Position numbers and translations under genes: made by a program. Source: Lysobacterales bacterium (lineage in GTDB: Bacteria > Pseudomonadota > Gammaproteobacteria > Xanthomonadales > SZUA-36). Taken from it: a DNA stretch of 46,554 bases. Position 1 is the stretch's first letter, and the number at the start of each line of letters is the position of its first letter. The stretch is from the NCBI GenBank assembly GCA_013042915.1, contig JABDPF010000036.1, positions 1 to 46,554 on the forward strand, given 5' to 3'. A model generated the notes under the pieces. The model searched no databases, was not told the origin of the DNA, and was given only the letters and a program-made list of their open reading frames with translations. This document shows positions 1-46,554 of this stretch, in pieces.

Positions 1-101
1 GACTTCGCCAGGGTGGTGGCGTCAACGCCGGAAGCGGCCTGAGCGGCCAGGGGGAGCACCAATAATGCTGCCGCACATGCAGCCAGGAACTTGGCGTTCA
101 T
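1..101 (-). CDS. Secreted protein, N-terminal fragment only
   Basis: The window opens inside this gene, so only its first 33 codons are visible, read on the minus strand from the ATG at 101. They encode a clear Sec signal peptide: a Lys at position 4, an Ala/Leu-rich core, and a probable cleavage site after an Ala-Gln-Ala around residues 20-22. A GGAG Shine-Dalgarno lies six bases before the ATG. The mature product cannot be identified. The upstream region (102-340) contains a 14-bp palindrome, a PmrA-like direct repeat array and a Fur-like palindrome, so this may be a stress- or metal-regulated envelope gene; that is inference. Confidence 0.7.
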   Translation of the reverse strand, partial: MNAKFLAACAAALLVLPLAAQAASGVDATTLAK

Positions 102-123
102 CTCGTTCTCCTCGTATTGCAAC

Positions 124-137
124 GGAATAGCTATTCC
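124..137. promoter_or_regulatory. 14-bp perfect palindrome in leader of the first gene
   Basis: GGAATAGCTATTCC is a perfect palindrome that ends 22 bases before the start codon of the minus-strand gene at 101. If transcription starts near 205, as the candidate -10 suggests, the palindrome lies in the 5' leader and could be a DNA operator or a small RNA hairpin. No regulator family is recognised. Confidence 0.35.
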
Positions 138-211
138 AGGGGTTTCCCGCGGTTCATGCCGTGTTCGAAATAATCAGCTTCGGCAAGGTCCGACGGGACG
201 GCTTCGTGTGC

Positions 212-266
212 AGAATAGCCTCCGAACCTTAACCAGAGATTAAGTTACTATTAAGCTTCCTCTAAG
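212..266 (-). promoter_or_regulatory. Candidate PmrA-type response-regulator box and promoter
   Basis: Read on the minus strand, the repeat units CTTAGA, CTTAAT, CTTAAT and GTTAAG start at 266, 255, 244 and 233. That is four units with an exact 11-bp period and five-base spacers. The central pair, CTTAATAGTAACTTAAT, matches the published PmrA/BasR consensus YTTAAK-N5-YTTAAK. An 11-bp period is what OmpR-family dimers bind on one DNA face. A possible -10 (TATTCT, 217-212) follows ten bases after the last unit, and no sigma70 -35 is obvious, as expected for an activated promoter. The likely target is the secreted-protein gene starting at 101. Which regulator binds is inferred from the motif only. 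Confidence 0.5.
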
Positions 267-325
267 ATTCTGATGCAGGTCAGCATCCGGCTGTATACCG
301 CGCTACGCAAAGGTTTACGCTGTAT

Positions 326-340
326 TGAGAACCACTCTCA
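326..340. promoter_or_regulatory. Fur-like inverted repeat
   Basis: TGAGAACCACTCTCA has the 7-1-7 architecture of a Fur box and matches the common variant TGAGAATCATTCTCA at 13 of 15 positions. One more complementary base on each side gives a 17-base element. It lies 225 bases upstream of the minus gene at 101 and 355 bases upstream of the acyltransferase at 696. Neither distance is ideal, so the regulated gene is unclear. Confidence 0.3.
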
Positions 341-695
341 ACGAAAAAATAACAACCCTTCCCCGTAGCCCAACGGGCAAGCCATTCTCGCGATTCCAGG
401 TCTTTCGGGCAGAGCGAAGGCAGGGCGGGGTGCGCCGCGAAGAGTCGGGCTTTTTCGGCGCCTCGGGGTTCCCTCCAGAACACGCGGGGCAATTAATTAA
501 GGAAGTTTTAATATATTAAAATGGTGATATAGGTCAACAAGGATCATTCCTGGCAGGCGCGGAGGTGGCTTCGCCTTAATCCGGACATCCAATCGGTCAA
601 AAATGGGATCATCATCAATAAGCCGTCGCACCGCGCCCGCAATGGGCCAAGTGTTCGATCGGCCCCGTCGAATCACTGGATAACAGGCCAATATC
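341..695. other. Intergenic stretch with an AT-rich 16-bp palindrome
   Basis: No gene was found here. The notable element is TTTTAATATATTAAAA at 506-521, a perfect 16-bp palindrome flanked by AATTAATTAA at 491-500. This is a sharply AT-rich island in GC-rich surroundings, 175 bases before the acyltransferase. It could hold the acyltransferase promoter or a binding site for a nucleoid or xenogeneic-silencing protein. No convincing -35/-10 pair could be fixed. The rest of the stretch shows nothing recognisable. Confidence 0.4.
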
Positions 696-1820
696 ATGGA
701 CGCTGTGCAAACCTCTCATGGATTTTCCCGTTCTCACTGGATAGATAACCTGAGGACCATCACCATTTTCCTCGTGGTCCTCTACCACGTGGGTGGTGTT
801 TACGAAGGCGCTGGCTTGTGGGGATGGTTCTGGATCGTGGACGACCCCGACACCATGGTCTGGGTGGGGATCATGGGTATCGTCTTCGACATTTTCATGA
901 TGCCCGTGCTGTTTTTCCTCTCGGGTTATCTGGCGCCAGCATCGCTGGACCGACAATCGCCCGCGCAATTCGTTCTGGGTAAAGCCAGGCGCCTCATTGT
1001 GCCCTGGTTTGTCGCGGTCTTAACGCTGATCCCGTTGTACAAAGTGATTTTTCTATACTCGCGGGGCTTACCACAGGAACACTGGGGCACTTACTTCCAC
1101 GTCACGAACCCGAACAGCCAGAACTGGTTGTGGTTTCTGCCGTTGTTGTTTGCGTTCAATCTTGTCTACGTCCTGTTCACGCGCCTGCCGTCGACCCGGT
1201 TTCGCATCCCCACGGGCGGGGCCATCGCGTTGGCATTGGTGGCCGCACTGGCCTGGAGCATCATCGTCGGCGGCTTGACGGGTTTTCGCAGCTGGACACT
1301 CACGCCGCTTCTCGACTTCGAGAACGAGCGGCTGCTCGTATATTTATTCAGCTTTGCGCTAGGCGCGATGCTCTACAAGAGGGGGTCGTTCGAAACGCCT
1401 CCCAAGGGCAGGTGGCTCTATTACGCGGCCAACGGACTGGCCTGGATACCCGTCACCGCACACATCATCGTTCGCTTGGTTCCGTTCCTGGTCGAGGGTT
1501 TTACCATGACACCCGTCTACCGATTGCTTTGGTGGATCAGTTTCGATCTCTCGCTGCTGGTGATGGTGTACCTGATGGTGGAATCCTTCAGACGCTATTT
1601 CGATCGCACCGGCCCTGTCTGGTCGGCGCTCAACCGGGCCTCGTACGGCGTCTACATCGTCCACGTCATCTTGATTGGCGTTTTTGGCACGCTGCTGATG
1701 AAGGCAGGCTTGCCGGTCTACGTAAAATACCCAGTGCTCGTGTTGTCGACGTGGGTGGGCAGCAACCTGTTGGTTCTGGCTTACAGCGGCGCCAGGCGGC
1801 GTGGGTCGCGCACTGCCTGA
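696..1820 (+). CDS. Acyltransferase 3 family integral membrane protein
   Basis: This 374-residue protein has about ten hydrophobic segments. It opens with the family hallmark of acyltransferase 3 proteins, an Arg-Thr-Ile preceding a first helix that ends in Leu-Tyr-His (near residues 19-31), which holds the expected catalytic His. Members transfer acetyl or succinyl groups to sugars, lipids or glucans in the inner membrane; the substrate here is unknown. The ATG at 696 has only a weak Shine-Dalgarno. The gene is flanked by the regulatory gap upstream and tRNA-Val downstream. An imperfect hairpin, TGCTCCCG/CGGGAGCA at 1839-1846 and 1864-1871, follows the stop but lacks a T-run, so it is not called a terminator. 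Confidence 0.8.
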   Translation: MDAVQTSHGFSRSHWIDNLRTITIFLVVLYHVGGVYEGAGLWGWFWIVDDPDTMVWVGIMGIVFDIFMMPVLFFLSGYLAPASLDRQSPAQFVLGKARRLIVPWFVAVLTLIPLYKVIFLYSRGLPQEHWGTYFHVTNPNSQNWLWFLPLLFAFNLVYVLFTRLPSTRFRIPTGGAIALALVAALAWSIIVGGLTGFRSWTLTPLLDFENERLLVYLFSFALGAMLYKRGSFETPPKGRWLYYAANGLAWIPVTAHIIVRLVPFLVEGFTMTPVYRLLWWISFDLSLLVMVYLMVESFRRYFDRTGPVWSALNRASYGVYIVHVILIGVFGTLLMKAGLPVYVKYPVLVLSTWVGSNLLVLAYSGARRRGSRTA

Positions 1821-2047
1821 AAAGGATTCTCGCTTCCCTGCTCCCGTGCGCCAAACGGCTTTCCGGGAGCAAGCGACGGCAGGCCGTGGGTCGAATTTGG
1901 CTGCTGGATGACAGAGGACGATGCGCGGTCGCTGACTATTGTCCGGCCTGGCCTGTTCGAAATTGATTTCCGACTTTCCAGTGCCGGTGCAGGGTAACGC
2001 GTGCTTCGGGCCGATGAACGCCCAATACAGAAAATGGATAGTTTGAA

Positions 2048-2123
2048 TGGTGGGCGATACTGGGCTTGAACCAGTGACCTCTGCAATGTGACTGCAGCGC
2101 TCTCCCAACTGAGCTAATCGCCC
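2048..2123 (-). tRNA. tRNA-Val (anticodon CAC), CCA encoded
   Basis: Read on the minus strand, this 76-base gene folds as a full cloverleaf. It has a seven-pair acceptor stem (GGGCGAT with ATCGCCC), a D arm containing AGCTCAGTTGGGAGAGC, a five-pair anticodon stem CTGCA/TGCAG with loop GTCACAT (anticodon CAC), and a T arm ACTGG-TTCAAGC-CCAGT. The 3' CCA is encoded. It reads GTG valine codons. The body resembles proteobacterial tRNA-Val of the GGGYGAT class. Confidence 0.93.
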
Positions 2124-2147
2124 GTGCGCATCCGCGGTGGGGCAGTA

Positions 2148-2176
2148 AAGGTACTGATTCCGGCGCTCAACGTCAA
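2148..2176 (-). promoter_or_regulatory. Sigma70-type promoter of tRNA-Val
   Basis: On the minus strand, TTGACG (2176-2171) and TACCTT (2153-2148) are separated by exactly 17 bases. Transcription would start about 17 bases before the mature tRNA 5' end at 2123, followed by a C-rich discriminator. Five of six -35 bases match the consensus. Confidence 0.6.
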
Positions 2177-2237
2177 CCGGCGAATGCCGCTACAATCGTT
2201 TTTGCCCTGGCATGCGAATTGCTTACCTTTATCCTCG

Positions 2238-3428
2238 ATGAAACACCTGCCGTTGATTCTGCTGGCCCTGATGGCCGTCCTGTTCGGCCTGACCCTGGGC
2301 CGGCCCGAACCGTGGATGGGCTGGGTCAACGCCTTTGCCGAGGCCGGCATGGTGGGGGCACTGGCCGACTGGTTTGCGGTGGTGGCGCTGTTCCGGCACC
2401 CGCTGGGCATTCCGATTCCGCACACGGCGATCATTCCGAAACGCAAGGACAGCATCGGCGACAACCTGGCACGGTTCGTGTCCGATCATTTTCTCGCGCC
2501 CGACGTGGTTCGCCGCCGCCTGGCGTCGGTCAACCTGGCGGGAAACGCCGCGAAATGGCTGAAAACGCCGCGTGGGGAGGCGCGGGCCGCGGAACTGGCC
2601 GCGACGGCGGCTTCATCGATGCTCGATGCACTGAGCGAGGACGAGGTTCGCGGGTTCATATCCCGGCTGGGTAACCGCCAGTTGGAGCAGGTTGAACTGG
2701 CGCCGCTGGCCGGCCGCACCCTGAACTGGTTGATCGCCGACGGCCGTCACCAGGAGATGCTGACGCAGGCCTTTCGATTCTCGATGGTGGCCCTGGCCGA
2801 CAACCGGGAACTCATTCGAGGCAACGTTCAGCGCGAAAGCCCCTGGTGGCTGCCTGGGTTCATCGACGACCGCATCATGGTGCAGATGCTCTCGCGGGTG
2901 GAAACCCTTTTGCTCGAATTATCACTCTCACCCGAACACCCGGTGCGCGAGGAGTTCAACGAGTGGATGGCCCAATGGGCAGGAGCACTCCAGAACGACC
3001 CGGAATACCGGCGCTGGGGTGAGAAATTCAAGCAGGGATTGCTGGAAAACGACGAGTTGCAAAATTACCTGGTCACGCTTTGGCGGGACCTGGCCGAGGG
3101 CCTGCGACGTGACCTCGAAGACCCCGAGTCCGCATTGCGGAAGGAGCTACTCCGGTTGCTTCAGGGCTTCACCGACGAATTGTCAAAGGATGGCGAGATA
3201 CAGCTTTGGGTCAACGGATGGTTGCAGGAAGCCGCCGTGAGCCTGGTTGATGAACACCGCGATTCGATTGCCGGCCTGATTAGCGATACGGTTCGGACCT
3301 GGGATCCGGTGGAGACCAGTGGGCGCGTCGAGGCCGCGATTGGCCGGGATCTGCAGTTCATTCGAATCAATGGCACGCTGGTCGGCGGCCTGGTGGGTGT
3401 CCTGATCCATGCCTACAAGTTGCTTTAG
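2238..3428 (+). CDS. DUF445 family membrane protein
   Basis: This 396-residue protein belongs to the DUF445 (YjiN-like) family, whose molecular function is not established. It starts with a membrane segment at residues 3-18, followed by the family-typical region with Ala-Asp-Trp-Phe-Ala-Val near residue 35 and a Pro-Ile-Pro-His-Thr motif. A long charged helical domain follows, and a second hydrophobic helix sits at the C terminus (Gly-Thr-Leu-Val-Gly-Gly onwards). The reading frame is open back to 2124, but the ATG at 2238 was chosen because it begins directly at the conserved membrane helix and leaves the divergent tRNA promoter free. E. coli YjiN is of similar length. Confidence 0.75.
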   Translation: MKHLPLILLALMAVLFGLTLGRPEPWMGWVNAFAEAGMVGALADWFAVVALFRHPLGIPIPHTAIIPKRKDSIGDNLARFVSDHFLAPDVVRRRLASVNLAGNAAKWLKTPRGEARAAELAATAASSMLDALSEDEVRGFISRLGNRQLEQVELAPLAGRTLNWLIADGRHQEMLTQAFRFSMVALADNRELIRGNVQRESPWWLPGFIDDRIMVQMLSRVETLLLELSLSPEHPVREEFNEWMAQWAGALQNDPEYRRWGEKFKQGLLENDELQNYLVTLWRDLAEGLRRDLEDPESALRKELLRLLQGFTDELSKDGEIQLWVNGWLQEAAVSLVDEHRDSIAGLISDTVRTWDPVETSGRVEAAIGRDLQFIRINGTLVGGLVGVLIHAYKLL

Positions 3429-3486
3429 GCGCAACGTCCCTGGAGATTGAACATCGGTTGCAGCCGGGTCGGGGCGGGCTCGCAGC

Positions 3487-3975
3487 TCAGACGTGTTCGA
3501 ACCGGTTCGCGCGGACGTTCTTGCGCACTTCCCCGGGCAACCAGACGGTGCCGTTCATCGCGATGTACACGCCCGGCTGCAGGGACTGGACGGCGCCGAT
3601 GGCGCAGCCGATGTTGAACACGGCGTCCGAGTCCCTGAAGCGGGCCGGGTTGAGCGCCCCGGTCATCACGATGGTTTTGTCTTCGATGCCCTCCAGAGCA
3701 TCGGCGGTCACCTTCATCGTGTCGGTGCCGTGGGTGATCAGGATGTGGCTGCAGTTCGAAGCGTCGACGATCGCGCGGATCAGGGCGCGGTCCTTGTCGG
3801 TCAGATGGAGGCTGTCCTTGCGCATCAGCGCGGTGACCTCGAATTCAAAGGCGACGTGCATGGCGTGCAGGATCTGGCTGATTTGCGGTTCACCAATCTG
3901 GTAATCGCTCTTGTCATCGAAGTAAATCTTGTCGATGGTGCCGCCGGTGGTAATGATGAGCAGTTTCGAGATCAT
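3487..3975 (-). CDS. Single-domain asparaginase-like protein
   Basis: The 162-residue product matches the N-terminal catalytic domain of type I/II asparaginases, which hydrolyse asparagine to aspartate and ammonia. Both catalytic signatures are present: TTGGTID near residues 9-15 (nucleophilic Thr10) and HGTDTM at residues 82-87 (Thr84-Asp85). Classical enzymes are about 330 residues with a second domain completing the active site; here that domain is absent without any sign of a frameshift. Such short forms recur in proteobacteria, and whether they are active asparaginases is uncertain. The ATG at 3975 was preferred to upstream in-frame ATGs because the conserved strand begins there. The gene converges with the DUF445 gene and diverges from the large gene at 4021. 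Confidence 0.75.
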   Translation of the reverse strand: MISKLLIITTGGTIDKIYFDDKSDYQIGEPQISQILHAMHVAFEFEVTALMRKDSLHLTDKDRALIRAIVDASNCSHILITHGTDTMKVTADALEGIEDKTIVMTGALNPARFRDSDAVFNIGCAIGAVQSLQPGVYIAMNGTVWLPGEVRKNVRANRFEHV

Positions 3976-4020
3976 TCGCGTAGTATATCGTGGCATTGTC
4001 GGCATGAAGACAGCAACCAT

Positions 4021-7000
4021 ATGGGTGTGATCAACGCCGTTTCCAACTCACTGGCCTCACGCGTGTTCCGGGTAGTTCTCCTGGGCCTGCTGCTGTCGCC
4101 TTATGCCGTCATGGGCTCGCAAGACATCGCCGACGAACTGGGCGTGCCCGGCACCCGTCAGCTGGCCGCTGCGCTGGCCGACCCCGGGTCCCGCGTCGAT
4201 ACCCTGCTGACGATGGCGGTCGTGCTCAACTTGTCTGATTACGGGCGTTATGCCCGGCTCGACCAGGTAGCGGCCTACACCGCGCGCTTCGGTGATGAGC
4301 GGGCCTGGCTGGACAAACTGGCGGACCGCTACGGCACCGTGCCGTTTCGCAGCTCGCTGTTGGACCCGTCCGCGTGGTTGTTGCTGGTTGAGCTCGATCA
4401 ATACGACCTTTCTCCCGGCCCGGCGGTTTCGCCCTTCGGTCCGGGCACGCGCGGCTTGTTGGCGAACCTGTTCGATCGGTCCAATGCCGTCAAGGCGGCC
4501 ACGGTGCTACCCGAAGTGCTCTCCCGACTCGAGGTTCGCTCCACCGTGATTTGGGAGGAGTTGCTCAGGGCCGCGGCGGAAAACGCGGGCCTGGCGGCGG
4601 TGCTCTCGTCTCTCAACGAAGAGTGGTTTGACCCGTGGGCCGCAGCGGAACCCCCGGCGCCGACCGGCCTGGAAAGGCAGGAGTATGTGGCCGAAGCGCT
4701 CGCGCTGCTTCGAGACGGTGCGCTCATGGCGCAGCACGCGGGTCCACCCGATGAATTGGATCTCAAACGCGTGCGGTTCGGTCTGCTGGATGCCATGCCG
4801 GGCCTGAGTTGGCAGGAGTCCGACGATGCGGTGTACCTGCTGAAAATCGCCGACGCGGTGGAAGGGCTTTACCGTGAACACTACCTGGCCTTTACAGAGG
4901 CGCTGTTGTGGGTGTCGGCCGGCCTGTTGGCCTCAGAGGTGCCGCACATTATCGAGGCGGAGGAGGAGGCCGAGCCGAGTCCGTTTTCGCCGCCACCCGA
5001 AATCGTGCTCGAGCTGCTGCCCGGAGAACCGGTTAAGCCGCCGCCTATCGAACCCTACCGCTCCCCGGTTCCGGCTGCGCTCGCCGAGGTTTTGCCCGCG
5101 CTGGCTAGCGCGTTCACCCGGGACCTGGAACGGGTTGACCCGCGCCTGAACGAGGTCCTGGCCGTGGCGTTCGATGCCGTGCAATACATCGATTCCGGTC
5201 TCGGCGATCCGGATCAGCTCGCCTCGCTTCGATACACGATCGCCGACAGTGTGGCCCAGCTGGTGCTGCTGATCCCCGACATGGATTACTACTTTTCGCA
5301 ACCGGTCCGCCTGGACATCGCGAACAAGATCAACATCTGCATCAGCCGTGCGTCCCGGCGAAACCCCGGGGGCAGCCCGGCGCTCGAGCAGGAAGAATTC
5401 GACGATTGCCTGGAGGACCTGGTGGTCATGGCCTCGACACTGGTCGATTCCGCCGAGCTGGCGGGCGACCTGGACGGTCCGTTCGCGATGGAGCAACTTC
5501 GACGCGAGCTGGAACTGCCGCCCTGGCAGCGCATCAACTACGTGATGGGGTATCTTCTCGAGCGGTACGACACCAGCTGCAGCCCCCCCGAAGAAGCTCT
5601 GCCGAACCCCCTGGAGTGGTCCAGCCTGGTGGCGGTCATCACCTGGTTTGCTCGCCAGTCGCCCGTCCATTTCCGCCAGCCCCGGAACGAGGCCCTGGTG
5701 GCGAATCTGCGGCAACAGGGTCTCGACTTGCTCGAAGAGCTCAATCGGCAAGTCGACTGCATCGGCGGCGCGGGGGCCGGCGTCAACGACCCGGTGGCGC
5801 GCGGTCTCTCCGATTACGCGGAGGCGCTGGACATGCTGATCGCCAATGTGCGTGAGGAAGAACTGGCATTCCGGACCGAGCGCCTGCAGGCTGGCGCCGA
5901 CGTGGTCTTGAATGGCGGCGCCGGTCAGCGAACCGCGTACCGACCGGAGGACCTTGCGATCGGGCCGTGCAACCCGGAAAACGTCTGCGAAATGACCGCG
6001 GAACTTGCGGCTGGCCCCGAATTGCTGGCCTTGTTTCCGGACCCTTACCTGCTGGCCGACCAATCAGGCCTGGGAACCGTCCGTATCTGCTACGACAAGG
6101 TGCAATGGGTCGACCGGCGTTCTAAGCGGGTGCGCGAGGACGACCCCCACGTTGCAAATTACCACGGGCGACTCAGCTTCAAACTCCTTGGCGTCTATAC
6201 CGAGGCTGAAGAGACCAGCACGGTGTTCGGTTTTGACTTCCTGAGCCCGGAGGAATACCACTACCTGTTCGGCCCCGCCACCGATGAGGTATTAAACGAC
6301 GGATGCCCCACCGAGTGGGTGGGCACCAAGATCGTCACCCCGCTGGGCAACCGCCAACCGATCCGCGTCGTGCCCGACCGCCTGACCTACCTGGCCGGCG
6401 CGCGCACGCTACCGACGGCCGTCATGGTGAAGAACTGGGAGCGCAACCAATCCTGGCGCAGCGCACTGGTGCGGGGACAGCTTGGCCAACGCATTCCAAT
6501 CGAGCCCGATGAGGGTTTCGAAGCCCGTCTCGAGCAACACCTGCAGGCCCTTTACCAGTCGAAACGCTCAGCGGTATACAGCGCCCTTCTCAACCCGCCC
6601 CCGCGAAGCTGGCGCGGCGGAGACAGTTCGTTGCACGGACAACTGCGGGAACTGTCTGCCTATAAAAAACTGGTCCAGGCGCACGTAAACCTGTTCTACC
6701 CGCTGACTTTGCTTGATTCTGAGGAGATTCGGGGGTTGCTCGAAGGCAGCGAGGCGCTACTGGACCAGGAGGTCATGCGTCGAATGCGTGGCCAGGGCGT
6801 CTCCGTGTCCGAGGTCTCTGCCCTGGGGCAGGCACGGCTGGGTTCGTTTGCGGCGGCCTGGTCCCGGAGGCCGGAGGTGGTTCGAAGAAGCGGTTCGGCG
6901 GCCGTCGGCCTGGTGCACGCGATCGTGCGCCTTGAGTCGCTTTACCGCGACTTCTTTGCCCCGCGCCCCCAGCCCCCGCCCAAGGCGGTCGGCCCGGATG

Positions 7001-7032
7001 ACGTTATCGACTTCGAGGCGTTGAGCGGCTGA
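4021..7032 (+). CDS. Large secreted protein of unknown function
   Basis: I do not recognise this 1003-residue protein. Residues 1-32 look like a signal peptide or signal anchor: a hydrophobic Val-Val-Leu-Leu-Gly-Leu-Leu-Leu core and a possible cleavage site near Met-Gly-Ser. The N-terminal third is Ala/Leu-rich and helical. A Pro/Glu-rich linker spans about residues 310-352, and a second long helical and mixed region contains scattered cysteines. The frame remains open upstream to 3493, but that part lies antisense to the asparaginase gene and lacks conserved features, so the ATG at 4021 is chosen. Its 3' end overlaps the convergent DUF2069 gene by 29 bases. Codon use resembles its neighbours, with no sign of recent transfer. 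Confidence 0.75.
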   Translation: MGVINAVSNSLASRVFRVVLLGLLLSPYAVMGSQDIADELGVPGTRQLAAALADPGSRVDTLLTMAVVLNLSDYGRYARLDQVAAYTARFGDERAWLDKLADRYGTVPFRSSLLDPSAWLLLVELDQYDLSPGPAVSPFGPGTRGLLANLFDRSNAVKAATVLPEVLSRLEVRSTVIWEELLRAAAENAGLAAVLSSLNEEWFDPWAAAEPPAPTGLERQEYVAEALALLRDGALMAQHAGPPDELDLKRVRFGLLDAMPGLSWQESDDAVYLLKIADAVEGLYREHYLAFTEALLWVSAGLLASEVPHIIEAEEEAEPSPFSPPPEIVLELLPGEPVKPPPIEPYRSPVPAALAEVLPALASAFTRDLERVDPRLNEVLAVAFDAVQYIDSGLGDPDQLASLRYTIADSVAQLVLLIPDMDYYFSQPVRLDIANKINICISRASRRNPGGSPALEQEEFDDCLEDLVVMASTLVDSAELAGDLDGPFAMEQLRRELELPPWQRINYVMGYLLERYDTSCSPPEEALPNPLEWSSLVAVITWFARQSPVHFRQPRNEALVANLRQQGLDLLEELNRQVDCIGGAGAGVNDPVARGLSDYAEALDMLIANVREEELAFRTERLQAGADVVLNGGAGQRTAYRPEDLAIGPCNPENVCEMTAELAAGPELLALFPDPYLLADQSGLGTVRICYDKVQWVDRRSKRVREDDPHVANYHGRLSFKLLGVYTEAEETSTVFGFDFLSPEEYHYLFGPATDEVLNDGCPTEWVGTKIVTPLGNRQPIRVVPDRLTYLAGARTLPTAVMVKNWERNQSWRSALVRGQLGQRIPIEPDEGFEARLEQHLQALYQSKRSAVYSALLNPPPRSWRGGDSSLHGQLRELSAYKKLVQAHVNLFYPLTLLDSEEIRGLLEGSEALLDQEVMRRMRGQGVSVSEVSALGQARLGSFAAAWSRRPEVVRRSGSAAVGLVHAIVRLESLYRDFFAPRPQPPPKAVGPDDVIDFEALSG

Positions 7033-7345
7033 ACGCCAGCATTGCGCCGACGAACACCGTCACCAGCAGCACCTGGGCAAGAGCGGGGATGCGCTGCGGC
7101 GGATTGGCCCAGGCCTCCATCACGCCGATCACCAGGTAGAGCATCACGAGGAAGCCGGCCCAGGTCATGGACCGCAATGAACCCGCCAGCACGCCCTTAA
7201 GCGGCAGCAGCAGAGGCACGGTCGCCACCGCGGCCAGCACCCAGCTGTTGTTTCCCCACGGTGAAGGCAACAGGGCATGCCAGGTGGGTTGCAGGGCAAT
7301 CAACGCGAAGTAGGCGGCGCTCAGTATTCGGTGGCTGCCCGTCAT
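7004..7345 (-). CDS. DUF2069 family membrane protein
   Basis: This 113-residue protein has about four hydrophobic segments and the DUF2069 features: a Trp-His near residues 22-23, a central Pro-Leu-Lys-Gly turn, and a Glu-Ala-Trp-Ala-Asn-Pro-Pro-Gln-Arg motif before the last helix. Function is unknown. It is translated from an ATG that overlaps the arsC stop by four bases (ATGA), so the two form an operon. DUF2069 genes are often found next to arsC and wrbA in gammaproteobacteria. Its 3' end overlaps the end of the large convergent gene. Confidence 0.8.
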   Translation of the reverse strand: MTGSHRILSAAYFALIALQPTWHALLPSPWGNNSWVLAAVATVPLLLPLKGVLAGSLRSMTWAGFLVMLYLVIGVMEAWANPPQRIPALAQVLLVTVFVGAMLAFSRSTPRSR

Positions 7346-7689
7346 AGGATTTCCAGCACCGATTCCGGTGGGCGGCCGATCGCGGCCTTGCCGTTGGCCA
7401 ACACGATAGGGCGCTCGATCAACCGCGGCGTCGCGGCCATCGCGCTGATCAGTGTATCGTCGTCCAGGTTCGGGTCAGCCAGGCCCTGCTCCTTGTACTC
7501 GGCCTCACCCTTGCGCATCAGTTCGCGGGGCGAGCGTCCCAGCAGGGTCAGAATCTCCCGGATCTCGTCTTCGCTCGGAGGGTTCTCCAGGTAAAGCCGA
7601 ATGTCCGGTTCGACGCCGTGTTCCTGCACCAGGGCAAGAGTCGCTCTGGATTTGGAGCAGCGGGGGTTGTGCAAGATTGTGATAGCCAT
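7342..7689 (-). CDS. arsC: ArsC-family glutaredoxin-dependent reductase
   Basis: The 115-residue product has the thioredoxin-fold ArsC signature HNPRCSKSR at residues 7-15 with the redox Cys11, and a C-terminal Gly-Arg-Pro-Pro before the end. Members reduce arsenate using glutathione and glutaredoxin, but many chromosomal homologues (YfgD type, next to DUF2069) are not proven arsenate reductases, and no arsenite pump or ArsR is nearby. The ATG at 7689 begins right at the first strand; the upstream extension of the frame overlaps the divergent YihY gene and is not credible. It is the first gene of a two-gene unit with DUF2069. Confidence 0.85.
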   Translation of the reverse strand: MAITILHNPRCSKSRATLALVQEHGVEPDIRLYLENPPSEDEIREILTLLGRSPRELMRKGEAEYKEQGLADPNLDDDTLISAMAATPRLIERPIVLANGKAAIGRPPESVLEIL

Positions 7690-7776
7690 GTGAAGTCTCT
7701 TGGTTAAAATGGTGCGAAAGCTCAGGACGAATTCTATGCAGCACGCGCGGCATGGTAAACCGTCGGGAAGGAATTT

Positions 7777-9048
7777 ATGACCGATAAAATTAAGGCGCCA
7801 ATCGAGCCGCAGCGGCAACATGCCCGGGCCAGGCGGCTATTGCGGCACGTATGGGTGCACTTTCAGGAAGATCGCTCGATGGCCGAGGCGGCCTCGCTGG
7901 CCTATACCAGCCTGCTGTCTCTTGTGCCCCTCCTTGCGGTGGTGTTTGGTGTGACGGCGGCTTTTCCGGTGTTCAACCAGTGGGCCGACCAGTTGCAGGC
8001 ATTCATCCTTCAGAACTTCATGCCGTCCACCGGTGAGCAGATCGCCCCGTACCTGGACACCTTTCTGTTGAGCGTCAAAAAGCTGACGTTACCGGGCTTG
8101 GTGGCCCTGATCGTCACCGCTCTCCTGCTGCTGACCCGCATCGAGGTGGCGTTTAACCGCATCTGGCGAGTGGAAAAGAACCGCACCTGGCTCAGCCGCA
8201 TTGTGATGTACTGGGCCGTGCTCACGCTGGTCCCGATCCTGATCGGCACGGTGGTCGCCATCAGTGCGCAAAGCTTATTTGGGCTGATTGGCGGCGACGA
8301 GGGCTCCCGCCCCCTGTTCTACCGCTTCGCGATCTTCCTGGTCACCTGGTTCATGTTTACCACGATGTTCATGCTGGTGCCCAACCGCAGTGTGCACATC
8401 AAGCATGCGGTAACCGGCGCCTTTCTCAGCGCGGTGTTGTTCGAGCTGGCCAAGTGGGGTTTCGTTGGATACGCGGCAAATGCCAATTACAACGTGCTGT
8501 ATGGCGCCCTGGCAACGGTCCCCATTTTCCTGTTCTGGATTTACCTGGCATGGATCGTGGTGTTGTTCGGTGCTTCGCTGGCGGCCTCGCTGACGACCTT
8601 CTCAGATTACAGCCGCTACGAGACCGCGTGGCCCCGGCGCTGGGAATTTCAGCTCGCGTTCCGGCTGATCGGCCATCTCAGGGATGCACAAATGGAAGGC
8701 AAATCCCTGTCTCGTACCCGGCTCATGGAACTTGAAACACAGGCCAGTGAGCTCCAGCTTCTGAGATTGATCGGCCGAATGCGTGAGGAGAACATCGTCA
8801 CGATCGATGACGAAGGCGGCTGGCTGCTGGCGCGCGATCTCGGCGACCTGACGCTGGGCGATCTGTACGCGGCGGGCGATTATTTTCTGCCGTTGGGTGA
8901 CACGGAGAAACTGCCGAGAAAATCAGCATGGGACGACGCCTTCGTCGACAGCCTTAAGGGCATCGCCGGGAGCGCCGGGCAAGTATGGCAACAGTCGATC
9001 AGGAAGATGCACCACGAGACGCGAGCGCAAGGAAAACAAACACGATGA
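7777..9048 (+). CDS. YihY/BrkB family inner-membrane protein
   Basis: This 423-residue protein carries the YihY/UPF0761 domain once called ribonuclease BN. The hallmark Ala-Ser-Leu-Ala-Tyr-Thr-Ser-Leu-Leu-Ser-Leu-Val-Pro-Leu is near residues 38-52, followed by about six membrane helices and a Tyr-Gly-Ala-Leu-Ala-Thr-Val-Pro motif near residue 245. A cytosolic C-terminal region (from about residue 290) resembles a winged-helix extension found in many members. The transport or RNase role is unproven; the RNase BN assignment of this family was withdrawn. The ATG at 7777 has GGAA at a proper distance. The gene is divergent from arsC and its stop overlaps the next start. Confidence 0.85.
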   Translation: MTDKIKAPIEPQRQHARARRLLRHVWVHFQEDRSMAEAASLAYTSLLSLVPLLAVVFGVTAAFPVFNQWADQLQAFILQNFMPSTGEQIAPYLDTFLLSVKKLTLPGLVALIVTALLLLTRIEVAFNRIWRVEKNRTWLSRIVMYWAVLTLVPILIGTVVAISAQSLFGLIGGDEGSRPLFYRFAIFLVTWFMFTTMFMLVPNRSVHIKHAVTGAFLSAVLFELAKWGFVGYAANANYNVLYGALATVPIFLFWIYLAWIVVLFGASLAASLTTFSDYSRYETAWPRRWEFQLAFRLIGHLRDAQMEGKSLSRTRLMELETQASELQLLRLIGRMREENIVTIDDEGGWLLARDLGDLTLGDLYAAGDYFLPLGDTEKLPRKSAWDDAFVDSLKGIAGSAGQVWQQSIRKMHHETRAQGKQTR

Positions 9049-9536
9049 ATGACTTTCTGAGAGTTTTACTGACACTGACCCTGGCCACGGCCAGCGCCCT
9101 GGCTGTCGCTGAATACGAAACCGAGGAGCCGGTTGACTTCACCCTGGAACAGCTCGGCGGTGGCGAGGTATCCCTGAGCGATCACCGCGGCGAGTGGGTC
9201 GTCTTTAACTACTGGGCCACGTGGTGTGCGCCCTGCATCAAGGAAATGCCGGAGTTGTCCGCCTTGCACGATGAGACCGAAGGCCTGGTCGTGCTGGGTG
9301 CGGCCTACGAGGACGTGGACGACGCTGATTTCTTTGAGTTCCTCGAAGAAACGCCGGTCTCCTACCCGGTGCTGAAGGTCGACGTTTACGACCCGCCGCA
9401 GCCTTTCGGCGCGCCGAAGGTGCTGCCGACCACGATTATCCTCGATCCCGAGGGGCGCTCTGTCAAAGCGTTCCTGGGTCCGGTAACGCGCGAAGATATC
9501 GAGAACTATATCGAAAGCATCGATTCGGTCGATTAG
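9045..9536 (+). CDS. TlpA/ResA-like thiol-disulfide oxidoreductase
   Basis: This 163-residue periplasmic thioredoxin-like protein has a signal peptide at residues 1-22 and a thioredoxin fold with the active site WATWCAPC (Cys61 and Cys64). A cis-Pro region follows in Lys-Val-Leu-Pro-Thr-Thr. TlpA/ResA proteins reduce disulfides, for example during cytochrome c maturation; the partner here is unknown. The ATG at 9045 overlaps the stop of the YihY gene by four bases (ATGA), showing translational coupling. A longer in-frame start at 8985 would bury the signal peptide and is rejected. Confidence 0.85.
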   Translation: MNDFLRVLLTLTLATASALAVAEYETEEPVDFTLEQLGGGEVSLSDHRGEWVVFNYWATWCAPCIKEMPELSALHDETEGLVVLGAAYEDVDDADFFEFLEETPVSYPVLKVDVYDPPQPFGAPKVLPTTIILDPEGRSVKAFLGPVTREDIENYIESIDSVD

Positions 9537-9575
9537 GGTCTTTTCACCCTTACCGGGTGGGGGTTCACTTTGTTT

Positions 9576-10166
9576 TTACAGGCCGGCGTTGAACAGGCCG
9601 CCCTGCAGTGCATTTCGTACGGGTCCGAACGAGCGACGATGGATTTCGCAAGGGCCTAACTCGCTGAGCCGCCGCAGATGCTCGGCTGTGGGATAGCCCT
9701 TGTGGCGGTCAAACCCGTAGTCCGGGTAACGCAGATGCCATTCCACCATGCAGCGATCACGCGCAACCTTGGCCAGTATCGACGCCGCGGAAATGGCGGG
9801 TTCGATCGCGTCTCCACCGACGATGGTCCGCACCGTGCAGCGCGCCTTCGGCGAACGATTGCCGTCGACCAGGGCCAGTACAGGTGACGGGGTCAACGTG
9901 TCGATCGCCTGCTCCATACCAAACAACGTGGCGGCAAGGATGTTCAACCGGTCAATCTCGGCGGGAGGGATTTCGATCACGGAATAGGCCAGTGCCTGGC
10001 TCCGGATCATCTCGTCCAGGGCCTCGCGCCTCGCTTCGTTGAGTTTCTTCGAATCGTCCAGCCCCTCGATGGGCCGGTCCGGGTCGAGGATCACGGCGGC
10101 GGCGACCACGGGGCCTGCGAGCGGTCCGCGCCCGGCCTCGTCGACGCCTGCCACGGGACCTTTCAC
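9576..10166 (-). CDS. rnhB: Ribonuclease HII
   Basis: The 196-residue enzyme cleaves RNA in RNA-DNA hybrids and removes misincorporated ribonucleotides. The catalytic acidic residues are visible: Asp9-Glu10 in the [13 protein letters not shown] motif, Asp101 in Leu-Val-Asp-Gly-Asn, and Asp137 in Lys-Val-Ala-Arg-Asp. The length is typical. It is the last gene of the lpx-containing cluster and its start overlaps the lpxB stop by four bases. In E. coli and Pseudomonas dnaE follows rnhB; here the cluster ends at rnhB and meets a convergent thioredoxin gene. Confidence 0.96.
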
Positions 10167-11320
10167 GAGTCGGTTTCCATCAGCCCGGTTACCGCGCTGG
10201 CGGCTTTCGATGCGGCATTGCAGCGCAGGGCGGCGTGCATCTCCTCGAAACGCGTTTTCAGTGCCCTGCGGGCGTCTTCGTCAGTGAGCCATCGGCGAAC
10301 TTCCGCCGCCATTCGCGGACCGGTCGCCTCGTCCTGTATCAACTCCGGTACGAGGCGTTCGCGGGCCAGTATATTGGGTAGCGAGAACCACTCAAGCTTG
10401 ACCAGGTTGAGCGCCTGGCCCAGGCGGTAGGTGGAAGGGGCCAACTTGTAGGTCATCACCATCGGGCGATTGACCAGCATCACTTCCAGCGTGGCCGTGC
10501 CGGAAGCGCACAACACCACGTCGGAAGCGGCGATCACGCCACGCGGATCGCCCGTCACTCGGTGTACACGGGAAATACCCGCCCGTTGCATTTCTCCCCC
10601 GAACGCCTGGTCCACCTCGGCGCCGGACATCGCGGCCACGAATTGCATGTCCGGGTGTTTGTCGCCCAGCAAGCGCGCTGCTTCCAGCATCGGCGAGGCC
10701 AGGCGTCCGACTTCGCTCAGGCGGCTTCCCGGCAGCAGTCCAACGGTGACGGCGGCAGGATCGAGCCCGAGCCGGGAGCGCGCATCGGCGGGGTTGTCGT
10801 CTCCGTCGATCTGGTCGGCCAGGGGATGCCCTACGTAGGTGGCAGAAACGCCGTGGCCGGAATAGAATTCCGGCTCGAACGGGAACAGGCACAATACCTG
10901 GTCTGCGGCCCGGGCGATTTTTTTAACACGTTTCTCGCGCCAGGCCCACACTGTCGGGCTGACGTAATGGATGGTGCGTATGCCGCCCCGCCGCAGCTTG
11001 ATTTCCAGGCCCAGGTTGAAGTCCGGCGCATCGATGCCGATGAACACGTCAGGGCGCAAATCGGCGAGGCGGCGGATCAGGTCCCGGCGCAGTTTGAGCA
11101 GTCTCGGAAGGTGAGTCAGGACCTCGAACAAGCCCATCACGGCCAGTTCGCTCGCATCGAACCAGGACTCCACGCCGGCCGCTTTCATTTTCTCGCCGGC
11201 CACGCCAACGAAGCGCGCGTCGGGGTAGCGCTCACGCAGCGCGGCAACCAGCGCCGCGCCCAGCTGATCACCGGAGGCTTCGCCCGCAACGAGTGCGATG
11301 GTTGGTTGGGCTGGGTTCAT
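10163..11320 (-). CDS. lpxB: Lipid-A-disaccharide synthase
   Basis: The 385-residue glycosyltransferase joins UDP-diacylglucosamine and lipid X to form the lipid A disaccharide. The family signature [10 protein letters not shown] is at residues 13-22. Further support is the conserved Tyr-Val-Ser-Pro-Thr-Val-Trp-Ala-Trp stretch and the later Ala-Ser-Gly-Thr-Ala-Thr-Leu-Glu nucleotide-sugar motif. Its length fits the family. It lies 18 bases after lpxA and overlaps rnhB by four bases. Confidence 0.97.
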
Positions 11321-11338
11321 CGCTGCGAGGGGCCCTGG

Positions 11339-12115
11339 TCAGCGAATGAAGCTCTTTTCCGTGTTGTCCAGGAAGTCGATCCAGGGCTGGACCTCGGCGT
11401 GTTCGCCCGCCATTTCAGCCAGTTTTTCCTTGGCCTCTTCCAGGCGCAGGCCGGAGCGGTACAGCACCTTGTAAGCGCGCCGTACCTGCTGGATCTGCTC
11501 GGAGGTGAAGCCGCGCCGCCGCAGCCCCTCGGTATTGATGCCCTTGGGCCTGGCTTTCTCTCCGGCAACGGTGACGTAGGGCGGTATGCTCTGGTTCACG
11601 TGGCTGGCAAACGACGTGAAGCTGTGCTCGCCCACGGTGCAGAACTGGTGAATCAAGGCGTAGCCGCCGAGTATGGCCCAATCCTGCACGGTCACGTGGC
11701 CGGCGAGGGAGGCGTTGTTGGCCATGATGGTGTGGCTGCCGACGATACAATCGTGGGCAAGGTGCACGCAGGCCATGATCCAGTTGTCGTCGCCGACAAC
11801 GGTCTTGCCGCCACCCTGGGCCGTACCCCGGCTGAAGGTGCACAGCTCGCGGATGGTGTTGTCGTCACCGATGATCAGTTCGGTGTCCTCGTCCGCATAC
11901 TTCTTGTCCTGTGGCTCTTCTCCGAGCGAGCAGAACTGGAATATCCGGTTGTTTTTGCCGATGGTGGTGCGACCGGTCAGCACAACGTGGGGGCCGATCC
12001 AGCTTCCTTCGTCGATGCGGACCTTGGGTCCGACTATACTGAAAGCGCCGACCTCGACATCGTCCGCCAATTCGGCTGAAGGGTCGATGATGGCAGTCTC
12101 GTGAATACGGTTCAT
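11339..12115 (-). CDS. lpxA: UDP-N-acetylglucosamine acyltransferase
   Basis: The 258-residue enzyme performs the first step of lipid A synthesis, moving a 3-hydroxyacyl chain from acyl-ACP to UDP-GlcNAc. It shows the left-handed beta-helix hexapeptide repeats from residue 5, with the conserved His in His-Leu-Ala-His-Asp-Cys, and ends in the helical C-terminal domain. The start ATG lies just one base after the fabZ stop codon, so translation is tightly coupled. Confidence 0.97.
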   Translation of the reverse strand: MNRIHETAIIDPSAELADDVEVGAFSIVGPKVRIDEGSWIGPHVVLTGRTTIGKNNRIFQFCSLGEEPQDKKYADEDTELIIGDDNTIRELCTFSRGTAQGGGKTVVGDDNWIMACVHLAHDCIVGSHTIMANNASLAGHVTVQDWAILGGYALIHQFCTVGEHSFTSFASHVNQSIPPYVTVAGEKARPKGINTEGLRRRGFTSEQIQQVRRAYKVLYRSGLRLEEAKEKLAEMAGEHAEVQPWIDFLDNTEKSFIR

Positions 12116-12116
12116 T

Positions 12117-12578
12117 CTATTTTCCCGCGCAGAGGATTTCGCAAACGGCGACGCGCTGCCCGTCCACCTGGGCCTCGCACTGGTAAAAACCCATGCGACG
12201 CAGGATTCGAGTCTGGGTCACGATGATTTCCAGTCGGTCGCCGGGCACGACGGTCTTGCTGAACTTGGCCTTGTCGACCTTTACCAGGTAGTAAAGCTCG
12301 CCCGTCTTACCCTGCAGGGAGGCATCCAGGTTGGCCAGCATACCGGCGGCCTGCGCCATCGCCTCGATAATCAACACACCCGGCATCACGGGATTTCCGG
12401 GGAAATGACCTTGAAAAAACGGTTCGTTGATCGTGACGTTCTTGATGGCACGAATGATCTTTTTCGGTTCGAGCTCCAGGTGCACGACGCGGTCGAGCAA
12501 CAGGAATGGGTAGCGGTGCGGCAGGTATTTTTCGATCTCTGCCGCCTCCACCGGGGCGTCCAGCAGGTTTTTACTCAT
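12117..12578 (-). CDS. fabZ: 3-hydroxyacyl-ACP dehydratase
   Basis: The 153-residue hot-dog-fold enzyme dehydrates 3-hydroxyacyl-ACP in fatty acid elongation and competes with LpxA and LpxD for the same substrate. The catalytic His58 lies in Gly-His-Phe-Pro-Gly-Asn-Pro and Glu72 in Ile-Ile-Glu-Ala-Met-Ala-Gln. The ATG at 12578 is chosen over an upstream TTG at 12608 because it matches the usual FabZ length. It overlaps the end of lpxD by eight bases. Confidence 0.95.
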   Translation of the reverse strand: MSKNLLDAPVEAAEIEKYLPHRYPFLLLDRVVHLELEPKKIIRAIKNVTINEPFFQGHFPGNPVMPGVLIIEAMAQAAGMLANLDASLQGKTGELYYLVKVDKAKFSKTVVPGDRLEIIVTQTRILRRMGFYQCEAQVDGQRVAVCEILCAGK

Positions 12579-13620
12579 TGTCGTCTGATTTTCCAAGTGT
12601 TTTCTCAAGTCGTTTTACGGTTCTCGCCAGATCATCGAGTTTCTGCAGCCTGGCGTAGCTTTTTTGCCATTGCCGGATGGGTCGCGCCGGCATCTGGGCA
12701 GACCACGTGGTTCCGGGCTCGGTAATTGTTCGGTACACGGTTGAATTTGCAGCCACGGTGGTGCGGTCGGCCACATCGATGTGGCCGTTCACGCCGGCGT
12801 GGCCCCCGATCATGCAGTAGCGGCCAACCCGGCCGCTGCCGGCTACCCCGGAACCGCCCGCGAATGCCGAGTGAGCGCCGACACGCACATTGTGGGCAAT
12901 CTGAACGAGGTTATCGAGACGCACGTCCTCTTCGAGCACGGTGTTCTCGACCGCGCCGCGGTCGATACAGGTATTGGCACCAATTTCACAATCGTCGCCA
13001 ATCTCCACGCTGCCCAGTTGCGGGACCTTTTCCCAATGATCACCTGCAAAAGCGATGCCGAACCCGTCGGCGCCGATTACTGCGCCCGGGTGAACCATCA
13101 CCCGCCTTCCCAGCGTCACGCCGTAACCGAGGCTCACGTTGGCGTACAGCCGGCAGCCCTCGCCCAACGCGGAGTTCGCCTCGATCACCGTGCCCGGCCC
13201 GACGGTGCAACCGTCACCCAGCGTGCAGCCCGCGCCAATAACGGCATTGGGGCCAACGCTGACGTCGTGGCCCAGCGTGGCGCTGTCGTGGACGACAGCA
13301 GAGGAATGCACGCCAGGCTCGGCGGCAGGCCGCGGGTCAAACAGCGCGGCCACGCGGGCAAACGCCAGGTAGGGGTCCTTTGCGATCAATGCGTTGGTCG
13401 GGCAATCTTTAACGTCATCCTTGCTCACGATGACGGCGCCTGCCGTCGTGCCCGGCAATGCCGTGCGGTAGGCCCGGTTGGCAAGGAACGTGATTTGCGA
13501 TGGAGCGGCACCGGAAAGGGTGCCTACGCCCTCGATGACGTGCGCGCCGTTGCCACGCAAGTCGAGTTCGAACCTGGCGCTCAAATCCGACAGGCTGTAA
13601 TTGCGCATCGCAACCGCCAT
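12571..13620 (-). CDS. lpxD: UDP-3-O-acylglucosamine N-acyltransferase
   Basis: The 349-residue enzyme adds the N-linked hydroxyacyl chain in lipid A synthesis. It has an N-terminal uridine-binding domain, then hexapeptide repeats forming a left-handed helix. Ala-Asp-Gly-Phe-Gly-Ile-Ala and the catalytic His of Gln-Ile-Ala-His-Asn-Val are both present, followed by a C-terminal helix. The ATG at 13620 was taken; a second ATG four codons in (13608) is equally possible. The gene lies ten bases after ompH. Confidence 0.96.
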   Translation of the reverse strand: MAVAMRNYSLSDLSARFELDLRGNGAHVIEGVGTLSGAAPSQITFLANRAYRTALPGTTAGAVIVSKDDVKDCPTNALIAKDPYLAFARVAALFDPRPAAEPGVHSSAVVHDSATLGHDVSVGPNAVIGAGCTLGDGCTVGPGTVIEANSALGEGCRLYANVSLGYGVTLGRRVMVHPGAVIGADGFGIAFAGDHWEKVPQLGSVEIGDDCEIGANTCIDRGAVENTVLEEDVRLDNLVQIAHNVRVGAHSAFAGGSGVAGSGRVGRYCMIGGHAGVNGHIDVADRTTVAANSTVYRTITEPGTTWSAQMPARPIRQWQKSYARLQKLDDLARTVKRLEKTLGKSDDNE

Positions 13621-13630
13621 TTGTGAGGGT

Positions 13631-14164
13631 TCAGTTATTGCCCAGTTCCAGCTGGTCAGCGGCGTATTCCACTTCGAGCTGTTCGAGGATCAGGTCGGTG
13701 ATATCGAGCGTCGGACTGGCGTAGATCACCGGGCTGGAAACGATAAGGTCATAGCCGTTGCGCCGGGCGATTTCCTGCACGGCGAGGTTGATCTGCCCTT
13801 CCAGCCGCTGGACTTCCTCGGTGCGCCGGAAAGAGAGCTCGTCGCGGAGGTCTTCCTTGCGGCGACTGATATTGCGGCGCATTTCGCGCAGGTCGCGTTC
13901 CAGGCGGATGCGGGATTCGTCGTCGAGATCGCCCTGCGCGAGGCGCTGTTCGCTGGAATCGGCACGCAACTCGTCAAGCTCTATCGCGTCATTGCGGTCG
14001 CGGAATTCCTGGTCAAGCTTGGCGCGGCCGGCCACGACCTGGGGGGCGTTATCCAGCACCTCTTTCATGTCGACGTAGCCGATGCGGAGTTCCTGGGCAT
14101 ACAGGGGCGATGCCCAGGCAAGGGCGATCAGTACAATCAATATTGTACGGGCACATCTCCACAT
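13631..14164 (-). CDS. skp: Periplasmic chaperone of the OmpH/Skp family
   Basis: The 177-residue protein carries a signal peptide (residues 1-23, cleavage after Leu-Tyr-Ala). The conserved Ile-Gly-Tyr-Val-Asp start follows, then a long charged coiled coil of about 80 residues, and a C-terminal beta segment. Skp trimers hold unfolded outer-membrane proteins on their way to BamA, encoded just upstream. The ATG at 14164 was chosen because it begins the signal peptide; the frame extends to a TTG at 14212. GGAG lies only one base before the ATG, which is unusually close. Confidence 0.9.
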   Translation of the reverse strand: MWRCARTILIVLIALAWASPLYAQELRIGYVDMKEVLDNAPQVVAGRAKLDQEFRDRNDAIELDELRADSSEQRLAQGDLDDESRIRLERDLREMRRNISRRKEDLRDELSFRRTEEVQRLEGQINLAVQEIARRNGYDLIVSSPVIYASPTLDITDLILEQLEVEYAADQLELGNN

Positions 14165-14328
14165 ACTCCGTATTCTACAACAATTGCGAGGGACGTTGAC
14201 GTTTTTTGACAAATGCGAGACTCGGTCCGCAGAGCCGTATGCGGCGCCCCGTGCGTCGCAATGGGGAGACCGGGCTCAGCGCGACGCGGCGGGTTTTACG
14301 CCGCAGTCGTTGATCGCTTTGGCTTTCG

Positions 14329-16833
14329 TCAGAACGTGGTGCCGAAGGAGAACTGGAGGTCCTCGGTGCGGTCGCCGATCTGGTCGTTGAACGGGAAGGC
14401 GTAAGAGATCACGATGGGACCGATCGGCGCTTCCCAGGTCACCGAGAGGCCGAACGAACCGCGAAGCTTGCTGGCTTCGAACGCATCGATATTCTCATAG
14501 ACATAGCCCGTATCGACAAACAGGGCGATGCGTGTGCCGGCCTTGCCGCCCACGAACGGCGTGGGGAAAGCGAGCTCCATGCCAGCCGCGACCTTCAAAT
14601 CGCCGCCCACGGCGCGGCAGAAGGAGTCTTTGGGGCCCAGGGTATTGTCGTCGTAACCGCGCAGGTCGCGCACGCCGCCGCTGTAGAAGTGCTCGTAAAA
14701 GGGCAGGCCGGTGTCCAGGAAAATCACGTCGGTCGGATCGCAAACGCCCGAGATGATCTCGCCGGTCCCGATCGGTTCGGCCAGCGACGTCTTGTCGTAG
14801 TCGTCGTATGCATCGCCGTAGCCGATGTTGCCGCGCAAGGAGAACACCAGTCCCGCCCAGACCGGCCAGTACTTGGCGCCGCGGTAGGACAGCTTCCAGT
14901 ACTCGCGCGCGCTGCCCGGCAGGGCCGTCTGCAGGATCAGCGACTGGGCTGCGCCCCGGGTTGGGTTGAGGAAGTGGTTACGGCTGTCATGTGTCCAGCT
15001 GACGTTCCAATCGAGCACGTCAAATTTGCGTTCGTTCGGGGTCAGGATGTTGTTGCCGTCGAAGTCCAGCGAAAAAGAGAGCGGGTCGCCGACGCGCGGA
15101 CGCAGTCCGAATTCGTTGCAAAAGCCGGTTTCGGGATCAAGATCGAGACAGCTGAACTGCCCGATGTTGAGCTGCGAGTCGCGGTAACCGAAGCCGGTGC
15201 GCAGGTAATCGACCTCGGTGATCGGCACGCCGAAGTTCATGCCAACGGCCCACTCGCTACTGGTAAATGTCGAAATATTGGCGCGGCCCTGGTCAAACTC
15301 CTGGTAACGCATGTAGAAGCCCCGGCTCACGCCGTCGTCGGTCCAGTAGGGATTGTCGTAGCTGATGTTCAGGCTGCTGATAATGCTGGAGTGCGAAATA
15401 CCCAGGCCCAGGCGTTTGCCGCTGCCCAGGAAGTTGTCCTGCTGGATGCTCAGCGAGGCGATCAGCCCCTGTACCTGGGAGTAACCCAGGCCGACCGTGA
15501 AGCTGCCGGCGGGCCGTTCGCTGACGGTCACGATCACGTCGACCTGATCGTCGGTGCCCGGCACCGGCGGTGTCTCCACTTCGACGGTTTCGAAGTAGGT
15601 CAGTCGCTGCATGCGGATCTTGGACCGGTCGATCGCAGCCTGCGAGAACCACGCGCCTTCCATCTGGCGCATTTCGCGCCGCAGAACTTCGTCCTTGGTC
15701 TTGGAGTTTCCGACATACTGGATGCGCCGGATGTAAACCCGCTTGCCCGGGTCGACGAAAAAGTTGATCGACACCAGGCGCCCGTCGCGATCGACGTCGG
15801 TGATCGGGTTGACGTTTGAAAACGCGTAGCCGATGTTGGCCAAAATCGCGTTGATGTTCTCGACTGATTGCTCGATCTTCTTGCGCGAAAAAATCTCGCC
15901 CGGCTGCACCATGATCAGGCGGCGCAGCGTGCCCTCGTCAATCACCAGGTCGCCGGTGATCTGAACTTCGTCGACGCCGTACACGTCGCCTTCCACCACG
16001 TTGGCCGTGATGAAGATGTCTTTTTTGTCCGGGCTGATGGACACCTGCGTGGATTCAACGCTGAAGTCCACGTAGCCACGATCGAGGTAGTAGGAGCGCA
16101 GCTTTTCCATGTCGCCGGACAGTTTCTCCCGGGAATACTGGCCGTCTTTCGACCAGAATTTCCAGAAAGGAACGATGTCGGCCTCGAATTCCTTTTGAAT
16201 TTCCTCGTCGGTATAGGTTTCGTTGCCGACAATGTTGATGTGCCGGATCTCGGCCACGTCGCCTTCGTCGATCACGATGGCGATACGCACCCGGTTCCGC
16301 TCGAGTTCGGTCACGCGGGTATCGACCTCAACCGCGTAGCGGCCCTGGCTGAAATACTGGTTGACCATCTCCTGCTGCAGGCGATCCAGCACCAGGCGGT
16401 CAAACACCTCGCCCTCCGATAGCCCGATGTCGCGCAGCACCCGGCGCAGGTCTTCATCTTTCAGCGCCTTGTTGCCGCTCAGCGTGACGGAGGCGATGGC
16501 AGGCCGTTCGAGAACATCGATCACCAGGATGTTGCCCTCGCGTCGCATCGATACGTCCTGGAAGAAACCGGTTCGATACAACTCGCGAATCGCCGACCGC
16601 GCCGACGATGCGTTCAGGGTATCGCCGCGGTCCAGCGGCATGTAGTTGTAGACCGTGCCCTCGGAGATGCGCTGCAGGCCCTCCACACGGATGTCCTGGA
16701 TGACGAAGGGTGAGAACGCCGCGAACGCAGGAGCGCCCCACGCCAGGCAGCCGAGCAGCAGGAGCAGGGGGAGAACAAACCGGTTAAATGTCGACGGGTG
16801 GAAGGTCCCGTTCAACGCGTCGTTTCTTGTCAT
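14329..16833 (-). CDS. bamA: Outer membrane protein assembly factor BamA
   Basis: The 834-residue Omp85 protein inserts beta-barrel proteins into the outer membrane. It has a signal peptide ending near Ala-Phe-Ala (residue 38), five POTRA domains (about 42-440), and a 16-strand barrel. The loop-6 motif is present as Val-Arg-Asp-Leu-Arg-Gly-Tyr. The protein ends in a terminal Phe, the outer-membrane C-signal. The gene sits between rseP and skp as in other gammaproteobacteria; 164 bases separate it from skp. Confidence 0.98.
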   Translation of the reverse strand: MTRNDALNGTFHPSTFNRFVLPLLLLLGCLAWGAPAFAAFSPFVIQDIRVEGLQRISEGTVYNYMPLDRGDTLNASSARSAIRELYRTGFFQDVSMRREGNILVIDVLERPAIASVTLSGNKALKDEDLRRVLRDIGLSEGEVFDRLVLDRLQQEMVNQYFSQGRYAVEVDTRVTELERNRVRIAIVIDEGDVAEIRHINIVGNETYTDEEIQKEFEADIVPFWKFWSKDGQYSREKLSGDMEKLRSYYLDRGYVDFSVESTQVSISPDKKDIFITANVVEGDVYGVDEVQITGDLVIDEGTLRRLIMVQPGEIFSRKKIEQSVENINAILANIGYAFSNVNPITDVDRDGRLVSINFFVDPGKRVYIRRIQYVGNSKTKDEVLRREMRQMEGAWFSQAAIDRSKIRMQRLTYFETVEVETPPVPGTDDQVDVIVTVSERPAGSFTVGLGYSQVQGLIASLSIQQDNFLGSGKRLGLGISHSSIISSLNISYDNPYWTDDGVSRGFYMRYQEFDQGRANISTFTSSEWAVGMNFGVPITEVDYLRTGFGYRDSQLNIGQFSCLDLDPETGFCNEFGLRPRVGDPLSFSLDFDGNNILTPNERKFDVLDWNVSWTHDSRNHFLNPTRGAAQSLILQTALPGSAREYWKLSYRGAKYWPVWAGLVFSLRGNIGYGDAYDDYDKTSLAEPIGTGEIISGVCDPTDVIFLDTGLPFYEHFYSGGVRDLRGYDDNTLGPKDSFCRAVGGDLKVAAGMELAFPTPFVGGKAGTRIALFVDTGYVYENIDAFEASKLRGSFGLSVTWEAPIGPIVISYAFPFNDQIGDRTEDLQFSFGTTF

Positions 16834-16897
16834 GTATTCAGATCCGTAACGGCTCTGTTCCCGGGCTCCGATGCGAGAGCCTCCACGGGCCTGAAGT

Positions 16898-18274
16898 CTA
16901 TCCGACCAGCCGTAAAATATCGTTAATGAACGCCAGGCTCATCAAGCCGGCCAGCGCGATGAGTCCAAAATATTGGCCCGCTACCTGAGCTTGCTCAGAT
17001 ACCGGGCTGCCTTTGACCCATTCTATCAGGTAATAGAGTAGATGACCGCCATCGAGCACCGGGATGGGCAGGAGGTTGAGAATCCCCAGGCTGAGACTGA
17101 TCGCGCCGAGGAAGAACAGGAACTGCGAGAACCCCGCCGCGGCCGATTGCGACGCGAACTGGGCGATGCTGATGGGGCCTGACAGGTTCTTCACCGAGGC
17201 GCTCCCCGTCACCATCCGGCCGAGTAGCGCCAGCGTGGAGCCGGTCAGGCGCCAGGTTTCCTTGATGGCGGTAGGCACCGCCTCCAGCGGCCCGAACTGA
17301 AGCATGATTGCAGCTCGCTCCCACATCACCATTTCCTCGGCGGGCAGGTCGGCGTTGCTAACCCCCACAATGAGCTTGCTGGAAAACCAGCCGTCTTTCT
17401 GCCGGGCCGGCCTAACCTCGGTTTCCATCCCGTAACCGTCGCGCTCGATCGTCACTGCCAAAGGCTGCCCCGCTGCGCCATGCTCCTGCACCAGCGGACC
17501 GATCCACTGCCAGCCCTGGACCGGTTCAGCGGCAATGTGCGTGATCGTATCGCCTGCGCGAATGCCGGCGAGGTCCGCCGGGCTGCCCGCGTTGACCGCA
17601 CCCACTGTCGCGGGCATCACCAGACGCCAGGGTTCGATGCCCACTGCCTCCAGGACCTGGTCTTCACTGAACGAGTCGCCCAGCCGGCTGAGCGGCAGCA
17701 CATGGTCCGACCGTATCCCGTCGGCGTCTTCGACGGTCACGATAACGTCTTCTCGGTCCAGCGCCGGCGTGATCAGGCCCAGCAGCGTGTGGGTCCAGGT
17801 ACGGGTATCGCGCCCGTCGATGGCCGAGATGGCGTCTCCGCGTTCGATCCCCGCTTCGGCCGCCATCCCGCTGGTTGAGCCCACCAATGGGCGAACTTCG
17901 GGGATACCTACCAGGAACATCAGCCAGAACGCCAGCACCGCGAACACCAGGTTGAAGGCGGGGCCTGCCGCAACGATAGCGATTCGTGCACCCAGCGGCT
18001 TGTTGTTGAAGGCCTCGTCGCGCTCTTCTTCGGGGACCTCGTATTCGCGTTCATCCAGCATCTTGACGTAACCGCCCAGCGGAAACGCAGCGACGACGTA
18101 CTCGGTACCGTCGCGGCCGCGGCGTGACCAGAGCGGTTTGCCGAAACCGATGGAGAAGCGAAGGACGCGAACGCCCATGCGACGGGCCACCCAGAAGTGC
18201 CCGAACTCGTGAAAAGTGATCAGCAGGCCGAGCGTGACCAACAGCCACCAGATGGATCCGAAAATATCAATCAT
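16898..18274 (-). CDS. rseP: RIP zinc metalloprotease RseP
   Basis: The 458-residue inner-membrane site-2 protease cuts anti-sigma factor RseA to release the envelope stress sigma factor, and clears signal peptides. The zinc site HEFGH is at residues 22-26 in the first helix. Two PDZ regions follow, and the second metal motif Pro-Ile-Pro-Val-Leu-Asp-Gly-Gly-His lies in a C-terminal helix. Length is typical. It overlaps the dxr stop by eight bases. Confidence 0.97.
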   Translation of the reverse strand: MIDIFGSIWWLLVTLGLLITFHEFGHFWVARRMGVRVLRFSIGFGKPLWSRRGRDGTEYVVAAFPLGGYVKMLDEREYEVPEEERDEAFNNKPLGARIAIVAAGPAFNLVFAVLAFWLMFLVGIPEVRPLVGSTSGMAAEAGIERGDAISAIDGRDTRTWTHTLLGLITPALDREDVIVTVEDADGIRSDHVLPLSRLGDSFSEDQVLEAVGIEPWRLVMPATVGAVNAGSPADLAGIRAGDTITHIAAEPVQGWQWIGPLVQEHGAAGQPLAVTIERDGYGMETEVRPARQKDGWFSSKLIVGVSNADLPAEEMVMWERAAIMLQFGPLEAVPTAIKETWRLTGSTLALLGRMVTGSASVKNLSGPISIAQFASQSAAAGFSQFLFFLGAISLSLGILNLLPIPVLDGGHLLYYLIEWVKGSPVSEQAQVAGQYFGLIALAGLMSLAFINDILRLVG

Positions 18275-19451
18275 TGCATTCCAACGCGTACATTTCTGCT
18301 TGCTCCCGCGCCAGGCGGTCCTGCTCGAAAACGTCGTCCAGGCATACGATGGGCGCTGTGGGAACGCGATTCAACACGTCCTCCACGAGATCGGGGATGT
18401 GATCGAAGCCGATTCGACCTTTCAAGAAGTATTCGACAGCGATTTCGTTGGCTGCGTTCAACACCGCCGGTGCGTTGTTTCCGGCTTTCATGACGGAGAA
18501 CGCCAGCCGCAGGCAGGGAAAGCGGTCCAGGTCCGGTTCGCTGAACGACAGGTCATTGATCTGGGCAAGGTTCAGGTGCGGGACACCCGCGTGAATGCGC
18601 TCCGGCCAGGCCAATACATTTGCGATCGGTGTGCGCATATCCGGTGTGCCCAGTTGTGCGATCACGGAGCCGTCTCGGTAGGACACCATCGAGTGCACGA
18701 TACTCTGGGGATGCACCAACACGTCGATCTGCTCCGGGCGAGCATTGAATAACCAGCGTGCCTCGATGACCTCAAGGCCCTTGTTCATCAGGGTGGCCGA
18801 GTCTACCGAGATTTTTTGCCCCATGTCCCAATTGGGATGGGCGCAGGCCTGCTCGGGTGTCACGGCGACCAGCTCCTCGGCCGGCAGGTCCAGGAACGGC
18901 CCGCCTGAAGCGGTCAGGATGATTTTCTCCACGCCGATGGCGTCCAGTCCGTCGGTGAAATTTGGCGGCAACGACTGGAAGATGGCGTTGTGTTCTGAAT
19001 CGACCGGCAACACCGGGGCGCCCGTACGTCGCGCCTCGGCGACAAATACCTCGCCCGCGATGACCAGCGATTCCTTGTTCGCCAGCAGTATGGTCTTGCC
19101 TTCGCGCGCGGCCTGAAACGTCGGCGTCAGGCCGGCGGCACCCACGATCGCGGCCATCACGGTGTCCACCTCGGGCAGGCCCACAGCGGCGATCAGCCCC
19201 TCCTCGCCGCCCAGGATGTCGGCGGTGCTGCCCGCGGTTTGCAAGTCGTCGGCCAATTCATCCACTTTGGCGCGGTCAGCGATCACGGCAAGACGGGCGC
19301 CGAAGCGTGCGCATTGTTCTGCGAGTTTCCGTGTATTGCGGTTCGCGGCCAGGGCGATCACCTCGAAGCGGTCGGGGTTTCGCGCGACGACGTCCAGCGT
19401 GCTCTCGCCGATCGAGCCGGTTGCGCCCAGGATGCACAGCCGGCGTCTCAT
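18267..19451 (-). CDS. dxr: 1-deoxy-D-xylulose-5-phosphate reductoisomerase
   Basis: The 394-residue enzyme converts DXP to MEP, the committed step of the non-mevalonate isoprenoid pathway. The NADPH motif GATGSIG is at residues 9-15. The metal and substrate residues lie in Asp-Ser-Glu-His-Asn-Ala and Thr-Ala-Ser-Gly-Gly-Pro-Phe. It overlaps cdsA by four bases and rseP by eight, so it is inside the operon. Confidence 0.97.
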   Translation of the reverse strand: MRRRLCILGATGSIGESTLDVVARNPDRFEVIALAANRNTRKLAEQCARFGARLAVIADRAKVDELADDLQTAGSTADILGGEEGLIAAVGLPEVDTVMAAIVGAAGLTPTFQAAREGKTILLANKESLVIAGEVFVAEARRTGAPVLPVDSEHNAIFQSLPPNFTDGLDAIGVEKIILTASGGPFLDLPAEELVAVTPEQACAHPNWDMGQKISVDSATLMNKGLEVIEARWLFNARPEQIDVLVHPQSIVHSMVSYRDGSVIAQLGTPDMRTPIANVLAWPERIHAGVPHLNLAQINDLSFSEPDLDRFPCLRLAFSVMKAGNNAPAVLNAANEIAVEYFLKGRIGFDHIPDLVEDVLNRVPTAPIVCLDDVFEQDRLAREQAEMYALECND

Positions 19452-20266
19452 ACCGTCATTAGACCGTAGGCCAGGGCGAAAAAGGGCACGCCTGCCAGCA
19501 GGCTGTCGTAGCGGTCCAGCACGCCGCCGTGACCCGGGAACAGCTTTCCGGCATCAGCCAGCTTGACGGTCCGCTTGTGCAGGCTGATGAACAGGTCTCC
19601 GCCGATCGAGGCCATCGCCGTGATAATCGTGATGGTTGCAATTGAAGGCAACGTTAGTCCCATGTCCATGATCGGACCGGACCAGAGCCAGGCCGCCAGA
19701 AGCGCCAGGGCGACTCCGCCGTAGACGCCTTCCCATGTCTTGTTCGGGCTGATCACGGGCGCAAGCTTTCGCCGCCCGAACTGCCTGCCGGAAAAATACG
19801 CGCCGGTATCCGAGGCCCAGATGATCAACAGCAGCATGAACACGACCACGTCCCCCTGCGGTCGGTCCTGCAGCCAGCACAGCGCAAACCAGCAAAAGCT
19901 CAGTGAAATCAACGCCGAGGCGAACCCCATGCGGCGAAAACGGATATCGGGCCGGGCATCGCGCTGGTATGCCGAGAGTCGCAAGAAAAGCGCCAGCCAG
20001 GCCAGGCACCCGAGGGTCAGCAGTGGCAGAGCCACCTCGTCAAGGGACTCCCAGGCGATGAACATGGCTGCGAACACCAGGGCCTGCAGAAACACCAGGG
20101 CGGCCGTCCCGCGGGCGGAGAGATCAGAGATGCGTGCGAATTCGCGGCAGCCGCCCAGCAGCAGGATGGCGACGATGCCCTTGAACACCAGTGGCGGCGA
20201 CAAAAAAACGACGGCCAGCGTGACCGGAAAGATAACCAGGGCGGTCAGGACTCGGGTCTGCAGCAC
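19448..20266 (-). CDS. cdsA: Phosphatidate cytidylyltransferase, GTG start
   Basis: The 272-residue membrane enzyme makes CDP-diacylglycerol for phospholipid synthesis. It has about eight helices and the CDS signature Ser-Asp-Thr-Gly-Ala-Tyr-Phe with Ser-Pro-Asn-Lys-Thr-Trp-Glu-Gly in the C-terminal half. The start is fixed at the GTG at 20266: a strong GGAGG sits six bases before it, directly after the uppS stop, and the first membrane helix starts there. An ATG-based extension to 20602 would run through the uppS gene and is rejected. Confidence 0.92.
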   Translation of the reverse strand: MLQTRVLTALVIFPVTLAVVFLSPPLVFKGIVAILLLGGCREFARISDLSARGTAALVFLQALVFAAMFIAWESLDEVALPLLTLGCLAWLALFLRLSAYQRDARPDIRFRRMGFASALISLSFCWFALCWLQDRPQGDVVVFMLLLIIWASDTGAYFSGRQFGRRKLAPVISPNKTWEGVYGGVALALLAAWLWSGPIMDMGLTLPSIATITIITAMASIGGDLFISLHKRTVKLADAGKLFPGHGGVLDRYDSLLAGVPFFALAYGLMTV

Positions 20267-20277
20267 GTGGGCCCTCC

Positions 20278-21018
20278 TCAGCCCGCTTCGATGCGGGCCT
20301 GTTCGCCGGTCATTCCAAAACGGCGTTCCCGGCGCTGGAACTCGGCGATGGCCGCGTCCAGATGGGCCGGGCTGAAGTCCGGCCACAGGGCGGGAGAAAA
20401 ATAGTACTCGGTGTAAGCACATTGCCACAGAAGAAAATTGCTGACCCGCATTTCGCCTCCTGTCCGGATGAACAGGTCGGGGTCCGGGCTCTGGGGCAGG
20501 GCGGTGTACCGGTTGAAGATGGCCTCGTCGATGCGCTCGGGGGAAAGGCGGCCGGCTGCGGCCTCGGCCGCAATCGCACGGCTGGCCTGGACGATGTCCC
20601 ATCGCCCGCCGTAATTTACCGCCACGTTGAGCTTCATGTGCTGGTTTTTAGACGTCCGCGCCTGCGCCTGCGTCATTTTTTCCTGCAATTCGGGCGTAAA
20701 GGCGCCGGTGTCGCCAATAAAGCGAATGCGAACGTCGTTTTCGTCGAGTTCACGCGCCTCCTTGTCCAGTGCGCGCAGGAACAACTCCATAAGGCGGCTG
20801 ACTTCTTGGCGAGGGCGGCTCCAGTTCTCGCTGGAAAAGGCGAATACCGTGAGTTCGGGAACACCGATCTGGCCGCAGTGTTCGACGATCTGGCGCAGAG
20901 ATTTCTGGCCGGCCTGGTGGCCGAAGGTTCGTGGGCGTTTTCTCTTTTGCGCCCAGCGCCCGTTGCCGTCCATGACGATGGCGATGTGCCGGGGGAGCGG
21001 GTCCCGCTCAGATTTCAA
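20278..21018 (-). CDS. uppS: Undecaprenyl diphosphate synthase, TTG start
   Basis: The 246-residue cis-prenyltransferase makes the C55 lipid carrier for peptidoglycan and O-antigen. The catalytic Asp17 sits in Val-Met-Asp-Gly-Asn-Gly-Arg-Trp, with Phe-Ser-Ser-Glu-Asn-Trp and a C-terminal Arg-Thr-Gly-Gly-Glu motif. I place the start at the TTG at 21018 because AGGAAC precedes it at good spacing, and the product then has the usual length. It overlaps frr by 11 bases. A longer frame to 21234 lies entirely within frr. Confidence 0.9.
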
Positions 21019-21565
21019 GGAGTTCCTGTTCCTTCTCAGCGACGATCTCATCCACTTTCTTGACCGCCACGTCGGTAACCGACTGGATGTCGTTCTCCGC
21101 GCGCCTTTCGTCGTCCTCGGAAATATCTTTTTCCTTGAGCAGTTCCTTGATGTGGTGATTGGCGTCGCGCCGGATGTTTCGAATGGCGATTTTCGCGTTC
21201 TCGCCTTCCTGGTGAACGATACGGCCGAGGTCAATGCGGCGTTCTTCGGTCAACGGCGGCAAGGGTATGCGAATGACCTGGCCCGCGGTCGACGGGTTCA
21301 GGCCGAGGTCGGATGTGAGGATGGCCTTCTCGATCAGCTTGACCATGTTCTTGTCCCAGGGTGTCACCGACAGGGTGCGTGCATCTTCGACAGCAACGCT
21401 GGCCGCCTGCCCGATCGGGACCTCGCTGCCGTAGTAATCGACAAGGACGTGTTCCAGCAGGCTGGGATGAGCGCGCCCGGTGCGAATCTTGGCCAATTCG
21501 TGACGCAGCGCATCCAGGCTTTTCGTCATTCGGGAGCGGGCGTCTTTCTGGATTTCGGCAAGCAT
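21008..21565 (-). CDS. frr: Ribosome recycling factor
   Basis: The 185-residue protein splits post-termination ribosomes together with EF-G. The three-helix-bundle sequence is recognisable throughout, including Ile-Arg-Thr-Gly-Arg-Ala near residue 27, Pro-Trp-Asp near 69, and Ile-Arg-Asn-Ile-Arg-Arg-Asp near 128. It follows pyrH by 29 bases, the standard order. Confidence 0.98.
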
Positions 21566-21594
21566 GGTTTTCTCCTCTTGAAACGCGTGCGGGG

Positions 21595-22311
21595 TCAGGA
21601 TACCAGTGTGCCGATCTGTTCGCCTTTAACGATTCGGACGAGGTTTCCGTCACCGAACACGTTGAACACGCGTATGGGCATTTGCTGGTCCCGGCACAGA
21701 ACGATCGCGTTGGCGTCCATTACCCCCAGTTTGCTGCCGATCACCGAGTCGTAGTCGAGTTCTGTGTAGAGGGTGGCATTGGGGTTGTGCACGGGGTCGG
21801 CGGTGTACACGCCGTCGACCTTGGTGGCCTTCAGCACGACGTCGGCGCCGACCTCGATGGCCCGAAGCGCCGCGGCCGTATCGGTTGTGAAAAACGGGTT
21901 GCCCGTACCGGCTGCGCAAATCACGACCCGGCCCTTCTCGAGGTGCCGAACGGCACGGCGGCGAATGTAGTCCTCGCAAACGTCGTGAACCGCCAGCGCG
22001 GACATCACGCGGGCATCGCAGCCGATGCGCTCGAGTGAGTCCTGCAGGGCCAGGCAATTCATGATGGTTGCCAGCATACCCATGTGGTCGCCGGTGACGC
22101 GGTCGATGCCCGAACGTGCAAGGCCTGCTCCGCGGAAAATATTCCCGCCGCCGATAACGACGGTGATGGCGACGTCCAGGTCGCTGACGTCTTTGATTTC
22201 AGTGGCTATCCGATGGATGATTTTCGGATCGATACCGTAGTCCTCCTCGCCCAGCAGCGCCTCGCCGCTGAGCTTGAGGAGGATACGTTTGTAGGCTTTT
22301 TCAGCTACCAC
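21595..22311 (-). CDS. pyrH: UMP kinase
   Basis: The 238-residue amino-acid-kinase-fold enzyme phosphorylates UMP to UDP. It shows Leu-Lys-Leu-Ser-Gly-Glu-Ala-Leu near residue 12, Gly-Gly-Gly-Asn-Ile-Phe-Arg-Gly near residue 53, and the conserved Lys-Ala-Thr-Lys-Val-Asp-Gly-Val-Tyr region. Its start overlaps the tsf end by 11 bases. Confidence 0.98.
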
Positions 22312-23176
22312 TGACCTGCTGCATCACTTCTTCTGCAAAGTTTTCCTGCTTTTTCTCGATGCCTTCGCCAACAACCAGGCGGTCGAAGCCTTTGACGGTG
22401 GCGTCTTTGGCCTTGAGCAATTTGCCCACCGTGACGTCGCCGTCCTTGACGAAAGGCTGCCCGAGAAGTGTGATGCCTGCGAGGTGTTTGCGCAAGCGAC
22501 CGGTGACCATTTTTTCGATGATTTCGGCCGGCTTGCCGCTGCTCTCAGCCTGGGCGACCAGGATGTCCTTTTCGCGCGCAATGATGTCGGCCGGTACATC
22601 GTCCTGGGAGACGAACTCGGGATTCATTGCCGCAATGTGCAGGGCCACGTCGTGAGCCAGTTCATCATCGCCGCCGACTACTTCGACCAGAACGCCAATT
22701 TTGCCGCCGTGAACGTAGGCACCCAGTCGGTTATCAGTCTCGCGCCGGATCAGGCGGCGAACCTGGATGTTTTCACCAATCTTGGCGATCAGGGTCTGAC
22801 GGGCTTCTTCGACGGTGGCGTCTCCGAGGTCGCTGTTCATCAGTTGTTGGACGTCGTTGGGCTTGTTGGCCAGCGCGTTTTCCGCCACGGCTGTCGCGAA
22901 GGCGTTGAAGTGGGTGTCCTTGGCAACGAAGTCGGTTTCACTGTTGACCTCCACCATCACGGCCTGCGCGCCGTCCCCTGAAGTGGCCAGGACGACCTTG
23001 CCCTCAGCGGCCACCCGGCTGGCTTTCTTGTCGGCCTTGGCAAGGCCGGCCTTGCGCATCGACTCGACCGCGGCTTCCATGTCGCCGCCGCTCTCGACCA
23101 GCGCCTTCTTGCATTCCATCATGCCCGCACCGGTGCGGTCACGAAGCTCTTTAACCATTGCGGCTGTAACTGCCAT
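22301..23176 (-). CDS. tsf: Translation elongation factor Ts
   Basis: The 291-residue nucleotide exchange factor for EF-Tu shows the N-terminal signature [13 protein letters not shown] (residues 14-26) and the core contact Thr-Asp-Phe-Val-Ala near residue 80. The ATG at 23176 is preceded by AGGAA. It follows rpsB by 80 bases with a strong hairpin between them, as in the rpsB-tsf operon elsewhere. Confidence 0.98.
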
Positions 23177-23210
23177 GACAATTCCTCTTGAGTATTCAGT
23201 TCTTCAATGG

Positions 23211-23231
23211 CCGGGCGACGGGGTCGCCCGG
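23211..23231 (-). promoter_or_regulatory. rpsB-tsf intercistronic hairpin
   Basis: A perfect nine-pair stem (CCGGGCGAC / GTCGCCCGG) with a three-base loop lies between the rpsB stop and the tsf Shine-Dalgarno. No T-run follows on the minus strand. It therefore looks like a processing or partial-attenuation element rather than a full terminator, and may set the S2 to EF-Ts ratio. Confidence 0.6.
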
Positions 23232-23256
23232 TAAGTGATTCGGTTTTGAACGAAGC

Positions 23257-24345
23257 TCAGTCCTTGTCGCCGGAATCTTTCTTTTTGGCAACTTTCTTCT
23301 TGGCGACTTTTTTCTTGGCCACCTTCTTTTTTGCGACTTTCTTGGGCTTGTCGGCTTTTGCTTCAGCCTTGGGCTCCTCGGCTTTCGCTTCAGCCTTGGG
23401 CTCCTCGGCTTTTGTTTCGGCCTTGGGCTTCTCGGCTTTCGCTTCGGCCTTGGGCTTCTCGGCTTTCGCTTCGGCCTTGGGCTTCTCGGCTTTCTTCTCT
23501 TCAGCAGGTACGCCAGCGGCCGCTTTGCGGGCGACCTTCTTCTTGGCTACCTTTTTCTTGGCGGGTTGCCGCGCGTCTTTCTTGGGCTTGTCCGCCTTGC
23601 GCTTGACCGGGTTACCCTCTTCATCCAGTTCGACGAATTCATCGTCAACGTCTACCTGCGGCGCGGATGCGCGGCCTTCCAGCACGGCGTCGGCGGCCAA
23701 CTGGGCGTACAGCCGAATGGAGCGAATGGCGTCGTCATTACCGGGAATCACGTAGTCGATACCCTCGGGTGAACAATTCGTGTCGACCACTGCGATGACC
23801 GGGATGCCGAGAATTCGGGCTTCCTTGATCGCGATGTCCTCGTGGCTGACGTCGACCACGAACATCGCATCGGGCAGGCTCTTCATGTCTTTGATACCAC
23901 CCAGGCTGCGCTCCAGCTTGTCCCTCTCGCGTGTCAGTTGCAGTACTTCTTTCTTCACCAGGTGCTCCACGCTGCCGTCCTCGTTCATGCTTTCGAGTTG
24001 CTTGAGGCGTTTAACCGAGGCGCGGATCGTGCGGTAGTTGGTCAGCATGCCGCCAAGCCAACGATGGGATACGTAAGGCATGCCGCACCGCGCGGCTTCT
24101 TCCTGGATGGACTTGCTGGCAGCACGCTTGGTGCCGACGAACATGATCGATCCGCGCCGGGCTGCCAGCTTGCTGACGAAGTTCATCGCATCGTTCAGCA
24201 TTGGAAGCGACTTTTCGAGATTGATGATGTGGATCTTGCCGCGGGCTCCGAAAATGAAGGGAGCCATCTTGGGATTCCAGTAACGGGTCTGGTGACCGAA
24301 GTGCACGCCGGCTTCTAGCATCTGGCGCATGGTGACGTTAGCCAT
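23257..24345 (-). CDS. rpsB: 30S ribosomal protein S2 with long Lys/Ala-rich tail
   Basis: Residues 1-228 are a standard S2: a [12 protein letters not shown] start, the Arg-Trp-Leu-Gly-Gly-Met-Leu-Thr-Asn motif near residue 95, and the Pro-Gly-Asn-Asp-Asp-Ala motif near residue 201. Unlike the 241-residue E. coli protein, this one runs to 362 residues. The tail (229-362) is Lys/Ala/Glu/Pro-rich and contains five 9-residue units AEKPKAEAK (286-330) and four 5-residue units VAKKK (337-356). The tail is in frame with no stop, so it is part of the protein. The ATG at 24345 has AGGA nine bases upstream. Confidence 0.96.
23278..23337 (-). repeat. 15-bp tandem repeat, four copies, in rpsB tail
   Basis: Four successive 15-base units encode VAKKK (residues 337-356 of S2). 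The strongly basic stretch resembles histone H1-like or AlgP-like tails. Third-base differences between copies show the peptide, rather than the DNA, has been kept. Confidence 0.8.
23356..23490 (-). repeat. 27-bp tandem repeat, five copies, in rpsB tail
   Basis: Five 27-base units encode AEKPKAEAK or close variants ([18 protein letters not shown]) at residues 286-330. The near-identical DNA makes this a candidate variable-number repeat; copy number could differ between strains without breaking the frame because the unit is a multiple of three. Confidence 0.85.
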
Positions 24346-24560
24346 TTGATAAATTCCTTGAATACAGGAATGCCCGCAGCCAGTGGCGCGGGATTCCGGG
24401 GTTAATCCTCCACCCGCCCGTTGCAGAGACCCTCTTTCTCATCGAGGGCACCCCTCTGAACCGTTGCGGCGGGTGTGCGTATTTGGTGCGCAGTCCAGAC
24501 TGAACCAGCCGTATGGCGCACCGCGTTATGTGCCTCGACGATCCGCAGGACCGGCAAAGC
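24346..24560 (-). promoter_or_regulatory. Structured 5' leader of rpsB, candidate S2-binding RNA
   Basis: Between the predicted start near 24560 and the rpsB Shine-Dalgarno lie two strong folds. The upstream fold is nested: CACCCGCC/GGCGGGTG (24475-24468 with 24418-24411) encloses CAGAG/CTCTG (24458-24454 with 24428-24424), which encloses CCCTC/GAGGG (24448-24444 with 24434-24430). The downstream hairpin pairs GGAAT plus CCCGC with GCGGG plus ATTCC (24367-24397, one bulged G, ten-base loop) and ends about 13 bases before the Shine-Dalgarno. S2 represses its own rpsB-tsf mRNA through a leader in enterobacteria. Calling this the equivalent element is inference from position and structure. Confidence 0.55.
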
Positions 24561-24566
24561 CGAGCA

Positions 24567-24595
24567 ATTGTGCCAGAATCGCCCACAGGGCGCAA
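24567..24595 (-). promoter_or_regulatory. rpsB promoter with extended -10
   Basis: On the minus strand TTGCGC (24595-24590) and CACAAT (24572-24567) are separated by 17 bases. The -10 is preceded by TGG, giving an extended -10, and followed by a GC-rich discriminator (tGCTCGGC), typical of growth-rate-controlled ribosomal promoters. The leader would be about 215 nt. Confidence 0.6.
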
Positions 24596-24717
24596 TACGG
24601 TCTGCTTCCTGGTAAATGCGTCACATGGTAGTTCTGGAGCGCTGCTTCGCCTGCGGCTCCCTGGATGATCGTTCTTTGGTAATAAAGTGACGGAAAACGT
24701 CAGCCCACAGCAGGTCG
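24596..24717. other. Spacer between divergent rpsB and secreted-protein promoters
   Basis: No gene. The only structures seen are TGACG-GAAAA-CGTCA at 24688-24702, a short inverted repeat just before the next promoter, and a GGAGC/GCTCC pair around 24636-24660. No known regulator site is recognised. Confidence 0.3.
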
Positions 24718-24746
24718 TTTACTTTTTGAGTTCAGCGGCCTATAGT
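24718..24746 (+). promoter_or_regulatory. Promoter of the small secreted protein gene
   Basis: TTTACT (24718-24723) and TATAGT (24741-24746) are separated by 17 bases; the -10 matches the consensus at five of six positions. The predicted start near 24753 leaves a leader of about 100 nt that contains a six-pair hairpin, CGGAAA/TTTCCG (24817-24833), shortly before the ribosome binding site. Confidence 0.5.
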
Positions 24747-24855
24747 GTAAGCGATTGATCTGCATGCAAACTGTGTCTCAAGGGCTCGATTGGCACGATA
24801 CCTGCATCATCAATCTCGGAAAAGGGATTTCCGAAACATCTAAGGGAGTAGTTCC

Positions 24856-25398
24856 ATGCGTAAATTCGTTACGTTGTTCATGACCCTCGCGCTTTTTGGC
24901 CTGTTTTCCGGTTCGTTGTTCGCCGCAAAGGTCGCCTGGTGCGAAGACATCAAATTCAATCCGGCCTACAAGGGGTTGTATGGCCTGTGTAACGCCTTCT
25001 GGAATGCCGACGAGCGTTCCCGGGCCCGTATTCTCGAAAATTTTTACAAGAAAGCCGGCCCCGACGGCCCTGGCATGCCGGGCCTCGATGATGCTGAACC
25101 CGAAGCGGTTTGCCCGTGTTGGGCAGAGGGTCAAATTGACCTTGGTGCGACACCCGACCCGGACAGCTGTTTGGTCGCGCCTGATTTTTTAACCGCATCA
25201 TACGACTTGGGCACGATTCAGTACGAGGTAGGCGGGCTTGGCGTCAATTCATGTCAGTATTCGAATTTCCTCGTCGAACCGGCTGAATCCGAGTTGTTTT
25301 CTCCCTGGTTCGATAATGGGCTTACTGCCGAAGAACTCGAAGTCTGTTCCAGGGAATTGATGGCTCGACTGGTCGAGGATTTCGGCGGCTGCCTGTGA
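24856..25398 (+). CDS. Small secreted cysteine-containing protein, unknown function
   Basis: The 180-residue product is not recognised. It has a clear signal peptide (residues 1-23, cleavage near Leu-Phe-Ala) and eight cysteines at 29, 45, 86, 88, 105, 133, 164 and 179, including a Cys-Pro-Cys. All lie in the mature part, which suggests four disulfides in the periplasm or outside the cell. The mature protein is acidic. The ATG has AAGGGAG seven bases upstream and its own promoter. It is divergent from rpsB and alone in its transcription unit unless it reads into the hairpin-rich region that follows. Confidence 0.75.
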   Translation: MRKFVTLFMTLALFGLFSGSLFAAKVAWCEDIKFNPAYKGLYGLCNAFWNADERSRARILENFYKKAGPDGPGMPGLDDAEPEAVCPCWAEGQIDLGATPDPDSCLVAPDFLTASYDLGTIQYEVGGLGVNSCQYSNFLVEPAESELFSPWFDNGLTAEELEVCSRELMARLVEDFGGCL

Positions 25399-25439
25399 TA
25401 AAGAACGGGTGCAGTCGTAGCAAATGATATGAGTAACAG

Positions 25440-25455
25440 CCCGCCACGAGGCGGG
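25440..25455 (+). other. Hairpin after the secreted protein gene
   Basis: CCCGCC and GGCGGG form a six-pair GC stem around an ACGA loop, 42 bases after the stop. No T-run follows, so it is probably not a complete terminator. It could mark the processed 3' end of the upstream mRNA or the first fold of the structured transcript downstream. Confidence 0.4.
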
Positions 25456-25490
25456 TCCCGAATCAAAAACGTGACAAGGAGGTCGCGAGC

Positions 25491-25589
25491 ATGATCAGAA
25501 TAGTCGATACCGGGAGCGCAGCTGCTGCGCTCCGAATTCCAACCAGCCCTGCCATTGCAGTTTGCATCCAAAGCGGAGGCACGGGCTGA
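25491..25589 (+). CDS. Candidate 32-residue small ORF
   Basis: An ATG at 25491 follows AAGGAGGT, an almost perfect Shine-Dalgarno (nine bases away), and opens a 32-codon frame ending in TGA at 25587. The peptide begins Met-Ile-Arg-Ile-Val-Asp-Thr-Gly-Ser-Ala and has one Cys and a Gly-rich end. The ORF contains an eight-pair hairpin (GGAGCGCA/TGCGCTCC, 25513-25533). It resembles no family I know. It may be a real small protein, a leader peptide, or a chance frame inside a non-coding RNA; the strength of the ribosome site favours translation. Confidence 0.4.
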   Translation: MIRIVDTGSAAAALRIPTSPAIAVCIQSGGTG

Positions 25590-25796
25590 ACTGAACCGAA
25601 TTCAGGAGCCAGCCCTCCCTGGCTAAGTACAGGCGCCGCGCGACTCGCCAACCTCAATCCGCGCGGCACTGGCTCCTGGGGTTCGCCTTCCACACGATCC
25701 CTGTGCCGGCGGACCCTCAGCGAGGCATCCCGAACTCCCTTCTTATCGGGATGTTTGGAGGCCGGGAGAGCTGCTACTCCCGGCCTCTTTTTATTT
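25590..25796 (+). ncRNA. Candidate structured RNA with terminator
   Basis: Four successive folds are seen. First, CAGGAGCCAG/CTGGCTCCTG (25603-25612 with 25669-25678) encloses GCCGCGCG/CGCGCGGC (25635-25642 with 25660-25667). Second, GGGTTCGCC with GGCGGACCC (25679-25717, one G-U pair) encloses CACA/TGTG. Third, ATCCCGA/TCGGGAT (25727-25752). Fourth, a terminator. In the first fold, AGCCAG (25607-25612) can pair with CTGGCT at either 25619-25624 or 25669-25674, so two exclusive structures are possible. No plus-strand gene follows, so this is more like a stand-alone RNA or a 3' UTR than a riboswitch. It does not match 4.5S, RNase P or tmRNA hallmarks. Confidence 0.5.
25758..25796 (+). terminator. 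Strong intrinsic terminator
   Basis: An 11-pair perfect stem, GAGGCCGGGAG (25758-25768) with CTCCCGGCCTC (25777-25787), has an eight-base loop and is followed by TTTTTATTT. On the minus strand no U-run follows, so it works for plus-strand transcription. Confidence 0.88.
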
Positions 25797-26011
25797 GAGC
25801 CCTCGAATGACGCCCCGGCGTCGGTGCTTGCTTGTTCATACGCGCCTGGGCACCCGCCTTCACTCGTCACATAGCCCCAGCTATGCTCTTCGCTCCAGTC
25901 GGGCACTTAGACACGTCTGCCCGGCGCTTCTGTTCCGCGATTGGGGCTCATTCAGCGGCGGGAGGTTTTAACCAGCCTTGGAGTCACAGGCGACCAGCTG
26001 CCCCCGCGGCC
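25797..26011. other. Gene-free stretch with a small palindromic hairpin
   Basis: No gene is supported. CATAGC/GCTATG at 25870-25885 forms a short hairpin inside a stretch that looks like non-coding intergenic repeat debris. Minus-strand frames here have no recognisable product. Confidence 0.4.
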
Positions 26012-26047
26012 TGTAGGAGCGACGAAAGTCGCGATCCGCTATCGCGA
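26012..26047. repeat. REP-like intergenic palindrome
   Basis: TGTAGGAGCGACGAAAGTCG begins at 26012. It has the TGTAGGAGCG head and GCGAC/GTCGC stem of the REP elements common in Pseudomonas, Stenotrophomonas and Xanthomonas. Next to it TCGCGAT (26029-26035) pairs with ATCGCGA (26040-26046), giving an alternative hairpin. Such repeats are usually mobilised by RAYT transposases encoded elsewhere; none is in this window, and only one copy was seen. Confidence 0.6.
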
Positions 26048-26088
26048 TCATCCTCACGCTGTTCTCAAGCCCTCGCGCCAGCCGCCGT

Positions 26089-26571
26089 TCATTCGGAACC
26101 GTGGCGCAGAGTCGTGGCTTTGGCCGTCAATTTCTCGATGATTCGATCCAGCGCCCTTGCTTCGTCGGGCTCCAGGGCTTCCAGTAATTCATACTCGAAT
26201 TCATGGGCCTTCGGGATGATGGTCTCGAGGATGTTCTTACCGGCCCCGGTCAGGCGCAGCCGTTGGCGGCGTCGGTCGGCGGCGTCGGGTCGGCGCTGTA
26301 CCAGATCTTTTTCCATCAGCAGCTTGACGGCTCGGTGAATTGCCACCTTGTCCATGGCGGTGCGCTTTGCCAGGTCGCTGGCGGTTTGGGCCGGGCTGCT
26401 CCCCAGCACCGCCAGGACGCGCCATTCGGTGACGCTGATGGCGTGCTCGTCGCGGTACCGGGCGGCTATGCCCTGGCTGATGGTGTTGGCCAGCACGGAC
26501 AAGCGATAGGGTAGGAAGCGCTCGAGTTCGAACGCTCCGAGTTGAGGTTTGTCTGACGGTTTGGTTTGCAT
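26089..26571 (-). CDS. MarR-family transcriptional regulator
   Basis: The 160-residue protein has the MarR winged-helix fold. The recognition region is near residues 50-100 (Val-Thr-Glu-Trp-Arg-Val-Leu through Met-Asp-Lys-Val-Ala-Ile-His-Arg), with a wing Asp-Ala-Ala-Asp-Arg-Arg-Arg-Gln-Arg. It is divergent from the homogentisate pathway operon, and a perfect palindrome lies in between, so it most likely represses that operon and itself and responds to a pathway aromatic. The ATG at 26571 lies two bases from the palindrome and has no Shine-Dalgarno, so its mRNA may be nearly leaderless. The frame extends to 26658, but that part would cross the operator and the hmgA start. Confidence 0.85.
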   Translation of the reverse strand: MQTKPSDKPQLGAFELERFLPYRLSVLANTISQGIAARYRDEHAISVTEWRVLAVLGSSPAQTASDLAKRTAMDKVAIHRAVKLLMEKDLVQRRPDAADRRRQRLRLTGAGKNILETIIPKAHEFEYELLEALEPDEARALDRIIEKLTAKATTLRHGSE

Positions 26572-26594
26572 ATAGTTACAAATGTAACTAATAT
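26565..26594 (+). promoter_or_regulatory. Promoter of the homogentisate operon
   Basis: TTTGCA (26565-26570) and TAATAT (26589-26594) are 18 bases apart, and the whole MarR-type palindrome sits in the spacer and -10. This is the geometry expected for repression by blocking RNA polymerase. Confidence 0.5.
26573..26590. promoter_or_regulatory. Palindromic operator for the MarR regulator
   Basis: TAGTTACA-AA-TGTAACTA is a perfect eight-base inverted repeat with a two-base centre, between the divergent marR-type gene and hmgA. Its size fits a MarR dimer site. Binding would cover both promoters. Confidence 0.7.
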
Positions 26595-26630
26595 ATCGGA
26601 CCCCATCAAGCACCGTGGAGCCACTCGAAC

Positions 26631-27767
26631 ATGTCTCGCAACTGGATTTCCTTACCACGCACCGAGGGCCGGGCGTCGCGCCAGGCCCATTGCGATCTGC
26701 CGAAAGACTGCTACGAACGCGAGATCGGCCGCGAGGGATTCTTCGGCCCCGCCACGCACATGTACCACAGCCATCGGCCGACCGATTGGTTACGGTTCGA
26801 AGGCGACCTCAAGCCGCATGCGTACGACACGTCCAAGCTGGTGGAATTCGGGCCCGGGCCGTGGGATGCCGTGTTGCTGATGCACAACGCCCGGATGAAA
26901 CTGCGCACCTGGGGGCTGACACGTCCAATGGATCATTTGGTCCGAAATGCCGATGGGGATGAACTGTTGTTCGTTCACGAGGGATCCGGGCGCCTGTTCT
27001 GCGATTACGGTCACATGGAGATTCGCGACGGGGATTACGTGGTTCTGCCCCGCGGCACGATGTGGCGGCTCGTTCCTGCTAAGCCGCTTCGGCTGCTCAT
27101 GATCGAAGCCAGTGGAAGTGCTTATCAATTACCCGACAAGGGCATGCTCGGCCCGCACGCCATTTTCGATCCTGCCGTGCTCGACACTCCGTCGATCGAT
27201 GAAGCGTTCCTGGCCCAGCAGGACGAAAACGAGTGGACGGTCCGGGTCAAGCGTCGCGACACGGTCTCCAGCATCGTTTATCCCTTCAATCCGCTGGACG
27301 CGGTCGGATGGAAGGGCGACCTGGCTCCGGTCCGCGTCAACTGGCGCGACATCCGCCCACTGCTGAGCGACCGTTATCACCTTCCGCCCTCGGCCCACAC
27401 GACCTTCGTGGCAGACCGTTTCGTGGTCTGCACCTTCGCGCCGCGGCCCTTCGAGACCGACCCAGGCGCCCTGAAAGTGCCCTTTTTCCACAGCAACGAC
27501 GACTACGACGAGGTCATTTTTTATCATCGTGGCGAATTCTTCAGCCGCGACAACATTCACCCCGGTATGATGAGTTGGCATCCGGCCGGGTTTACGCACG
27601 GCCCGCATCCGAAGGCCTTGAAAAACGCGTTTGAGCAACAGAAAAAAGCAACAGACGAGGTGGCGGTGATGATCGATACCCGCGATCCCCTGGAAGCTGC
27701 AGAAATCGCCGAGGCGATCGAGTGGGAAGGCTACGCGGCCTCGTGGAAAACAGGAGAAGACAAGTGA
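26631..27767 (+). CDS. hmgA: Homogentisate 1,2-dioxygenase
   Basis: The 378-residue cupin enzyme opens the ring of homogentisate to maleylacetoacetate in tyrosine and phenylalanine breakdown. Likely iron ligands are His287, Glu294 (in Asp-Tyr-Asp-Glu-Val) and His323 (in Thr-His-Gly-Pro-His-Pro), with His317 six residues earlier, matching the spacing in known enzymes. It is shorter than the roughly 440-residue human and Pseudomonas forms and belongs to a compact bacterial subtype. GGAG lies upstream of the ATG at a slightly long distance. It is first in an operon with the next two pathway genes; its stop overlaps the next start. Confidence 0.88.
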   Translation: MSRNWISLPRTEGRASRQAHCDLPKDCYEREIGREGFFGPATHMYHSHRPTDWLRFEGDLKPHAYDTSKLVEFGPGPWDAVLLMHNARMKLRTWGLTRPMDHLVRNADGDELLFVHEGSGRLFCDYGHMEIRDGDYVVLPRGTMWRLVPAKPLRLLMIEASGSAYQLPDKGMLGPHAIFDPAVLDTPSIDEAFLAQQDENEWTVRVKRRDTVSSIVYPFNPLDAVGWKGDLAPVRVNWRDIRPLLSDRYHLPPSAHTTFVADRFVVCTFAPRPFETDPGALKVPFFHSNDDYDEVIFYHRGEFFSRDNIHPGMMSWHPAGFTHGPHPKALKNAFEQQKKATDEVAVMIDTRDPLEAAEIAEAIEWEGYAASWKTGEDK

Positions 27768-28747
27768 AACTCGCTTCACTGAAGAAAGGGGGGCGCGATG
27801 GCTGCCTCGTGGTGGTCAGTCGTGACCTGCAGCAGTTCGTCGAGGTGGTCCACATCGCGCCCACTCTGCAACAGGCACTGGACGATTGGGAAAACGCCGC
27901 CCCGCGGCTGAACGCGGTCTCGCAGGAACTGAACGCCGGCGAGCGCGACGATGCCCTGCGCCTGGACTTCGCCGCGCTGGCCTCACCCCTGCCGCGCGCT
28001 TACGAGTTCGTTGACGGCAGTGCCTATCTGCCGCACGTCGAGCGTGTGCGCAAGGCGCGCGGGGCCGAAGTGCCCGAGTCCTTTTACGAGGACCCGTTGA
28101 TGTACCAGGCCACCTCCGCTGGATTTCTCGGGCCGCGAGACGAGATCCCGGTGGGCAGCGAGGAATACGGTATCGATTTCGAGGCCGAAGTGGTCGTGGT
28201 GACGGACGACGTGCCGATGGCAACCACCGAGTTGGCGGCGGCCGGGCACATCCAGCTGGTCGGCCTGGTCAACGACGTGAGCCTGCGCAACCTGATTCCG
28301 CCCGAACTGAAAAAAGGGTTCGGTTTCCTGCACTCCAAGCCGCGCTCGGCGCTGTCGCCTGTGCTCGTTACGCCTGACGAACTGGGTGACGCCTGGCGCG
28401 ACAGCACGCTTCACCGGCCGCTGCGCTCGTGGTTGAACGGCGAGTGGTTCGGCGAGCCCGAAGCGGGCGTCGATATGCAGTTCAACTTTGCCCGGCTGGT
28501 GGCGCATGCGGCAAAAACCCGCCCGCTGGCTGCCGGCACCATCGTCGGGTCCGGAACCATTGCCAACCAGGACGAAAGCCGCGGCGCCTCCTGCCTGGCC
28601 GAGCGGCGAATGCTGGAGATCATCGCGCAGGGCAAGCCCAGCACGTCCTTCATGCGTTACGGCGATACCGTGCGCATCGACATGCAGGATGACAAGGGCA
28701 GGTCGATATTCGGAGCCATCGAACAACGCATCGTGCCGTATGACTGA
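27764..28747 (+). CDS. Fumarylacetoacetate hydrolase family protein, GTG start
   Basis: The 327-residue FAH-fold protein has the metal-binding core around Gly-Ile-Asp-Phe-Glu-Ala-Glu-Val and Leu-Val-Asn-Asp-Val-Ser-Leu-Arg, and the Gly-Thr-Ile-Val-Gly-Ser-Gly-Thr motif later. In this context it is the fumarylacetoacetase that splits fumarylacetoacetate into fumarate and acetoacetate, the last pathway step. The GTG at 27764 overlaps the hmgA stop (GTGA) and has GGAG nine bases upstream, so it is preferred to an ATG at 27722 inside hmgA. Confidence 0.88.
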   Translation: MKLASLKKGGRDGCLVVVSRDLQQFVEVVHIAPTLQQALDDWENAAPRLNAVSQELNAGERDDALRLDFAALASPLPRAYEFVDGSAYLPHVERVRKARGAEVPESFYEDPLMYQATSAGFLGPRDEIPVGSEEYGIDFEAEVVVVTDDVPMATTELAAAGHIQLVGLVNDVSLRNLIPPELKKGFGFLHSKPRSALSPVLVTPDELGDAWRDSTLHRPLRSWLNGEWFGEPEAGVDMQFNFARLVAHAAKTRPLAAGTIVGSGTIANQDESRGASCLAERRMLEIIAQGKPSTSFMRYGDTVRIDMQDDKGRSIFGAIEQRIVPYD

Positions 28748-29393
28748 ATCCCTGCGGCTCTATGATTACTGGCGCAGTTCCTCGGCTTACCGGGTTCGCA
28801 TCGCGCTCAACCTGAAGGGCCTGGCGTACGAGTCGTGCCCGGTGCATCTGGTGCGTGACGGCGGCGAACAGAACCATCCGGAATACCGGGCGCTCAATCC
28901 GCTCGGCCTGGTGCCAGCTCTGGCTCATGGCGATTGCCTGATGGTTCAGTCCGTCGCCATCTGCGAGTACCTGGAAGAGGCATTCGATGCCGCACCCTTG
29001 TTGCCGCGGGATGCCGCTGCGCGGGCAAGGGTCCGCGGCTTCGTGCAGTCCATCTGCAGCGAGGTGCAGCCGCTCAATAACCTGTCGGTCATGCACTATC
29101 TGAAAAACCGGGCGGGGCTCGATGATCAGGCCTACCGGGACTGGTACGCGCACTGGATTGCCCGCGGTTTCAGCGCTGTGGAAACCTGGTTGAACAGCCA
29201 TGACAGCGGCCGTTTCTGCCACGGCGATGAGCCGACGCTGGCGGATTGCTTCCTGGTGCCTCAGGTCTACAATGCCGAGCGGTTTTCATGCGACATGGAG
29301 CCCTATCCGAAAATCCGCGAGATCACGGCGCGTTGCCGCGCACTCGATGGCTTTGAGCGGGCCGCACCGGAAAACCAGGCCGATACCCCCTGA
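28740..29393 (+). CDS. maiA: Maleylacetoacetate isomerase
   Basis: The 217-residue zeta-class glutathione transferase isomerises maleylacetoacetate to fumarylacetoacetate. The N-terminal glutathione site is Ser-Ser-Ser-Ala-Tyr-Arg-Val-Arg-Ile-Ala-Leu (residues 13-23), then Asn-Pro-Leu-Gly-Leu-Val-Pro-Ala and Gln-Ser-Val-Ala-Ile-Cys-Glu-Tyr. The start overlaps the previous gene by eight bases. A longer frame from 28488 runs inside the hydrolase gene and is rejected. With hmgA and the hydrolase it completes homogentisate breakdown; the upstream hydroxyphenylpyruvate dioxygenase is not in this window. Confidence 0.93.
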   Translation: MTESLRLYDYWRSSSAYRVRIALNLKGLAYESCPVHLVRDGGEQNHPEYRALNPLGLVPALAHGDCLMVQSVAICEYLEEAFDAAPLLPRDAAARARVRGFVQSICSEVQPLNNLSVMHYLKNRAGLDDQAYRDWYAHWIARGFSAVETWLNSHDSGRFCHGDEPTLADCFLVPQVYNAERFSCDMEPYPKIREITARCRALDGFERAAPENQADTP

Positions 29394-29450
29394 ACCCGCG
29401 CCCGGTCCATGCCGATGGTCCCTTCTGCGGAGCAATTCGACGGAAGGGGC

Positions 29451-29479
29451 TTAACGCGGCTGCCGCCATGCGTCATAAT
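29451..29479 (+). promoter_or_regulatory. Promoter of the lipoprotein pair
   Basis: TTAACG (29451-29456) and CATAAT (29474-29479) are 17 bases apart. The predicted start near 29486 leaves a 27-base leader to the lipoprotein ATG. Confidence 0.45.
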
Positions 29480-29512
29480 TCGCGCTTGGTTCTCCTTGAT
29501 ATGGCGAGATAC

Positions 29513-29875
29513 ATGCGACTTTTTTTCCTGATCCTCGTAGCGTTGCTGGCGGCGTGCACCGCGCCACGACCGGCGCCCGACACCTTCAATGACGCCGAAG
29601 AAGCACTCGAAGCGGCCATTAACGCCGGCGCCGAGGAGCATTCGCCCGTCGAACTCAGGTTCGCGCGCCAGAAATTGTCTGAGGCGCGCACCGCCATGGA
29701 GGAGAAACAGTACGCCAAGGTCACAAACCTGGTCGAGCAGTCCGAGATCAACTCCGAACTGGCCATCGAAAAGACAAAAACGGCGGTGATCCGCACCAAG
29801 GTCACGGACCTGGCCCGCCAAAACGAGGTGCTGCTCGAGGACTTTGAAGCGACTTACGGGGAGGGTGTCCAGTGA
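29513..29875 (+). CDS. DUF4398 lipoprotein
   Basis: The 120-residue protein has a lipoprotein signal (Leu-Ala-Ala-Cys, lipidated Cys15) and then a DUF4398 helical hairpin of about 90 residues rich in Ala and Glu, ending in a charged coiled coil. Function is unknown. The ATG at 29513 places the lipobox at a normal distance; ATGs at 29468 and 29501 are less likely. It is translationally coupled to the OmpA-domain lipoprotein that follows, a pairing known in several gammaproteobacteria. Confidence 0.8.
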   Translation: MRLFFLILVALLAACTAPRPAPDTFNDAEEALEAAINAGAEEHSPVELRFARQKLSEARTAMEEKQYAKVTNLVEQSEINSELAIEKTKTAVIRTKVTDLARQNEVLLEDFEATYGEGVQ

Positions 29876-30867
29876 CATTACCGACACGCACCCTTAGTGG
29901 CATCGGCATACTGATAACCTTCGCGATGCTCTCAGCCTGCACGACCGCCCCGAAGAAAGACCTCGCGCTCGAGCAGGTGAGGACGCAACTCGAAGAACTG
30001 CAATCCAACGAAGACCTCATCAACTATGCGCCGTTGGCGCTGGGCGAAGCCGAACGCGCGCTGCGTCGGGCGGAGGCCTGGACGGGCAAGGCCGACTACC
30101 GAATCCACCTGATCTACATGGCCGATCGTCGCATCCAGATCGCCCGTGCAGTGGCCCAGCATGAACAAATGGAAGACGAGTACATTCGCCTCAGCGAAGA
30201 GCGCAACCAGCTGCTGGTTCGCGCCAGCCAACTGGAGGCCGATCGTGCCCGCTTCGAGGCTGAACAGGCCCGCCTGATTTCCGAGGCCCAGGCCGAGGAT
30301 GCGCGGCGTGCCCGGGAAGAAGCCGAGATCGCGGCGCGGCGCGAGGCAGAATCCCAGCGCACGGCCCAGCAGGCCCAGGAAGAGGCAGCCCAGGCCCGGG
30401 CCCTGGCCGCTTCCAGCGTTACGGAAGCCGAGCTGGCCCGGCGTGAGGCAGAGCTGGCCACCGAGGCGGCAGACACTTTGCGGCGTCAGCTGGAAAACCT
30501 GCAGCTGCGTCAAACCGAGAGCGGCGTGGTCGTCACCCTGGGCGATGTATTGTTCCAAACGGGCGAAACCCAGCTGCGCGAGGAGGCGCTGGCCAGCCTG
30601 GTAGAAGTCGTTGACCTGCTTCAGAGCGAACCGGACAAGCAAATTCGCATCGAGGGTCACACCGACTCGACCGGCAATTCGGACGCCAATCTGCGCATCT
30701 CGCAGCAGCGCGCCGAGGCGGTTCTCGATGCCCTGGTCTCCCTCGGTGTAGAAGCGCCCCGGGTCACCGCGAAAGGCATGGGGCAGGACTTCCCGATCGC
30801 GACCAACGAAACCCAGGAAGGACGAGCCCAGAACCGACGCGTTGACGTCATTCTGCTGGACGATTGA
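29872..30867 (+). CDS. OmpA-domain lipoprotein with coiled coil, GTG start
   Basis: The 331-residue product has a lipobox Leu-Ser-Ala-Cys (Cys23) and an N-terminal part resembling DUF4398. A long Ala/Glu/Arg coiled coil (about residues 90-205) follows. The C-terminal OmpA peptidoglycan-binding domain contains Glu-Gly-His-Thr-Asp-Ser-Thr-Gly and Asn-Arg-Arg-Val-Asp. It probably links the outer membrane to peptidoglycan across a helical spacer. The GTG at 29872 overlaps the previous stop and has GGGGAGG seven bases upstream. Confidence 0.88.
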   Translation: MTLPTRTLSGIGILITFAMLSACTTAPKKDLALEQVRTQLEELQSNEDLINYAPLALGEAERALRRAEAWTGKADYRIHLIYMADRRIQIARAVAQHEQMEDEYIRLSEERNQLLVRASQLEADRARFEAEQARLISEAQAEDARRAREEAEIAARREAESQRTAQQAQEEAAQARALAASSVTEAELARREAELATEAADTLRRQLENLQLRQTESGVVVTLGDVLFQTGETQLREEALASLVEVVDLLQSEPDKQIRIEGHTDSTGNSDANLRISQQRAEAVLDALVSLGVEAPRVTAKGMGQDFPIATNETQEGRAQNRRVDVILLDD

Positions 30868-31137
30868 GCGTGCGATTCTCTGCGTCACCCGGCCGCTTTG
30901 GCGTGCTTGCGGACCCTGGTCTTTTGCGCTAGTGTTAATGACAGTAAGATGATTTACGCATTCAAAAACGTGGTGCGCGGATAATGGCATTTTTTGCCAT
31001 ATCCACTTCATGCCACGCAACGTATACCCAACCCGTACCTGAAATAAAATTCCCCTTTATCCCGAGCGAGACGCCCATGCAGCAATTCTGCGGCTTCGTC
31101 TCGCCGCATGACCGCATTATCGAATCGGAGGATTCCC
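30868..31137 (+). other. Spacer and probable leader of the DUF465 gene
   Basis: No gene is supported. Two folds are present: ATGGCA/TGCCAT (30984-31000) around a T-rich loop, and GCGAGACG/CGTCTCGC (31066-31073 with 31097-31104). The second lies about 25 bases before the DUF465 Shine-Dalgarno. TAAGAT near 30946 could be a -10, but no convincing -35 accompanies it. Confidence 0.35.
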
Positions 31138-31353
31138 ATGTTTGAACACCACCAGGAAGAAATGGAAAAACTGATGAAAGAAAACGAAGATTTCCTTCGT
31201 ATCTACAACCATCATCAGGACCTGGACAAGAGAGTGACCGCTGCCGAAATCGGCACCGCCCCGATGGAAGACCTGGCGCTGATCCAACTTAAGAAGGAGA
31301 AGCTGTGGGCCAAAGACAAGCTCGCCCGAATGATGGATGAGTACACGTCTTAG
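31138..31353 (+). CDS. DUF465 (YdcH-like) small protein
   Basis: The 71-residue acidic and helical protein fits the DUF465 family: an N-terminal Met-Phe-Glu-His-His, a His-His-Gln-Asp-Leu-Asp-Lys core, and a Leu-Lys-Lys-Glu-Lys-Leu-Trp-Ala-Lys-Asp C-terminal helix. Function is unknown; the fold is a short coiled coil. The ATG at 31138 has GGAG seven bases upstream. It is a single-gene unit with a strong terminator. Confidence 0.85.
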   Translation: MFEHHQEEMEKLMKENEDFLRIYNHHQDLDKRVTAAEIGTAPMEDLALIQLKKEKLWAKDKLARMMDEYTS

Positions 31354-31374
31354 ACCAGAGGACAACACCGCATG

Positions 31375-31405
31375 AACGGCCGGGCCTCCCCGGCCGTTTT
31401 TTTTT
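31375..31405 (+). terminator. Intrinsic terminator of the DUF465 gene
   Basis: AACGGCCGGG (31375-31384) pairs perfectly with CCCGGCCGTT (31389-31398) around a CCTC loop, and nine consecutive T residues end at 31405. The convergent chorismatase gene ends at 31415. Confidence 0.92.
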
Positions 31406-31414
31406 GCGCGTAAT

Positions 31415-32395
31415 TCAGCGACAACCGATGATGCCGTCGATCTCGGTCAACAGGTTCTCGCGGCAGATGTCGCCACGCACAAAAATTCTGGGAATTTCGT
31501 CGGGCACGGAGGCTTCCAGCGTTGCACGAACCGCCTCGAAGTCTTTCACATTTCGAATGTACACCTTGAGCACACCATTGTGATCGAGTTGGGCACGCGC
31601 CCCGCCCATCAGGCGCTGGCCCTCGCCTAGCAGGCTATCCACGTTGCGCAGCGATTCCCGCAGCTGGTTGGCTACCTGGTGTTCATGGTGGGTCTGGTGG
31701 CCGACGATACTGGCCGTTCCTGACAACAGGAACTGGCTCGATCCGTTCATTCGCAGGATCGTCGCGCGCGAAAACAGCGGGCTTCTCGGTCCGTAGCGGC
31801 GCGGGTAACGCCAGGCGCTGACCTGGCGCGGGTTCTCCACGTCGAGACCGGGCAGGGCGCCGGCCAGGAAGTAGACCTGCAGGCTCGCTTCTTCCAGCGG
31901 TGTGCCGATGCCGGTGGCGGCGGGCAGCGGCGGACCGTCGCCAGGATCGATCGAAACTGCTTCTGCCCGGCCCAGGCAGAACTGGCGATAGCGTTCCTCG
32001 TCGCCATCTCCCCGGTTGATACCCGGGATGTGGTTCCAGATCTTCAATGGCCACGGATGGGGAGATTGCTGCAGGTAGGATTGCAAAAGCTCGTACGCCA
32101 GCCGGCTGCATTCGCGCATGGTTCCGCACTGCTCCAGGTCGAGCGCGATGTGGCCCATCGTCAGCCATTCGCCCTGGGCGAACCGCAAGCCGTCCCAGCT
32201 GCCCGTTTTGACCGGGCCGTGGCTGCGCCAGACCTCCACCCGCGAGGGTTCATCGAGCTGGGTGAGCGCCACGGGGACATGGCGCGGGTCGGTCGATTCG
32301 AGTGGCGAGCGTCCGAATTCGAACACGGACAACACGTCCGGCTCGGCGACCCAATCGCCGGCTGCGCCTTCTTCGTAACTGACTTTGAGGATCAT
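31415..32395 (-). CDS. Chorismatase, XanB2/FkbO/Hyg5-like
   Basis: The 326-residue protein resembles chorismatases of the FkbO/Hyg5/XanB2 family, which remove pyruvate from chorismate to give hydroxybenzoates or dihydroxycyclohexadiene acids. The recognisable core is Ile-Trp-Asn-His-Ile-Pro-Gly-Ile-Asn followed by Glu-Glu-Arg-Tyr-Arg-Gln-Phe-Cys-Leu-Gly-Arg, with a C-terminal RidA-like half. In Xanthomonas, XanB2 supplies 3- and 4-hydroxybenzoate for pigment and ubiquinone; the product here cannot be predicted. The ATG at 32395 lies 14 bases after the synthetase stop; a TTG at 32413 is an alternative. It is last in the etf operon, an unusual place for this family. Confidence 0.75.
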   Translation of the reverse strand: MILKVSYEEGAAGDWVAEPDVLSVFEFGRSPLESTDPRHVPVALTQLDEPSRVEVWRSHGPVKTGSWDGLRFAQGEWLTMGHIALDLEQCGTMRECSRLAYELLQSYLQQSPHPWPLKIWNHIPGINRGDGDEERYRQFCLGRAEAVSIDPGDGPPLPAATGIGTPLEEASLQVYFLAGALPGLDVENPRQVSAWRYPRRYGPRSPLFSRATILRMNGSSQFLLSGTASIVGHQTHHEHQVANQLRESLRNVDSLLGEGQRLMGGARAQLDHNGVLKVYIRNVKDFEAVRATLEASVPDEIPRIFVRGDICRENLLTEIDGIIGCR

Positions 32396-32409
32396 CGTCC
32401 AGCGTCCGG

Positions 32410-34371
32410 TCAATGCCGCAATTGCGGCAGGTCCCGATACAGTTCCAGCGCGGAGGGGTTGGCCAGGGCGTCCTGGTTCGCCACCGGACGGCCATGAATC
32501 ACGTCGCGCACGGCCAGTTCCACGATCTTGCCGCTCAGGGTGCGCGGGATATCGGCGACCTGGATAATTTTCGCCGGCACGTGGCGGGGCGTGGTGTTTT
32601 CCCGAATAGCGCGGCGGATGCGGGCTTCCAGTGCCTCGTCCAGTAAAAGGCCCTCGCGCAGTTTCACGAACAGCACCACGCGCACGTCATCGTCCCAGTC
32701 CTGTCCCACGCAAATGCTTTCGATGACTTCGTTCAGAGCCTCCACCTGGCGATAGATTTCCGCCGTGCCGATGCGAACGCCGCCGGGGTTGAGGGTCGCG
32801 TCGGACCTGCCCTCGATGACGTAGCCGCCGGTTTCGGTCTTGCGGATGAAGTCGCCGTGCGCCCAGAAGCCGGGGTGTTTCTCGAAATAGGCGGCGTGGT
32901 ACTTTTCGTCGTTCTCGTCTCCCCAGAAGCCTATCGGCATGGCGGGGAAGGGCTGGCCGCAACACAGCTCGCCGGTTTCCCCAACATCCGCCTCGTTGCC
33001 GTCCTCGCGCAGCACGCGGACGTCCATAGCCAAGCCGGCGCACTGCAGCTCGCCGCGGTAAACCGGCAGCAGCGGGCAGCCGGGAAGGAAGCAGGACACG
33101 ATATCGCTGCCGCCCGCGATCGAAGACAGGCACAGGTTTTGCTTGATGTCCCGGTAGACGTAATCGAAGCTGTCCGGCGCCAGTGGTGAACCGGTGGACA
33201 GCAGGGTGACCAGGCTGTTGAGTTGGTGGGTCTCGCGCGGCACGAGGCCCGCTTTCTCCCAGGCCGCAATGGCCTTGGCCCCGACCCCGAGCATGGAGAT
33301 CCGGCATTCGTCCACCAGGTCGAACAGGGCCCCGGGCGCCGGATGGAACGGTGAGCCATCGTACAGCACCAATGCCGCCCCGGCGGCAAGGCCGCTGACC
33401 ATCCAGTTCCACATCATCCAGCCGGTGGTGGTGAAGTAGCACAGGCGGTCCTGCCTGCGCAGGTTGGTGTGCAGAACCAGTTCCTTGAGGTGCTGCAGCA
33501 GCGTACCCCCGGCCCCATGCGTCATGCACTTGGGGGCGCCGGTCGTGCCCGAGGAATACAGGATATAAACCGGGTGGTCGAACGGCAGGCGTTCGAACTC
33601 GACCTGCTCGGCGGCGTTGTCGGTGAATTCGCCGAAAACAACCGCGTTTCGAATTCCGTCAATCTGCGGATTTTCATCCGGGTAAGGAACGACCACAACG
33701 GTTTCGATAGATTCGATCGCCTCGACGATGCCGCGTACCTTGTCGAGATCGTTGTGCTGTTTGCCGCCGTACGGATGGGCTGCCGCGCAGAACAGGACCT
33801 TGGGCCCGATCTGGCCAAACCGCTCGGTGACGCCGTCGATGCCGAAATCGGGTGAGCAGGACGACCAGATTGCACCGATGCTGGTAGCCGCCAGCATGGC
33901 AATGACGGCCTCGGGCAGGTTGGGCAGGAAGCCCGCCACGCGGTCACCTGTCTCGACGCCGGCAAGGCGCAGCGCGGCGGCGGTTTTGGCAACCGCGAGA
34001 TACAGCTCATGGTAGCTGTATTGCGCCTGCTCTCCGTTCTCGGAACGGAACAGCAGCGCCGGCCGGTCGTCCCGGTGGCGCAGCAGGTTCTCGGCAAAAT
34101 TCAGCCGGGCTTCCGGAAACCAGCGAGCACCCGGGAAACGATCGAATCGTTCGACAACGGCGTTGCCGGGATGACCGACAACCTCGCAAAAATCCCACAC
34201 CGCCCGCCAGAACTGGCGGGGGTGCTCAATGGAAAACCGGTGGAGATCCGGGTATTGGTAGATGCTTGGATCCAACTCGCGCCGGGCGAGTTCCATGAAG
34301 CGCCGGATGTTGGCCGTCTGTCGACGGACCGGCCCCGGTGACCAGAGTGGTTCCTGGCCGTTCTCAGTCAA
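32410..34371 (-). CDS. Acetoacetyl-CoA synthetase
   Basis: The 653-residue ANL-superfamily ligase activates acetoacetate to acetoacetyl-CoA with ATP. The P-loop Ser-Ser-Gly-Thr-Thr-Gly-Ala-Pro-Lys is in the first half, the adenylate hinge region lies near [11 protein letters not shown], and the catalytic Lys is in Leu-Ser-Gly-Lys near the C terminus. The N-terminal Pro-Leu-Trp-Ser-Pro matches acetoacetyl-CoA synthetases. I choose the TTG at 34371, which overlaps the etfA end and has GGAA seven bases upstream; the ATG-based extension lies inside etfA. It would use acetoacetate from the nearby tyrosine pathway. Confidence 0.88.
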
Positions 34372-35302
34372 GCAGCTTTTCCATCTCGGGAATGGCCTTG
34401 AACAGGTCACCCACGAGCCCGATGTCGGCCACTTCAAAAATCGGTGCTTCCGGGTCCTTGTTCACTGCCACGATAGTGCCGGCATCCTTGATACCCGTCA
34501 GGTGCTGGATCGCGCCCGAGATGCCAAAGGCCATGTAAAGGTCCGGTGCGATGATCTTGCCGGTCTGGCCAACCTGCATGTCGTTTGGGCAGTAGCCCGC
34601 GTCCACCGCGGCCCGGGTGCCGCCGACACCGGCACCGATCCTGTCGGCGAAGTCATAGATCAGCTGGAACTGCTCTTCGCTGGCCAGCGCGCGCCCTCCG
34701 GACACGACGCGCGCGGCGCTCTGCAGGTCCGGGCGCTCGCCGCCCTCCACTTCCATGCCGACGAAACGGGTGTGGTCGTGGCCCTGGCCGCTGGCATCGA
34801 TTCCCTCGATTTCGGCCGAACCGCCGCCGCCCGCAGCCTTCCAACTGGCCGTGCGCACCGTACCCACGACCTTGGAGCCGTCGGGCGCGGCCACGTCGAT
34901 GATCGCGTTGCCGGCATAAACCGGACGCTTGAACGACGATGGACCCATCACTTCCATGATGTCGCTGACCTGGTTCACGCCCATCAACGCGGCGACGCGC
35001 GGCAGCAGGTCGCGGCCAAAGGTGGTTGAAGGAGCAAGGACGTGGCTGTAGTCGCCGGCAAGCGCGACCACCTCGTCGGCCCAATTTGCGGCCATTGGGT
35101 TCTCCAGGTGCGCGCCGCTCGTGGCGAGGACCTTTGAAACGCCGTCGAGAGCGGCAGCCTGCGCGGCCACGGTGTCGACCTCGTGGCCGATGACCATGAC
35201 GTGTACCTCGCCGCCGATGGCGGCAGCACAGCTCACCGTCTTGGCCGTGCTGAGGTTCAGCGAGTTGCCGTCATGTTCGGCGATAACCAGTACCTTGCTC
35301 AT
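34364..35302 (-). CDS. etfA: Electron transfer flavoprotein, alpha subunit
   Basis: The 312-residue FAD-binding subunit carries electrons from acyl-CoA and other dehydrogenases to ETF-ubiquinone oxidoreductase. The C-terminal FAD signature includes His-Leu-Thr-Gly-Ile, Ile-Val-Ala-Val-Asn-Lys-Asp and [12 protein letters not shown]. It overlaps etfB by four bases and the following synthetase by eight. Confidence 0.97.
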
Positions 35303-36045
35303 AACAACCCCCTGTTCTTCAATTCGGCCACCAGCTGGGCAGCGTCTTCGACCATGATGCCTTTCTCGCGCGGCTTGGGCGCTTCGAAGTGGCTGACCTC
35401 GAGATTGCCCGCGGCGGCCACGCCGAGTTCATCCAGGCTGACCACGTCCAGGGGCTTGCGCTTGGCCTTCATGATGTCGGGCAGCTTGACGAAACGCGGT
35501 TCGTTCAGGCGCAGGTCCACGGAAATAACGGCCGGCAGGTCGACTTCGATGGTCTCCAGACCGGCATCCACCTCCCGGGTCACGCTGGCCTTACCGTCTT
35601 CGAGCACCACCTTGGAGGCAAAAGTCGCCTGCGGGCGGCCCCACAGCGCGGCCAGCATGGGTGCCGTCTGCGAGTTGTCGTCGTCGATGGCCTGTTTGCC
35701 GAGAATTACCAGTTCCGCGCCCTCGCGCTCGACCAGCTTCAAGAAGGCATTCGCCACGGTCAGTGGCTGCAGCTGCTGGTCCGTTTTCACCTGGATCGCG
35801 CGGTCGGCGCCCATGGCCAGGCCGGTGCGCAGTTGTTGCTGGCACTCGTCGCCGCCGGCAGAGACCACGATCACTTCTTCGGCCTTGCCGGCTTCGCGCA
35901 GGCGCAGCGCCTCTTCCAGTGCGATTTCGTCGAAGGGATTAACGCTCATCTTGACGCCGTCGGTATCCACACCGCTGCCGTCGGGAAGCACGCGCACGCG
36001 GACGTTGTAGTCCACCACGCGCTTGATGCCAACCAATATTTTCAT
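35299..36045 (-). CDS. etfB: Electron transfer flavoprotein, beta subunit
   Basis: The 248-residue AMP-binding partner of EtfA starts Met-Lys-Ile-Leu-Val-Gly-Ile-Lys-Arg-Val-Val-Asp-Tyr. It shows Asn-Pro-Phe-Asp-Glu-Ile-Ala-Leu-Glu-Glu-Ala and the Ile-Leu-Gly-Lys-Gln-Ala-Ile-Asp-Asp-Asp nucleotide motif. It lies 29 bases after the ETF-ubiquinone oxidoreductase gene and overlaps etfA by four bases. Confidence 0.97.
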   Translation of the reverse strand: MKILVGIKRVVDYNVRVRVLPDGSGVDTDGVKMSVNPFDEIALEEALRLREAGKAEEVIVVSAGGDECQQQLRTGLAMGADRAIQVKTDQQLQPLTVANAFLKLVEREGAELVILGKQAIDDDNSQTAPMLAALWGRPQATFASKVVLEDGKASVTREVDAGLETIEVDLPAVISVDLRLNEPRFVKLPDIMKAKRKPLDVVSLDELGVAAAGNLEVSHFEAPKPREKGIMVEDAAQLVAELKNRGLL

Positions 36046-36074
36046 GGTTTTTCCTTTGTTGTGCCCATCGGGCC

Positions 36075-37673
36075 TTACATGTTCTGGTAATTCGGCCCGC
36101 AGCCGCCTTCCGGGGTCACCCAGTTGATGATCTGGTACGGGTCCTTGATGTCGCAGGTCTTGCAGTGCACGCAGTTCGCCGCGTTGATCTGCAGCGCCTT
36201 CTGCCCATCTTCCTCGACCATCTCGTAAACGTGGGCCGGGCAGAACCGCGTGCAGGGGTTATTGTATTCGGTCACGCAGCGGCTGGTACAGATGTCGGGC
36301 TCGAGTATTTGCAGGTGGATCGGTTGATCCTCGTCGTGCTCCGTAACCGCGAAATACACCGAGGCCAGGCGGTCCCGCGGCGGCAACTCACGGCTACCCC
36401 AGTGGCGCTCGGGTGGCGCATAGTCGCTCAGCTGGCTCAATGCACTGTGGTCGGCGTGGATTGTCTTGGTGGTCGGCAGCTTGCCGAGGGTCACCGTCTC
36501 CACGGCGGCCCGTATGAAACCGCGCCAGAAACCCCTGTAGAAGGCCGGGCGAATGTTCCGGACCTTGTACAGCTCCGCCACCACTTCCGAGGCCCGTAAC
36601 TTGGCGTCGAAGCCCTGCGCTGCGCCGCTTTCAGCCAGGTGGTCGGCGGCCAAAATGCCGCTGCGCATGGCCTGGTGCACGCCCTTGATCTTGGGCACGT
36701 TCAGCATACCGGCCGAATCGCCCAGCAGCAGGGCGCCGGGCAACTCGGTTCTCGGCAGCGACTGGTAGCCGCCCTCGGAGATCGCTCGCGCGCCTGACGA
36801 CAGGATTTCGCCGCCCTCGAGCAGGTCGCGCACCATCGGGTGGTGCTTGAATTGCTGGAACGCTTCGAAGGGCATGAACTCGGGATCGGCGTAGTCCAGG
36901 CCGCAGACGAAGCCCAGCGCGATGCGGTCCTTGTCGAGGTGGTAGATAAAACTGCCGCCGTAGATATTGCCGTCCAGTGGCCAGCCGGTGGTGTGTTGCA
37001 CCAGGCCCGGAGTCGTCTTCCCGGGCTGCACGCGCCACAGTTCTTTCATGCCGATGCCGTAGGTTTGGGGGTCGCTGTCCTTGTCCAGTTCGAACTTGGA
37101 GATCAACTGCTTTGCCAGGTGGCCGCGCACGCCCTCTGAAATGACGGTCACCGGCGCGTGGATTTCAATGCCCTGCATGTAAGTGTCTTTCGGCTGGCCG
37201 TCGCGGCCCACGCCCATGTCGCCGATGATTACGCCGCCGACCGCGCCGTCGTTGGTGTAGCGGATGTCGGAGGCCGCGTAACCGGGAAAAATGTCCACTT
37301 CGAGCGCTTCGGCTTTTTCGGCCAGCCAGGCGCAGGTCGCACCGAGCGAGATAATGAAATTGCCGTGGTTTTTCTGCTGCGGCGGGGTCGGGAGCCGGGT
37401 GCGGCCGTCCTTCCTCAGCAGCCAGATTTCGTCTTTTTCGACCGGAATGCAGATCGGCGGCGGATCATCGCGCCAGCCGGGCAGCAGTTCGTCCATCGGG
37501 CCCGGCTCGATCACCGCGCCGGACAGGATGTGCGCGCCCACCTCGGCGCCCTTTTCGATGACGGCCACCATCAGGTCAGGCTTTTTCTGCTTCAGCCGAA
37601 TGGCGCACGAAAGGCCCGCCGGGCCGGCGCCGACGACGATCACGTCGTATTCCATGATTTCGCGTTCACTCAT
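36075..37673 (-). CDS. etfD: ETF-ubiquinone oxidoreductase
   Basis: The 532-residue membrane-associated enzyme passes electrons from ETF to ubiquinone. The N-terminal FAD motif is Val-Val-Gly-Ala-Gly-Pro-Ala-Gly. The C terminus has the 4Fe-4S ligands in Cys-Thr-Arg-Phe-Cys-Pro and Cys-Val-His-Cys-Lys-Thr-Cys. The length matches the family. The ATG at 37673 directly precedes the FAD domain; the upstream part of the frame has no family features. It heads the etf operon. Confidence 0.96.
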   Translation of the reverse strand: MSEREIMEYDVIVVGAGPAGLSCAIRLKQKKPDLMVAVIEKGAEVGAHILSGAVIEPGPMDELLPGWRDDPPPICIPVEKDEIWLLRKDGRTRLPTPPQQKNHGNFIISLGATCAWLAEKAEALEVDIFPGYAASDIRYTNDGAVGGVIIGDMGVGRDGQPKDTYMQGIEIHAPVTVISEGVRGHLAKQLISKFELDKDSDPQTYGIGMKELWRVQPGKTTPGLVQHTTGWPLDGNIYGGSFIYHLDKDRIALGFVCGLDYADPEFMPFEAFQQFKHHPMVRDLLEGGEILSSGARAISEGGYQSLPRTELPGALLLGDSAGMLNVPKIKGVHQAMRSGILAADHLAESGAAQGFDAKLRASEVVAELYKVRNIRPAFYRGFWRGFIRAAVETVTLGKLPTTKTIHADHSALSQLSDYAPPERHWGSRELPPRDRLASVYFAVTEHDEDQPIHLQILEPDICTSRCVTEYNNPCTRFCPAHVYEMVEEDGQKALQINAANCVHCKTCDIKDPYQIINWVTPEGGCGPNYQNM

Positions 37674-37996
37674 TGGCTTGTTGCCCCTGTCGGTGCCGGT
37701 CGGTACGAACCTCTTATTATACGGTCTCGAGCCTTCCCGTTGCAGGGCCTGGACGCTACTGTGCCAGCATGTCAACGGCAGCCCTGGGATGGTTTCCTGC
37801 ACATCGAGCCAAGTGGGCGGGTCATCATTCGGTCTGACGTATTGCCGGCTCCGAAGTGAACGCGCTGCCATCAGGATTCCGTCACACAATCGTCAGGCAT
37901 TCTCTTCCCGACAGGGCTATTTTGGTATCGAGATTTCCTGCCGGGAGCCGATCATGCTGAATAAACTCTTGCCGGCGATCGCTGAAGCGCGTGGGC
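37674..37996 (-). promoter_or_regulatory. Upstream region of the etf operon and hairpin at patatin stop
   Basis: No gene is supported in these 323 bases. On the minus strand TATAAT (37721-37716) is a perfect -10, about 40 bases before the etfD ATG, but no good -35 accompanies it, so an activator may be needed. At the far end GATCGCTGA/TCAGCGATC (37977-37985 with 37997-38005) is a perfect nine-pair hairpin spanning the stop codon of the patatin gene. It lacks a U-run. Confidence 0.4.
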
Positions 37997-39826
37997 TCAG
38001 CGATCCACGTCCCGGCTTTTCATCCAGGCCGGCAGCTCCGACATCGCGTGCTCGTAGCCTGCCTCGACAATGGCGTCGAACGATTTCACCTCGGTCATGC
38101 CAAAGTGCCGCACTTGAGGTTGCAGCAGCAGGTCGGCCTGGCGGCCGAGATCGCGCACGTGGCTCAGGGTGCCCAACTCGGTGGCCTTGAGCATCACGGT
38201 GGAAAACCCCGGAACGCGGTACTTCGGTGAAAAGGGCAAGTAGCGCCCGCGCAAAACCGCCCAGGGCGAAGGGGTTTCCGGGTAGTCGACTTCAACACGC
38301 CGGTGCGATGAAAGGTCCACTGCAACGATGTTTCCAACCGGCTTGCGCTGCATGATGTCGACGGGCAGGTTGTTGCTCACCGCGCCGTCGACGGCCAGGC
38401 GGCGGTCGACCACCGCGGGCGGAAGGATTCCCGGAATCGATGCGCCCGCGCGGACGGCGTCACCGAGATGGCCGCGCTCGTGCACTTTTACCTCGCCGGT
38501 GTCCAGGTGGCAGGACAGGCAGAAAAACGGTGTTTGCAGACCCTCGATCGGGAAGTCGAAGTGCTCGTGGATCAGTCGCGCCATACGCCGGCCGCGGATC
38601 AGCGAGATCAGCGGCAGGGTAAAGTCGCTGAACGGCTTGCCGGCGACGAAGCACTCGCGCGCTCGCTCGATCGCCTCGTCGGTGCTCCAGTGCGCGGCCA
38701 GGGCGGCGCCCATGATGCCGCCAATGCTGGTGCCGCCGATCCAGTCGACCGGCAGGGCAAGCTCTTCCATCGCGCGATAGACCCCGAGGTGTGCGAATCC
38801 GCGCGCCGCGCCTCCGGCCAGCACGAGGCCCAGCGCGTTGCCGGTTACGATGCGGGTGACGCGGTCGGTGTCCTCGGGATGATCGCGCCGCACATGCACG
38901 TGGAAGTCGAGTTCACGGTCCTCCAGCCATTGCGGTGTCGTATCGTACGGCCCCTCACCGGGGTGCAGCAGCACCAGCAGGCGGCGGGCGATGGCGGCCC
39001 CCGCGTCGCTGAGTACTTCGGCTTCCCAACGGCGGACCTGTGGATTACCGCTACCGTCGGCCACCAGCAGAACCATGTCGGATTGCCGCAGGGCGAATCG
39101 CGTCCAGGCCGGGTGGTCGGCGTGGCACTGGAACAGCACGAAGCGGTGCTCGTCCTCTTTTTCGTGGAACCAGTCCGCCAGCGTGTCCGGTATTTCCTCC
39201 TTGCCAGTCACGTCGGTCACCGGGGCGCCCAGCTCGGCGAGGCGTTCGGGCGAGAGCAAGAGCGTCTGGCCAGGCTCGGACATGGTTTCGGCGAGGCGAC
39301 GGCAGAGGCCGAACGTCCGGGCCCCGTCGTCCAGGTTGAGGATCGTAATGGCCTGCAGATTGCGGGTGGTGGCCGCGGCGCGCGAATGGCGATTCTGCAG
39401 CAGGTTGGCGACGTTACCGGCCAGTTTTAGCCCCAGTGACGGAAATTGCATGACCAGGGTTTCAAAGGTCTGCCGATCGATCGAAACCAACAGGCTGTCC
39501 CGGATGGCCTGGACACCTACCGTGCGCGGCGCGCCGGTCAACAGGCTGAGTTCACCCACGCTGTCACCGGCCACGATCTCGTTCAGAAAGGTGCCTCGGT
39601 TACGGCCGTCGGCTCCAGCGGCCCACGCCTGCAGGCGTCCGCGCACTAGGAAGTAGAGCGCGTCGCCCTCGTCGCCCTGTTGCATCAGCCAGTCGCCGCC
39701 GTTCAGATGCAGCATGCCGATCTGCTCAAGCAACGGGTGATCCGCGCCGATCGGAATGCCGAAATAACGCTCCAGCGTTTCGCGCACACGGCGGTCGCGG
39801 GCGCTAACGTGCGGGGCGACCGTCAC
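37997..39826 (-). CDS. Patatin-like phospholipase with cyclic-nucleotide-binding domain
   Basis: The 609-residue protein joins two modules like eukaryotic neuropathy-target esterase. Residues about 25-130 form a cNMP-binding domain with the phosphate cassette GELSLLTGAPR (Gly91, Glu92, Arg101). Residues about 330-530 form a patatin lipase: oxyanion motif GGAARG (338-343), nucleophile Ser367 in GTSIG, and Asp480 in Val-Asp-Gly-Ala. A middle region of about 200 residues resembles the linker of bacterial NTE-like proteins. It probably cleaves phospholipid acyl chains under nucleotide control. Its start overlaps the ABC ATPase stop by four bases, so it is coupled to the exporter genes. Confidence 0.88.
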   Translation of the reverse strand: MTVAPHVSARDRRVRETLERYFGIPIGADHPLLEQIGMLHLNGGDWLMQQGDEGDALYFLVRGRLQAWAAGADGRNRGTFLNEIVAGDSVGELSLLTGAPRTVGVQAIRDSLLVSIDRQTFETLVMQFPSLGLKLAGNVANLLQNRHSRAAATTRNLQAITILNLDDGARTFGLCRRLAETMSEPGQTLLLSPERLAELGAPVTDVTGKEEIPDTLADWFHEKEDEHRFVLFQCHADHPAWTRFALRQSDMVLLVADGSGNPQVRRWEAEVLSDAGAAIARRLLVLLHPGEGPYDTTPQWLEDRELDFHVHVRRDHPEDTDRVTRIVTGNALGLVLAGGAARGFAHLGVYRAMEELALPVDWIGGTSIGGIMGAALAAHWSTDEAIERARECFVAGKPFSDFTLPLISLIRGRRMARLIHEHFDFPIEGLQTPFFCLSCHLDTGEVKVHERGHLGDAVRAGASIPGILPPAVVDRRLAVDGAVSNNLPVDIMQRKPVGNIVAVDLSSHRRVEVDYPETPSPWAVLRGRYLPFSPKYRVPGFSTVMLKATELGTLSHVRDLGRQADLLLQPQVRHFGMTEVKSFDAIVEAGYEHAMSELPAWMKSRDVDR

Positions 39827-41145
39827 TTCAAATCCCTCTCGCGCATGTCGAGCTGGGTTTCCAAAATCACGCCGATCGAGCGAATGAAGGAGGCAAAACG
39901 GCCCTCGTCATGTCTGTCGAAGGGTTGGCCATCCTTGCGGTTTAACAGCTGTGCGACCGCGAATACCCGGCCTTCCTGGTCTTTGATGGGCAGGCTCAAT
40001 AGGGCGCGCGTGGTGTAACCCGTCTGGCGGTCCACCTCGCGGTTGAAGCGGGGATCGGCGTACGCATCGTCGATGCGCAGCGCCTCGCCGCTTTGCGCTG
40101 CCGCGCCGGCGATTCCGCTTCCGACCGGGATTCGAATCTCGCCCATCTCGTCCAGCTTGTCGGCCACCTTCAGCACCAATTCGTCATCCTCGACCAGGAA
40201 CAGCGAGGCGCGGTCGGCGTTGAGCAGCGAGGCCAGCTTGTGGGTGAAGGCGAACAGGCCGCGCTCGAGCATGCTGCGAAACGCCACGTTGTTGGCCAGG
40301 GCGGTGGCCTCCAGAAAGCGCTGCGACTCGTCGGTGATGTCCTGCAGCAGGTCTTCGAACTCTTCCTCGTCCAGTCCCTCGACGACCTCGTCGATCGGTT
40401 GCTTGTGACGGTTGTCGGCCAGCATCTGCATCATGTGGCGGTTGTTGGCGATCACCGCGTCGGTAAAGGTGCTCAGATGGCCGTCCTCCAGGTGCACGAT
40501 GCGATCGGCGATGTCGAGGATTCGGTTGTCGTGGGTGACCAGCAGGATGGGCGTGCCGTGTTCTCGGGCCAGGAATTTCATCCGGTCCACCACTTCGCGG
40601 CCGGACTGCTTGTCCAGTGAGGCGGTCGGTTCGTCCGCCATCACGATGGCCGGTTCCGCGGCCAGGGCGCGGGCGATGGCCACGCGCTGGCGCTGACCGC
40701 CGGACAACTGGTCGGGGCGGTGGTCGAGTCGCTCGCCCATGCCCACCGCGTTCAGCATCTCGCGCGCCCGCTTGCGGTGCTGCGTTTTGGGGTATTTGCC
40801 GCTGGCCCGCACGCCTAGTTCCACGTTCTGCAGCGCGGTCAGCGCGCCCAGCAGGTTGTGCTGCTGAAAAATAAAACCGATCTGGCGGCGAACTTTTTCC
40901 AGCGTGGCCGGCTTCGCGCCGTTCAATTCCTCGCCCAGGATCGTCACGCTGCCTTCCTGGGCCGAGCGCAGCGCGCCGACCAGGGTCAGTAAGGTGGTTT
41001 TGCCCGAACCCGAAGGTCCGGTGACGATGACGATCTCCCCCGGGTCGATTTCCACCGACACACCGAACAGGATCTGCTTGCGCAAATCCCCCTTGCCGTA
41101 GGCGTGGTTCAGGTCCTGCACGACGATCGGTGACACGCTGGCCAT
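39823..41145 (-). CDS. DevA-type ABC ATPase fused to a GAF domain
   Basis: The 440-residue protein begins with a MacB/LolD/DevA-class ATPase: Walker A GPSGSGKTT (43-51), signature LSGGQRQ (147-153), Walker B Ile-Val-Met-Ala-Asp-Glu-Pro (167-173). Such ATPases normally end near residue 240. Here a linker and a GAF domain (about 275-430) follow. It ends with Asn402-Arg403, Phe409, Asp413-Glu414, matching the NKXnFX3DE motif of cyclic-nucleotide-binding GAF domains except Lys to Arg. The ATG at 41145 shares one base with the permease stop (TAATG) and has GGAGG upstream. An ORF extension to 42000 lies inside the permease gene. Nucleotide gating of transport is inference. Confidence 0.9.
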   Translation of the reverse strand: MASVSPIVVQDLNHAYGKGDLRKQILFGVSVEIDPGEIVIVTGPSGSGKTTLLTLVGALRSAQEGSVTILGEELNGAKPATLEKVRRQIGFIFQQHNLLGALTALQNVELGVRASGKYPKTQHRKRAREMLNAVGMGERLDHRPDQLSGGQRQRVAIARALAAEPAIVMADEPTASLDKQSGREVVDRMKFLAREHGTPILLVTHDNRILDIADRIVHLEDGHLSTFTDAVIANNRHMMQMLADNRHKQPIDEVVEGLDEEEFEDLLQDITDESQRFLEATALANNVAFRSMLERGLFAFTHKLASLLNADRASLFLVEDDELVLKVADKLDEMGEIRIPVGSGIAGAAAQSGEALRIDDAYADPRFNREVDRQTGYTTRALLSLPIKDQEGRVFAVAQLLNRKDGQPFDRHDEGRFASFIRSIGVILETQLDMRERDLK

Positions 41146-42293
41146 TAGAACACCTCCGCGGGATCGAGGCGGCGTACCTTGCGCACGGCCAGCAGGCCGG
41201 AAATCGCGCACATCGTCAGCGTCAGAACGAACACGGTAACGGCGCGGTCGGTGGTGACGTACAGCGGTAGGTTGGTCGCGCCGGCTGCCTTTCCGTAAAG
41301 CCACCAGGCGACTCCCAGCCCGGGCAGGTAGCCCAGCACCGCCAGAATCGCCGCCTGCTGCAGCACGATGCCGGAGACGAAGCGGTTTTTGTAGCCGATC
41401 GCGCGCAGGGTGGCGTACTCGTTCAGGTGCTCCGATACGTCTGCAAAAAGGATCTGGTAAACGATGATCGCACCGACCACGAATCCCATGATCGCGCCGA
41501 AGGCGAAGATGTAGCCGATCGGCGTGGCGCCGTTCCAGTAGTTCTTTTCGCGCTGCACGAACTGGGTCTTGGTCATGACCAGCACGTCGTCTGGCAGGTA
41601 GGCGTCCATCGCGTCGCGCACCGCATCGGCGTTTTGTCCGTCGCGCAGGCGGATCAGCCCGAGGTGAATTTCGCTTCGTGGTTTGTTCGGGAACAGGCGC
41701 AGCCAGTTGTCGTCGCTGGTGAGAACGGTGCCGTCGATGCCGAACGAGGTGCCCATTTCGAACAGGCCGGCCACTTCCATCTCGCGGTCGTTGATCTCGG
41801 TGACCACGCTCTCGCCCGCCTCGATGGCCCCGGCCACGTCGCCGAATTCGGGCCGTGAGGCGCGGTCGAACAGCACCACGTCCTGCTGGCGCAAGCGTGC
41901 ACGCAAGGCGTCGAATCCAGGCAGTTGGAGCAGGGCGTCGTCGGGGTGAAAGCCGACGGTGTTGATGCTGCGCCGCTGGTTGTTCCAGGGGTTCTTCCAC
42001 ACCGAGGGAAAGATGTATACCGGTGTGGCGTCCTCAACGGCATCGTAACCCATCGCCTGGTACAGGCGGCGAATCGAAAATGATTGCGGGCGCACGATGA
42101 AGACGCTGTCCGGACTGAACAAGGCGATGTCGTAGTCGAAGCGCTCGTGGAAACGCACCGCGCTCTCGAACAACGCCGAGCGAAAACCCAGCTGCATCAT
42201 GATCAGCAGCACCGCGAAGGCGATGCCCGACAACGCCACCAGCAAGCGTAGCGGCTTGTGTTTAAGTTGCAGCCAGCCGAGCGGTGCGGTCAT
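41145..42293 (-). CDS. DevC-type ABC exporter permease
   Basis: The 382-residue permease has the FtsX/MacB layout: one N-terminal helix (about 14-36), a large periplasmic domain (about 40-255), then three helices to the C terminus. The Arg-Ala-Ile-Gly-Tyr-Lys coupling motif lies near residue 300. It matches DevC proteins that work with a membrane fusion protein and a DevA ATPase, both encoded on either side. The start overlaps the fusion-protein stop by four bases. Confidence 0.88.
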   Translation of the reverse strand: MTAPLGWLQLKHKPLRLLVALSGIAFAVLLIMMQLGFRSALFESAVRFHERFDYDIALFSPDSVFIVRPQSFSIRRLYQAMGYDAVEDATPVYIFPSVWKNPWNNQRRSINTVGFHPDDALLQLPGFDALRARLRQQDVVLFDRASRPEFGDVAGAIEAGESVVTEINDREMEVAGLFEMGTSFGIDGTVLTSDDNWLRLFPNKPRSEIHLGLIRLRDGQNADAVRDAMDAYLPDDVLVMTKTQFVQREKNYWNGATPIGYIFAFGAIMGFVVGAIIVYQILFADVSEHLNEYATLRAIGYKNRFVSGIVLQQAAILAVLGYLPGLGVAWWLYGKAAGATNLPLYVTTDRAVTVFVLTLTMCAISGLLAVRKVRRLDPAEVF

Positions 42294-43210
42294 AGGTGGA
42301 TCAAGACATCGACCTGCAGGTTGGTCAGGCGCGCCGCCGGCCGGGAATCCTCCAGCTCGATGACGACCTCCACGATGCGGGCGTCCTTGCGCGCGGCCGG
42401 GTCGGTTCCAATCTCGTCCTGTTTCTGGACTTTCTGGCGGATGCTTTTGACCTGGCCGCTGAGGTCGTTCTCGAAAGCCGGGCTTCGCACCGTCGCTATC
42501 TGGCCGATCTTGACGAAGCGGATGTCGCTTTCGTAAACCTCGGCGATCGCGTGCATGTGATCGACGCTGGCCAGTTCGAGCACGCCGGCCTCACCCATCA
42601 GTTCGCCGGGACGGACCAGGACTTCCAGTACCCGGCCGTCACGGGGTGCTCGGATATAGGCGCGCTGGAGTTCAGCTTCGACCCGGGCCAGGTGGGCCTG
42701 AGCTACTTGCACCTGGGTTTCGGTCAGCTGGATGGCGGTGGAAGCGGTCGCGCAGGACGCCTTTCGCGCATCGGCCTCACCCCGGGCTCCCTCGGCCTCT
42801 TCTTCACCGGCCAGGCCCCGCTCGAGCAGGTTTGAACGACGGACCGCTTCGCGTTCGGACACGTCGGCGCGGGTGCAGGTAGCCTGCGCCATGCTGCGCG
42901 CGGAGTCGACCTCGCGGCGGGCCCGCTCGACCTGCGCGCGCGCCTCGCTGACGATGGCCTCCATCACGGCGGCGGTGTCCGCGACCGCCAGCAGCTGACC
43001 CTGCTCGACGTCGTCGCCTTCTTCTACCCTTAACGCCGACAAAACGGCGCCGTAGGCGGCCTGCGGCGTGGAAGGGGAAGCGACGCGGATGATGCCGTGC
43101 TCCGGTTCAAGACGGCCCAGCGCGGAAATCGATTCGGGTGCATGGTTGTCGGCAATCGCGGCTTGACTGAAAAACAGCAGCGCCGTGAGGCACAGGTACC
43201 TGGCCTGCAT
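42290..43210 (-). CDS. DevB/HlyD-type periplasmic adaptor
   Basis: The 306-residue membrane fusion protein has an N-terminal signal (residues 1-20) and a split lipoyl-like domain. A long coiled-coil hairpin (about residues 75-185), rich in Ala, Glu and Arg, follows, then a beta-barrel region with Arg-Ala-Pro-Arg-Asp-Gly-Arg-Val-Leu. Such adaptors link inner-membrane permeases to TolC. In cyanobacteria DevBCA exports glycolipids; the cargo here is unknown. It is first in the four-gene unit that ends with the patatin gene. The 147 bases before it are shared with the divergent dusA. Confidence 0.85.
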   Translation of the reverse strand: MQARYLCLTALLFFSQAAIADNHAPESISALGRLEPEHGIIRVASPSTPQAAYGAVLSALRVEEGDDVEQGQLLAVADTAAVMEAIVSEARAQVERARREVDSARSMAQATCTRADVSEREAVRRSNLLERGLAGEEEAEGARGEADARKASCATASTAIQLTETQVQVAQAHLARVEAELQRAYIRAPRDGRVLEVLVRPGELMGEAGVLELASVDHMHAIAEVYESDIRFVKIGQIATVRSPAFENDLSGQVKSIRQKVQKQDEIGTDPAARKDARIVEVVIELEDSRPAARLTNLQVDVLIHL

Positions 43211-43357
43211 AGAAGAACTCCCTCGCCTGTCTCTGGTTTTTGTTTATCCGGGGAAACGCGGCTTGGCCGCTTCCCGTTGAAAATAAGAATAGCAGGCGTG
43301 GCCGCACGCGCACCAGTCGAAGTGTAAAAACAGGCAACCGCCCCCTAAACTGTTCCC

Positions 43358-44368
43358 ATGCAGATACTCAACCGAACCCTCTGCGTGGCGCCCATGATGG
43401 ACTGGACAGACCGCCATTGCCGCTATTTTCATCGACTACTGGCGCCGGACGCCCTGCTGTACACGGAGATGGTCACCACCGGCGCGCTGATCCACGGTGA
43501 TCGCGAACGGCATCTCGTCTACAACGAAGAAGAGCACCCGGTGGCCTTGCAACTGGGCGGCAGTGACCCGGCCGACCTGGCGCGATGCGCGGTGATGGCT
43601 CGGGAGTATGGTTACGACGAGGTCAACCTCAACGTCGGCTGCCCCTCCGACCGCGTTCAGAAAGGGCGATTCGGCGCCTGCCTGATGCTGGAGCCGGCGC
43701 TGGTGCGCGACTGCATCGCAGCGATGCGTGAGGCCGTCGATATTCCGGTCACGGTCAAATCGCGGCTGGGCGTGGACGAGCAGGAAAGCTACGCGTTTTT
43801 CAGCGACTTCATCGGCCAGGTCGCCGAGTCCGGCTGCCAGACTTTCATCGTGCATGCCCGAAAGGCGTGGCTCTCCGGCCTCAGCCCGAAGCAGAACCGC
43901 GAGGTGCCGCCTTTGCATTATGATCGCGTTCTGCGGCTAAAAGACGAACACCGCGAGTTCGAAATCATCGTGAACGGCGGCATAGCGACCGTTGGCGATG
44001 CGCAGGGTTTCCTGGAAGTTCTGGACGGTGTCATGATCGGCCGCGCTGCCTACCAGGAGCCCTGGCTGCTCGCCCGCCTGCAGCGTGCGCTGTTCGGCCG
44101 CGAGGGCGCAGCGGACCGGGAGCAAATCGTGCGGGACATGACGGCTTACCTGGAATGCCATGTCGCGGCAGGGCGACCGGTCAAGCACGTCAGCCGTCAT
44201 TTGCTCGGCTTGTTCCAGGGATTGCCGGGTGCCAAGCGATGGCGGAGGTATATCAGCGAGCACGCCCACGTTGACCCCGGCAATACAAGGGTGTTGCTCG
44301 AAGCACTCGACGCGATGCAATCGGTCCGCAGCGGTTCAGCATTTGTTCATGGTGATGGACTAGAATAG
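43358..44368 (+). CDS. dusA: tRNA-dihydrouridine synthase A
   Basis: The 336-residue flavoenzyme reduces uridines 20/20a in the tRNA D-loop. It has the Dus motif Ala-Pro-Met-Met-Asp-Trp-Thr-Asp near residue 11, the catalytic Cys in Asn-Val-Gly-Cys-Pro-Ser, and His-Ala-Arg-Lys-Ala-Trp-Leu, which is typical of the DusA branch. It is divergent from the exporter operon. Confidence 0.95.
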   Translation: MQILNRTLCVAPMMDWTDRHCRYFHRLLAPDALLYTEMVTTGALIHGDRERHLVYNEEEHPVALQLGGSDPADLARCAVMAREYGYDEVNLNVGCPSDRVQKGRFGACLMLEPALVRDCIAAMREAVDIPVTVKSRLGVDEQESYAFFSDFIGQVAESGCQTFIVHARKAWLSGLSPKQNREVPPLHYDRVLRLKDEHREFEIIVNGGIATVGDAQGFLEVLDGVMIGRAAYQEPWLLARLQRALFGREGAADREQIVRDMTAYLECHVAAGRPVKHVSRHLLGLFQGLPGAKRWRRYISEHAHVDPGNTRVLLEALDAMQSVRSGSAFVHGDGLE

Positions 44369-44373
44369 ACCCC

Positions 44374-44622
44374 GTGATGAGAACACTGCCCTCCAAGTGG
44401 CGCCTGGCGCCGGTCCTGATGGCATTGATGCTGACCCTCGGCGCCGCGCCGGACCTGTTCGCCCAGACCAGGGAGCAGGCTGCCCGGGAGGCCGCCCGAC
44501 AGCACAACGCGAAAGTGCTGTCGGTGAAGGAGCAGCGCCAGGGGCAAAACACCGTGTACGTGATTAAGCTGTTGACCAAGGATGGCGTGGTCAAGACCGT
44601 ACGCGTGGTCAAGAAGCGATAG
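44374..44622 (+). CDS. Small PepSY-like secreted protein
   Basis: The 82-residue protein has a signal peptide (about residues 1-30, ending Leu-Phe-Ala) and a short basic domain with the pattern Val-Leu-Ser-Val-Lys-Glu...Tyr-Val-Ile-Lys-Leu-Leu-Thr, resembling a PepSY-type strand-turn-strand. It starts six bases after dusA and precedes the response regulator by 12 bases, so it probably belongs with the two-component system. PepSY proteins near PhoP/PhoQ-like systems are common and may tune the sensor; that is inference. Confidence 0.7.
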   Translation: MMRTLPSKWRLAPVLMALMLTLGAAPDLFAQTREQAAREAARQHNAKVLSVKEQRQGQNTVYVIKLLTKDGVVKTVRVVKKR

Positions 44623-44634
44623 ACCCGCAGTGTT

Positions 44635-45315
44635 ATGCGCATCCTGTTGATCGAAGACGACGAACGGCTGGTGGAATCGCTGGGTGAGCGCCTGCGCGAG
44701 GCCGGCTACGCGCTGGACGTCTCCCACGACGGCGTCGAGGGACTCTACGTGGGCGAAGAATTCCCGATTGACCTTGCGATCATCGATCTCGGCCTTCCGG
44801 GCCTGAACGGTCTCGAGGTGATCCGCCGGCTGCGACAGGGTGGTCGTGAGTTTCCGATCCTGGTGCTCACGGCACGTTCCGACTGGCAGGACAAGGTCGA
44901 GGGCCTGGAGGCCGGTGCGGACGACTACCTGACCAAGCCGTTCCAGTTAGAAGAACTCATGGCGCGCATCAACGCGCTGCTGCGCCGCGCGGGCGGCCAC
45001 GCAAAGCCAAAGGTCGAGTTCGGACCGATCACGGTGGACCTGACCGGCCAGCGCGTATTCCGAGACAGCGAGGAAGTCGATCTCACTACATTCGAATTCA
45101 AGGTCCTGCAGTACCTCGTGATGCACCCGGACGAGGTGGTCACCAAGACCGACCTCTCCGAGCACATCTACGAAGAAGACGCCGATCGCGACAGCAACGT
45201 GATCGAGGTGTTTATCGGCCGCTTGCGCCGCAAGCTGGACCCGGACGGAACGCTGAAGCCCATCGAGACGCTTCGCGGCAGGGGCTACCGCCTTGCGCTC
45301 CCTGTCACTCCGTAG
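44635..45315 (+). CDS. OmpR/PhoP-family response regulator
   Basis: The 226-residue regulator has a receiver domain with acidic pocket Glu7-Asp8-Asp9, phospho-acceptor Asp51 in Ile-Asp-Leu-Gly-Leu-Pro-Gly and the Lys in Thr-Lys-Pro-Phe. A winged-helix DNA-binding domain starts near residue 125, with Thr-Phe-Glu-Phe-Lys-Val-Leu and a C-terminal Arg-Gly-Arg-Gly-Tyr-Arg. It overlaps the sensor kinase by 23 bases and is closest in layout to PhoP. OmpR-family proteins bind direct repeats with 11-bp periods like those at 228-266. Confidence 0.92.
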   Translation: MRILLIEDDERLVESLGERLREAGYALDVSHDGVEGLYVGEEFPIDLAIIDLGLPGLNGLEVIRRLRQGGREFPILVLTARSDWQDKVEGLEAGADDYLTKPFQLEELMARINALLRRAGGHAKPKVEFGPITVDLTGQRVFRDSEEVDLTTFEFKVLQYLVMHPDEVVTKTDLSEHIYEEDADRDSNVIEVFIGRLRRKLDPDGTLKPIETLRGRGYRLALPVTP

Positions 45316-46554
45316 CCGCGCCGTCCTGGCGGCGGTGCCGGTACTGGTGCTGGCGCTGGGCCTGGTGGGGCTGGGTGTTGACGCGGCCAACCACCGCGGT
45401 GCCGTGTCGGCGCTGCAGGTTCGAATGGAATCCTACGTTTACATGGTGCTGGCCGCGATGGAAGTCGACGGCGCGCTGGCCGTGAGTGACGACTTCGCGG
45501 ATCCGCGCCTGCTGACCCCGGGTTCGGGCCTTTACGTGCAGGTGCGGGGCGAGGAAGCACGTTGGCGTTCACCCTCTTCCCTGGGTATCGCGCTGACGGA
45601 AACGCCGTCCACACCGGCAGGCGTGGCCAGGTTTTCCGAACCGTCCGATGGCCAACCTTTTTACCTGTACCAATACGGAGTGGGCTGGCAGGGCGAGGAC
45701 GGTGAAATCTCTCCGTTTACCGTATCGGTGCTGATCGACGATGACGAGGTGGGCCAACAGACCCGCGCCTTCAGGTTGGGGCTCTGGCGGGCCCTCGGGC
45801 TGGCCGGCGCGATCCTGGTGCTCGCCCAGGTGCTGATCGGTTTCCTGGTGCTCAGCCCGCTGCGCCGCGTGGCGAGCGACGTGGCCCGCATCGAGACCGG
45901 TGAGACCGAGCGCCTGCAAGACGGGTACCCGCGTGAACTGGATCCCCTTGCGCGCAACGTAAACCGCCTGCTCGATACGGAAAAGTCCAACCAGGCGCGC
46001 ATCCGCAACGCGCTGGATTCCCTTGCCCACAGCCTGAAAACGCCCCTGGCCGTGCTACAGGCCGGCTTGCCGCTGCATGGCGGCAAGGCCGAGGCCTCGA
46101 TGCAGAACGCGCTAGACGAGATGCAGCTTCTCATCGCAACCCGCCTGCAGCGCGCCGGCAGCTCGGCCCGGCGCACGCTGGCGGCGCCGGTGGCGGTGAA
46201 ACCGCAGCTGGAACGCATCCTGGCCTCGTTGCTCAAGGTTCATTCTCAAAAAATGATACGGTCAGAGGTTAAAGTAGAAGACAAGCTCGTGTTTTACGGA
46301 GAAAAGCGCGACCTGCTGGAAATGGCCGGCAACCTGCTGGACAACGCATTCAAGTACGGCGCCTCGCGGGTCGAGGTCAGCGGCGGAGCCATCGATGCGG
46401 AAGACAGGCGCCCGGGCCTGTGGCTGCGGGTCGAGGATGACGGTCCGGGCATCGAAGCCGAGCGCCGCCAGCAACTGCTGCAGCGTGGGGTGCGCGGCGA
46501 CGAACGTGTCGAGGGCCATGGCCTCGGCCTGGCCATCGTGCAGGAACTGGTGAC
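45293..46554 (+). CDS. PhoQ-like sensor histidine kinase, 3' end cut
   Basis: The frame starts at a TTG (45293), with AGGGG nine bases upstream, and stays open to the window end (420 codons). Visible parts are a first membrane helix (about 10-29), a periplasmic sensor region (30-165), a second helix (about 167-187) and a HAMP region. The dimerisation His246 lies in Ala-His-Ser-Leu-Lys-Thr-Pro-Leu-Ala, a PhoQ-type box. Asn351 is in Asn-Leu-Leu-Asp-Asn-Ala, with G boxes Asp-Asp-Gly-Pro-Gly-Ile and Gly-His-Gly-Leu-Gly-Leu. It partners the response regulator, overlapping it by 23 bases. The C-terminal end lies beyond the window. Confidence 0.88.
   Translation, partial: MRSLSLRSRAVLAAVPVLVLALGLVGLGVDAANHRGAVSALQVRMESYVYMVLAAMEVDGALAVSDDFADPRLLTPGSGLYVQVRGEEARWRSPSSLGIALTETPSTPAGVARFSEPSDGQPFYLYQYGVGWQGEDGEISPFTVSVLIDDDEVGQQTRAFRLGLWRALGLAGAILVLAQVLIGFLVLSPLRRVASDVARIETGETERLQDGYPRELDPLARNVNRLLDTEKSNQARIRNALDSLAHSLKTPLAVLQAGLPLHGGKAEASMQNALDEMQLLIATRLQRAGSSARRTLAAPVAVKPQLERILASLLKVHSQKMIRSEVKVEDKLVFYGEKRDLLEMAGNLLDNAFKYGASRVEVSGGAIDAEDRRPGLWLRVEDDGPGIEAERRQQLLQRGVRGDERVEGHGLGLAIVQELV

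Follow-up and report, generated by a model that had tools for sequence, protein, structure and literature searches.

Comparative genomics of a DevBCA-type exporter operon suggests shared cyclic-nucleotide control of its GAF-bearing ATPase and a cNMP-domain phospholipase

Our analysis of an operon in the window, a stretch of 46,554 nucleotides from a Lysobacterales bacterium (contig JABDPF010000036.1), suggests that one small signal molecule may control both a DevBCA-type exporter and the lipase encoded with it. On balance we favor the reading that cAMP or cGMP gates the two together, and it is somewhat better than an even bet that the ATPase and the lipase are under the control of the bound nucleotide. 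We favor shared cyclic-nucleotide control because of the gene linkage, the co-occurrence within the family and the conserved sensor motifs, and also because of the joint decay of both sensors in Paraglaciecola, the cyclase genes linked to the operon in six contigs and a second kind of DevA-sensor fusion. In the proposed scheme, a class III cyclase would raise cAMP or cGMP, which would bind both the GAF domain of DevA and the cNMP domain of the lipase. The bound GAF domain would alter the closure of two DevA subunits on ATP and gate export through DevBC and a TolC-like channel, the lipase would be released or restrained simultaneously, and export and turnover of membrane lipids would move together. 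The first-pass annotation had proposed such co-control of lipid export and phospholipid turnover in the envelope; the comparison backs this in part, for the shared control. What is known of bacterial cAMP and cGMP mostly concerns transcription factors, along with a small number of enzymes. If our reading is true, the paired sensors of one operon would let a second messenger bypass transcription and act on export at the envelope and on phospholipid turnover directly.

The operon consists of four minus-strand genes, each overlapping the next, by 4, 1 and 4 bases. devB (42290-43210) encodes a periplasmic adaptor (membrane fusion protein) of 306 aa (TIGR02971, HlyD_D23), devC (41145-42293) an FtsX/MacB-type permease of 382 aa (TIGR01185; FtsX, 1.1e-17), devA-GAF (39823-41145) an ATPase of 440 aa with a C-terminal GAF domain (TIGR02982; ABC_tran and GAF), and the last gene (37997-39826, GTG start) a patatin-like lipase of 609 aa with cNMP, NTE P-loop and patatin domains by Pfam. 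Both the coupling by overlaps of one to four bases and the four identities had been proposed from the sequence before, and both were borne out, the identities by TIGRFAM cut-offs and Pfam. The ATG of devA-GAF at 41145 is preceded by GGAGG; a longer start at 42000 in the ORF listing was rejected, as it falls within devC. The operon promoter is presumed to lie in the spacer read from the sequence at 43211-43357 (minus strand for the operon), which parts the operon from a divergent dihydrouridine synthase gene, and a sigma-70 consensus scan of this spacer gave no promoter site. A plasmid search gave partial matches only: contiguous coverage reached 80% of the operon in no record and was 20% at most (parts of devC and devA).

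Membership in the DevBCA family is indicated by all three subunits, which passed the curated cut-offs: 195.6 bits for DevB against TIGR02971 (cut-off 129), 467.3 bits for DevC against TIGR01185 (cut-off 290.35) and 334.2 bits for DevA against TIGR02982 (cut-off 295.8). The model of the DevA nucleotide-binding domain (NBD; residues 1-226, 40468-41145, minus strand) aligned to the NBDs of MJ0796, YbbA and MacB with Z of about 28-30. An exporter of the MacB superfamily (type VII), of the DevBCA kind, is the best reading of these sequences. The predicted structure of the whole DevA-GAF protein had a pTM of 0.51, so that the placement of the GAF domain relative to the ATPase is undefined in it. DevBCA-TolC/HgdD of Anabaena is the heterocyst glycolipid exporter. 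The present system resembles it in all three subunits but differs in the sensor domain on DevA, in the lipase in the operon and in the location of the OMF-type (TolC-like) genes, three of which are found in the window's genome, each on another contig. Moreover, the closest named relatives, in the top 80 of the 185 loci found, are gammaproteobacteria, not cyanobacteria. A lipid cargo is conceivable for this exporter, at slightly less than an even chance. If the gating is true, some non-cyanobacterial DevBCA exporters would gain a regulatory logic.

With regard to the sensor of DevA, Pfam placed a GAF domain behind ABC_tran at residues 298-426 (39868-40254, minus strand; E 3.7e-18), and a GAF domain was found behind DevA in loci L035-L075. 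The NKFDE-type motif, previously pointed out at residues 402-414, was confirmed by sequence and alignment (N402, R403, F409, D413 and E414; 39904-39942, minus strand), with a conservative departure of R403 for K. Among 42 of the 43 distinct DevA-GAF proteins (L038 was left out of the alignment), 36 have NRFDE and one has NKFDE, giving 37 of 42 together. A profile built from 30 of these 42 proteins, none of the four from Paraglaciecola among them, nor L062, found its best solved relatives in CyaB2 (5.2e-61), PDE2A (3.1e-46) and a cGMP-specific PDE (6.1e-46). When 369 genomes sampled from the class were searched and at most nine candidates scored in each, 13 of the 17 other profile matches (E<=1e-30; 15 other genomes) carried a class III cyclase domain, and the DevA-GAF fusion itself was met in the window's own genome only, so the fusion is rare. 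Judged by its sequence, the GAF domain of DevA is a member of the CyaB/PDE cyclic-nucleotide group. It shares the NKFDE-type motif with the tandem-GAF adenylyl cyclases CyaB1/CyaB2 and with PDE2/5/10, its closest relatives by profile, but here the GAF domain is single and its fusion partner is an ABC ATPase, where those proteins have a cyclase or PDE, and R stands for K.

According to the accessible part of one report, CyaB2 contacts the base of its nucleotide through R291, T293, I308, D356 and N359 (PMC4411481). The equivalents of the former four in DevA are R312 (R/K in 38/42 proteins), S314 (S/T in 38/42), V327 (V/I in 37/42) and D372 (42/42), while the fifth is T375, at a variable position. 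Thus, the fit of the pocket for a cyclic nucleotide, which had been left as a point to check, is favored at the sequence level by four of the five CyaB2 contacts and not by T375. Choosing between cAMP and cGMP from the pocket residues was also tried and gave no decision, because the GAF domain of the cGMP-specific PDE has the same key letters, as at Q399 and N368. It is quite probable that the two sensor domains bind a cyclic nucleotide.

The lipase carries cNMP_binding at residues 40-127 (39446-39709; PF00027, 1.7e-17), NTE_Ploop at 156-322 (38861-39361; PF24179, 1.3e-17) and Patatin at 334-491 (38354-38827; PF01734, 3.8e-21), all on the minus strand; the NTE P-loop domain, situated between the other two, was absent from the earlier description. 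The own-genome profile search matched the cNMP domain at the same place. Its phosphate-cassette residues Glu92 and Arg101, which the first-pass annotation had singled out, indeed lie within GELSLLTGAPRT and are conserved in 35/35 and 31/35 aligned lipases, respectively, the pair being kept in 31. The Ser-Asp dyad of the patatin domain (S367 and D480) is present in 35/35. The predicted structure (pLDDT 86.1, pTM 0.85) had PlpD as its top fold match (3.5e-18), and no hydrophobic export signal was seen by eye at the N-terminus. The best reading of this sequence is a putative cytoplasmic NTE-like phospholipase. It is similar to NTE-like patatin phospholipases in the order of cNMP, NTE P-loop and patatin domains and in the Ser/Asp residues, but has one cNMP domain and is encoded alongside an exporter.

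The four-gene linkage expected in related genomes was present in the neighborhood check: among DevA-GAF loci drawn from the best 80 of 185 loci, exporter and lipase are linked in 37 of the 40 with a view, the 41st stopping at a contig edge. DevA is without a seen GAF domain in 39 of the same 80. Two gene orders occur, devB-devC-devA-GAF-lipase (n=27) and lipase-devB-devC-devA-GAF (n=10), and no lipase is in view at L062, L065 and L067, the latter two being acidobacterial. Within the window's family (39 genomes sampled), the lipase (E<=1e-40) was found in 25/25 genomes with DevA-GAF versus 0/14 without it (Fisher 6.6e-11, which ignores descent). Lipase homologues of 33-38% identity are found in genomes of the same order without DevA-GAF. 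By these sequence comparisons, the linkage and the motif conservation are above chance. Four Paraglaciecola loci lost R312, N368 and T379 of the GAF domain. Gone with these are the motif residues N, K/R and E, as well as the cassette Arg of the lipase, while the operon itself is kept. As far as these sequences tell, the GAF and cNMP sensors decayed jointly in this one lineage. The lipase of the Paraglaciecola locus L068 has two cNMP Pfam stretches.

As a possible signal source, a class III cyclase gene is located upstream of devB in six contigs, and all five of these cyclases that could be typed have guanylyl-type residues. A histidine kinase gene and separate receiver genes accompany the cyclase in five of the six. 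In the genome of the window a single class III cyclase was found; it lies on another contig and looks adenylyl-type. Orthologues of the genome's own CHASE2 cyclase occur in 12/25 DevA-GAF genomes versus 0/14 others, a difference noticed post hoc, while class III cyclases of any kind are not enriched (20/25 versus 8/14, p 0.16). A genome-wide association of receiver-cyclases with DevA-GAF was rejected (5/25 versus 2/14); only their position adjoining the operon is unusual. A cyclase within 15 kb was seen in 3/25 genomes, where random placement expects 0.23 (P 0.0014), but the cut at 15 kb was chosen after the matches were seen, as were the genome sizes and the numbers of non-degenerate cyclases, both entered by hand. 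Class I adenylyl cyclase (PF01295), also considered as the source, was found in 0/39 genomes, the window's own included. In the accessible part of the report on Xanthomonas XC_0250/XC_0249, a class III cyclase gene of a cGMP pathway is similarly linked to a gene for a cNMP-domain effector, but there a diguanylate cyclase takes the place that an exporter or lipase has here, and XC_0250 is described with key residues other than the E-G pair (PMC3770947).

Bystander linkage, in which an efflux pump shares its operon by chance with a lipase of housekeeping function and the two are regulated separately, would agree with the same-order lipase homologues without DevA-GAF and with the three loci lacking a lipase in view (L062 and the acidobacterial L065 and L067). 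However, we rate it as highly improbable because the co-occurrence is 25/25 versus 0/14 and the genes stay linked in either of two orders. That both sensors decayed together in Paraglaciecola also speaks against it. A functional tie of another kind is known from E. coli YbbAP-TesA, where, according to the available portion of the report, a type VII ABC system is coupled with a lipid hydrolase, TesA, a periplasmic GDSL hydrolase bound to YbbP (PMC12646458). By analogy, the lipase may process a lipid handled by the exporter as an enzymatic partner, with the sensors being secondary. The tight exporter-lipase linkage and the presence of YbbA among the closest solved NBDs are in favor of this idea, but the lipase has no visible export signal and its sensor domains are of the cytoplasmic type. 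Moreover, an adaptor gene is present here. A patatin with its own sensor replaces the GDSL hydrolase, so that the system is not of the YbbAP-TesA type and at most works alike. We consider this partnership rather unlikely as the main explanation, and it is compatible with shared cyclic-nucleotide control, not exclusive of it. The words GAF, 'cyclic' and 'regulatory domain' appear nowhere in the text of that paper.

Another possibility is that the coupling is real but the sensors bind a different small molecule (e.g. ppGpp or a cyclic dinucleotide), or that the GAF domain merely dimerises DevA. The accessible part of a study of HetC of Nostoc, a peptidase-containing ABC exporter whose cNMP domain is required in vivo, reports that this domain bound ppGpp (Kd 59 micromolar), not cAMP (PMC10986499). 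This is the chief caution for our reading, since a ligand cannot be read off from what a domain is called. HetC is comparable to the present system as an ABC exporter carrying a cNMP-type domain, though its domain is N-terminal on another ABC class and that part of the report does not mention a lipase. The present system is not of the HetC type, as Pfam matched no peptidase family in it and its sensor is a C-terminal GAF. The change from K to R in the GAF motif and the persistence of the Paraglaciecola operon without binding motifs would also fit a different ligand. In contrast, the nearest GAF relatives are those of cyclases and PDEs, the Glu/Arg pair is kept in 31/35 lipases and 29/30 DevA-cNMP fusions, and six contigs have a cyclase gene linked to the operon; we therefore regard a different ligand as improbable, though by no means negligible.

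In a literature search with subscription papers and preprints outside its scope, no paper had DevBCA with 'GAF domain', and GAF domain, ATP-binding protein, ABC transporter and DevA never came together. Shared cyclic-nucleotide control may extend beyond the operon of the window: the chances seem evenly balanced that tripartite exporters gated by cyclic nucleotides form a class that recurs and is as yet undescribed, in which DevA gained a C-terminal sensor at the same site at least twice. The sensor would be a CyaB-type GAF domain in gammaproteobacteria and acidobacteria and a CRP/PKA-type cNMP domain in planctomycetes, and some gammaproteobacteria would encode the whole chain together, from histidine kinase and receivers through a receiver-controlled guanylyl-type cyclase to the gated exporter and the gated phospholipase. 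The existence of two kinds of fusion makes the idea testable using small purified domains. The planctomycete fusion is apparently a second, separate one by sequence: of the 196 genomes surrounding that of one planctomycete, 49 have, by coverage, a DevA joined to a canonical cNMP domain, and the Glu and Arg residues of this domain are kept in 29 of the 30 loci examined.

The source genome (2.69 Mb, 96% complete) carries four overlapping genes at 37997-43210 on the minus strand: devB, devC, a devA whose product ends in a GAF domain, and the gene of a patatin lipase. The nearest named loci, among the best 80 of 185 loci of the genome-collection scan, are metagenome bins titled Xanthomonadales or Lysobacterales. 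DevA, DevB and DevC each score above the curated NCBIfam cut-off, and the lipase consists of cNMP, NTE P-loop and patatin domains. Gene calls, families and domains confirmed the four-gene operon with GAF and cNMP domains that the first-pass annotation had described; the NTE P-loop domain is an addition to that description. AlphaFold2 modelled the lipase with confidence (pLDDT 86.1, pTM 0.85); among solved structures, this model matched the patatin PlpD best, then a CapV lipase and then CRP proteins, first among them the cAMP-bound CRP of M. tuberculosis. With regard to the DevA-GAF model (pLDDT 77.7, pTM 0.51), the ATPase part resembles MJ0796, YbbA and MacB (Z about 28-30), and in residues 286-438 the predicted helices and strands follow one another as we would expect for a GAF fold.

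In the best 80 loci kept from the 185 of the scan, 41 (L035-L075) have DevA with a GAF match. The order devB-devC-devA.GAF-lipase was found in 27 of these 41, some cut at contig edges, and lipase-devB-devC-devA.GAF in 10. Thus, the linkage in related genomes, set as a test in the first-pass annotation, is present at 37 loci in two gene orders. The lipase was not in view in three of the 41 (L062 and the acidobacterial L065 and L067), and one (L039) ends at a contig edge. At the remaining 39 of the best 80 loci, no GAF was seen behind DevA (a contig edge truncates L076), and none of these 39 has the three-domain lipase; one of them, L087, gave a single weak patatin match (24%). The cNMP match at the GAF-less locus L102 proved to fall inside DevA itself. 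Moreover, among 39 genomes sampled from the window's family, DevA-GAF is present in 25 and the lipase (E<=1e-40) in exactly the same 25, and some genomes without both are incomplete, down to 60%. The Fisher value for this co-occurrence (6.6e-11) ignores kinship and overstates the case, because relatives are not independent. The argument from two gene orders is free of this problem.

The nearest solved structures to the GAF profile are CyaB2, PDE2A and a cGMP-specific PDE (entry 3lfv), which we take to be PDE5. In a sample of 369 genomes of the class, the profile matched 17 distinct proteins in 15 other genomes (E<=1e-30); 13 of the 17 proteins have a class III cyclase domain, in 12 cases after two GAFs as in CyaB. 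No DevA match was found at the loci of these 17 proteins, so that in this class sample the DevA-GAF fusion is seen only in the window's own genome. The NKFDE motif is described as a mark of cyclic-nucleotide GAFs, and alanine at any motif position abolished cGMP binding of PDE2 GAF-B (PMC11977230). Across 42 DevA-GAF proteins, the motif reads NRFDE in 36, NKFDE in one and NRFDL in one, and four have lost N, K/R and E. Four of the five base contacts listed for the CyaB2 GAF (PMC4411481) are largely kept in the DevA-GAF alignment; the fifth, N359, is T375 in the window's GAF and varies among DevA-GAF proteins.

The phosphate cassette of the lipase retains Glu in 35/35 and Arg in 31/35 aligned lipases, and all four without Arg are from Paraglaciecola. 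The GAF domains at the same loci lack not only the motif N, K/R and E but also R312, N368 and T379, in alignment rows that are less certain at 23-24% identity to the window's GAF. Their lipase bears an extra N-terminal cNMP domain, whose cassette is absent by eye. A shared ligand would predict such loss of binding residues from two folds and two proteins in one lineage, and this joint decay counts as one event because only one lineage is involved. The operon is kept at these loci (L068, L070, L071 and L075) despite the decayed motifs, and the lipase N-terminus is longer.

A second, unexpected kind of fusion was found at L102, from a Planctomycetaceae bin, where DevA (L102:4380-5543, plus strand; TIGR02982, 349.1 bits) has a C-terminal cNMP domain (4.5e-22) with a canonical cassette; the same fusion is encoded at L200-L229, in this planctomycete genome and its relatives. 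In a search of 196 genomes around and including that of L102, 52 matched (E<=1e-65), and the match reaches the end of the cNMP domain in 49 of them. Cassette Glu and Arg are kept in 29/30 aligned loci, L102's own genome included. The GAF fold is unrelated to the cNMP fold; from these alignments, a cyclic-nucleotide sensor therefore appears to have been added to this end of DevA on at least two occasions. The parts are known, and their combination in the operon was not found in the literature searched. In addition, a third kind of tail, TerB-like (PF05099, 4.9e-11), is present in a DevA from a Haliea bin (L083:5995-7104, plus strand), and at L092, L093 and L103 DevA makes up the C-terminal end of open frames of 595-686 aa, possibly as DevC-DevA fusions.

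As a candidate signal source, a class III cyclase gene lies upstream of devB in six contigs: G007, G012 and G015, drawn from the 25 DevA-GAF family genomes, and L049, L054 and L073, from the 41 loci with flanks of <=6 kb (L072 and L044, taken as the G012 and G007 contigs, were not counted twice). Directly upstream of devB, G012, G015 and L049 each have genes for a receiver-cyclase, a histidine kinase and a stand-alone receiver, the receiver-cyclase being truncated by the contig end in L049. The linked cyclase of G007, L054 and L073 is a longer HisKA-like-receiver-cyclase, at a distance of about 10 kb in G007; genes for a kinase and a separate receiver accompany it in G007 and L073 and were not found within the flank in L054, a locus closely similar to L073. 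At the positions that choose the substrate, G007, G012 and G015 have E and G, as does the guanylyl cyclase Cya2; L054 and L073 have E and A, and A is another residue listed for guanylyl cyclases at the second position (PMC4215837). Receiver-cyclases occur in 5/25 DevA-GAF genomes and 2/14 others of the family, and any class III cyclase in 20/25 versus 8/14, which is not significant (p 0.16). The window's own genome has a single class III cyclase that passes the cut-off; this CHASE2 protein has K and T at the two positions, and we read it as adenylyl-type by analogy with class IIIb. Its orthologues (>=56% identity) are in 12/25 DevA-GAF genomes versus 0/14 others of the family (p 0.0026, post hoc and ignoring kinship). 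The apparently guanylyl-type linked cyclases suggest cGMP as the signal in some lineages, and the apparently adenylyl-type own cyclase suggests cAMP in that of the window; both sensors might accept either. About 5 kb from this CHASE2 cyclase, contig C53 encodes a membrane protein that looks by eye like a transporter and ends in a cNMP domain (L131:55-2136, plus strand). Another locus, L195, has a tandem-GAF class III cyclase frame with a weak match to the lipase cNMP domain (27.5%, 1.2e-10), and a single cyclase may combine both kinds of domain there.

Shared cyclic-nucleotide control of exporter and lipase, as proposed in the first-pass annotation, is thus partly supported: linkage, co-occurrence and kept motifs argue for it, and ligand binding is presumed from sequence. 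On the other hand, lipase homologues (33-38% identity) in genomes of the same order without DevA-GAF, the three DevA-GAF loci with no lipase in view and the rarity of the fusion in the class sample count against shared control. The R for K in the motif likewise speaks against a cyclic nucleotide, as does the precedent of HetC: this cNMP-bearing ABC exporter answers to ppGpp, not cAMP (PMC10986499), and so warns against assigning ligands by domain name. In type VII systems, the periplasmic part moves in step with the ATP-driven closure of two ATPases (PMC12646458, PMC5985334), and cyclic-nucleotide GAFs transmit binding via a terminal helix (PMC11977230). Under shared cyclic-nucleotide control, a nucleotide-holding GAF joined by helices to each DevA could help or hinder ATPase closure, and the cNMP domain of the lipase would switch that enzyme on or off. 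We infer a lipid cargo only from the known glycolipid export by DevBCA (PMC5985334) and from the lipase.

Elsewhere in the window, no Pfam (E<=1e-5) or NCBIfam (E<=0.01) family matches a 1179-codon frame (3493-7032, plus strand); its later portion resembles a long envelope protein. At 31415-34437 on the minus strand, a candidate FkbO/Hyg5-type chorismatase gene (TIGR04444, 208.8 bits, below the cut-off of 325) overlaps the gene of an AMP-binding enzyme by 4 bases, and its product resembles Xanthomonas XanB2.
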